35,485 nt of DNA, from contig CAIJMU010000002.1 of assembly GCA_903821875.1 (NCBI GenBank), forward strand, positions 1 to 35,485. The letters are read 5' to 3'. The translations under genes and the position numbers were made by a program. A model generated the notes under the pieces. That model was not told the origin of the DNA. It saw only the letters and a list, made by a program, of their open reading frames with translations, and made no database searches. This DNA is from an uncultured Spirochaetota bacterium (lineage in GTDB: Bacteria; Spirochaetota; Spirochaetia; Treponematales; Rectinemataceae). This document shows positions 1 through 35,485 of this stretch, piece by piece (positions within the stretch are counted from its first letter, which is position 1; every line of letters begins with the position of its first letter).

Positions 1-1
1 C

Positions 2-169
2 ACCACCCTCTTCGGGCTCCTGGCCATGGAGATCGCGATTTCCGCGAGCTTCCGGAACGTGGCTCCCTGGATCGGCATCGTGTTCTTCTGTGTAGCCCTC
101 GTCTTCGTATGGAGGAGCTTCTACGCGATGAGGATCCCCGTCCTGAAGACGGAGAAGGCGAAGAAATAG
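2..169 (+). CDS. C-terminal end of an unrecognised membrane protein (cut by window edge)
   Basis: The reading frame that ends at TAG 167-169 is open back to the window edge and gives the last 55 residues of a protein. They contain one clear hydrophobic segment (around WIGIVFFCVALVFVW) followed by a basic, lysine-rich tail (TEKAKK), as expected for the last membrane helix and cytoplasmic tail of a transporter or other integral membrane protein. A strong terminator begins 28 bases after the stop, so this is the last gene of its transcript. Too little is visible to name a family. Confidence 0.6.
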   Translation, partial: TTLFGLLAMEIAISASFRNVAPWIGIVFFCVALVFVWRSFYAMRIPVLKTEKAKK

Positions 170-196
170 TCGTCATAGATAAGACTGCGTTAATGC

Positions 197-232
197 AAGA
201 GGCGCTCCATCCATGGAGCGCCTCTTGTTTTT
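197..232 (+). terminator. Rho-independent terminator
   Basis: A 14-bp perfect inverted repeat (AAGAGGCGCTCCAT, 197-210, and its complement, 213-226) is followed by GTTTTT. It lies 28 bases downstream of the membrane-protein stop codon and separates that gene from the methyltransferase. The minus strand has only AA/TT at the stem base and no long T run, so it acts mainly for the + strand. Confidence 0.9.
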
Positions 233-382
233 GTGCGCCCGACGCTGCCCCGGCCAACGTCATCGCCATGGTGGGGGCCTGAGGGAATACGGAGTGAAAT
301 GAGGGCAGCCAGGGTGACTGGTCCTGCCCATACTGGAAACGGATAGGAAAATATTACGTCTTTGGGTAAAGAATTATCGATT

Positions 383-414
383 GGCTTGACCTTCGACCGC
401 GCTCAGGGCTAGCC
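383..414. repeat. Possible small interspersed palindromic repeat
   Basis: The 225-base gap 233-457 contains a G+C-rich stretch of the form CTTCGAC-CGC-GCTCAGG, bounded by imperfect inverted ends (GGCTTGACC and GGGCTAGCC). Elements of the type CTTCGAC...GCTCAGG occur between genes in many unrelated bacteria and are often mis-translated as ALSAVEG-like peptides. Only one copy is seen here, so calling it a repeat rests on that recollection. The rest of the gap is more A/T-rich (340-380) and probably carries the promoter of the methyltransferase gene, but I see no convincing -35/-10 pair. Confidence 0.35.
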
Positions 415-457
415 TCGCGAAAGCTGGAAGCCGAGAGCAGGCTGGGTGGAGGAAGGC

Positions 458-1474
458 ATGAGCGAAAAGCGACTCGCGGGGATGGCCAGGGTGGAGTACG
501 AGAAGGGGAGGCGGATCGTCGCTCCCCTCATGGGCTTCCCCGGCGTCGAACTCACCGGGAGCAACATCAAGCTCGCCCAGCAGAACTTCGGGGAGCACTT
601 CAGGTCCATCAAGAAGCTGGTGGACCGCTTCAACCCCGATCTCGTCTTCCCCCTCATGGACCTCTCCGTCGAGGCGAACGCCCTCGGCCGCTATGTCGTC
701 TTCCCCAAGGACGACTCGGCCACCGTGCCCAAGGACCACTTCCACCTCTCTGACCTCGACAGGATGAGGGAGATCAGCTTTTCCTTCGATACCAGGGTCA
801 TCGGCTACATCGAGACGGTCAAGCTCATGAACGTCGGACTCCCTTCCCACGTGATGCGCGGAGCCTACATCGCCGGGCCCTTCACCCTCGCGGCCCTCAT
901 CATGGGCGCCGAGGAGGCCGCCATGGCTACGATGGTGAGCCCGGAGGAGCTGCACGTGCTCTGCGATTTCACGACAGAGAAGATAGAGGAATACGCCAGG
1001 CTCCTCATCTCGGCCGGAACCCAGCTGATCTGCATCCTCGAGCCGAGCGCGGTGATGCTGGGGCCGGCGCAGTTCCGCGAGTTTTCGTCGAATTACGTGA
1101 AGCATCTGAACGACGGCTGCAGGTTCAGCGGCGTCAGCACGGTCTACCATACCTGCGGGAACACGATGAACCTCGTGCGCGAAATGGTGGCCGCGGGCGT
1201 CGAAGGCCTGAGCCTCGACTCAGCCGAGGCCGGTGTCGACCTGCGCCGCGTGATGGAGCTCGTTCCTCCCGACGTCGCGGTGATCGGCAACGTGAATCCC
1301 ACCAGCGTACTCCTCCAAGGCAGCCCGGAGACGGTCAGGTCCGAGGTCGTCAAGCTGCTCCAGGATATGAGGCCTTGGCCAAATTTCATCCTCAGCACCG
1401 GCTGCGACCTGCCCCAGGAGACTCCCCTCGCGAACATCGAGGCCTTCATGAAGGCCGGCCGCGAAGGAGCCTAG
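458..1474 (+). CDS. Uroporphyrinogen decarboxylase-family (MtaA/CmuA-type) methyltransferase
   Basis: This 338-residue protein belongs to the UroD/MtaA fold family, whose non-heme members move methyl groups between a corrinoid protein and a thiol or folate acceptor. The family zinc site is visible: H231 and C233 in YHTCGNT and C316 in STGCDLPQ. The first residues of a UroD proper (the substrate-binding arginines) are not evident, which favours a methyltransferase over a heme enzyme. I chose ATG 458 because GGAGGAAGG sits just before it; an in-frame GTG at 446 would fall inside that ribosome-binding site. It stands alone between a terminator and a convergent gene, with no MtaB- or MtaC-like partner beside it. 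It may feed the C1 operon at 16887-22778, but that is inference. Confidence 0.85.
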   Translation: MSEKRLAGMARVEYEKGRRIVAPLMGFPGVELTGSNIKLAQQNFGEHFRSIKKLVDRFNPDLVFPLMDLSVEANALGRYVVFPKDDSATVPKDHFHLSDLDRMREISFSFDTRVIGYIETVKLMNVGLPSHVMRGAYIAGPFTLAALIMGAEEAAMATMVSPEELHVLCDFTTEKIEEYARLLISAGTQLICILEPSAVMLGPAQFREFSSNYVKHLNDGCRFSGVSTVYHTCGNTMNLVREMVAAGVEGLSLDSAEAGVDLRRVMELVPPDVAVIGNVNPTSVLLQGSPETVRSEVVKLLQDMRPWPNFILSTGCDLPQETPLANIEAFMKAGREGA

Positions 1475-1671
1475 GCTCACTCGCCATAGGTGACGAATTA
1501 AGTGATAACAACGCCATTCTGGGCGTGAGAGCTGAACCAGAACCGCACTTCCCCGCGGCAGGGAGGAAAGTCACAATTAAGACAAAAGTGGCGGAAAGCC
1601 TGGGCCTGCCGGAAGCGGAGCTTGCCGAAGCATCCATGGCCCAGGCCTGGAACCGCAGCTTGCATCCGGAG

Positions 1672-1700
1672 CCTGAGGCCGATCGTGTTTCAGCCTCAGG
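1672..1700. other. Intergenic hairpin at convergent gene ends
   Basis: The 221-base gap between the methyltransferase stop (1474) and the SDR stop (1696) contains CCTGAGGC (1672-1679) and GCCTCAGG (1693-1700), an 8-bp stem with a 13-base loop. The right arm overlaps the SDR stop codon. There is no T run on either side, so it is at best a weak terminator or RNA 3' stabiliser. I see no credible gene in the rest of the gap. Confidence 0.35.
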
Positions 1701-2328
1701 GACTTGTGAGGCTCACGGCCTTCCTGAGATAGCTGCGCTCCGCGAGCTCGCGGACCATGAAGGCTGCCAGATCCGTCCGCGACACCAGGGGCCGACCGAG
1801 GTTTTGCCGGGGGTCCTCGACGCACTTCCAGGCTCCGAGGACCGGCTCATCGACGAGGTTGCCCGGTCGCGCGATAGTCCACTCGAGGGAACTGGCCATG
1901 ATGGCGCGCTCCTGGGGCTCTTTTTCCTTCAGGGCAGCTTTGAGGAATAGCGGCACGATGATGGCGCGCGCAAGGAAGCCGAGCTGGCCAATGGAATCGC
2001 CGACACCCACCGAACTTACGTGTATGAAGCGCTGGATGCCGTGCTTCTCGAAGAGGGCCACGATCGGACCCATGACCTCGGTGAGGGTGCCTGACTCGGC
2101 AGCCCGCGTTCCGAGGGTCGAGACGGCTGCCTCGGGCTTGAAGGCTGCGATGGCAGCCTCGACGGTTTCGGGTTTAGTGACATCACCCGCGAACTCGATG
2201 AGGCCGGGATGGGCAGTCAGGCGACCCCTGCCGCGGACAAGGGCGCCGACTTCATGACCGGCCTTGAGGGCAGCATCGATGAATGCGCGGCCTGAGCCGC
2301 CTGTGGCGCCGAGAAGCAGTATTCGCAT
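1696..2328 (-). CDS. NAD(P)-binding atypical short-chain dehydrogenase (NmrA/BVR-B-like)
   Basis: This 210-residue protein starts with a Rossmann dinucleotide-binding signature, ILLLGATGGSGRAF, the GxxGxxG pattern of extended or atypical SDRs such as biliverdin reductase B and NmrA-like proteins. Later landmarks fit: VSTLGT after the fourth strand, RFIHVSSVGVGDS, and the WTIARPGNLVDEP segment typical of this family. The classical YxxxK catalytic pair is absent, which is normal for the atypical group, so it could be a reductase or an NAD(P)H-sensing protein. The ATG at 2328 is preceded by GGAGGAA on the minus strand. It is convergent with the methyltransferase and is separated from the response regulator upstream by about 200 bases. 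Its substrate cannot be told from the sequence. Confidence 0.85.
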   Translation of the reverse strand: MRILLLGATGGSGRAFIDAALKAGHEVGALVRGRGRLTAHPGLIEFAGDVTKPETVEAAIAAFKPEAAVSTLGTRAAESGTLTEVMGPIVALFEKHGIQRFIHVSSVGVGDSIGQLGFLARAIIVPLFLKAALKEKEPQERAIMASSLEWTIARPGNLVDEPVLGAWKCVEDPRQNLGRPLVSRTDLAAFMVRELAERSYLRKAVSLTSP

Positions 2329-2421
2329 GGTTCCTCCAGAGTTCCTCGAAGGGTGATGGTGTCACGACAACTGGCTACAGGGCCATGCTCCCCAAGATAC
2401 GCATCGGTATGCACGCAGGCA

Positions 2422-2458
2422 AAGCCGCGTCGCAGAAACAAGCGCTGCGACGGCGGCT
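2422..2458 (-). terminator. Possible terminator after the two-component operon
   Basis: AAGCCG-CGTCGCAG (2422-2435) pairs with CTGCGACG-g-CGGCTT (2445-2458), a 14-bp stem with one bulged base and a 9-base loop. Reading on the minus strand the stem is followed by only a short TTT. It lies about 70-110 bases downstream of the response-regulator stop and before the SDR gene. The short T run makes this a weak call. Confidence 0.4.
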
Positions 2459-2529
2459 TGCTGTTTCGGACGGGTCCACGCTCGAGGACCTGCCCCATCG
2501 CGGCTCCCTCGGGGCCTGGTATCGCAGGG

Positions 2530-3951
2530 CTAGCGGCCAGGCCAGGCCGCACGGCTGATCCCCAGATCCTTCAGCTTCCGGGAAAGGTTGTTGGGAAGCA
2601 TGCCCAGGATCGCGGCTGCTGCGGTGACAGATCCGCCTGCGGCTTCGAGCGCCCGTGAAACGTAGGTTCGCTCGAAGTCCTCCCTGGCGTCCCTGAGTGG
2701 AAGGAGGGAGCCGGGAGGATCGACCCGCAGGACCGGTATAGTACTAACTATGCCCATATGCAGCCTGTTGGCATTTTCATTACCAGAGGAAATCCGCGAA
2801 AGGAAGGCGGCATCGATGTGGAGATCCTCGACGAGCCAGGCGGCCCGTTCGATCATGGCCCTGAGCTCCCTGGCGTTGCCGGGCCAGTTCCTCGACTCGA
2901 GCCAGGCCATCGCATCGGATGACAGGGTGATGCCGGAATTGCTGCCACGTGCGCGTTCAAGGAAAAAGGCCGCGAGCGGCGCGATGTCCTGGCAGCGATC
3001 CGAGAGGGGCGGAACCCTGATCGTAGCCTGGGCGAGGCGCCACAGGAGGTCCTCCCTGAATCGCCCAAGGCGGACTTCGGCGGCGAGGTCGCGGTTGCTT
3101 GCAGAGACGATGCGGAGGGAGACCCGCTCCGGCTCTGTCGAACCAACACGCTGGACTTCACCGCTCTCGACAGCGCGCAGAAGCTTGGCCTGCGTGGCCT
3201 GGGGAATTTCCCCGACCTCGTCGAGAAAGAGCGTGCCGCCATCTGCTGCCTGGAACCAGCCCGGACGATCGGAATCCGCGCCGGTGTAGGCTCCCCGCCG
3301 CGCGCCGAAGAAGGCCGTGTCGGCGAGCTCGGGCGATATGGCGGCGCAATTGACAGCGACAAAGGCCTCCCCCGATCTCGAGGAGCCATAATGGGCCCAG
3401 CGGGCGATGATCTCCTTGCCGCAGCCGCTCGGCCCGGTTACGAGGATCGAAAGGGGCGAGGCGCCGACACGGCGGGCCTCGTCGAGGGCGGCTTCGAAGG
3501 GCGAAGCGGGGGCGAAGGCTGCGTGCTCGACAAGCCAGGCCCGGCGCAGGGCCTCGATGCTGCGCTCTGCGGCCAGGCCGCGCGAGAGATTCCGGATTAT
3601 ACCCAGGAGCCGGTCGGGGTCGATCGGCTTCTCGAGGAAGTCCCAGGCACCGTTCTTGAGGGCCTCGACGGCTTCCCTGATGCCTCCAGCCCCGGAAATC
3701 ATGATAACTGGTATCGCCATTGTCTCGGTGAGGATATCGCTTCCGCGTTCCGCACCGAGGTAGAGGTCGGCCAGCACGAGATCGGGAGCCGGCCCGCGCC
3801 CGGGGCCAGGGCGCGGGGCTGGCCCCCGCGCGAGGACCTGGCGCGCCTCGGCGAGGTTCGCGGCCTGTACGCTCTCATGCCCGTTCAGGGAGAGGAAGGT
3901 CGCGAGCTCCGCACGCAGCGTCGCATCGTCGTCGATGATGAGGATTCTCAC
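2530..3951 (-). CDS. Sigma-54-dependent response regulator (NtrC/NtrX family)
   Basis: This 473-residue activator has three domains. The receiver domain (1-122) has acidic residues at 7-9, the likely phospho-acceptor D62 in LVLADLY and K108. The AAA+ domain (about 150-380) has Walker A GPSGCGKE at 173-180, GAYTGA at 220-225 (the sigma-54 contact loop, usually GAFTGA) and Walker B GTLFLDE near 239. A Fis-type helix-turn-helix lies near the C-terminus (VTAAAAILGMLPNNLSRKL). The GTG start overlaps the histidine-kinase stop as GTGA, so the two are translationally coupled and form a cognate pair. An odd Pro/Gly-rich insertion sits at residues 42-56, between helix 2 and the phospho-acceptor strand. 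Targets are unknown, but an RpoN sigma factor must exist in this organism. Confidence 0.93.
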   Translation of the reverse strand: MRILIIDDDATLRAELATFLSLNGHESVQAANLAEARQVLARGPAPRPGPGRGPAPDLVLADLYLGAERGSDILTETMAIPVIMISGAGGIREAVEALKNGAWDFLEKPIDPDRLLGIIRNLSRGLAAERSIEALRRAWLVEHAAFAPASPFEAALDEARRVGASPLSILVTGPSGCGKEIIARWAHYGSSRSGEAFVAVNCAAISPELADTAFFGARRGAYTGADSDRPGWFQAADGGTLFLDEVGEIPQATQAKLLRAVESGEVQRVGSTEPERVSLRIVSASNRDLAAEVRLGRFREDLLWRLAQATIRVPPLSDRCQDIAPLAAFFLERARGSNSGITLSSDAMAWLESRNWPGNARELRAMIERAAWLVEDLHIDAAFLSRISSGNENANRLHMGIVSTIPVLRVDPPGSLLPLRDAREDFERTYVSRALEAAGGSVTAAAAILGMLPNNLSRKLKDLGISRAAWPGR

Positions 3952-5174
3952 GTGGAGACTCCTTCGCCGGCATTCATGATTGCCGGCAGGTGGAGCCGGG
4001 CTACGAAGCCGCCGTCCGGAGCGGCGAAGGCTTCGAAGGAGCCGCCGTGGAGGGCAGCAACGCGCCTGACGAAAAGCAGGCCGAGCCCTGTACCCTCTCG
4101 CTTGGTGGAAAAGCGCTCCCTTCCAGCCCGCGCAATGAGGAGGGGATCGACGGGTCCGTTCCCATCGCTGATATCGATGTCAACCCAGGCTCCCTCCCTC
4201 TGCCCCCGGATACTCACCCGGGCGGGAGGGGATGCGCAGGCTTCCATGGCGTTTACGACAAGATTGAGGAGGGCTTCTTCGAGCATCCGGCGGTCCCCCG
4301 CGATCGGAGGACAGGTGCCAGCGTAGTCGATGGTCGCACGGTCCTGCATGACCCGGCCACCGATGGCGTGTACCAGCTCTTCCACCTGGACAGGGAGGGA
4401 GGGGCCCAGTGAAAGTCCGGCCAGGTCCTTGAAGCGATCGAGAAGACCCCTGATTCGACGGCATTCGACGATGGCAGCCAGGGCGCTGGAGGACTCGAGT
4501 TCCCGCGCTGTAGCCTCGTCCAAGGTCCCCTCCCTTGCCCGGTCGACCGCGAGCGACACGTTGTGCGCCGCCAGTTCTATGGAGGATAGCGGCGTCTTCA
4601 GCTGGTGGAAGAGGAAGGATGCGACCTCGCTCCAGCCCTCGAGCCGGGAAGCCTCCGCGAGCCGAGTCTCCTGGGCTGCCATGAGCTCGAGCATGTCGTT
4701 GAAGGTGACGGCGACCTGGGCGAACTCCCTGTCGCGGAGGGGCGGGAAGCGGAAGGAACGGTCGGAGCCTGCACGGAGGGCCCCTTCCGCGAGGGCATCG
4801 AGATTGCGCGTGAAGGCACGCGAGGCGATGGCGAAGACGAAGGCGGCAAGGAGGGCCCATGCGAGGGAAAAAGTACCAATTCGTATGGCTGCCTCGATGG
4901 CTGACTGGGCGCGGAACATCCGGGCAGCCGCGGCGTCGGCCCGGAGGCGGTCGGCATCCTCGAGGGCTGCGGCAAGACGCTCGCCATCGGGCAGGCCGGT
5001 GTCTCGGGCACGGGCAGCCGGAGAGTCCCGGCCCGGCGACCGGAACTGGCCGATCTCCCGGTCGGCCCTTGTGCCTTCCGTCACGATGGCACCGAAGGCA
5101 AAGACGAGGGATGCGAGGGCCGCCACGATGGCCTGGGCCGCAAAGAAGCCCATGAAACGCTGTCGTATCCTCAT
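3948..5174 (-). CDS. Membrane sensor histidine kinase (NtrY-like)
   Basis: This 408-residue kinase has two membrane helices (about 8-31 and 101-120) flanking a short extracytoplasmic segment of about 70 residues. A HAMP-like linker follows, then a dimerisation domain with the phospho-histidine H190 in FLFHQLKTPLSS and an HATPase domain with N-box LLNLVVNAME (303-311) and G2 box GTGLGL (361-366). The G1 box reads DISDGNGPV, a scrambled form of the usual DNGxGI. ATG 5174 is chosen because it lies one base after the stop of the preceding gene; an in-frame start at 5252 would run through that gene. It phosphorylates the overlapping sigma-54 regulator. The small sensor region makes membrane-proximal or partner-protein sensing plausible. 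Confidence 0.92.
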   Translation of the reverse strand: MRIRQRFMGFFAAQAIVAALASLVFAFGAIVTEGTRADREIGQFRSPGRDSPAARARDTGLPDGERLAAALEDADRLRADAAAARMFRAQSAIEAAIRIGTFSLAWALLAAFVFAIASRAFTRNLDALAEGALRAGSDRSFRFPPLRDREFAQVAVTFNDMLELMAAQETRLAEASRLEGWSEVASFLFHQLKTPLSSIELAAHNVSLAVDRAREGTLDEATARELESSSALAAIVECRRIRGLLDRFKDLAGLSLGPSLPVQVEELVHAIGGRVMQDRATIDYAGTCPPIAGDRRMLEEALLNLVVNAMEACASPPARVSIRGQREGAWVDIDISDGNGPVDPLLIARAGRERFSTKREGTGLGLLFVRRVAALHGGSFEAFAAPDGGFVARLHLPAIMNAGEGVST

Positions 5175-5175
5175 G

Positions 5176-5694
5176 CTAGCGCGGTATCGCGACCGTGTCG
5201 GCAAAGGCGAAACGCCGCCCGGGCCGGGCATATCCCCAGAGGATGCCGGCATCGTGCCAGAGCCCAGAGCCGTCGATGATTCCTGATTCAGCAGTAATTG
5301 TGATGGTTACTCCTCCCGGGAGCCGGTCCAGTTCGCCTAACCTGAGAGCCCAGACGCGGCTTGCCAGGAGGCTTGCAGCCTCCCGGTCGGCCAGTGACCT
5401 GCGACCGTCCGCGGATCCGTAGCCGACGATCCAGCGCGCCGTACCGGCATCGAAGCGGAGACTTCTCAGCGCGACCACGGGCACGGTCCCCTCAGCCTGT
5501 GCCGTAAGCCTGAAAGCAAGCTCCGTACCGGCAGCTGCCAGTTCGAGCGACCCTTCAGGGAAGGCGCCAAGCAGCTCGGCATTCAGGTAGACCGCCGCTT
5601 CGTTGCGATAGATCCGGACAGAGAGATCCGGCCCGTCCTGCGCTGGAACGAGGCCCAGAAGGACCCCGATCCCGAAGAAGAGTTGCCTGAGCAC
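5176..5694 (-). CDS. Exported protein of unknown function, DUF4390-like layout
   Basis: This 172-residue protein has a short N-terminal hydrophobic stretch (LRQLFFGIGVLLGLVPAQ) that looks like a signal peptide ending near residue 19, followed by a beta-rich soluble domain. Its length and pattern (an early LNAELLGAFPEG strand, a central RWIVGYG strand, a late GVTITITAESG strand and a final WG...P segment), and its position directly before a histidine kinase/sigma-54 regulator pair, resemble DUF4390 proteins that precede NtrY-type kinases in other bacteria. That assignment is tentative. Its GTG start follows the preceding stop by 15 bases and its TAG is one base from the kinase ATG, so the genes are cotranscribed. 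It may present a periplasmic signal to the kinase. Confidence 0.7.
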   Translation of the reverse strand: MLRQLFFGIGVLLGLVPAQDGPDLSVRIYRNEAAVYLNAELLGAFPEGSLELAAAGTELAFRLTAQAEGTVPVVALRSLRFDAGTARWIVGYGSADGRRSLADREAASLLASRVWALRLGELDRLPGGVTITITAESGIIDGSGLWHDAGILWGYARPGRRFAFADTVAIPR

Positions 5695-5709
5695 AGGATC
5701 GCCGCGTTC

Positions 5710-6411
5710 TCAGGGTTCCCGGCTGGTCGAGCCATAGAGGGCGTCGCGCCCTGCCAGGTACTTGTCGTAGAGCCGCTCTTCCTTGCTCAGGCTGAAGAAC
5801 TGAGAGACAGCTCCGGCTATACTCCAGGCGCTCCACCCTGCGCTATTGAGGACTCCGTCCTGCCAGGGCTTGCCATCGCTCACATTCATGCCAGCAGTGA
5901 TCGCTGCGCTCAGGACAGGTACCAGGAGGCTTGAGACTGCGCCGCTGATCCTCTCCTTTTTGCCCTTGGTGGAAAGGTCATGGAGGACGGCAACCGCCAG
6001 CGCCTCCCGGATCTGGGCATCCTTTTCCTTGAAGACCTCGGCGTACTCCACACGATAGTCGGGGGCGTGGCTGAGGGAGAGGCCGGTGCCGACACCAAGC
6101 ATGACAGCGCTGCCAATGCCAAGGCCGAGGGTCAGCCCCAGCTTGGTATCGGGATCGAGGGAATGGCCCGAAGCTGCCCGCGAGATCCGGTCACCCGCCA
6201 GCCAGGTCGTCGCTGAAGCGGCAGCCAGGCTGCCTCCGATGCCATAGGAGATCAGCCCGCCGATTTTCAGTCCCCTGTCCCCCTCCGCTTCCTGCTTGTC
6301 CACATAGCTGGAGAGGATGCGATAGGCGATCTCGGGTTGGTCCTCGGCGAACAGCCTGGCGGCTGCTACCATGACCGAGAGGAAAAGTGCGACTTTGCGA
6401 TTGTGCCTCAT
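5710..6411 (-). CDS. Hypothetical exported protein with glycine-rich membrane segments
   Basis: I do not recognise this protein. From ATG 6411 it has 233 residues. It begins with a basic then hydrophobic signal sequence (MRHNRKVALFLSVMVAAARLFAEDQ), followed by an acidic helical region and Gly/Ala-rich hydrophobic segments (LISYGIGGSLAAASA, LGLTLGLGIGSAVMLGVGTGLSL) and a similar one near residue 165. These could be membrane hairpins or a small outer-membrane-associated domain. The longer in-frame start at 6522 is rejected because it would remove the signal peptide from the N-terminus. It is the first gene of the operon that continues into the DUF4390-like protein, the kinase and the regulator, so it may be part of the same envelope-sensing system. 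Confidence 0.6.
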   Translation of the reverse strand: MRHNRKVALFLSVMVAAARLFAEDQPEIAYRILSSYVDKQEAEGDRGLKIGGLISYGIGGSLAAASATTWLAGDRISRAASGHSLDPDTKLGLTLGLGIGSAVMLGVGTGLSLSHAPDYRVEYAEVFKEKDAQIREALAVAVLHDLSTKGKKERISGAVSSLLVPVLSAAITAGMNVSDGKPWQDGVLNSAGWSAWSIAGAVSQFFSLSKEERLYDKYLAGRDALYGSTSREP

Positions 6412-6642
6412 GGAACGACCTTTCGCCTGGCCTTTAGGAGGCCCTGCTGGAAACCATCTGCCCCAAGAACAATAGGGCTGCCGGAAATTGGACCCACATG
6501 AAGGCCCAAGGCTCGGCAGCAAAGTATCAGCAGTATTCGTGCCAAGAATAAGGGGACATCGAAGATGTTTGTAATTAGCACTAGAATAAGGAATTGCGAT
6601 CTGAAGCCTTCTCTGGCAGCAAGGCCGAGGACCTATCCTATT

Positions 6643-6681
6643 CGATAGTATATCGCGGATGATAGTATCATCCTTGATAGT
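6643..6681. promoter_or_regulatory. Cluster of GATAGT repeats and a 17-bp palindrome (candidate operator)
   Basis: The 332-base divergent gap 6412-6743 is unusually A/T-rich between about 6530 and 6690. Near its right end lies a perfect palindrome, GGATGATAGTATCATCC (6657-6673). GATAGT occurs three times (6644, 6661 and 6676), 17 and 15 bases apart, and CGATA-gta-TATCG is a second small palindrome at 6643-6655. This looks like a regulator-binding region for the reductase gene at 6744 or for the divergent operon. I see no clean -35/-10 pair and no other gene in the gap. Confidence 0.45.
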
Positions 6682-6743
6682 GCTAGGGATCGGTCCCTTC
6701 GCCGTGCACGAGTTTCGCAGTCTTGCCCTTCGAGGAATCCAAG

Positions 6744-7676
6744 GTGGATGAGATCCGTTCAGTTCTGATAGTTGGTGCCGGTGCAGTGGGTTCCGTCGTG
6801 GCCGCCACCATCCACAGGGCCAGACCGGGCTCTGCGATGCTTCTTGCGAACGCCGCGCGGAGGGCGCGATTGCAGGCAGAGGGCCTCGTGATCAACGGCG
6901 AGCGCCTCGAACTACCCCTGGTCTCGACCAATGAACCCTTCCCCCGAGGCCAGGAGCCTGGGCTCGCGATAGTCGCAGTCAAGAACCACCAGCTTCCCGG
7001 GGCCATCGCCGAGATGGCTCCCCTGGTGGGAGCGGGGACCCTCATCCTTTCCCTCATGAACGGCATCGCGAGCGAGGATGATCTTGCGGCAGCCTTCGGC
7101 CGGGAGAAGGTCCTATTTGCGATGATCATCGGGATCGACGCGGTGCGCGAGCTGGACCGGACTACCTGCACCGTCGGTGGTACCATCAATTTCGGCGTGG
7201 CGAGGAACATCCCCGGAAGCTGGGACGAGCGTGTCAGGCGCATCGCCTCCTTCTTCGACGCTGCAGGCCTGAAGTACGCCGTTCCCGAGGACATGGTCAG
7301 GACCCTCTGGTACAAGCTCATGGTCAATGTCGGGATAAACCAGGCTTCTGCGGTGTTGCGCGCGCCTTACAGCGTCTTCCAGCGCGTCGCGGAGGCGAGG
7401 CGCGTGATGGATGCAGCGATGCTCGAACTGGTCGCGATCTCGAGGCTCAGGGGCACGGGGCTCTCGGAGGCAGACCTCACATCCTGGTACAAGACCCTCG
7501 ACAGCCTCTCCCCCGGGGGCAAGACCTCGATGCTCCAGGATGTGGAGGCCGGGAGAAAGACGGAGGTGGAGATCTTCGCGGGTACGGTGATCGCCCTCGG
7601 CCAGGAGAGCGGGCTGCCAACTCCCGTCAACCGTCTCCTCTATGACCTAATTAGGACAATAGAGCTGACTCGCTGA
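6744..7676 (+). CDS. Ketopantoate reductase-family (PanE/ApbA) oxidoreductase
   Basis: This 310-residue protein matches the PanE/ApbA family along its full length. It has an N-terminal NADP-binding motif, VLIVGAGAVGSVVAA. A lysine in IVAVKNHQ matches the family's substrate-side lysine. WYKLMVNVGINQASAVL contains the catalytic Lys and Asn, and the C-terminal helical domain carries GGKTSMLQDVEAGRKTEVE with the conserved Ser and Glu. The family reduces 2-dehydropantoate to pantoate for coenzyme A synthesis, but paralogs act on other 2-ketoacids and there are no pantothenate genes nearby, so I give no symbol. I chose GTG 6744 because GAGGA lies 7 bases before it; the in-frame TTG at 6723 has no ribosome-binding site. 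It is monocistronic as far as visible. Confidence 0.85.
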   Translation: MDEIRSVLIVGAGAVGSVVAATIHRARPGSAMLLANAARRARLQAEGLVINGERLELPLVSTNEPFPRGQEPGLAIVAVKNHQLPGAIAEMAPLVGAGTLILSLMNGIASEDDLAAAFGREKVLFAMIIGIDAVRELDRTTCTVGGTINFGVARNIPGSWDERVRRIASFFDAAGLKYAVPEDMVRTLWYKLMVNVGINQASAVLRAPYSVFQRVAEARRVMDAAMLELVAISRLRGTGLSEADLTSWYKTLDSLSPGGKTSMLQDVEAGRKTEVEIFAGTVIALGQESGLPTPVNRLLYDLIRTIELTR

Positions 7677-7680
7677 ATTG

Positions 7681-7719
7681 CCGCCGGCCTGCGGCCCCGC
7701 AGCCCGCAGCCGCCGGCGG
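7681..7719. other. Nested G+C-rich hairpin after the reductase gene
   Basis: CCGCCGG (7681-7687) pairs with CCGGCGG (7713-7719) around an inner hairpin, CTGCGG-cc-CCGCAG (7689-7702). It starts 5 bases after the reductase stop and is followed by further G-rich sequence with no T run. It may be a T-less terminator, an mRNA-stabilising structure or simply biased sequence. Confidence 0.35.
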
Positions 7720-7795
7720 GGCCGGGCGGGGCGGGGAGCCGCAATCCGCCGGCTGCAGACCGGGGCAGGGGGGGCACCGTCCCAGGCCGGGTCGC

Positions 7796-7824
7796 TTGCC
7801 CCATCCTCTCCTTGACCATACAAT
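7796..7824 (+). promoter_or_regulatory. Predicted sigma-70-type promoter for a leaderless serine dehydratase mRNA
   Basis: TTGCCC (7796-7801) and TACAAT (7819-7824) are spaced by exactly 17 bases. The expected start of transcription, about 7 bases after the -10 box, falls on the A of ATG 7831. No Shine-Dalgarno sequence exists between the -10 box and the start codon. Confidence 0.5.
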
Positions 7825-7830
7825 CGGCCC

Positions 7831-9423
7831 ATGGTCAGCCTCTACCCGGATTACTTCAACGATGTCTTCGGCCCGATAATGCAGCCGGGTTCGAGTTCCC
7901 ACTTTGCCGCTCCCTGCCGCATCGGATTGTTGGCCCGGAGCCTTCTTGGCGAGGAACCCGCCGAAGCCCAGTTCATCATGGCTCCGGAGAGTTCCTGGGC
8001 CGGGACCTTCGGCCTCATGCGCGAAGATTTCGGCATGCTGGGCGGCGTTCTCGGTCTCAAGCCCGATGATGTCGGGCTATTCTCGGCGAAGGAACTCGCC
8101 CGGGGGGCGGGGCTCCGTTTCGACTATCGTTTCGAGGCTGTCCCCGAATCGGATCATCCCAATGCCCTCAAGATCAGGTTGGCTGGAAGCTCGGGGCGGA
8201 GGGTCGAGCTGGTCGGCGATTCGACCGGAGGTGGCATGGTGGAGTGCCGCGCCATCGACGGTTTCCTGGTCAGCTTCCGGGGCGACTGCCACGTCCTGCT
8301 GGCCCGGGAAATCCCGGGCCAGGCTGATGCCTCTGTTATTTCGCGAATCGAGTCCGGGCTGCAGGGACTCCTCGAAGGCGGCAGGCTGCCCGGTTCCCAC
8401 AACACTTCCCTGTGCTTCTGGAAGCTCTCTGAAAAACCCGATCTCGAGGGCCTTCGGGCGGGCTTCCGGAGCCTTCGCCTCGATCTCCTGGAGGCTATCC
8501 TTCCCGTGGTCAGCAGCGCGAAGAAGCTGCCCCAGCTCTTTGACTCCATGACCGCATGGAGGGAGATTGCCCTGGCCTCGGGTCAAAGCCTCTTTGAGAC
8601 TGCCCTCGAGTACGAGCTGCGATCCTCGGGCTGGGGCAGGGATGTGGTCCTCGACGCGATGCGCGAAATAGAACGGCTCCTCTGGCGCCAGACCCACGCT
8701 CTGTACGAGGAGGGCCCCAGTTTCACCCGGGAGGAATTCGGACGCTACGACAGCGAAGCCTGGGACAGACACAGCGGCGCAGAGGACAAGGGCGTTTCCG
8801 GGACGACCCGGCTCGCCATCAGGTCCGCCCTTGCCGTCGTCGCAAAGGTACCAGGTGTGAAGATCGTCCCGGGTCCCATGGGCACGGGCGGCGGTTTCCT
8901 CTACTCGGCCCTCGATGCGGCGCGGACTGTGAAGAAGCTCGGCGACGAGGAAGTGCTGCGCGGCCTCTTCATCGCAGCCGGGGTCGGGGCCATCGCCTAC
9001 ACGCGGGCCGAGCCGACCGGCGAGATGATGGGCTGCGCGGGCGAGTGCGGAATCTGCTCGGCGATGGCTGCGGCAGCCATTGCCGAAGCCTCGGGAGGGA
9101 GTCCGGCAGCAGTGGAAAACGCAGCCTCCTTCGCCCTTCAGGCCATGATTGGCCTTCCCTGCGACCCCATCCCGGGAGGCTTCGAGCAACCATGTTTCAG
9201 CCGGATAGTCAGTGCAGTCTCCAATGCCCTCGTTTTTTCCGAGCTGGCCCTGGCCGGCAGCGATGCCGTCCTCCCCTTCCACGAAGCCCTCGATGCGGCC
9301 GCGAGGGTCGGCCGGAGCCTCCCCTCCGAGCTTCGCTGCACATCGAAGGGCGGTTGCTGTACAACGCCGACGGGGCAGAGGCAGGCGGCGGCCTTTGCCG
9401 CGAAGGCGCGCTCCCGCGGGTGA
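7831..9423 (+). CDS. sdaA: L-serine ammonia-lyase, iron-sulfur-dependent, single-chain
   Basis: This enzyme deaminates L-serine to pyruvate and ammonia using a [4Fe-4S] cluster. The 530 residues combine the beta domain (1 to about 170, with FAAPCRIG and the GDSTGGG motif) and the alpha domain (about 320-520) of SdaA. Cluster cysteines are visible at C402 (MGCAGE), C444 (GLPCDPI) and C455 (EQPCFS). Their spacing of 42 and 11 residues matches characterised SdaA proteins. The C-terminal GGCCTTPT corresponds to the tail that supplies the last cluster ligand in that family. It is longer than the usual 455 residues because of extra helical sequence between the domains (about 190-310). The ATG at 7831 has no ribosome-binding site but sits where transcription should start. 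Two extra cysteines (C406, C409) sit near the first ligand. The gene is convergent with the next one, with 6 bases between the stops. Confidence 0.9.
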   Translation: MVSLYPDYFNDVFGPIMQPGSSSHFAAPCRIGLLARSLLGEEPAEAQFIMAPESSWAGTFGLMREDFGMLGGVLGLKPDDVGLFSAKELARGAGLRFDYRFEAVPESDHPNALKIRLAGSSGRRVELVGDSTGGGMVECRAIDGFLVSFRGDCHVLLAREIPGQADASVISRIESGLQGLLEGGRLPGSHNTSLCFWKLSEKPDLEGLRAGFRSLRLDLLEAILPVVSSAKKLPQLFDSMTAWREIALASGQSLFETALEYELRSSGWGRDVVLDAMREIERLLWRQTHALYEEGPSFTREEFGRYDSEAWDRHSGAEDKGVSGTTRLAIRSALAVVAKVPGVKIVPGPMGTGGGFLYSALDAARTVKKLGDEEVLRGLFIAAGVGAIAYTRAEPTGEMMGCAGECGICSAMAAAAIAEASGGSPAAVENAASFALQAMIGLPCDPIPGGFEQPCFSRIVSAVSNALVFSELALAGSDAVLPFHEALDAAARVGRSLPSELRCTSKGGCCTTPTGQRQAAAFAAKARSRG

Positions 9424-9429
9424 TTCCTG

Positions 9430-10380
9430 TCACAGTTTTATCCACCATCCCTTCCGGTCCATGATTATGCACGCAATTATGATTATTCCCCATACGGCTC
9501 CGACGGCCGCCCATGCCACGGCGGCATTTGAGTCGGCCGGTACGAGGGCCCTTGCGACAAGGATCAGGATGCCGCTGGCCATGTAGCCGAAGAGGGGATT
9601 GCGTCCGATGGCACCGAAGAGGGGCAGGTCCCCGAAACGTTGGCAAGGCAACTCAAGTAGCGCCAGTACGAGGAAGGCGGAACCCGAGGTCAGGAGAAGG
9701 TAGCCCGGCGTGAGGAGGTGCTTGTCCGGGAGGGAGAGCAGGGAGGTGAGGAGGCCGAGAAGGAGAAGTCCGGAACCGGTCGTTGCGGAGAGCCAGACGC
9801 GGATGCGGAAGGGCTTGCCTCGCATCAGCTCACCGATGGCGGAGGCGAAGACGGGGAGGCTCGCGAGGGCAAAGGTTCCCGCAGGACCGCCGAGTCCGCT
9901 GTTGTGCCAGGCTTGATAGGCTGTCGCAAAATACGCAGGCCGCAGCAGCTCGACTGTGGCGGCAAGGGCTAAGGCTGCCACAATCCTGGGGAGGGGGCGC
10001 AGGAACATGAAGGGAAAGGCCAGGGCCCCCGTGGCACCCAGCATCTGCAGGACTTCCCAGGATCCTTGTTTCCAGACGAGGAAGTAGCCGATGCTTCCGA
10101 AGGCGAAAAGCAAGCCATAGCGGTATAGGGCATGCAGGGAAGTCCTAAGCAGTCCGTCGCGCGATACCCGCTTGCCGAGCGAAAGGGAGCCTGAAATGCC
10201 CAGGGCCACCAGGAATGCCGGCATGATGAAGTCAGCCAACTGCAGACCCGCAGCCGGAGCATGCTTGAGCCAGGCCGGGATGGATGCAAAGCCCATGCCG
10301 GCATTGACTGGTATCATGAGAAATACGGTGAGCCCCCGCAGGGCATCGAGGGCTGCATGTCGTTCAGGCAGTCTGTCCAT
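9430..10380 (-). CDS. Multi-pass membrane protein, HGSNAT/DUF5009-like acyltransferase family
   Basis: From ATG 10380 this protein has 316 residues and about nine or ten hydrophobic segments. The N-terminal motif RHAALDALRGLTVFLMIPVN is the signature of the DUF1624/DUF5009 (heparan-alpha-glucosaminide N-acetyltransferase-like, YeiB-like) membrane acyltransferases: an RxxxLDxxRG segment leading into the first helix. A segment reading FGAIGRNPLFGYM near the C-terminus is also typical. The family moves acetyl or other acyl groups across the membrane onto sugars, but no substrate can be assigned here. The in-frame start at 10605 is rejected because it would place 75 low-complexity residues before the family start and overlap the divergent transporter gene. 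No strong ribosome-binding site precedes 10380, so the start is the least certain part. Confidence 0.75.
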   Translation of the reverse strand: MDRLPERHAALDALRGLTVFLMIPVNAGMGFASIPAWLKHAPAAGLQLADFIMPAFLVALGISGSLSLGKRVSRDGLLRTSLHALYRYGLLFAFGSIGYFLVWKQGSWEVLQMLGATGALAFPFMFLRPLPRIVAALALAATVELLRPAYFATAYQAWHNSGLGGPAGTFALASLPVFASAIGELMRGKPFRIRVWLSATTGSGLLLLGLLTSLLSLPDKHLLTPGYLLLTSGSAFLVLALLELPCQRFGDLPLFGAIGRNPLFGYMASGILILVARALVPADSNAAVAWAAVGAVWGIIIIACIIMDRKGWWIKL

Positions 10381-10420
10381 CAGCCCAGTGTCGCCGATCC
10401 AGGGAGTTCTGACAAACCAC

Positions 10421-10449
10421 TTGACCTGCGTTTCGAGCCTCAGGAGAAT
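10421..10449 (+). promoter_or_regulatory. Possible sigma-70 promoter of the chromate-type transporter gene
   Basis: TTGACC (10421-10426) and GAGAAT (10444-10449) are separated by 17 bases, in the 160-base divergent gap and about 90 bases before ATG 10541. The -35 box is good and the -10 box matches consensus at four of six positions. Confidence 0.4.
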
Positions 10450-10540
10450 CCCTGCCCATGCTGATACGGGAACTGCCGCCCTCACTCCTCGCCACACCGT
10501 TCCCGGGGCCCTGCGCTCTGGCCGGGGAAGGAAGGCGGCG

Positions 10541-12160
10541 ATGAGCAGAGCCGCGAAGGCAGGCCGCCTGGGCTTCGCCTCCACCTTCCTCAAGATCGGC
10601 GCCATCGGTTTCGGCGGCGGCTCGGCCCTGATCCCCGTCGTGGAGCGGGAGGTCGTCGATTCCGCGGGTTACGTAAAGGGCGAGGAATTCACCGAGGATG
10701 TCATAATTGCGAACATCACTCCGGGGGCGCTTCCCGTCAAGCTCTGCGCGGCCGCAGGCCTCCGAGAGGGAGGGATTGCCGGCGCTTTCGCCGCTGCCGC
10801 ACTGGTGAGCCTTCCGGGCGCCCTGGGCACGGTCCTGGTCCTGGCTGTCCTCTCTTCCATGGGTCCCGCCTTCCTTCGCTATGTGGAGTTCGCGGCCTTC
10901 GGAGTCTCGGCCTTCATAATCTTCCTGCTCTGGCGCTATATGCGCCGCGTCCTGGACGAGGCCCGGAAACGCGGAGCCGGCAGGGTGGCCTTCCTCGTGA
11001 CCCTGATGGCCTTCCTCCTGACCGGAGGCAAGGAGATCCGTGCAATTGTCTCCGCCTTCGAACCCGGCCTGGCCCGGAGCCTTGGAAGGCCCTTTTTCGA
11101 CCTTGCCATGTTCGACCTACTCTTCATCCTCCTCTTCCTGGTCCTGTCCTCGGGAGGGCGGCCTCGCTGGAAACGAGCCCTGGGTCTCGGCCTGACGGCG
11201 GCGGTCTTTGCGGTCCTGGCCGGGAAGAACGGCCTCCTCTCCCAGTTCATCCTCCTTCGTCCCCTTCTCATGGCAGGGATGGCTTCCGCCGCCCTCTACT
11301 TCGCCGGCAAGGAGCTCGGAAGCGCGGCTACGGGCGAGGAGGCAGCCGCGGGAGGAAGGAAGCTCCTTGCTGCCGCCCTGGCTTTTTTCCTGGGAATGCT
11401 TGTCATCTCCCTGGCCTTGACCGGACCCTCGATACTACTAACTACAGCAAAGGGGCCGGCTGACGGCTTGGCCGCCGGCGCTCCGGGCAGCCCCGTATCC
11501 CCGGGTAGTCCCGTTTCCCCGGGCAGTCCGGGCGACCTTCCCCAGGCCCTGCGCTTTGCCGCCCTGGCCTTCGCCTCGACCCTGAGTTCCTTCGGTGGCG
11601 GTGAGGCCTTCGTCGCTGTCGGCGACTCCTTCTTCGTGGAACCGGGGCTTGTGAGCCCGGGGCTTGTGAGCCCGGAGCTGTATTACGGCAGGATCATCGC
11701 CATCGCCAACGCCCTTCCGGGGCCCATACTGGTCAAGGTGGTCAGCGGGATAGGATGGTTCGCGGGACTTGGCGCGGGCGGGTCGGCGCTTGCGGGATTC
11801 CTCGTGGCGGCGGCGGGATTTATCATCGCAATTGGAAGTACCTGCCTGGCCTTCTTCGCGGTCTACTCGCTCTATCTGCGCTACAGCGGAGCTCCGGTCT
11901 TCGCCACGCTCCGGATCTTTATCCTTCCGCTCATCTCGGGACTTCTGGCTTCTACCGTCCTGGCCATGGTCGCCGAGCTCCTCAGGGTCGGAGGGGAGGC
12001 GGAACTGCTGCCCTGGATCAGCCTTGTCCTCCTGCTAGCCCTCATTGCGATGGTCTCCTTCCTCCATGCGAGGAAAGTCCTCCAAGAGGTGGCCATCATC
12101 GCTGTAGCGGCTCTTGCCTCCCTCCTTGTCCTTGCATTCGCCGCAGCTCAGGCCCTCTAG
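10541..12160 (+). CDS. chrA: Chromate transporter (ChrA family), two-domain form
   Basis: This 539-residue integral membrane protein is built from two homologous halves. Each half starts with the family signature: LKIGAIGFGGGSALIPVVERE in the first and LSSFGGGEAFVAVGDSFF in the second. Each signature is followed by a conserved helix pair (ANITPGALPVK in the first half, ANALPGPILVK in the second), which fits the CHR family. ChrA proteins export chromate by proton exchange, but many members in anaerobes have no proven role. ATG 10541 follows an AAGGAAGG ribosome-binding site; the longer open frame from 10172 overlaps the divergent gene and is discarded. The inter-domain linker (about 305-330) is a tandem GSPVSP repeat. 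The stop codon overlaps the stop of the convergent gene in a shared CTAG. No arsenic or chromate regulator is nearby. Confidence 0.88.
   Translation: MSRAAKAGRLGFASTFLKIGAIGFGGGSALIPVVEREVVDSAGYVKGEEFTEDVIIANITPGALPVKLCAAAGLREGGIAGAFAAAALVSLPGALGTVLVLAVLSSMGPAFLRYVEFAAFGVSAFIIFLLWRYMRRVLDEARKRGAGRVAFLVTLMAFLLTGGKEIRAIVSAFEPGLARSLGRPFFDLAMFDLLFILLFLVLSSGGRPRWKRALGLGLTAAVFAVLAGKNGLLSQFILLRPLLMAGMASAALYFAGKELGSAATGEEAAAGGRKLLAAALAFFLGMLVISLALTGPSILLTTAKGPADGLAAGAPGSPVSPGSPVSPGSPGDLPQALRFAALAFASTLSSFGGGEAFVAVGDSFFVEPGLVSPGLVSPELYYGRIIAIANALPGPILVKVVSGIGWFAGLGAGGSALAGFLVAAAGFIIAIGSTCLAFFAVYSLYLRYSGAPVFATLRIFILPLISGLLASTVLAMVAELLRVGGEAELLPWISLVLLLALIAMVSFLHARKVLQEVAIIAVAALASLLVLAFAAAQAL
11483..11531 (+). 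repeat. 18-bp tandem repeat inside the transporter linker
   Basis: Two full units (11483-11500 and 11501-11518) and a partial third begin with CCGGGYAGYCCCGT and encode PGSPVS repeats. The units differ at only a few, mostly synonymous positions. The array lies in the flexible segment between the two membrane halves, so in-frame changes in copy number would be tolerated. Confidence 0.75.
11644..11673 (+). repeat. 15-bp perfect tandem duplication
   Basis: GGGGCTTGTGAGCCC occurs twice without a mismatch at 11644-11658 and 11659-11673, encoding GLVSP twice in the loop after the second signature motif of the transporter. Perfect identity suggests a recent duplication. Confidence 0.85.
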
Positions 12161-13275
12161 TTTTCAAGGGACCGCAGCAGGGCCACGAGCCAGGAACGGT
12201 TGTCGGCACTCGTATAGGTCATGGTGCCGCCCATTCGGCTGAAGGTCTTGCAGTAGCGGAGGAAGTAGGAGGGATCGTCCTGGGGCGGTTCGCCCCTGGC
12301 CTTCCAGTCCCAGGTCGAAACGGCCAGGTCCACGACGTGGATCGAGAAATCCTCGATGCGCCTTCCGTCCTGTCTCGCCTTGTTTCGCGCCATCGAGAGG
12401 GCCTTCTCGAAGATCATGGGGGACATCACGGCTGAACCCACCGAGAGGTAGACGCCGCCCTCGAGGCCCGAGACAGAGTCTGCGAAGGAGAGGAAATCCG
12501 TTTCCGCCGTCCTGCCGATGACCGCGCCACGGTTGAGCGGGTGCGTGTAGATGATGTCATGCCCGAACATGGGATGGCAGGTGAAGGGGACTGCGTTCTT
12601 CACGGCCGCGGCAGCGAAGCAGGCTTTCTTGCGGGGGTGATCGACACGGAGGAAGCCTGGTTCCAGGCCAGAGGTCCGCAGGAGGGCGCGAAGGTCGGCG
12701 GCGGCCGCAGCCCGGGACAGGCTGAGGAAGCCTGCGCCATCCGCCGCCCCGGCTCGGATCGCCGCGACCAGTTCATCGTCGGTCGGAATCTGAAGGCCAT
12801 CGTCCTGGACCATGGTGCCTACCGCCTCGCCATAGCCGAGTCCGCGCCAGGCACCCACCGCGAGGGAGAGGTTGAGCCAGGCCCCCGTTTCCTCCCAGAT
12901 GCCGAACTGCCCCTCGCTCACGTAGCGTCGCACATCCTCTCCGGTGCTTCCCTGGAAGGCGAACTCCCAGTCGTGGATGATCCCCGCGCCGTTGGTCGCG
13001 AAGTGCGTGACATGACCGCCTTCCATCAGGCGGATGAGCGTTTGGGCGAGGCCGTTCTTGATAGCGTGGGCACCGAAGGCGAGGATGACGGGCGCTCCAC
13101 GGGCCCGTGACCGCCGGATCTCGGCGGCCGCGGAAGCGACATCCTCCACGGCCTCGGGGGAGAGGGAGATGGGCCAGGATAGAGGGTCGACGGCATCGCG
13201 ATCGAGTTCCAGCTTGCTGACGCGATCTGAAAGGGGAAGGGTAGCGATCGAATCGCGGTCGAAAAGTCTCTTCAT
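12157..13275 (-). CDS. Unrecognised conserved-looking protein, possible deoxyhypusine-synthase-like fold
   Basis: This 372-residue protein is the last gene of a five-gene overlapping operon (ATGA overlap with the PfkB kinase). I cannot name it with confidence. Its centre resembles the NAD-binding half of deoxyhypusine synthase in order and spacing: an AHAIKNGLAQTLIRLME helix, then ATNGAGIIHDWE, then later GHDIIYTHPLNRG and a glycine-rich SGLEGGVYLSVGSAV turn. The segment FGIWEETGAWLN is also striking. Bacteria do not make hypusine in eIF5A, and the sugar-phosphate neighbours argue for a carbohydrate role, perhaps an NAD-dependent step on a phosphorylated sugar. That is inference only. There are no membrane segments or signal peptide, so it is cytoplasmic. 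Confidence 0.75.
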   Translation of the reverse strand: MKRLFDRDSIATLPLSDRVSKLELDRDAVDPLSWPISLSPEAVEDVASAAAEIRRSRARGAPVILAFGAHAIKNGLAQTLIRLMEGGHVTHFATNGAGIIHDWEFAFQGSTGEDVRRYVSEGQFGIWEETGAWLNLSLAVGAWRGLGYGEAVGTMVQDDGLQIPTDDELVAAIRAGAADGAGFLSLSRAAAAADLRALLRTSGLEPGFLRVDHPRKKACFAAAAVKNAVPFTCHPMFGHDIIYTHPLNRGAVIGRTAETDFLSFADSVSGLEGGVYLSVGSAVMSPMIFEKALSMARNKARQDGRRIEDFSIHVVDLAVSTWDWKARGEPPQDDPSYFLRYCKTFSRMGGTMTYTSADNRSWLVALLRSLEN

Positions 13276-14327
13276 TGGTTTTGCTCCTTCCAGAGATCGA
13301 GGGCCGAACCGAGTTCATCGGGCCGGGCTACTCCCGTGGTTGCGAGCTGTCGGACGGTTATGGATGCAACGAGGCAGCCGAGGAGGGCGGCTTCGGCGCG
13401 AGAGGCACCGGCGGCCAGGGCCAGCACTGCTCCTGCGGTGAAGGAGTCGCCCGCGCCTGTCGGATCGACCGTGTCATCGACTGCCACACCGGGCACGCGG
13501 AAGGCTGTGGTTCCCCCTACCCAGACGCCCCGGTCTCCCGCAGTGACAAAGACCGGAGCCCCGGCTTCCTCCTCTACTGCCCCGATGCAGGCTGCGATAG
13601 CCTGGTCGGGTATGGCGGAGCCGGGTTCCGGATCGTGGACGCCGGATAGTTCGAATTGGTTCATCTTGAGGATGAGGCCGTGGAAGGAACGTATCCGGCG
13701 CCGGGAGTCTGCCCAGGCGATGAGCCGGGGGAATCCCGCGGTTCGCTCCATGATCGCCGCTGCGACGAGGGGAGTCACGACTCCCTGTCCGGGCCCCTCG
13801 ACCTGGTCCATGACGATGAGGGCATCGATCTGGGGCAGGGCCCTGTCGAGGGCGGCGATGATCCGCGCTTCGGTTTCTGCTAACGTGGGCGAGCGGTTCT
13901 TGATGTCATAGCGTGAGTGCTCGCCTGCGAGGCCCGCGCGGTCCATGTCCCGGGGCTTGAAGTAGGTTGGCGTGCGGCGGCTGATTTCCAGCAGCAAGCC
14001 ACTGGTGTCGACCCCCAGGGCAAGGAGATCCCGCTCGAGTTCCCAGCCCTCGCCGTCGTCACCGCGAAAGCCCAGGGCGCGGATGGTTCCGGCACCGAGG
14101 GCGGCAAGGTTGGACACCACCGTGCCCGCGGCTCCGGGCGAATGGCGGACGTCAACAATCTGGTGGGCGGGGAGTCCTGTCTCGAGGGAGGGCTCTGCCA
14201 GGACCGGATCTACATCCAGGTACTTGTCCAGGAAAAAATCGCCGAGCACCGCGACACGCAGGGAGGGGAAGATGGAAACAAGATCGTTCAACCTTCCCTT
14301 GTCGAAACTGCGCAGGGCTTCGATCAT
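13272..14327 (-). CDS. PfkB/ribokinase-family sugar kinase, HldE N-terminal-like
   Basis: This 351-residue kinase starts with VAVLGDFFLDKYLDVDP, very like the opening of heptose-7-phosphate kinase (HldE/RfaE domain I). A substrate-binding SPGAAGTVVSNLAALGAG segment follows, and the C-terminal PfkB signature DPTGAGDSFTAGAV contains the catalytic aspartate. Members phosphorylate a sugar or sugar phosphate at a hydroxyl using ATP. With a GmhA-like isomerase, an HAD phosphatase and a ROK kinase in the same operon, a heptose or ketose phosphate is the most economical substrate, but no HldE nucleotidyltransferase domain is present. The start codon overlaps the HAD stop as ATGA, and its own stop overlaps the next start the same way. 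Confidence 0.88.
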   Translation of the reverse strand: MIEALRSFDKGRLNDLVSIFPSLRVAVLGDFFLDKYLDVDPVLAEPSLETGLPAHQIVDVRHSPGAAGTVVSNLAALGAGTIRALGFRGDDGEGWELERDLLALGVDTSGLLLEISRRTPTYFKPRDMDRAGLAGEHSRYDIKNRSPTLAETEARIIAALDRALPQIDALIVMDQVEGPGQGVVTPLVAAAIMERTAGFPRLIAWADSRRRIRSFHGLILKMNQFELSGVHDPEPGSAIPDQAIAACIGAVEEEAGAPVFVTAGDRGVWVGGTTAFRVPGVAVDDTVDPTGAGDSFTAGAVLALAAGASRAEAALLGCLVASITVRQLATTGVARPDELGSALDLWKEQNQ

Positions 14328-15259
14328 GGCTGGGCCGCCTCGGGAATAGCCGCGGCTTCCTTCGAAGCAGCCGCTGTTCCGACGCGGCTCCAGATCCAGT
14401 CGATCAAGGCGCTGGATTCTTGATAGTCGGGAATGACGAGGTCGGCCCCCGCCGCTATGAGCCTGCCCCGCTTCCAGGGATCAGCCTTTCCCGAGCGACC
14501 GGCCTCGTCGCTGGCTACGGCGATAGCCGTGCCTCCCGCGGCCTTGCAGTCGGAGATCTCGACATAGCCATCACCGAAGGCCAGGAGGGAGCTTCCCTCG
14601 ACATGGTTCTCGGAAAGGATACGCCTGATTACCATTTCCTTGGAAAAGCTCAGATGGTCCTTCTGGGCGCCGTAGATCCGCCCGGGAGCGTAGCCCTCGA
14701 GCCCGAGGAGCCGGGCCTCCTCGATGACATACGCCACGTCCGTTCCGGAAGCGATATAGATCGCGACATCGCGCGAGCGCAGGGCTTCGAGGATCTCCTG
14801 GGAACCCGGAACGAGGTACTCCTTTGGAGCGGTTTTCCCGGAGGCCAGGCCCTCGCGTCGGTCAGCGATGCGAGTCATGAGCCTGGAGTGGTACTCGTCC
14901 TTGTAGGCCTGGGCTTCGAGGGGCGTCCCTCCACGATGGCGGATTTCTTCCACAAAGCGCATCATCTGGTAGATGGTCTGCTTTCCGGTAAGTTCCGAAA
15001 CGAAGTTGCGCACCAGGGTCTCGAGGCTCGCCTGGGTTTCGTCACTTCTTGCGCAGGGGAGGAGGAACTCGACCATCATAGGTACCATGATCTCCATCCA
15101 GCCCTCGCGGACGAGACTCAGGGTGCCGTCGAAATCGAAGAGGGCGTGGCGTGGCGGGCTGGCCAGGCTCAGCGGGCCCAGCAGTTCTATCGAGGTCCCG
15201 GCGAGAAAGGTCGGGCGTTCCGGGACTGCATGGGTAGCTGCGAAGTCTCCCTCAGGCAC
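14324..15259 (-). CDS. HAD-superfamily phosphatase
   Basis: This 311-residue protein has the HAD motifs in order: motif I DFDGTL with D42 and D44, motif II IASGT after the cap region, a conserved lysine near SFSKEMVIRR, and motif IV FGDGYVEI. A helical cap of about 100 residues lies between motifs I and II, so it is probably a type C1 enzyme acting on a small phosphorylated metabolite. The GTG start at 15259 overlaps the isomerase gene by 8 bases. The first 35 residues precede the HAD fold and could indicate a later start. In this operon it probably removes or checks a phosphate on the sugar handled by the GmhA-like and PfkB-like enzymes. Confidence 0.85.
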   Translation of the reverse strand: MPEGDFAATHAVPERPTFLAGTSIELLGPLSLASPPRHALFDFDGTLSLVREGWMEIMVPMMVEFLLPCARSDETQASLETLVRNFVSELTGKQTIYQMMRFVEEIRHRGGTPLEAQAYKDEYHSRLMTRIADRREGLASGKTAPKEYLVPGSQEILEALRSRDVAIYIASGTDVAYVIEEARLLGLEGYAPGRIYGAQKDHLSFSKEMVIRRILSENHVEGSSLLAFGDGYVEISDCKAAGGTAIAVASDEAGRSGKADPWKRGRLIAAGADLVIPDYQESSALIDWIWSRVGTAAASKEAAAIPEAAQP

Positions 15260-15872
15260 GATGGACCTCTCCTGCGCTGCCCGAATCCGGCCCTGCTTCC
15301 CCGGGCAGCTTCCTGCCGAGGACCGCGTAGCAGAGGTGATCGAAAATCATGTGGATGTCCTCGGTGACCTGCATGTCATCTATTGGCACGTGCACTCCAC
15401 TCGAAGCCAGGCGCCGGAGCTCGCCTCCGTCATATCCGGTCATGCTGACTGTCCGCCCGCCGTTGGCGTTGGCCCATTTCACAGCCTTGATGACATTCGC
15501 CGAGTTACCTGAACCGGAGATGGCGATCACGATGTCGCCGGGGCGGAGGAGGTTGCGGAGCTGCTCGACAAAGATATCCTCGTAGCCGACATCGTTGGCA
15601 TAGGCAGTAATTGTGGGCACATTGTCGTTGAGGCAATGGAAGCGGAAACGGCTCGCCTTGCGCCAGGAAAGACCCTTGTTGAAGTCGGAGGCGAAGTGGG
15701 AAGCCGTGGCCGCCGAGCCCCCATTTCCCATGATGAAGACTGTTGTCCCCTTTTCGAGGGCCTCGAGGAGAAGGGCCATGAAGGCAGCGAGCTCTTCCCG
15801 CGAAAGCTTGTCGAGGGTGGACTTGAGCCGAAAGAAATAGTTATCAATGTCATCCTTGAAATCAAGCTTCAT
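15252..15872 (-). CDS. gmhA: SIS-domain phosphosugar isomerase, GmhA-like
   Basis: This 206-residue single SIS-domain protein has the GmhA fingerprint: IMGNGGSAATASHFASDF, then CLNDNVPTITAYANDVGYE, the phosphate loop AISGSGNSANV, and a C-terminal EDIHMIFDHLCY helix with the metal-binding histidines seen in GmhA. GmhA converts sedoheptulose 7-phosphate to D-glycero-D-manno-heptose 7-phosphate in the cytoplasm. Length and motifs fit this reaction, although related SIS isomerases in other pathways look similar. Start and stop overlap both neighbours (ATGA with the ROK gene, 8 bases with the HAD gene). The missing HldE and GmhB equivalents in their usual form leave the end product open. Confidence 0.87.
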   Translation of the reverse strand: MKLDFKDDIDNYFFRLKSTLDKLSREELAAFMALLLEALEKGTTVFIMGNGGSAATASHFASDFNKGLSWRKASRFRFHCLNDNVPTITAYANDVGYEDIFVEQLRNLLRPGDIVIAISGSGNSANVIKAVKWANANGGRTVSMTGYDGGELRRLASSGVHVPIDDMQVTEDIHMIFDHLCYAVLGRKLPGEAGPDSGSAGEVHRA

Positions 15873-16831
15873 GGTGATTCTCCTTGGCGGTCATGATGAA
15901 GGACCAGGGCAGCGGCGCCAATCAGGGCAGCATCGCGACCGAGGGCGCTGGGTAGCAGTTTTTGCTGTGGTCCGAGGGTCTGGAAACTGAGGGCAGCAGC
16001 TCCCCGCTCTATGTGGGGAGTCAGGAGATCGAAGGCCGAGGCGATGCCTCCACCGAGTATTACTGCTTCAGGATCGAAGATGTTGGAGATCGCTGCGACT
16101 CCGCGGGCGAGGGCAGAGCCGACGTCACGCAGCACCTCGAGGCAGAGGGGATCGGAACGTCGCGCGCCGTCAGCGATTGTCCTGGCCTCCACCTCTTCGC
16201 GGGGAAGGCCGCCGAGATAGCCCGCTGAATAAACACCTGCGTCGAGGTGGGCGAGGGCCTTTCGGCGCCAGGCCGGTCCGGCAGCCTCAGCCTCGAGGCA
16301 GCCGCGATTGCCGCAGCCGCAGAGGGCACCGCCATCGGCAACGACAAGATGGCCGACTTCGCCGGCCATTCCGCGGCTTCCGGGAAAGACACTGCCATCG
16401 ATGCAGACGGCGCCGCCTATGCCGGTGCTCACCGTCATCCAGAAAAAGGACGAGAGACCGCGACCCGCCCCGAAGAGGGCCTCCGCGAGGGCACAGGCGT
16501 TGACATCGTTGTCGCAGCGTGCAGGCAGGCCCAGGGCCTCGGCTACTGCCTCGCCGAAGGGTGCATCAGTCCAGCCGGAGGAAGGGGAGCGAAGGAGAAT
16601 TCCTTTTTGCCGATCCACAATGCCGGGCAAGGCCAGGCCGAGCCCTTCCACCGGCCCGGCACGGGAGAGCACGAGGTGACAGAGGCTGACGATGAGGTCC
16701 AGGCTTGCAGCAAAACTGGACAGGGGAGTCGGGGCTGTCTCCCGGGCGACTATCCTTCCCTCGGAATCGACGACCCCGACCGCAGTCTTGGTGCCTCCAA
16801 GGTCCACGGCCAGAACGCGGCGCTCATGCAT
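15869..16831 (-). CDS. ROK-family sugar kinase
   Basis: This 320-residue protein is a ROK (repressor, ORF, kinase) family member of the kinase type, with no N-terminal helix-turn-helix. The ATP-binding motif VDLGGTKTAVGVVD opens the protein. CDNDVNACALAEALFGAG contains the catalytic aspartate, STGIGGAV the second phosphate loop, and GEVGH...CGCGNRGCLE the ROK zinc site. These enzymes phosphorylate glucose, fructose, N-acetylmannosamine or similar hexoses. It is the first gene of the five-gene operon and probably makes the phosphosugar that later enzymes use. A good promoter lies upstream on the minus strand. The ribosome-binding site (AAAGAA) is weak. Confidence 0.9.
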   Translation of the reverse strand: MHERRVLAVDLGGTKTAVGVVDSEGRIVARETAPTPLSSFAASLDLIVSLCHLVLSRAGPVEGLGLALPGIVDRQKGILLRSPSSGWTDAPFGEAVAEALGLPARCDNDVNACALAEALFGAGRGLSSFFWMTVSTGIGGAVCIDGSVFPGSRGMAGEVGHLVVADGGALCGCGNRGCLEAEAAGPAWRRKALAHLDAGVYSAGYLGGLPREEVEARTIADGARRSDPLCLEVLRDVGSALARGVAAISNIFDPEAVILGGGIASAFDLLTPHIERGAAALSFQTLGPQQKLLPSALGRDAALIGAAALVLHHDRQGESP

Positions 16832-16838
16832 GGTTCTT

Positions 16839-16866
16839 TGTATACGCAGGCAATCCTCTTTGGCAA
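16839..16866 (-). promoter_or_regulatory. Predicted sigma-70 promoter of the sugar-phosphate operon
   Basis: On the minus strand TTGCCA (16866-16861) and TATACA (16844-16839) are separated by 16 bases, a few bases before ATG 16831. It lies in the short gap after the metF stop codon, so the ROK operon has its own start and may also receive read-through from the C1 operon. The very short leader would explain the weak ribosome-binding site. Confidence 0.5.
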
Positions 16867-16886
16867 CGGATAGGGGAAAAGCGAGC

Positions 16887-17813
16887 CTACACCAGAGGCC
16901 TTGGGAGGAGCCCCGCTGTCTCCACGATCTCGCGGATGCGGTGCTCCCATTCGATGGCCATCACGTGGATGCCGGAGAGGCCCTCGATGGCGCGGAGGCG
17001 CTGGATCGTTTCCGCGCAGATGGCCAGCCCGACCTCGCCGCCCTTACCCTTGGGAGCAGCGGCCAGGCGCTCGATGACGGAGGCGGGGATCACGATCCCC
17101 GGGAGGTTGGCTGCCATGTGGCGCGCCATGCCCGCTGACTTCAGCGGCATGACGCCTGCGAGGATCCTGCATTTCTTGTGGAGCCCCAGCTCGCGGACTG
17201 AAGCCATCCAGTCCTCGAACATGCCGATGTCATAGACGCACTGGGTCTGTACGTAATCGGCCCCGGCCTCGATCTTCTTTGCCAGGCGGAGGGCCTGGAA
17301 ATCGAGGGGACGCGTGAAGGGGCTGGCTGCAGCGCCAAGGTAGAGGGGAGCGCCGGCGGGGAAGTCCTCCTCGCCACCGAGGATCCTCCGCTCATCGCGC
17401 ATGCGCCGTACGACTGCAAGCAGTTGCATGGAATCGAGGTCAAAGACCTTCTTTGCCCCCTTCTGGTTGCCGAGGCTCTGGTGGTCGCCGGAAATGCAGG
17501 TGAGGTTCCTTATGCCGAGTCCCACCGCCCCGAGGATGTCAGCCTGCATCGCGATGCGGTTCCGGTCGCGGCAGGTCATCTGCATTATGGGCTCGAGGCC
17601 TGCCTGCACGATGATGGCCGAGACCGACATGCTCGACATGCGCACCATCGCCGACTGGCTGTCGGTTACGTTGATGGCGTCCACGACACCGCGGAGGCTC
17701 TCGGCCTTGCGATGCACAGCCTCGATGTCAGGACCCGTGGGAGGCCCGATTTCGCCGGTCACCGCGAAGTGCCCCGCCTCGAGCACTTTTTCCAGATTGC
17801 TGCCTGATTTCAT
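16887..17813 (-). CDS. metF: Methylenetetrahydrofolate reductase, acetogen-type MetF
   Basis: This 308-residue TIM-barrel flavoprotein interconverts 5,10-methylene- and 5-methyl-tetrahydrofolate. Family positions are present: E21 (VTGEIGPP, the catalytic glutamate), D110 (CISGDHQS) and a Q/T/Q triad near 189-191 (YVQTQCVYD) in the folate-binding strand. The extra cysteines and the partner MetV gene directly upstream (ATGA overlap) mark it as the two-subunit type known from acetogens rather than the stand-alone E. coli type. ATG 17813 is chosen for that overlap; the in-frame start at 17966 lies inside metV. It is the last gene of the seven-gene C1 operon, which also holds a second, fused MTHFR. 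Confidence 0.92.
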   Translation of the reverse strand: MKSGSNLEKVLEAGHFAVTGEIGPPTGPDIEAVHRKAESLRGVVDAINVTDSQSAMVRMSSMSVSAIIVQAGLEPIMQMTCRDRNRIAMQADILGAVGLGIRNLTCISGDHQSLGNQKGAKKVFDLDSMQLLAVVRRMRDERRILGGEEDFPAGAPLYLGAAASPFTRPLDFQALRLAKKIEAGADYVQTQCVYDIGMFEDWMASVRELGLHKKCRILAGVMPLKSAGMARHMAANLPGIVIPASVIERLAAAPKGKGGEVGLAICAETIQRLRAIEGLSGIHVMAIEWEHRIREIVETAGLLPRPLV

Positions 17814-18502
17814 GGTGCTGCCACCTTCGCTGCTGTGTAGCGACCCTCGTAGCCCACCTGCACCAGAGTAGCTGGCCCCCGATCGACCCAATCCATCGGC
17901 GGGCGCAGGCTGAGGATGCTGTCCAGGCGTCCCTGGGCCTTGAGACGATCGTGGATTTCCAGCCATGCGCAGCTCTTGCCCTCGCCGACCTCGCAGCCAC
18001 CATCGACCCGCGTTCCGCCGCAGGGCCCGTTGAAGAGGCTTTTTGCGCAGCGTGTCACCGGGCAGATTCCACCTGTGTAGGCCAGCATGCAGGAGGCGCA
18101 GTGGCGGCAGCGCTCTTCATAGAGCCCCACATCGATGTCGACACCGATGAAGAGGGTGTCCAGGGCGGGAAAGACCGGCAGGGCAGGAAAGGCATCGGAG
18201 AGGTTCTGGACTCCAGCGCCGCAGGCAGTGGAAAGGACGCAATCGCAGTCTGCTATCCGTCCGGAGATTTCCGCGAGGAAGACCGGATTGCACTGGCGTT
18301 CGACCGTCGCAGAGCTCTGGTGCTGGGTGGAACCTCCTGCCCGCGCCACCTGGGCGAGGTCGTCGGCCAGTTCGAGGCTCTCCCTCTGGCCCCCGGCGAG
18401 GCAGACCGAGGTACAACCCCCGCAGCCCAGCACGAGGATCCGTCCGTAGCCCTTCACCGAGGAGGATATTTCCTCCAGGGGTTTCCGCGTCGCCTTGATC
18501 AT
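17810..18502 (-). CDS. metV: MetV-type zinc/iron-sulfur partner subunit of MTHFR
   Basis: This 230-residue cysteine-rich protein matches MetV (MTHFR_C domain). An N-terminal half has C27, C30 and C34 (CGGCTSVC). The C-terminal domain has a cysteine series at about 132, 135, 138, 147, 152, 161 and 170 (CRHCASC, GGICPVTRC, NGPCGGTRVDGGC). In acetogens MetV binds metal or iron-sulfur centres and passes electrons to the flavin of MetF. The start at 18502 has GGAGGG upstream. A 49-base gap separates it from the cytochrome gene; that gap holds a perfect 20-bp palindrome and a possible internal promoter. So metV-metF may be expressed both with and apart from the upstream electron-transfer genes. Confidence 0.92.
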   Translation of the reverse strand: MIKATRKPLEEISSSVKGYGRILVLGCGGCTSVCLAGGQRESLELADDLAQVARAGGSTQHQSSATVERQCNPVFLAEISGRIADCDCVLSTACGAGVQNLSDAFPALPVFPALDTLFIGVDIDVGLYEERCRHCASCMLAYTGGICPVTRCAKSLFNGPCGGTRVDGGCEVGEGKSCAWLEIHDRLKAQGRLDSILSLRPPMDWVDRGPATLVQVGYEGRYTAAKVAAP

Positions 18503-18518
18503 GTTGCGTTCCCTCCGC

Positions 18519-18538
18519 GGCCCGTCGATCGACGGGCC
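18519..18538. promoter_or_regulatory. Perfect 20-bp palindrome before metV
   Basis: GGCCCGTCGATCGACGGGCC is fully self-complementary and lies between the cytochrome c and metV genes, 16 bases before the metV start and directly next to its ribosome-binding site. As RNA it would form a stem of 7-8 bp with a short loop that could limit access to that site; as DNA it could be a dimeric repressor site. No T run follows, so it is not a standard terminator. Confidence 0.6.
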
Positions 18539-18541
18539 ACG

Positions 18542-18570
18542 ATCATACTAACTATTTCCATGGATGGCAG
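18542..18570 (-). promoter_or_regulatory. Possible internal promoter for metV-metF
   Basis: On the minus strand CTGCCA (18570-18565), a 17-base spacer and TATGAT (18547-18542) precede the palindrome and metV. The -10 box matches consensus at five of six positions. The region overlaps the end of the cytochrome gene, including its TAG stop. Confidence 0.35.
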
Positions 18571-18956
18571 TCGCCGCAGCTGCGGGGTCCTGTCGGTTTT
18601 GCCTTTTTCGCCGCTGTTTCATGGCAGCCAATGCACAGGCGGTGGAAGGAGGACTGGAGCTTCCCGGCGCTGCGGTGGCAGGATGCACACTGGATCGCGG
18701 GGCCGCCGGCTGCGAGGACTGACATGTCCAGCACGTTCACGCCGTCCTTGAACTCGTGGTGGCAGGACAGGCAGTCGAGCCCCTCGAAACCCCAGTGTGC
18801 CTCGTGGGGAAAACGCACCGGAGGGCGGGTCGGCCTCGCGATCACAGGCTTCCCGGACAGCGTGATGATGCCTGCATCCTCGGCACGGACTGCGGGCGAC
18901 ATCGCGATGGCGAGGAGGGCCAGGGCGCAGGCCCAGGGCGGAAGGCGCGCCTTCAC
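18552..18956 (-). CDS. Exported tetraheme cytochrome c (class III, cytochrome c3-like)
   Basis: From GTG 18956 (GTGA overlap with the iron-sulfur gene) this is a 134-residue protein with a signal peptide ending near AVRA-ED (residues 25/26). It has four CxxCH heme sites: CLSCH 62-66, CASCH 90-94, CIGCH 108-112 and CGDCH 127-131. Additional histidines at 51, 54, 67 and 105 can act as sixth ligands. The FPHEAHWGFEGLDCLSCHH arrangement is the hallmark of cytochrome c3. It should act outside the cytoplasmic membrane as a low-potential electron carrier. It sits in an operon of C1 enzymes beside a cytoplasmic-facing iron-sulfur protein and a NarI-like membrane protein, which resembles the TmcA/TmcB/TmcC arrangement of sulfate reducers but with MTHFR proteins added. 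A longer frame to 19541 on this strand is an artefact. Confidence 0.9.
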   Translation of the reverse strand: MKARLPPWACALALLAIAMSPAVRAEDAGIITLSGKPVIARPTRPPVRFPHEAHWGFEGLDCLSCHHEFKDGVNVLDMSVLAAGGPAIQCASCHRSAGKLQSSFHRLCIGCHETAAKKAKPTGPRSCGDCHPWK

Positions 18957-19348
18957 GCGTTCTTCCCTTCCAGGTAGCCGCGCTCGATGCCCACTTCCCT
19001 GCAGGCCGAGCGCGCCAGCGAAATGAGGTAGGGAAGATCCACCCCGACGGGACAGCGGCAGCGCATGCAGAGCACGCACTTGTCGAAGGCCAGCTCCCTG
19101 ACTTTCTCGTACTCCCCGGGCGAAAGCCTGCCTCGCCTCTTCACGATCTTTCCAATTGTGTTGATCGCCTTGTAGGAGGGTGTATAGGTCGGGTCCTGGC
19201 CGCTGTTCCGGTACTTGAAGCAACTTTCCGCGCAGAGGGCGCAGTGGGCGCAGGCGCCAAGGGAGAGCTTGACGAGTTTCCGCCTGCGCCTGACTAGGTC
19301 CAGCACCTCGGCATTCACCGGCGCTGCCTTTGTCGCTGTTGTTTTCAT
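18953..19348 (-). CDS. HdrC/GlpC-like dicluster iron-sulfur protein
   Basis: This 131-residue soluble protein has two cysteine clusters of the type seen in HdrC, GlpC and DsrK/TmcB-like electron-transfer proteins: CAHCALCAESC (CxxCxxCxxxC) and CVLCMRCRCP. The second has one residue instead of three before its last cysteine (CxxCxxCxCP), which is unusual. It has no signal peptide, so it works on the cytoplasmic side. The first 25 residues are basic (VRRRRKLVK). ATG 19348 overlaps the stop of the membrane-protein gene (ATGA) and the gene's own stop overlaps the cytochrome start (GTGA), so membrane protein, iron-sulfur protein and cytochrome are made together. It probably links the MTHFR subunits to the membrane protein. 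Confidence 0.87.
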   Translation of the reverse strand: MKTTATKAAPVNAEVLDLVRRRRKLVKLSLGACAHCALCAESCFKYRNSGQDPTYTPSYKAINTIGKIVKRRGRLSPGEYEKVRELAFDKCVLCMRCRCPVGVDLPYLISLARSACREVGIERGYLEGKNA

Positions 19349-20142
19349 GCGGCCCACCGCCGGCTGGCGTGCCTGGCCGAACGCTCTCCTGCCATGAAGA
19401 GGCGGGAGAACAGGAGGAAGGGCATGTGGCCGAGTTTGGTAAAGGGTATGGCTGCGATGAGGAGCTCGCCCAGGAGCATGTGGCCGACGAGGATGCCGTG
19501 ATAGTCCCAGGCCTGGTGGTAGGCCAGATAGGCGCTGACAAAGGGGGCCGCTACGAGAAGGAGCACGGCAATGTCCCCTCCCGTCGTCAGGGCCCGGACG
19601 CGTGGCAGGAAGATCCGGCGGAGGGCGAAAAAAAGACCAATTGCAAGGATCACCAGGGTCAGCCGGTCCATGAGGGGTTCGGGCAGGACGGGGAGGGACA
19701 GGCCCGCGCCTAGGCCCAGTCCCAGGAAGAGGAGGATGTTGTGTGCGGGCAAAAGGAGGGGGACAAGGACCAACAGGAAGTGGAAAGCCAGGCTGAAGGC
19801 TGTCATTACCGGATTGCCTGCAAGGTTCGAATTCCTGAGAAAGCGGCGCCCAAGGAATAATATCCGACTGACTATTCCCTTGTCCGGAAGGAGGAAGGCC
19901 CTGTCGGCCTCTGACCGGTCCTGAGCCCTTCGCGTGGCCAAGGACAGGGAGTCGAGAGCAGCGGCGTCCAGTCGGACTCCTGCTCCCGGGACCCTTCCCC
20001 GGGCAGCAATGGAGCTCGAAAGCCTGGCGAAGCGAAGGATACGCCAGGCAAAGCCCAGGATGAACACACTGCAGGCGACAAGGAATAGCGGGCCACGCGC
20101 CGCGTCATAGAGCGAAAAAAGCTCAAACCCAGGCAGGCTCAT
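19345..20142 (-). CDS. NarI/DsrM/TmcC-like membrane cytochrome b subunit
   Basis: This 265-residue protein has about five or six hydrophobic helices: around 18-36, 112-132, 135-155, 160-178, 190-208 and 216-235. A charged cytoplasmic region of about 65 residues lies after the first helix. Histidines in or near helices (H121, H134, H209, H215, H221, H239) are placed as expected for two b-type hemes, as in the gamma subunit of respiratory nitrate reductase and the related TmcC, DsrM and HdrE proteins. Such proteins pass electrons between the quinone pool and a bound iron-sulfur subunit. It lies 16 bases after the fused MTHFR gene and overlaps the iron-sulfur gene. Heme binding is inferred from histidine positions, not proven. 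Confidence 0.82.
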   Translation of the reverse strand: MSLPGFELFSLYDAARGPLFLVACSVFILGFAWRILRFARLSSSIAARGRVPGAGVRLDAAALDSLSLATRRAQDRSEADRAFLLPDKGIVSRILFLGRRFLRNSNLAGNPVMTAFSLAFHFLLVLVPLLLPAHNILLFLGLGLGAGLSLPVLPEPLMDRLTLVILAIGLFFALRRIFLPRVRALTTGGDIAVLLLVAAPFVSAYLAYHQAWDYHGILVGHMLLGELLIAAIPFTKLGHMPFLLFSRLFMAGERSARHASRRWAA

Positions 20143-20158
20143 GATCCGCTCATCGAGT

Positions 20159-21742
20159 TCACGTTTTTGCCACCTGGGTCTCCTCCTGGTCCTTTTCTGA
20201 GCAGGGGATCAGGGGATGGCCGGAGTGGTCACGCTTGAGGAAGTAATTGAGCCAGGAACTCGTCTGATACAGGCTCCAGTCACGGGGCTGGATGAGGAAG
20301 CGGAGCTTTTCGGATTCGTGGCGGTTCTTGGCCCGCTTGTAGACATTCCTCCAGTAGCAGTACTTGTCGGGATAGACCTCGCAGCGTTCGTCCACCCTGC
20401 TTCCGCCGCAGGGTCCGATGCGCATCCCCTTGGGGCAGCCGGATTCCGGACATATATAATAGGTCTCGAAGAGGGCGCAGTCGTCGCAGTAACGGCAGCC
20501 GAGGACAACGCGTTTGGTGAAGTGCTCGGCATGGGAGAAGGCGTGCGCGAGGCCCTGCTTCTTGTCGATAGCCCGTGAGAGCCCGGCCATGAGCTTGTAG
20601 CCGGCGGTGTTTTCGTGGAAAAAAGCCTTGTGGAGTCCGCGCATGGCCCAGAAGGTCGGCGAGTACATTCCCGGGATCGGGGTCTGCCGTGGCAGCAGCA
20701 GCGCTTCGGGTGATGGCACCCTGGCTACTTCTCCGCCCTCGAAATAGTAATAGGGATCGGGAGGAGCAAAGTCGAACTCGGGCAGGAAGTCCTTCCAATT
20801 GGCTGCAATTTCCTTGGAATGGGCGATGATGTAGACGATGTCCTCTGCCTTGAGGTTGAGTCCCTCGAGGTGGGCTCCCGAGTAGCCGAGGCCCTTCAGG
20901 ATGGCCAGCTGCCTGGCTGCCCGGTCGAGGCGGGCCTTCTTTCCCTTGTCAGGGGCCTTCGCCTCCTCGCGGAGGATCTTGACCAGGCGCTCGGGAACGT
21001 AGGAGCCGGGAACCTCGCCCTTGCTCATGTACTCCGCGGCACCCGCTGAAAGGACATAGACGCTGCCGATGAGGGGTACCTGGGATTTGAGCACTCCACG
21101 GACATAGTTGATCAATTCGATGTGCTTGCGGGCGTCGTAGCCGAGCTGGGTGATGAAGTATTTCGCTCCGGCACGGAGCTTTTTTTCCAGCTTGATGTAC
21201 TGCATGACGCAGGGGCCTTCCGTCCACTTGAAGGGGGAGACGGCTGCGCCGAGGAGGAACAAGGTAGTGTCGAGGCAGACATTCGCGCCCTTGGCCCCGG
21301 CTATCTCCAGCCCCTCGTTCATGCTGGTCAGGAAGTGGAGGGCGTTCACCGAGTCGATGTCGAAGACCGGCTTGGGCAGGCCCAGGAAACCCGCGACGGG
21401 ATAATCGCCCGTGACGACGAGGAGGTTGGTCACGCCGGTGCGCTGGAGGGCGAAGGCGCGGGATTCCACGAAATTCCGGTTCATGTCCTTGCAGGCGAAG
21501 TGGACAATTATGTCCACGCCGAGGTCGATGATTTCCTTGCCGAGCACGTCCGCCGTCAGGGCGGGGTTTCCCCCCGCGTTGTCGGTGAGGCTCAGGGCAT
21601 GTACATCGGGGCAGGACTTGATGTCCGCCACGAAGCGGAGGATGTTTTCAATGCTCTTGCCGCTGTGTCCGCGTCCAGGGATGAGTTCGCAGGTGATCAC
21701 GAACTCCTTCCCTGCGAGGAGGGTCTCTTCGAAACGTCCCAT
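20159..21742 (-). CDS. MTHFR-MetV fusion protein
   Basis: This 527-residue protein joins an MTHFR barrel (about 1-310) to a MetV-type cysteine domain (about 355-470). In the barrel E19 (ITCELIPG), D113 (TGDYP) and Q199 (FITQLGYD) stand at the family's catalytic and folate-binding positions, so it looks active. The C-terminal domain has cysteines at 416, 419, 422, 431, 436, 445, 454 and 462, including CRYCDDC and GPCGGSRVDERC, closely parallel to MetV of the same operon. It lacks the N-terminal CGGC half of MetV. ATG 21742 has GGGGAG upstream. It is the second gene of the operon, between the methyltransferase and the membrane subunit. Having fused and split MTHFRs in one operon is unusual; they may form one complex or work in opposite directions. 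Confidence 0.9.
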   Translation of the reverse strand: MGRFEETLLAGKEFVITCELIPGRGHSGKSIENILRFVADIKSCPDVHALSLTDNAGGNPALTADVLGKEIIDLGVDIIVHFACKDMNRNFVESRAFALQRTGVTNLLVVTGDYPVAGFLGLPKPVFDIDSVNALHFLTSMNEGLEIAGAKGANVCLDTTLFLLGAAVSPFKWTEGPCVMQYIKLEKKLRAGAKYFITQLGYDARKHIELINYVRGVLKSQVPLIGSVYVLSAGAAEYMSKGEVPGSYVPERLVKILREEAKAPDKGKKARLDRAARQLAILKGLGYSGAHLEGLNLKAEDIVYIIAHSKEIAANWKDFLPEFDFAPPDPYYYFEGGEVARVPSPEALLLPRQTPIPGMYSPTFWAMRGLHKAFFHENTAGYKLMAGLSRAIDKKQGLAHAFSHAEHFTKRVVLGCRYCDDCALFETYYICPESGCPKGMRIGPCGGSRVDERCEVYPDKYCYWRNVYKRAKNRHESEKLRFLIQPRDWSLYQTSSWLNYFLKRDHSGHPLIPCSEKDQEETQVAKT

Positions 21743-21764
21743 TGTCGATGCTCCCCTTATTCCG

Positions 21765-22778
21765 TCATTCCCGGCTCACGCCGATCCACTCCATCCCGTA
21801 CTCGTCCTTGCCAAGGAGGAGGTCGCGGGCCAGGGCGTTGATGCCCGTGGAAAGATCCAGTTGCGACAGGGTCCTGTCGTTGATCTGGGCTGGATCGACG
21901 ATGCCGCCGTCGCAGCCCTGTTCGAGGCAGAGCTTGGCGAAGACCTGGTTGATCACGGGGCGCTTCGGGAGGCCGAAGGACACGTTGGAGAGTCCTGGCG
22001 CAAAGTGCACCGCGCTTCCATGCTCGGCGCGCAGGGCCTTTACCGTCTCGAAGAAGCGCCCGGGGTTGCCTGTATCCACCGAGACGGGCATGACCAGAGG
22101 ATCGAGGTAGGTGTCGGCCAGTGCGATGCCGGCGGCGGCGAGCCGTCCGAGCAGCTCCCTCGTGTTCGCCAGCCGCTCCTCGACGCTCTCCGGCATGCGC
22201 TCGGCGCCGGTGGCCCCCGCGATCACCGCCGCTCCCGCCTTGGCTGCAATTGGTATCATCGCGGCACGTTCGAGGGACACGGAGTTCACCATCGGGCGGC
22301 CCTTGGTCTTGTCGCAGGCTGCGAGCCCAGCTTCCAGGATGCGGGAATCGGAGGAGTCGATGCTGAGGGGCACCGTGGAATGCCGCTGGATGACGCCGGC
22401 CGCCCACTCCATGGCCAGGACCTTCTCCTTGAAATCCATGCTGAACTCGTCCACGTTGACGTCGAGGAACCAGGCGCCCGCGGATTCCTGCTCCAGGGCC
22501 ATCGCTGCCATGTAGCGCTCGCCGGCGGCCCTGCCCTCTGCATCGCCCCTGAGCCCCTGCCAGATGGCGGCGGCGACGTGGCGGATCTTCCCGGCCTTCC
22601 AGTCGTCGGAATCGGTGAAGGCCCTGGGTATGGGCAGGCGGGCGGGGGAGCCTGAGTCCTTGAAAAGGAGCCAGCTCCTCCCCTCAGGATCGGTTTCGAC
22701 GAACTTTCCCGATGTGAGCCTGATCCGCGTACAATGGATATTCTCACCTACGATGATATATGAACCCTTGGCGGCCAT
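21765..22778 (-). CDS. Pterin-dependent methyltransferase (AcsE/MtgA/MetH pterin-domain family)
   Basis: This 337-residue protein has the dihydropteroate-synthase-like fold used by methyltetrahydrofolate:corrinoid methyltransferases. Landmarks are IIVGENIH at the start, D106 and N108 in FLDVNVDE, D141 in LSIDSSD, N165 in VNSVSLE, and AVIAGATG. It should move the methyl group between tetrahydrofolate and a corrinoid protein. It is longer than AcsE (about 262 residues), with an extra segment at 20-85. ATG 22778 follows GGAGGAAAAC; the longer frame to 23081 runs into the divergent promoter region and is rejected. As the first gene of the C1 operon it places methyl-THF as the shared substrate of the downstream MTHFR enzymes. 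No corrinoid protein or CODH/ACS gene is in the window. Confidence 0.88.
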   Translation of the reverse strand: MAAKGSYIIVGENIHCTRIRLTSGKFVETDPEGRSWLLFKDSGSPARLPIPRAFTDSDDWKAGKIRHVAAAIWQGLRGDAEGRAAGERYMAAMALEQESAGAWFLDVNVDEFSMDFKEKVLAMEWAAGVIQRHSTVPLSIDSSDSRILEAGLAACDKTKGRPMVNSVSLERAAMIPIAAKAGAAVIAGATGAERMPESVEERLANTRELLGRLAAAGIALADTYLDPLVMPVSVDTGNPGRFFETVKALRAEHGSAVHFAPGLSNVSFGLPKRPVINQVFAKLCLEQGCDGGIVDPAQINDRTLSQLDLSTGINALARDLLLGKDEYGMEWIGVSRE

Positions 22779-22902
22779 GTTTTCCTCCCTGAAGAACGAA
22801 GTTGAGCCATCGTGGAGGAACTCGCCGCTCTTGTATTGGAAAGGATTGCGTTTTTTTTGTCGTTCTTGTCCCGGTTCGAGCTTTTCGATCGGGGAATCCG
22901 GG

Positions 22903-22931
22903 GGGCCTTCTTCAATCGGGCAAAAAGGCCC
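22903..22931. other. Inverted repeat in the divergent intergenic region
   Basis: GGGCCTT (22903-22909) and AAGGCCC (22925-22931) are separated by 15 bases, inside the 265-base gap between the C1 operon and its likely regulator. It may be a second regulator-binding site or a leader-RNA hairpin of the C1 operon. Confidence 0.3.
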
Positions 22932-22944
22932 GGAATGATCCTGG

Positions 22945-22973
22945 CCGAGGCCTGGACGGGTATCCAGGCTCGG
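22945..22973. promoter_or_regulatory. Candidate operator abutting the regulator promoter
   Basis: CCGAGgCCTGGA (22945-22956) and TCCAGGCTCGG (22963-22973) form an 11-bp inverted repeat with one extra base and a 6-base centre. It ends exactly where the -35 box of the regulator promoter starts. Binding here would control the regulator itself and could also act on the divergent C1 operon. Confidence 0.5.
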
Positions 22974-23001
22974 TTGACATGGATGCCCGGCGCGATACAA
23001 T
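22974..23001 (+). promoter_or_regulatory. Strong sigma-70-type promoter of the AraC-type regulator
   Basis: A consensus -35 box, TTGACA (22974-22979), and a -10 box, TACAAT (22996-23001), are spaced by 16 bases, about 35 bases before the likely translation start at 23044. Confidence 0.7.
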
Positions 23002-23043
23002 CCTCCAGCATCTGGCGCGCCTGTGCGCCCACCAGGACCGAAG

Positions 23044-24732
23044 ATGGCCGAAGAAATACGACTCTGGGGCACACGCCGCACATCGGCCCCTTCCCGCCCC
23101 GAGTATCCCGAGATCTATCCCGAGACAGATGATCGGCATTGGTACGATCTTGAATACGCGGGCTGGGGGGTAGCCAAGGCAGGCCTTCCAGCCTCGCCGA
23201 GGGACGGCCCTGCGGGCAAGCGCATCATCGCCATCCATCACCTCGAGGGCCACCCCTACATGACCGGCTACGACCTTGGCATGGCCCGCGAGGCCGAGCG
23301 CTTCGGCATTTCCCTCGAGATCGCGCATTCCGAGTGGGACTCCGAGATCGAGGCGGGGCTTGTCGAGAGTGCCATCGCTTCGAGGCCCGACCTCATTGTC
23401 TTCGTCCCGGAGAACACCGCCGAGGGTACGGCCCTCCTCCGTCGCATCAACGAGGCGGGCATTCCCGTAGTGGCTAGCAACCTCCTGCCCGAAGCCGAGG
23501 GGCACCGCTACTGCCTCGCGTGGACGGGACCCGACGACTGGGGCCAGTTCAGGCTGATCGCGCGGAAGTTCGCGGAACTGCTCGGCGGCGAGGGAGGCTA
23601 TTGCCTCGTCGACCACATGCCTGGCTCCTCGGCCTTCTACGCACGCAAATGGGCAGTGCTGACCGAACTTGCACGCATCGCACCCCGGATGGAACTCCTG
23701 GACTCGGCTGCGACTTCGCTCCGCACAGATACGACAAGAGCCACGGTCCTGGCCTGGGCTGAACGCTTCGGCGCGAGGCTACGTGGCATCATCAGCGCCG
23801 ACGACTCCCTGGCCCAGCTCGGCATCAATCAGGCCCTTGCGGAAGCCGGGCGCGAGGATATAGTCCGCGTTGCCTGCGGGGCTACCTCCATGGGCCTCCG
23901 CTTTCTCCGCGAGGGCAGCCTTGCAGCCATCACCGCCCAGTCGCCCGAACTCGACGGCGCCCTGCCCATCCGCGTCGCCGTAGACTGGTGGAACGGCCTC
24001 GATGTCGAAGCGGTGCGCTATCTTCCCATCGACCTCGTCGAGCGTGATGGCATCGAGGACTTCCTCCTGATGCGACAGGGGGAGCCCGACATCGATCTCG
24101 ACGCCCTCGCTCACATGGTCGCTGACTGTGACGCAAAGGGCGTCGACCGCTTTTTCCGGGACCTCGGACATCGTTTCGGGCACGGTCATCCGATTGCAGA
24201 GGAGTGGTTCCGAGGCTTTTCCATCGAGCTACTCTCCCGCCTCGATTCCATCGCGCGCTCGGCCGAGATCTCGACCGCAGCCCTTGCCGGAGGATACGAG
24301 GGCCTCTTCAAGCAGCTGTTCCAGCAGCGCAGCCCGACAGACACCCTGGCCTGGCTCGAGGGCGTCGCGCGCCAGGTCATGGCTGCTGCAGGCGAGCGCA
24401 GCCATAGCTGCGTTCCCCTCGGCGACAGGCTGCGCCTCTTCATCGACGGGCACTGGCGCGAACCCCTCTCCCTCAAGCTCCTCTCGGGCCGTTTCGGAAT
24501 GTCCGCTGCCTACCTGGGCAAGGTCTTCAAGGAGGAGACCGGACAGTCCTTCGCCACCTACCTCAACGAGCGGAGGATCAGGGAGGCCGAGCGCATCCTC
24601 GCGACGCGCCGCGTCAAGGCCAAGGACGTCGCCCTTGCCGTGGGCTACTCCGATGCCAACTACTTCTACAACGTCTTCAGGAAGGTCACCGGCCGCTACC
24701 CCTCCGAACTCCAGGGGCGCGAGGGAGAATAG
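23044..24732 (+). CDS. AraC-family transcription regulator with periplasmic-binding-protein-like sensor domain
   Basis: This 562-residue cytoplasmic regulator has no signal peptide. Residues from about 65 to 345 form a type I periplasmic-binding-protein fold like LacI/XylR sensors, with IAIHHLEGHPYMTGYDLGMAREAER at the start and GIISADDSLAQLGINQAL later, so it binds a small ligand. A helical region follows. The last 100 residues are a double helix-turn-helix AraC domain with the signature AYLGKVFKEETGQSFATYL and DVALAVGYSDANYFYNVFRK. ATG 23044 has AGGA before it; the in-frame GTG at 23023 is less likely. It is divergent from the C1 operon with a palindrome between them, so it is the likely controller. 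The ligand is unknown; sugars are usual for this architecture. Confidence 0.9.
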   Translation: MAEEIRLWGTRRTSAPSRPEYPEIYPETDDRHWYDLEYAGWGVAKAGLPASPRDGPAGKRIIAIHHLEGHPYMTGYDLGMAREAERFGISLEIAHSEWDSEIEAGLVESAIASRPDLIVFVPENTAEGTALLRRINEAGIPVVASNLLPEAEGHRYCLAWTGPDDWGQFRLIARKFAELLGGEGGYCLVDHMPGSSAFYARKWAVLTELARIAPRMELLDSAATSLRTDTTRATVLAWAERFGARLRGIISADDSLAQLGINQALAEAGREDIVRVACGATSMGLRFLREGSLAAITAQSPELDGALPIRVAVDWWNGLDVEAVRYLPIDLVERDGIEDFLLMRQGEPDIDLDALAHMVADCDAKGVDRFFRDLGHRFGHGHPIAEEWFRGFSIELLSRLDSIARSAEISTAALAGGYEGLFKQLFQQRSPTDTLAWLEGVARQVMAAAGERSHSCVPLGDRLRLFIDGHWREPLSLKLLSGRFGMSAAYLGKVFKEETGQSFATYLNERRIREAERILATRRVKAKDVALAVGYSDANYFYNVFRKVTGRYPSELQGREGE

Positions 24733-24760
24733 TACTAGCTAGTTGCATGTCCTTTGGCCA

Positions 24761-26824
24761 TCACCTGAGCTGTCCTGCGAAGATGCCGCGCAGGGTCTCC
24801 CGTGTCGTGGCGTAGAGGGGTGGGATGCCCTCGAGCGGGGACATCCTGGCGGAGAGCCGCTCGTCCGCGGAGAGGGGGAGGTCGCTCACGTAGTAGAGGA
24901 AGCGCGACCTGGCGCCTCGCCTGAGGACGCCGAGCTCGCGGGCCTCGAGGATGGAGTGGAGGTACCAGATGCCTTCCATCTCGAGGCCGATACAGGCCCA
25001 GACGCGGCGGTAGAACTGGAGCATCGCCCGGTTCTGGAGGAGGGTGCCACCGACCGTGAGCATCGGGCCTTCGTGCACTGCCCTGCCGGGCAAGGCTGCC
25101 CCGAGTCGCGCGATGGCTCCGCGGTCCTCCGGCTCGAGGGGCTGGAAGGCATCGGCTGCCTGCCCGATGAAGGCGGTCGGCGCCAGGATGTCGCCGCGGG
25201 AACCCTGGAGTCCGCCGGCCTTTCCGATGATGTTTATAGTACGTACGTTCTTGCCGAAGAGGAGGAGGAGGGAGCGCATGATCTCCTCGGCCTGCTCCCC
25301 GAAGGCGTAGTCGATGTTGACGATGAAGGAGGATTCCGCGCAGGCGCCGATGGCGATGCCGGGATCGATGCCGCGGTCGCAGACACCCTCGCAGCGGATG
25401 AGCTGGACCTGGATGCCGGTGGTCACGCGTTCCGGCAGGCGGATGATGCCGTTCCTGGCTTCGGCTGCCCTCACCTCGGTCTGCATGCCGGGGAAGGCCG
25501 CGAGCCAGGGCCGGGCGAGGCTGTATACCTCGTCCATGGGGTCTGTCCAGCCTGGCATCCGGAGACCCTCGCGTCCGGCCCAGGCCAGGATGTCGGGAGC
25601 CCTCTCGATGAAGAATGGGTTGAGGCAATTGGAGACCGAGTGGGTGTTGGACGAGACGATGTGCACCTCGATGTCGTCCGGGAAGTCGGCGGGGCTCATG
25701 CCCATGAGGTCGGCGGCCGCATGGCCCACCTGGCCCGACCAGAGTTCGTTGAGCGTTCCGTTGAAATTGTTTATCTGCTTCCTTACGTCGACCGACCAGG
25801 CTTGCCGGTGGAAGACGATCTCGCGGACCTTCTCCACCGCCTTCCCGGGCCAGAGTCCTTCGAGCTCTGCCACTTCCTCGCCCGAGAAGGGCGACAGGAT
25901 GGCCTTGGCCGATTCGTCTCCCTCGGCCTTGTCCAGGCGTGTGAGCGCGAGGATCAGGTCGGGATGGTTGAGGCGGTAGCGGATCTTCCTCGACTCCACT
26001 GCGAACACCGAAAGGCAGGTGAGGAAGTCCATGATGTCTGAAACGCCGCTCCGCACGAGGACCATGTCCTTGCCCGGCATCATCTCGTAGACAAAGCGGT
26101 GGCGGGCTTCGGTCGGCACGAAGGGGAAGAGGAGCTCGGGACTTGCGTAGACCGAGGGAAGGTTGTCGGTGAGGAGGAAGACAAAGCAGCGCGTGACGTT
26201 TTCGGGGAGTCGGCGGACGGCGTAGGCCAGGGCCGACCAGTCGATGCGCGCCTCGTCGGCGACCAGGGGGTGGAGGGCTGGCTCCAGGGTCTTGTAGACC
26301 TCGACAAGGCGTCTGATCTCGATGTGGCCAAGGGCCTCTCCCCTATGGACCTCTGCCTCGAAGCGGTCGAAGGCGTCGAAGAGGCCGAGCCCAGCGCGGA
26401 GCTTGGTGCCCAGGGCCTGTGCGAAGGGGCGCGACGCGGACAGGAGGGCGAGGAAGGTATCGTCCGGGATGGCCAGGACGGTGCTTGCCTCGAGGGCCCG
26501 CACTTCGAAGGAACGCGGCAGGCCAAAGAGCGCAGGACCCTCCCCGAAGTACGAAACCGCATCGACAACGTTCATCCTGAAAGCCGGGTTGCGCGAAACA
26601 TCCACCGACTCGACCGAGCCCGCGAGGAGGACGAAGACTTCCCGTGCGGCAGAGTCGCCCTGGGTGATGAGGGCTTCCCCCTCGATGTAGCGGCGCTGGG
26701 CCGAGGCTGCTACCAGGTCCTTGAGCTGACCGTTGGACAGGAAGCGGAAGGGGACGATGCTCGCAAGGCGCTCGAGGAGGTGGGCGCGATCGAGGTGGGG
26801 CACCGAGGCAGGGATGGCTGACAT
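24761..26824 (-). CDS. Cyclic-nucleotide-binding domain fused to a nucleoside-phosphorylase-like domain
   Basis: This 687-residue cytoplasmic protein starts at ATG 26824. Residues 15-140 form a CRP-type cyclic-nucleotide-binding domain (GEALITQGDSAAREVFVLLAGSV, YFGEGPALFG, then R104/S105 where the phosphate-binding arginine is expected). A middle region of about 300 residues is mostly helical and unrecognised. From about 475 onward the sequence resembles purine-nucleoside phosphorylase or MTA/SAH nucleosidase: GKAGGLQGSRGDILAPTAFI near 535 and the purine-site-like GLEMEGIWYL near 610. It may be an enzyme or sensor gated by cAMP or another nucleotide. It has no DNA-binding motif. The gene is convergent with the regulator and divergent from the EamA gene. 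The function is inferred from motifs only. Confidence 0.75.
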   Translation of the reverse strand: MSAIPASVPHLDRAHLLERLASIVPFRFLSNGQLKDLVAASAQRRYIEGEALITQGDSAAREVFVLLAGSVESVDVSRNPAFRMNVVDAVSYFGEGPALFGLPRSFEVRALEASTVLAIPDDTFLALLSASRPFAQALGTKLRAGLGLFDAFDRFEAEVHRGEALGHIEIRRLVEVYKTLEPALHPLVADEARIDWSALAYAVRRLPENVTRCFVFLLTDNLPSVYASPELLFPFVPTEARHRFVYEMMPGKDMVLVRSGVSDIMDFLTCLSVFAVESRKIRYRLNHPDLILALTRLDKAEGDESAKAILSPFSGEEVAELEGLWPGKAVEKVREIVFHRQAWSVDVRKQINNFNGTLNELWSGQVGHAAADLMGMSPADFPDDIEVHIVSSNTHSVSNCLNPFFIERAPDILAWAGREGLRMPGWTDPMDEVYSLARPWLAAFPGMQTEVRAAEARNGIIRLPERVTTGIQVQLIRCEGVCDRGIDPGIAIGACAESSFIVNIDYAFGEQAEEIMRSLLLLFGKNVRTINIIGKAGGLQGSRGDILAPTAFIGQAADAFQPLEPEDRGAIARLGAALPGRAVHEGPMLTVGGTLLQNRAMLQFYRRVWACIGLEMEGIWYLHSILEARELGVLRRGARSRFLYYVSDLPLSADERLSARMSPLEGIPPLYATTRETLRGIFAGQLR

Positions 26825-26933
26825 AGGGCGATAGTAGCCTGTGCGTCGCTGTCGCGCAAGTTTTGCAGGCCTCCCATGCTTGTCGCCCCAGTCTTTGGCG
26901 GGTATCCTCGGCGTCGGACTACAAGGGAGAGGC

Positions 26934-27890
26934 ATGAAGGACAGGGGTGGATTCCTGGGCGGCGACGCCCTTCTTTTTCTCACATCGATCATCTGGGGCT
27001 TTGCCTTTGTCGCGCAGCGCGTCGGAATGGAGTCCCTTGGGCCCTTCGCCTTCAACGGAGTGCGCTACCTCATCGGGGCAGTCTCCCTCCTCCCCCTCCT
27101 CTTCCTCCTTCCGGGCAAGCCTGCAGGAACCTCCCATGACGCGGAGCCTTCTGCCTTTACCGGGCACGTGGCGAAAAAAGGCGGAACCTTCGCAAGGGTC
27201 TACCTGCCGCCACTCCTGGCCGGAGGCGCCATGTTCTTCGGCTCCTCCTTCCAGCAAGTGGGAATAGTCACCACGACTGCGGGCAACGCAGCCTTCATCA
27301 CGAGCCTCTACGTGGTGATCGTGCCCTTCCTCGGCAGCATCTTCGGCAAGAAGGTCGCGGGCATCGACTGGATGGCCTCCCTCGTCGCCGTGGGCGGGCT
27401 CTGGCTCATCACCATGACCCACGGCCTGTCGATGTCGGGCGGGGATTTCCTCGTGCTTGTATGCGCCTTCTTCTGGGCACTCCATATAATCGTAATTGGT
27501 CGCTTTGCCTCGACCTACGATCCCATCCGTCTGGCGATGGGCCAGTTTGCGATCGCTGGCCTCCTCAGCCTTGTAGTGTCGCTATTCACCGAAAAGACCG
27601 ATATCGCAGGCATCAGGTCGGCCCTCCTGCCCCTCCTTTACGGCGGCGTCTGCTCCTGTGGCGTGGCTTTCACGCTTCAGATCTTCGGGCAGCGGCGCGC
27701 CAAGGCCTCCCACGCTTCCATAATCCTGGCCCTCGAGGGCCTCTTCGGCGCGGTCGGCGGAATCCTCCTCCTCGGGGAGCCGGCGACGATCCGCCTCCTG
27801 GCCGGGGGAGCGCTGATGATCCTTGCGACCATGCTGCCGCAGCTCTGGACCCTCCTCCGTGGACTGCTTCGCTCGCTGGCCGTCCCGTGA
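26934..27890 (+). CDS. EamA/DMT-family permease
   Basis: This 318-residue protein has ten predicted membrane helices in two repeats. It opens with the EamA pattern LLFLTSIIWGFAFVAQRVGME, has FQQVGIVTTTAGNAAFITSLYVVIVPFLG at the end of the first repeat, and repeats the pattern with FFWALHIIVIGRF and ALEGLFGAVGGILLLGEP in the second. DMT permeases export or import amino acids, nucleotides or other metabolites; the substrate is not readable. ATG 26934 has AAGGGAGAGG upstream, so the longer frame from 26841 is rejected. It is followed after 30 bases by the DUF2804 gene and may share its transcript. Confidence 0.9.
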   Translation: MKDRGGFLGGDALLFLTSIIWGFAFVAQRVGMESLGPFAFNGVRYLIGAVSLLPLLFLLPGKPAGTSHDAEPSAFTGHVAKKGGTFARVYLPPLLAGGAMFFGSSFQQVGIVTTTAGNAAFITSLYVVIVPFLGSIFGKKVAGIDWMASLVAVGGLWLITMTHGLSMSGGDFLVLVCAFFWALHIIVIGRFASTYDPIRLAMGQFAIAGLLSLVVSLFTEKTDIAGIRSALLPLLYGGVCSCGVAFTLQIFGQRRAKASHASIILALEGLFGAVGGILLLGEPATIRLLAGGALMILATMLPQLWTLLRGLLRSLAVP

Positions 27891-27920
27891 CCGCATCCTG
27901 GAAAACAAGGAGTCAATTGC

Positions 27921-28976
27921 ATGGAACATGAGATTACCGCCAGGGGAAGCCTCCACGACGCGCAGGGCCGCCTCCGCGAGCCCGGCTGGGCGCGCAGCCT
28001 CCTCCTCGACTACAACCGGGACTCGCTTCGCGCCCCGAAGTGGCGCATCAAGGAATGGGACTACTACATGGTGCATGCCGGCGATTTCGGCATTGCCTTC
28101 ACGGTGGCCGACAACGGCTACATGGGCTTTGTGGGAGCCACGGTCTTCGATTTCGTGCAACGTGCCGAAACCTCGAAGAGCGTGATGACCGTCTTCCCGA
28201 TGGGGAAGATGGGTCTGCCCCGGCACTCGAAGGAGGGAGTCACCGAGGCGAGGGCCGGAGGGGCTGTCTTCCGCTTTGAAGCTTCAGGTGGAAAGAGGAA
28301 GCTCGTCTTTTCCTGGCCCGGCTTCGGCGCCGCGCCGGGCAGCGGGGGCCCCGCCCTCGACCTCTGTGGGGAGATCCTCCTCGAGGAGTCCGGACCGGAT
28401 TCGATGGTCATAGCTACACCCTTCTCCGGGGCGCCGGGGGCCTTCTACTACAACCAGAAGGTCAACTGCCAGGATGCGTCCGGCTCCTTCACCCTGGGCG
28501 ACCGGCAGTTCGTCCTCGAAAAGGACAAGGCCTTCGCTGTCCTCGACTGGGGCCGCGGAGTGTGGACCTGGAGCAATGTCTGGTACTGGGGTTCCGCCTC
28601 GGGGCGCCTGGCCCTCCCGGACGGCTCGAAGCCGCTTTTCGGCTTCAACATCGGGCATGGCTTCGGCGACACGTCGGCTGCGGGCGAGAACATGGTCTTT
28701 TTCGAGGGTCGGGCCCACAAGATCGGAAAGCTCCTCATCGAGCTCAACCACGGGGACTTCCTTGCACCCTGGCGGGCCAGGTCCGGGGACGGGCGCTTCG
28801 ACCTCACGCTGACGCCCTCGCTCGACCGGGCTTCCTCTACCAATCTCCTGGTAATTGCCTCGATCCAGCACCAGGTCTTCGGATCCTGGTCGGGGACGGT
28901 CATCCTGGACGATGGGCGGAAGCTCGAGCTGAGGGACTTTCCCGGCTTCTGCGAGAAAGTGATAAACCGCTGGTGA
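27921..28976 (+). CDS. DUF2804-family protein
   Basis: This 351-residue protein matches DUF2804 along its length. It has an N-terminal RLREPGWARSLLLDYNR segment and WRIKEWDYY, then the central WGRGVWTWSNVWYWGSASG, FGFNIGHGFGDTSAAGENM and the C-terminal HQVFGSWSGTVILDDG. The family is a beta-rich protein of unknown biochemical role, possibly related to lipocalin-like or carotenoid-hydratase-like folds. It has no signal peptide. An AAGGAG ribosome-binding site lies about 9 bases before ATG 27921. The following quinone-reductase gene starts 10 bases after its stop, so the two are cotranscribed, hinting at a lipophilic or redox-active substrate. Confidence 0.85.
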   Translation: MEHEITARGSLHDAQGRLREPGWARSLLLDYNRDSLRAPKWRIKEWDYYMVHAGDFGIAFTVADNGYMGFVGATVFDFVQRAETSKSVMTVFPMGKMGLPRHSKEGVTEARAGGAVFRFEASGGKRKLVFSWPGFGAAPGSGGPALDLCGEILLEESGPDSMVIATPFSGAPGAFYYNQKVNCQDASGSFTLGDRQFVLEKDKAFAVLDWGRGVWTWSNVWYWGSASGRLALPDGSKPLFGFNIGHGFGDTSAAGENMVFFEGRAHKIGKLLIELNHGDFLAPWRARSGDGRFDLTLTPSLDRASSTNLLVIASIQHQVFGSWSGTVILDDGRKLELRDFPGFCEKVINRW

Positions 28977-28986
28977 GGAAGGAGCC

Positions 28987-29580
28987 ATGACAGCCAGCCT
29001 GATCCTCGCACACCCCTATCCGGGAAGCTTCAACCACGCGCTCTTTTCCAGGGCCCGCGACCGGCTGTCCGCGCTCGGAGCCGTCTGCCATGCCCATGAC
29101 CTCTACGCGGAGGGCTTCGATCCGGTGTTGACCGTGGCCGAGCTGGGCAGCGGCGTCTCCGATGATCCCCTGGTAGTTCAGTATACCGATGAACTCCTGG
29201 CATCGGAGCTCCTTGTGCTCGTCCATCCCAATTGGTGGGGTCAGCCTCCCGCCATGATGAAGGGCTACATCGACCGCGTCTTCAGGATGCCCCATGCCTA
29301 TGAGGTCCTGCCCGACGGACGGGGGGGCACCCTGCCAGAAGGCCGGCTGGGCGGCAAGCGCGCCATCGTACTGACCACCTCCAACACGCCGGCAGGGCGG
29401 GAGAAGGAATACTTCGGCGATCCCCTGGCCAGCATCTGGGGTCCCTGCATTTTCGGCTTCTGCGGAGTCGATGCCTGGCAGCGGGTCAATTTCTCAGTGG
29501 TGGAGGCCTCGGACGATGCTACCCGGAAACGCTGGCTCGACGAGGTGGATGGCTTGATGGAAGCTGCGGCGCCTGGCTAG
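28987..29580 (+). CDS. Flavodoxin-fold NAD(P)H:quinone oxidoreductase (YwrO/MdaB/KefF type)
   Basis: This 197-residue protein has the Flavodoxin_2 fold. LILAHPYPGSFNHAL forms the FMN/FAD phosphate loop, VHPNWWGQPPAMMKGYIDRVF is the active-site and dimer segment, and LTTSNTPAGREKEYFG follows the fifth strand. These enzymes reduce quinones or nitro compounds by two electrons using NAD(P)H in the cytoplasm. GGAAGGAG directly precedes ATG 28987. Its TAG stop overlaps the stop of the convergent transporter gene in a shared CTAG. Confidence 0.88.
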   Translation: MTASLILAHPYPGSFNHALFSRARDRLSALGAVCHAHDLYAEGFDPVLTVAELGSGVSDDPLVVQYTDELLASELLVLVHPNWWGQPPAMMKGYIDRVFRMPHAYEVLPDGRGGTLPEGRLGGKRAIVLTTSNTPAGREKEYFGDPLASIWGPCIFGFCGVDAWQRVNFSVVEASDDATRKRWLDEVDGLMEAAAPG

Positions 29581-31088
29581 CGGATGACGCCGATGACTCT
29601 CCAGTAGGGAATCGCGACCAGGATGCCAGCGATCACGGACAGGACGTAGATTCCTCCGAAAAATGCCAGTCCCGAAGGCGACCAGCCCCGACCCCCGACC
29701 ATTCCCTCGGACATCAGGACCCAGGGCTGCTGGTAGGCCAGCATGAAGAAATTGATCGCAGCGAGGTAGGCCATCGATACGACGAGGGGGTGGTAGCCGA
29801 AGTCCCGCGACAGGGGCACGAGGAGGAAGACGGTCAGGGCCAGGGTGGCATAGCCCCAGGGAACGTCCACAAAGCGGATGAGCAACAAGCCTAGTGTAAT
29901 TATGAGCATGAAGGACAAAGGCGAACCGGCCAGTCCGAGGATGGGGCCGTCCACGATCGGTCCGAGCCAGGAGGAGATTCCCGAGACGCGGAAGATGCCC
30001 GGCAGGGCGATGGCGACGCCGAAGAAGATTACGACATCCCAATTGATCCCACTGCTTATCTCCGGCCCTTTTATGATGCCGGCGAGCACGAGGAGGAGGA
30101 GGGCTCCCAGGGCGGTTGCAGGCACCGGTATCCGGTGGAAGGTCTCCGTTGCGAACATGACGAGGGCGGCAGCGAGCACTGCCAGGACCACGAGCTCGTC
30201 GCGGCCAGGCTTTCCGAGTTTCCTGAACTCCTCTCTGAACACGTCCCGGGAGATTCCAATCGCTTCCTTCGGCCTGGCCAGGAGAAAGGCCAGGAGGGCG
30301 TAGACGAGGGTCACGACGATCCAGGGGAGGGCGAGTATCCTGACCCAGTCGCCGAAGTTTGCCTGTGCCTTGAGCTCTGCGGGGAAAAAACCCTGGAGGA
30401 TGGGGCCGGCGAGGGTGCCTGTCATCAGGGCCGTTCCCGGAAAGACGGCCATGCCCAGGGCAAGAAGGCATATATAGGCCGATCCCTTCGACCGGTACTC
30501 GAGCTTGCAGGCCTCGACAATGCCGATCGCGATGGGCAGCATTATTGCCACCCGCACGGTGACCGAGGGCGTGAGGGCGGAGAGGGCAGTGCCTATGAGC
30601 ATCCAGCTGAGGGCCAGGGAGGCCCAGCTGGGATGGAAGCTCCGGAGGACGAGATAGGCGATACGCTTGCCCAGTCCTGTTTTCTGCAACGCGAAGCCGA
30701 AAAACAGGGCCGGTACGAGGGTCCACAGGGAGCTCGAGGCGAAGCCCGTGACAACCTCGCCGAGTAGTTCGGGCGAGGAATAGGCCTTTGCCGTGACGGG
30801 ATTGACCAGGCCGGCCCTGCCCGCGAAGAAGATGCCGATCGTCAGTGCCATGATGGTAGCACTTCCGGCGAGGTAGGGGAGGTTTCCCGGCCTGAATACC
30901 CACATGCCGAGGGCAACGAGGACCGCTGCAAGGACCTCGTGCCCCATCGGGGAAAGGGCCGGAGCGAAGGGCCGCGCAAAGGCGACGAGGAGGGCGACGA
31001 GGGTGACGGCCATGAGGCCCGGCATCCGGGGATCGGGCCTTTGGCCGAGCTTTGGTGAATTGTTACGCATTATGTCCTTTCTCTTCAT
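29577..31088 (-). CDS. SLC13/DASS-type anion permease
   Basis: This 503-residue integral membrane protein has about 12 hydrophobic helices. It shows the internal duplication and hairpin motifs of the divalent-anion/sodium symporter (ArsB/NhaD/DASS) superfamily, for example GTALSALTPSVTVRVAIMLPIAIGI in the first half and the equivalent position around INWDVVIFFGVAIALPG and PLVVSMAYLAAINFFML in the second. Members carry dicarboxylates, sulfate or similar anions. Its start overlaps the stop of the M20 amidohydrolase as ATGA, so transporter and hydrolase form a unit, probably importing an N-acyl amino acid, dipeptide or other carboxylate that the hydrolase cleaves. The exact substrate is not evident. 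Confidence 0.85.
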   Translation of the reverse strand: MKRKDIMRNNSPKLGQRPDPRMPGLMAVTLVALLVAFARPFAPALSPMGHEVLAAVLVALGMWVFRPGNLPYLAGSATIMALTIGIFFAGRAGLVNPVTAKAYSSPELLGEVVTGFASSSLWTLVPALFFGFALQKTGLGKRIAYLVLRSFHPSWASLALSWMLIGTALSALTPSVTVRVAIMLPIAIGIVEACKLEYRSKGSAYICLLALGMAVFPGTALMTGTLAGPILQGFFPAELKAQANFGDWVRILALPWIVVTLVYALLAFLLARPKEAIGISRDVFREEFRKLGKPGRDELVVLAVLAAALVMFATETFHRIPVPATALGALLLLVLAGIIKGPEISSGINWDVVIFFGVAIALPGIFRVSGISSWLGPIVDGPILGLAGSPLSFMLIITLGLLLIRFVDVPWGYATLALTVFLLVPLSRDFGYHPLVVSMAYLAAINFFMLAYQQPWVLMSEGMVGGRGWSPSGLAFFGGIYVLSVIAGILVAIPYWRVIGVIR

Positions 31089-32410
31089 GCCCCGGGTGGG
31101 GTCCAGCTGATGCTGCGGTCGGCGAACTGGGCGTCGAGGGCGGCGAAGTAGGCCTCCTTCGTGAACCTGGGCTTGAACGCGGCCTTGGCTGCGAGGGCGA
31201 GCTCCGCACCCTTCCTGCCGGCGTCGAAGGCGGCAGCGGCGATGGCGAGGGCGGGTTCGATGTAGGCGCGGCGGAGGTCGGTGGGGAGGAAATCGCCCGC
31301 GTGGATGGTTCCGGAAAAACCTCCCCAGGCGAGCTGGCAGGTGGGCACGAGGCAGGCTACGTCGCCGATGTCGTCGGAGGCGCTGCTCCGGTCATTGAAA
31401 TCCACCTCCTTTTCGGGGAGGAATTCCAGGGCTGCCTTTCCGATGATGGCGCCGAGCTCGGGAGAGGGCCTGAAGGACTGGTAGCCAGGAGTGTCGATGA
31501 TCCGCACCGTGGCGCCGACAGCGATGGCTCCCGCGGCGAGGGCCCGGTCCACCTTCAGGGCCGCCTCCCGCAGCGCCTGGTGATCGCTGCCTCGAACGAA
31601 GGTTTCGAGCACCGCTCGTTCGGGTACGGTATTCACGATCGTGCCGCCCTCGCTCATGATGGGATGCACACGGATATGGTCATCGTCCTTGAAGGTCTCA
31701 CGCTGGGCGTGGATGGCCTGGAGGGCGAGGGTGGCCGCGTTGAGTGCATTGATTCCGCGTTCGGGATGCGCCCCTGCGTGCGCGGATTTTCCTGTGAATA
31801 CAGCCTTTTTTGCCATGAAACCGTTGAGGCTGCCGTTGACGACTGCGTGGCGCCCGGGCTCGTCGGACATGGAATGGTACTTGATCACTGCGACCGCGCG
31901 GTCGAAGGCTCCGAGCCAGAGGAGTTCCTGCTTGCCGGAGAGGTAGCGGATGCTGCCGGCAGCCCTGAGTTCCTTTTTCCGGTCGAGTTCCACGTATTCC
32001 TCCGCCGGGGCAGTGAGGAAGGTCAGCCTGAAGCCTTCGCGGTCTGGCGCCCGGCATTCCACGAGGGCAGAAAAGGCGGCGAACATCACGGTCATCTGCG
32101 CGTGGTGACCGCAGGAGTGGGCAATGCCTCCGGCGACACCGGCAGTCGGCAGGGCATCCATGTCGGCGAGGAGGATGATCTCGGGCGCGTCCTTCGGCCC
32201 CACGGAGGCGCAAAGACCAGTGATCGCGAGCCCTGTTTCCGGCTCGAGGCCGAGGGCCTGGAGGGCCTCGGCCAGGATGAGGGCCGTGCCATTTTCGCTG
32301 AAGCCCGTCTCAGGCTTTGCCCTGAGCCTCTCCCCCAGCGCCAGAATCGCCGATTCCCGGGAGCGCAGGTTATTGAGGATGGTTTCCCTGAGTTCTGTGC
32401 TTGCCTTCAT
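31085..32410 (-). CDS. M20-family metallo-amidohydrolase (AbgB/HipO-like)
   Basis: This 441-residue cytoplasmic hydrolase has the M20D metal-site motifs in order: ILLADMDAL, HSCGHHAQMT, the catalytic glutamates in TAPAEEYVE, HAGAHPERGINALNA in the dimerisation domain, and a late SASDDIGDV. The enzymes remove acyl or aminoacyl groups from amino acids or aminobenzoyl compounds; the closest pattern I recognise is AbgB/indole-acetyl-amino-acid hydrolase. ATG 32410 is preceded by an unbroken C8 run and a G6 run rather than a normal ribosome-binding site, so translation initiation may be unusual. The gene leads the two-gene unit with the SLC13-type permease. Confidence 0.9.
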   Translation of the reverse strand: MKASTELRETILNNLRSRESAILALGERLRAKPETGFSENGTALILAEALQALGLEPETGLAITGLCASVGPKDAPEIILLADMDALPTAGVAGGIAHSCGHHAQMTVMFAAFSALVECRAPDREGFRLTFLTAPAEEYVELDRKKELRAAGSIRYLSGKQELLWLGAFDRAVAVIKYHSMSDEPGRHAVVNGSLNGFMAKKAVFTGKSAHAGAHPERGINALNAATLALQAIHAQRETFKDDDHIRVHPIMSEGGTIVNTVPERAVLETFVRGSDHQALREAALKVDRALAAGAIAVGATVRIIDTPGYQSFRPSPELGAIIGKAALEFLPEKEVDFNDRSSASDDIGDVACLVPTCQLAWGGFSGTIHAGDFLPTDLRRAYIEPALAIAAAAFDAGRKGAELALAAKAAFKPRFTKEAYFAALDAQFADRSISWTPPGA

Positions 32411-32412
32411 GG

Positions 32413-32431
32413 GGGGGGAGAGTAGCCCCCC
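32413..32431 (-). other. G6/C6 hairpin directly before the amidohydrolase start
   Basis: On the minus strand GGGGGG (32431-32426), a 7-base loop and CCCCCC (32418-32413) form a stem ending two C residues before the ATG. It replaces the Shine-Dalgarno region. The full C8 tract is also prone to slippage. Confidence 0.5.
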
Positions 32432-32481
32432 GGCGCTCCGGGAGGCAAGAGGATGCTGGCGCTCGGGAGATGCGCGAGGCT

Positions 32482-32510
32482 TTACACAAGCAGAGGTGCA
32501 TGGTAGTTTC
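32482..32510 (+). promoter_or_regulatory. Possible promoter of the nucleoside-uptake operon
   Basis: TTTACA (32482-32487) and TAGTTT (32505-32510) are spaced by 17 bases, 37 bases before ATG 32548, in the 137-base divergent gap. The -35 box is good and the -10 box is weak. Confidence 0.4.
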
Positions 32511-32547
32511 CATCCTTCGCCCGGAAAGGGCGTTCAAGGAGACATGC

Positions 32548-33627
32548 ATGAAGAGATTCGCACTGTTGTTTGCCGTAGCGCTCGCCCTGGTTCTGGCCCT
32601 CCCCCTCGCGGCCCAGGCTCCCGCCAAGGCCAGCGTTTTCCTCCTGATCTCCGGAAACCTCGGGGACAAGGGATTCAACGATTCGGCCAAGGCTGGACTC
32701 GACATGATCAAGGCCAAGTACGGCGCCAAGGTGACCACAAAGTACACCGAGCTTGGTTCCGACACCGCCAAGATGAACCCTGCCCTCGAAGATGCCGGCG
32801 CCGAAGGCTACAGCGTCGTCCTCTGCTCCAACAACTTCAATAGCGCCATCACGCAGATCGCGCCGCTCTACCCCAACACCCTCTTCGTGATGTACGACGG
32901 CTGGACCAAGGAAGCCATCTCCAACGTCCACGCCATCCAGTTCAAGAACAACGAGGCAGGCTATCTCGCCGGAGCCCTCGCCGGTCTCATCACCAAGTCC
33001 AAGGGCGACCCGAAGATCAACGGGGACAACGTGATCGGCTTCATCGGTGGCCGCGAGCTGACGGGCATAAACGACTTCCTCGTCGGCTACATCTCAGGTG
33101 CCCAGAAGGTGAACCCCACGGTCAAGGTTATTTTCAATTATGTCAATTCCTTCACCGACACCGCCAAGGCCAAGGACCAGTCCCTCATCCAGTTCAACAG
33201 CTACAAGGCCGATGTGGTCTACCACGCCGCCGGCCGCGCGGGTCTCGGGGCCTTCGACGCCGCCGTGGAGACCGGGAAGTACGCCATCGGCGTTGATACC
33301 GACCAGGCCTCCCTCTTCGGCAACGAGCCCGCCAAGACTGCCCTCATCCTCACCTCCACCATGAAGCGTGTCGACCTCACCCTCCTCCGCGCCATGGACC
33401 GCTTCATGTCCGGTGAGGCAACAGGCGGCAAGCAGGAGTACATCGGCGTGACCGAAGGCGCCATCGCCTACGCGCCCTTCAACAAGGCCGTACCCGCTGC
33501 AATGCAGAAGGACCTCGATCAGGTTGTCGCCGACATCAAGGCCAACAAGGTCAAGATCCCCTCGGCTTTCACCATGTCGCAGGACGAGATCAACAAGTTC
33601 CGCGATTCGGTGAACGCAGCCAAGTAA
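32548..33627 (+). CDS. BMP-family substrate-binding protein (PnrA/TmpC-like nucleoside receptor)
   Basis: This 359-residue secreted protein has a signal peptide (KRFALLFAVALALVLALPLAAQA) with an Ala-x-Ala cleavage site rather than a lipobox, whereas spirochaetal TmpC/PnrA is a lipoprotein. The mature part fits the BMP family: GNLGDKGFNDSAKAG at the start, ALEDAGAEGYSVVLCSNN, IQFKNNEAGYLAGALAG, IGFIGGRELTGINDF and YHAAGRAGLGAFDAA. These proteins bind purine nucleosides in the periplasm for a CUT2-like ABC importer. AAGGAG lies 6 bases before ATG 32548. A strong terminator follows, so the binding protein is probably made in excess over the ATPase. Confidence 0.92.
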   Translation: MKRFALLFAVALALVLALPLAAQAPAKASVFLLISGNLGDKGFNDSAKAGLDMIKAKYGAKVTTKYTELGSDTAKMNPALEDAGAEGYSVVLCSNNFNSAITQIAPLYPNTLFVMYDGWTKEAISNVHAIQFKNNEAGYLAGALAGLITKSKGDPKINGDNVIGFIGGRELTGINDFLVGYISGAQKVNPTVKVIFNYVNSFTDTAKAKDQSLIQFNSYKADVVYHAAGRAGLGAFDAAVETGKYAIGVDTDQASLFGNEPAKTALILTSTMKRVDLTLLRAMDRFMSGEATGGKQEYIGVTEGAIAYAPFNKAVPAAMQKDLDQVVADIKANKVKIPSAFTMSQDEINKFRDSVNAAK

Positions 33628-33646
33628 GCCGGGCGACCTCGGAGCG

Positions 33647-33694
33647 CCGGGCCACGGCGGAGCCTAGCGCTCCGCCGGAGGCCCGGTTTTTTTT
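33647..33694 (+). terminator. Rho-independent terminator or attenuator after the binding-protein gene
   Basis: CCGGGCC (33647-33653) and CGGCGGAGC (33655-33663) pair with GCTCCGCCG (33669-33677) and GGCCCGG (33680-33686) around a 5-base loop, followed by eight T residues. It sits between the binding-protein and ATPase genes, a usual place for partial termination that sets unequal expression. Confidence 0.92.
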
Positions 33695-33737
33695 AGGTTA
33701 CGATCATCAGTATTGCTTCGGATCAAGGGAGGACGGG

Positions 33738-35297
33738 GTGGACTGGATTCTCCAGACGAAGGGACTTTCCAAGGTCTATGCCAACGGGACCGCAGCCAAC
33801 AGGCGCGTCGATTTCGGCGTCCGCCCGGGGGAAATACTCGGGCTCGTCGGCGAGAACGGTGCCGGGAAGTCGACGCTCATGAAGGTGCTCTACGGCGAGG
33901 AGGCTCCCTCGGCGGGAGAGCTCCTCCTCGATGGAAGACCGGTACGCTTTGCGACCTCGCAGGATGCGATTGCCGCCGGCATCGGCATGGTTCACCAGCA
34001 TTTCATGCTCGTCCCCTCGCTGAGCCTCGCGGAAAACCTCGTGCTCGGCAAGGAACCTAAAAAAAAGGGCTCGGGCTTCTACGACTTCGAGGAGGCTGTC
34101 CGAATCACCGAGGAACTCTCGAAGCAATACAACCTGAAGGTACACGCCCGCGCCCGCGTGGTCGACGTGTCGGTGTCGATGCGGCAGAAGCTCGAGATCC
34201 TGAAGACGCTGTACCGCGGCGCACGCATCCTCATCCTCGACGAACCCACGGCCGTGCTGACGCCGCAGGAGAGCGACGAGCTCTTCGAGGAGCTCAAGGA
34301 ACTCAAGCGGAAGGGCCGCACGATCATCTTCATCAGCCACAAGCTCAACGAGATCTTCAGGCTCTGTGACCGCGTCTCGGTGATGCGCGACGGACGCATG
34401 ATCGGCACCCACGAGGTGGGCGACATCGACAGGCAGACGATTTCCAACGAGATGGTGGGACGCGAGGTCAAGCTCCTTGTCGACAAGAAGCCCGCCGCTC
34501 CGGGAGCGCCGGTCCTCGTCGCGCGGGACCTCTCCTTCGTGGACGACTTCGGCCTCACTATGGTGGACCGTGTGTCCTTCAGCCTGCGCTCGGGGGAGAT
34601 CCTTGGCGTAGTCGGCGTCGATGGCAATGGACAATCTGAACTAGTACGGATCATAACGGGTTCGGAGCGTACCCTGACCGGGAGCCTCACGGCGGGAGGG
34701 AAGGACATAACCAATGCCGGACAGCGCAGGGTCAGGCGCGCGGGTCTGGCCCATGTCGCCGAAGACCGCATGACGGTCGGGGCGGCCCTCCCCGCGAGCA
34801 TCCAGGACAACATCCTCGCCGACCGCTACTGGACGAAGGCCTTCCTGGCACCCCTGGGCTTTGTGAGGACGCGTGCCATGGCCCGGGAGGCTGCCGGGGT
34901 CGTCGCAGACTTCGACATCCGCTGTGGATCGCAGAGGCAGTCCGTAGCCAGCCTCTCGGGGGGCAACATGCAGAAGGTCGTAGTGGGCCGAGAGTTCACT
35001 GCGGAGGCTTCGATCCTCATCGTGTCCCAGCCCACGCGCGGCGTAGACATCGGCGCGATCGAGTTCATCCACAAGCGGATCATAGGCATGCGCGATGCGG
35101 GAAAGGCAGTGTTGCTTGTTTCTTCCGACCTCCAGGAAGTCATGTCTCTGTCGGACAGCCTCATCGTGATGAACTCGGGCCGCATAGTCGCGTATTTCTC
35201 CGATGCCTCGGCCGTGACCGACAAGGAACTCGGCCTGTTCATGCTGGGACTCAAGAAGCAGGGCGATGCACAGATCATGGAGGTGTGCCATGAGTGA
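33738..35297 (+). CDS. Nucleoside/sugar ABC transporter ATP-binding protein (double ATPase)
   Basis: This 519-residue protein has two ABC domains, as in RbsA-type and BMP-associated (YufO/NupO) importers. Domain 1 has Walker A GENGAGKST (about 38-46), the Q-loop VHQHFM, a degenerate signature (VSVSMRQK) and Walker B ILILDEPT. Domain 2 has a degenerate Walker A (GVDGNGQSE), the signature LSGGNMQK and Walker B ILIVSQPTRG without the usual acidic pair. This asymmetry is normal for the family, so one composite ATP site should hydrolyse. The GTG start at 33738 follows GGGAGGACGGG. The end overlaps the permease start by 8 bases. Confidence 0.93.
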   Translation: MDWILQTKGLSKVYANGTAANRRVDFGVRPGEILGLVGENGAGKSTLMKVLYGEEAPSAGELLLDGRPVRFATSQDAIAAGIGMVHQHFMLVPSLSLAENLVLGKEPKKKGSGFYDFEEAVRITEELSKQYNLKVHARARVVDVSVSMRQKLEILKTLYRGARILILDEPTAVLTPQESDELFEELKELKRKGRTIIFISHKLNEIFRLCDRVSVMRDGRMIGTHEVGDIDRQTISNEMVGREVKLLVDKKPAAPGAPVLVARDLSFVDDFGLTMVDRVSFSLRSGEILGVVGVDGNGQSELVRIITGSERTLTGSLTAGGKDITNAGQRRVRRAGLAHVAEDRMTVGAALPASIQDNILADRYWTKAFLAPLGFVRTRAMAREAAGVVADFDIRCGSQRQSVASLSGGNMQKVVVGREFTAEASILIVSQPTRGVDIGAIEFIHKRIIGMRDAGKAVLLVSSDLQEVMSLSDSLIVMNSGRIVAYFSDASAVTDKELGLFMLGLKKQGDAQIMEVCHE

Positions 35298-35406
35298 TGC
35301 CGGAAAATCCCCGCGACGGCACGGACCCCTGGCGAGCATCGGCTACTTGCGCGCGTGCGATGAGCATGGACTGGCGGGACCGCATTTCCTCCATCTTTTG
35401 TTTTAA
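35290..35406 (+). pseudogene. Start of the ABC permease gene, interrupted after about 15-17 codons
   Basis: ATG 35290 follows GGAGG and overlaps the ATPase stop by 8 bases, exactly where the first permease of this transporter type should begin. The frame reads MSDAGKSPRRHGPLASI, a plausible basic cytoplasmic N-terminus, then turns into sequence with no membrane character and stops at TAA 35404-35406. From about 35335-35345 the DNA instead codes on the opposite strand for a PspA-like protein. The permease is therefore broken or joined to foreign sequence. Only the first 15-17 codons are credible. Confidence 0.6.
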
Positions 35407-35485
35407 GATGTTCACTTGACCGCGAACAGTATTTACTTGTGCGGCGACTTCATCGTGCATCTGCTGATATTGCTTTACGCCGGCA
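35338..35485 (-). pseudogene. pspA: Internal fragment of a PspA/IM30-like gene
   Basis: The minus strand from the window edge codes for KQYQQMHDEVAAQVNTVRG, then a QVNILKQKMEEMRSRQSML segment, then IARAQVADA. This is the coiled-coil pattern of PspA/IM30 (phage-shock protein A), where a heptad helix ends in a K/R-rich ...MLxARxxAA segment. The base composition is visibly lower in G+C (35395-35485 is near one half) and uses codons such as AAA, CAA, GTA and TTA that are rare elsewhere in the window. The frame has no natural end at the junction and runs into the permease leader and the ATPase end. The left border is approximate. It may be a chimeric contig end or a true rearrangement. Confidence 0.6.

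Follow-up and report, generated by a model that had tools for sequence, protein, structure and literature searches.

The window analysed here, i.e., the whole 35,485-nt stretch of DNA, contains seven genes at 16887-22778 that all lie on the minus strand and all have intact reading frames. In transcription order (methyltransferase to MetF), the intergenic distances are 22, 16, -4, -4, 49 and -4 bp, with the three 4-bp overlaps at tmcC/tmcB-N, tmcB-N/tmcA and metV/metF. The coordinates thus bear out an earlier note on this DNA, which described seven consecutive minus-strand genes with three 4-base overlaps. The G+C content of the locus is similar to that of the contig, and no RNA families or tRNAs were found in the window. 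The features are as follows, with "core" marking members of the conserved unit described below:

16887..17813, minus strand: MetF, 308 aa, methylene-THF reductase (MTHFR) flavoprotein; core
17810..18502, minus strand: MetV, 230 aa, iron-sulfur/zinc partner of MetF; core
18552..18956, minus strand: TmcA-like tetraheme cytochrome c3, predicted exported, 134 aa, GTG start; core
18953..19348, minus strand: short 2[4Fe-4S] protein, 131 aa, corresponding to the N-terminal part of TmcB/HmcF without CCG domains; core
19345..20142, minus strand: TmcC/HmcE-like diheme cytochrome b membrane subunit, 265 aa; core
20159..21742, minus strand: MetF-MetV(C-terminal) fusion, 527 aa, a second, divergent MTHFR; same operon, non-core
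21765..22778, minus strand: pterin-binding methyltransferase, 337 aa, a relative of methyl-THF:corrinoid methyltransferases; same operon, non-core
23023..24732, plus strand: divergent AraC-type regulator with a periplasmic-binding-protein-like sensor domain (PF13407 and PF12833)

The family assignments made earlier also hold: in transcription order, Pterin_bind, MTHFR plus DUF5981, TmcC/HmcE, the N-terminal part of TmcB/HmcF, TmcA/Cytochrom_CIII, DUF5981 and MTHFR. MetF matches PF02219 (E 4e-38), and an alignment with Thermus MTHFR shows that the active-site Glu and Asp, whose catalytic roles we take from established knowledge of MTHFR, are conserved. MetV matches PF12225 (DUF5981, E 3e-32), and its gene overlaps metF by 4 bp. 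Domains, residues and adjacency mark the two proteins as a predicted MetVF-type MTHFR. Sequence searches of solved structures found no relatives of either MetV or TmcB-N.

The TmcC-like protein matches NF045723 (E 5e-42, 143.9 bits against a cut-off of 240) and HmcE (E 2e-33). Its H121, H134, H221 and H239 are invariant in 42 homologues and align with NarI H56, H66, H187 and H205, which we take to be heme ligands (numbering from established knowledge), and NarI is the best match to its predicted structure (Z 12.0). Sequence and model point to a NarI-like diheme cytochrome b, with four heme-ligand His in two helix pairs. The short Fe-S protein matches the TmcB/HmcF models NF045724/NF045711 (E 2e-23 and 4e-22), but the TmcB match is confined to the N-terminal part (27-127 to 37-139 of 430) and scores 82.9 bits against a cut-off of 735. 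Eight Cys are invariant in 50 homologues, and the predicted structure fits SdhB/HdrC-type dicluster domains (Z 7-8). The homologues are short throughout (mostly 123-134 aa), so the lack of CCG domains, which were found neither here nor in any of the seven window proteins, is a family trait. The earlier labels "NarI-like" and "HdrC-like" are therefore right at fold level, although the latter protein corresponds more precisely to the N-terminal half of TmcB/HmcF.

The TmcA-like protein matches NF045722 (E 2e-19, 69.8 bits against a cut-off of 114) and PF02085 (E 4e-11), has a hydrophobic N-terminus ending AVRA-ED, and carries four CXXCH motifs and four further His that are invariant in 38 homologues. 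The cytochrome partner varies: some genomes have a 16-heme HmcA in place of TmcA, an HmcA scoring above its cut-off adjoins the module at one locus, and in one spirochaete a tetraheme cytochrome c is fused to TmcC. Like Tmc (TmcABCD)/Hmc of sulfate reducers, the module has homologues of TmcA, the N-terminal part of TmcB and TmcC in one operon, and it too has an HmcA variant. Unlike Tmc/Hmc, it lacks the CCG half of TmcB and has MetVF as its neighbour, and no TmcD-like match was recognised among the seven proteins using family libraries that may or may not include a TmcD model. All Tmc-family scores of the window proteins fall below the NCBIfam equivalog cut-offs, and we rejected a bona fide Tmc complex because CCG domains are absent.

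The conserved unit comprises five genes: the TmcC-like subunit, the short TmcB/HmcF-N-like 2[4Fe-4S] protein, the TmcA-like cytochrome, MetV and MetF. The order TmcC-TmcBN-TmcA-MetV-MetF recurs in three other genomes and at two further loci, including in other Spirochaetota; with the genes rearranged, the set also occurs in dozens of Desulfobacterota, including Desulfoluna and Desulfosarcina isolates. The gene set is thus more than chance, recurring in two phyla, and is mostly a sulfate-reducer module. Where a MetV locus was flanked on each side by 3 kb or more, TmcC and TmcBN lie within 4 kb of MetV in 44 of 51, a figure enriched by design because module MetVs were used to build the query. 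TmcA is also present in 38 of those 44. Among these 38 loci with the full Tmc set, 15 have no adjacent metF, so MetF may not be the partner of MetV everywhere. However, all 15 module genomes tested, including those with metF elsewhere, encode a MetF homologue (51-61% identical; best at least 51%).

In a MetV tree, the Tmc-linked MetVs (n = 70) form one branch with support of 100/97, and the MetV of the window falls inside it. The Tmc label changes once on this tree, compared with 23.7 times when labels are shuffled. Among the non-Tmc contexts examined, the nearest are of the Hdr/MvhD-linked type IV, with HdrA, HdrB and MvhD at three outgroup loci. Lack of gene-order conservation had been named beforehand as a possible refutation, and the five genes are instead co-localised in Spirochaetota and Desulfobacterota, with monophyletic MetVs. 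A search of 38 relatives from the host's genus, family and order found no copy of the module, so its distribution in the host's group is patchy.

Our best explanation, to which we assign a probability of roughly 0.7, is that 16887-20142 encodes a transmembrane methylene-THF reductase complex, in which MetVF is joined by a Tmc-like conduit to cytochrome c3 and/or quinone and which should be able to run in either direction. From the gene content, conserved cofactor ligands, co-localisation, MetV clade and absence of acetyl-CoA synthase, we infer a complex, an electron path and a direction. On the cytoplasmic side, the flavoprotein MetF would interconvert methylene-THF and methyl-THF and pass electrons to MetV, from which they would reach the short 2[4Fe-4S] protein and then the diheme cytochrome b TmcC. 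TmcC would exchange them with the exported tetraheme TmcA and/or quinone. MetVF may have taken the place vacated when the short protein lost the CCG catalytic half of TmcB/HmcF. Instead of NADH or ferredoxin, the redox partners of the methylene-THF/methyl-THF couple (about -200 mV) would be low-potential cytochromes of the periplasm or the quinone pool. Energy would be conserved if electrons ran inwards from donors in the periplasm; electrons running outwards would mean oxidation of methyl groups.

Electron exchange between MetVF and the membrane has precedent. In Sporomusa ovata, experiments tie the MTHFR, none of whose subunits has a transmembrane helix, to the membrane via Hdr/MvhD (PMC9430772); the earlier note left this case out of its comparison with acetogen MTHFRs. 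The Thermacetogenium phaeum MTHFR oxidises methyl-THF with a quinone analogue, partly in membranes (PMC6895022), but it is linked via HdrA and separately encoded HdrBC/formate dehydrogenase, not Tmc-like genes. Type IV MTHFR (MetVF-HdrCBA-MvhD; Moorella thermoacetica, S. ovata), for which a membrane link has been proposed or shown (PMC8760232, PMC9430772, PMC8578096), shares MetV and MetF with the module and includes its nearest MetV relatives. The module differs in its dedicated cytochrome b, which would span the membrane, and its exported cytochrome c, and family searches of the seven window proteins found no HdrA, HdrB (CCG) or MvhD. Type II MTHFR has the same catalytic pair, but no redox module is attached to it, and its electron donor in vitro is reduced ferredoxin (PMC8760232). 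As for type III, which has an RnfC2 subunit encoded beside metVF, the locus has no subunit of RnfC length; the short Fe-S protein gives no more than a weak, partial match to RnfC (E 0.02). NarI/EtfD-type membrane cytochromes b share the NarI fold and four heme-ligand His with the TmcC-like protein, but their catalytic partner differs.

The best reading is a reversible transmembrane oxidoreductase acting between methylene-THF/methyl-THF and cytochrome c (or quinone) that lies outside MTHFR types I-IV. We lean somewhat towards a fifth class, MetVF-TmcABC-like: a respiratory transmembrane complex with MetVF in place of the CCG half, widespread in reverse Wood-Ljungdahl sulfate reducers and spread to Spirochaetota, which would conserve energy when reducing methylene-THF with periplasmic electrons and oxidise methyl groups without NADH or ferredoxin. 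Our searches of the open-access PMC literature turned up no account of MetVF together with Tmc genes.

The host genome, probably a MAG, is a draft of 193 contigs with 97% completeness and was probed family by family. It has no PF03598 match, i.e., no acetyl-CoA synthase (CdhC/AcsB), so the host is not a Wood-Ljungdahl acetogen. The earlier idea of a membrane- and cytochrome-linked MTHFR agrees with our best explanation and with the five-gene conservation, but its acetogen setting fails for this host. The genome does encode FTHFS, cytochrome-c assembly (CcsA) and a multiheme respiratory cluster. With FTHFS, the methyltransferase and respiratory cytochromes present and acetyl-CoA synthase absent, methyl-group oxidation is the likelier direction in this spirochaete. 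A periplasmic H2 donor is doubtful in this organism: the search turned up no NiFe hydrogenase of the periplasmic kind, and its only hit was a single NuoD/group-4-like large subunit.

A possible variant, compatible with the best explanation, keeps MetVF as the cytoplasmic partner and makes menaquinone the membrane partner, with TmcC acting like NarI as a cytochrome b that reacts with quinol/quinone, and TmcA being auxiliary or only connecting the complex to other proteins of the periplasm. The four heme ligands common to TmcC and NarI would suit this, as would the quinone-analogue activity in T. phaeum (PMC6895022) and the six of 44 TmcC+TmcBN loci where TmcA was not detected within 4 kb. However, most loci have a cytochrome c3 or HmcA beside the module, and the cytochrome can be fused to TmcC. 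It is unlikely that the Tmc-like trio forms a redox complex of its own that serves a different cytoplasmic partner (e.g., a DsrC-like or thiol substrate) and has only its operon in common with metVF. MetV is its constant neighbour, the Tmc-linked MetVs are monophyletic, the CCG domain is missing and the set also occurs in Spirochaetota, which are not known for sulfate reduction; what favours this alternative is the inconstant metF adjacency and the role of bona fide Tmc in sulfate respiration (PMC5109826).

Loci with TmcC-TmcBN-(TmcA)-MetV but no adjacent metF raise the question of whether the conduit is a general Fe-S/heme adaptor, with MetV serving a non-MetF oxidoreductase in some hosts and the MTHFR link confined to a subset. 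In Desulfosarcina cetonica, for example, the module is followed by two HGD-D (2-hydroxyacyl-CoA dehydratase-type) genes. We consider this quite improbable given the MetF homologues in all module genomes tested and the metV/metF overlap in the window. That the locus arose by misassembly or misbinning, or is a transferred island in decay, is very improbable: the draft state of the assembly and the absence of the module from relatives would allow it, but frames are intact, ligands are conserved, G+C is like that of the contig and unrelated assemblies have identical gene order. In a DNA-level search (20 kb query), the genes flanking the module on the same contig matched family relatives at 67-77% identity, so contamination was rejected.

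If the transmembrane reductase reading is right, the module would put a central one-carbon reaction in electrical contact with the outer side of the membrane, by fitting a new catalytic head to the re-used electron wire of Tmc/Hmc. It is a concrete, testable candidate for a link that has been postulated for decades. The membrane link proposed so far relies on soluble Hdr/MvhD proteins without transmembrane helices (PMC9430772), whereas here the conduit and MetVF are in one compact operon. It would suggest a route for methyl-group electrons, which are too weak for NAD+ or ferredoxin, in acetate-oxidising sulfate reducers of marine sediments. The question can be tested, as cultured Desulfoluna and Desulfosarcina strains have the operon.

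The remaining two genes of the operon belong to a different, family-specific association, so the earlier view of all seven as one unit was rejected. The methyltransferase (PF00809, E 3e-20; PRK07535, E 2e-54, below its cut-off) is 70-76% identical in relatives without the module and is ancestral in this spirochaete family. Its partners in those relatives are other MTHFR types: a short MTHFR-like protein with EtfBA in one (G249) and a MetV-MetF fusion in another (G247). The MetF-MetV fusion of the window (PF02219, E 2e-15; PF12225, E 3e-25) occurs without nearby Tmc genes in three genomes. The AraC-type gene at 23023..24732 is a possible regulator; it is a conserved neighbour of the methyltransferase in G249, as shown by a 79% identical gene beside the methyltransferase at locus L147.

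All seven genes of the membrane-bound, cytochrome-linked MTHFR system proposed in the earlier note, which was suggested to reduce methylene-THF or oxidise methyl-THF, are present as claimed, according to gene calls and Pfam/NCBIfam matches (in parentheses):

21765-22778, minus strand: MeTr, pterin-binding methyltransferase (Pterin_bind)
20159-21742, minus strand: MetFV, MetF-MetV fusion (MTHFR and DUF5981)
19345-20142, minus strand: TmcC-like protein (TmcC/HmcE)
18953-19348, minus strand: TmcBN, short 2[4Fe-4S] protein (TmcB/HmcF, N-terminal part)
18552-18956, minus strand: TmcA-like tetraheme cytochrome (TmcA and class III cytochrome c)
17810-18502, minus strand: MetV (DUF5981)
16887-17813, minus strand: MetF (MTHFR)

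In transcription order, the gaps are 22, 16, -4, -4, 49 and -4 bp. The tetraheme cytochrome starts with GTG at 18956, overlapping the stop of the preceding gene, and its hydrophobic N-terminus is a plausible export signal (MKARLPPWACALALLAIAMSPAVRA-ED).

Gene order, which the earlier note put forward as a check, is conserved for the last five genes (hereafter the module): tblastn with the window proteins found TmcC-TmcBN-TmcA-MetV-MetF in three other Spirochaetota (G143, G166 and G020), with a tetraheme cytochrome fused ahead of TmcC in G020. Scanning named genomes with a MetV alignment gave 80 loci, mostly from Desulfobacterota (e.g., Desulfoluna spongiiphila, D. butyratoxydans, D. limicola, Desulfosarcina widdelii and D. 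cetonica). Among the 51 with at least 3 kb of flank on each side, 44 carry TmcC and TmcBN within 4 kb of MetV, and 38 of those 44 carry TmcA as well, both fractions being biased towards the module because the query was built from module MetVs. Loci carrying all three Tmc genes have several gene orders. In L095 (4026-5657) and L110 (9818-11449), an HmcA-type cytochrome with 16 CXXCH motifs, above the HmcA cut-off in L095, replaces TmcA and adjoins MetF-TmcC-TmcBN-MetV. All 15 module genomes tested, including those with metF elsewhere, encode a MetF homologue, the best being at least 51% identical.

Cofactor ligands are conserved too. H121, H134, H221 and H239 of the TmcC-like protein are invariant (n=42) and align with the NarI histidines that coordinate its two hemes (profile E 5e-7). 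A structure predicted for the protein (pLDDT 84) also resembles NarI most (Z 12.0, 173 aligned, rmsd 4.5), with EtfD next (Z 8.1); helical bundles in general can reach Z 12, so the NarI relation rests mainly on the sequence match. TmcBN, mostly 123-134 aa across homologues, has eight invariant cysteines (n=50), and its predicted model fits the dicluster domains of SdhB/FrdB and HdrC (Z 7-8). TmcA-like proteins have four CXXCH motifs and four further histidines, all invariant (n=38), a pattern consistent with bis-His hemes. MetF and MetFV both retain the MTHFR active-site Glu and Asp.

We infer complex formation, an electron path and its direction for the module: electrons would pass between the MetF flavin, MetV Fe-S clusters, the short 2[4Fe-4S] protein, TmcC hemes b, and TmcA hemes c and/or quinone. 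In Tmc and Hmc complexes, the cytoplasmic catalytic site is the CCG half of TmcB/HmcF; TmcBN lacks this half, and MetVF would stand in for it. The methylene-THF/methyl-THF couple lies at -200 mV (PMC8760232). Running inward, periplasmic electrons would reduce methylene-THF with energy conserved, and energy conservation by such electron entry has been proposed for S. ovata (PMC9430772). Running outward, methyl-THF would be oxidised, with the membrane potential helping or not, depending on the acceptor.

MTHFR types I-IV have been described (PMC8760232). A membrane link of MTHFR is an existing postulate (PMC8578096). Work using a quinone analogue supports it for T. phaeum (PMC6895022), and in S. 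ovata it is supported via MvhD-HdrCBA, none of whose subunits has transmembrane helices (PMC9430772). Passages found in published genome descriptions of D. autotrophicum, D. multivorans and syntrophic sulfate reducers handle Tmc and MetF apart, and we found no report of a MetVF-Tmc association in the open-access literature, though one may exist elsewhere. We place the module among MetVF-type MTHFRs, as a new form that is neither a type IV member nor a Tmc complex.

In a tree of 97 MetV sequences, the 70 Tmc-linked ones form one side of a branch (support 100/97), and Tmc linkage requires one label change versus a shuffled mean of 23.7. The nearest non-Tmc MetVs stand, where examined (L113, L037 and L041), in type IV surroundings, adjoining HdrA, MvhD/FlpD, HdrC-like or CCG proteins. 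The simplest reading is a single exchange within the sampled set, in which a type-IV-related MetVF gave up its Hdr module and gained a Tmc-like one. Window MetV clusters with the one from a fen Spirochaetaceae MAG (100/96), inside a set of six spirochaete rows. The MetV of G020 is identical to that of 'Spirochaetia bacterium' Bin_56_1, and such overlaps between named loci and relatives assign the host to Spirochaetota. Given this tree and the module's absence from 38 relatives of the host, we infer that the module reached the host lineage by horizontal transfer. The contig itself, which the window spans entirely, is not foreign, because both flanks align to family relatives (67-77% DNA identity).

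MeTr homologues 70-76% identical occur in relatives without the Tmc module. In L147 (G249:C65, 5941-15928), the methyltransferase, with an AraC-type regulator as in the window, accompanies a URO-D-type protein, a short MTHFR-like protein, EtfB, EtfA and a RACo-type corrinoid activator, a candidate Etf-linked MTHFR electron module. In L148 (G247:C107, 1892-3379), it adjoins a MetV-MetF fusion of reversed domain order, with the MetV C-terminal domain at the N-terminus and MetF at the C-terminus. In the host family, the methyltransferase therefore pairs with exchangeable MTHFR and electron-transfer modules. Because of this pairing, and because no acetyl-CoA synthase was found in the 97% complete host draft (4.68 Mb, 193 contigs; probably a MAG), we favour methyl-group oxidation in the host with moderate confidence.

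The host encodes FTHFS and, among the matches listed, five B12-binding_2 matches and one NuoD/group-4-hydrogenase-like large subunit. Its respiratory cluster L143 (G000:C65, 8679-17242) encodes an NrfC/TtrB-like Fe-S protein, an NrfD-like membrane protein, a multiheme c matching a decaheme family, an Fdh-gamma-like cytochrome b, a ResB-like protein and a CcsA-type protein of cytochrome-c assembly; the contig stops before any catalytic subunit. In module-bearing spirochaetes, PF03598 weakly matches short CdhC-like ORFs of 246-292 aa (G143:C7 150550-155396, G166:C281 and G166:C29); full-length acetyl-CoA synthase was not matched in G143 or G166. Near the start of the window, a URO-D family protein (446-1474) may be an MtaA-type corrinoid methyltransferase that takes part in the same methyl metabolism.

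Several loci have further neighbours. In Desulfosarcina cetonica (L104, 5432-8022), two HGD-D genes (2-hydroxyacyl-CoA dehydratase-type) and, judged by eye, ATPase-like activators come after a Tmc-MetV module without metF, and may provide another partner for MetV. L087 (69-2096) and L092 carry, about 4 kb upstream of a Tmc-linked module, a MetF-MetV fusion whose N-terminus is extended by about 140 aa to which Pfam gave no name. In another spirochaete (L045, 4686-7817), MetVF adjoins a 1043-aa NuoF-like/pyridine-nucleotide oxidoreductase fusion, yet another putative MTHFR redox partner.
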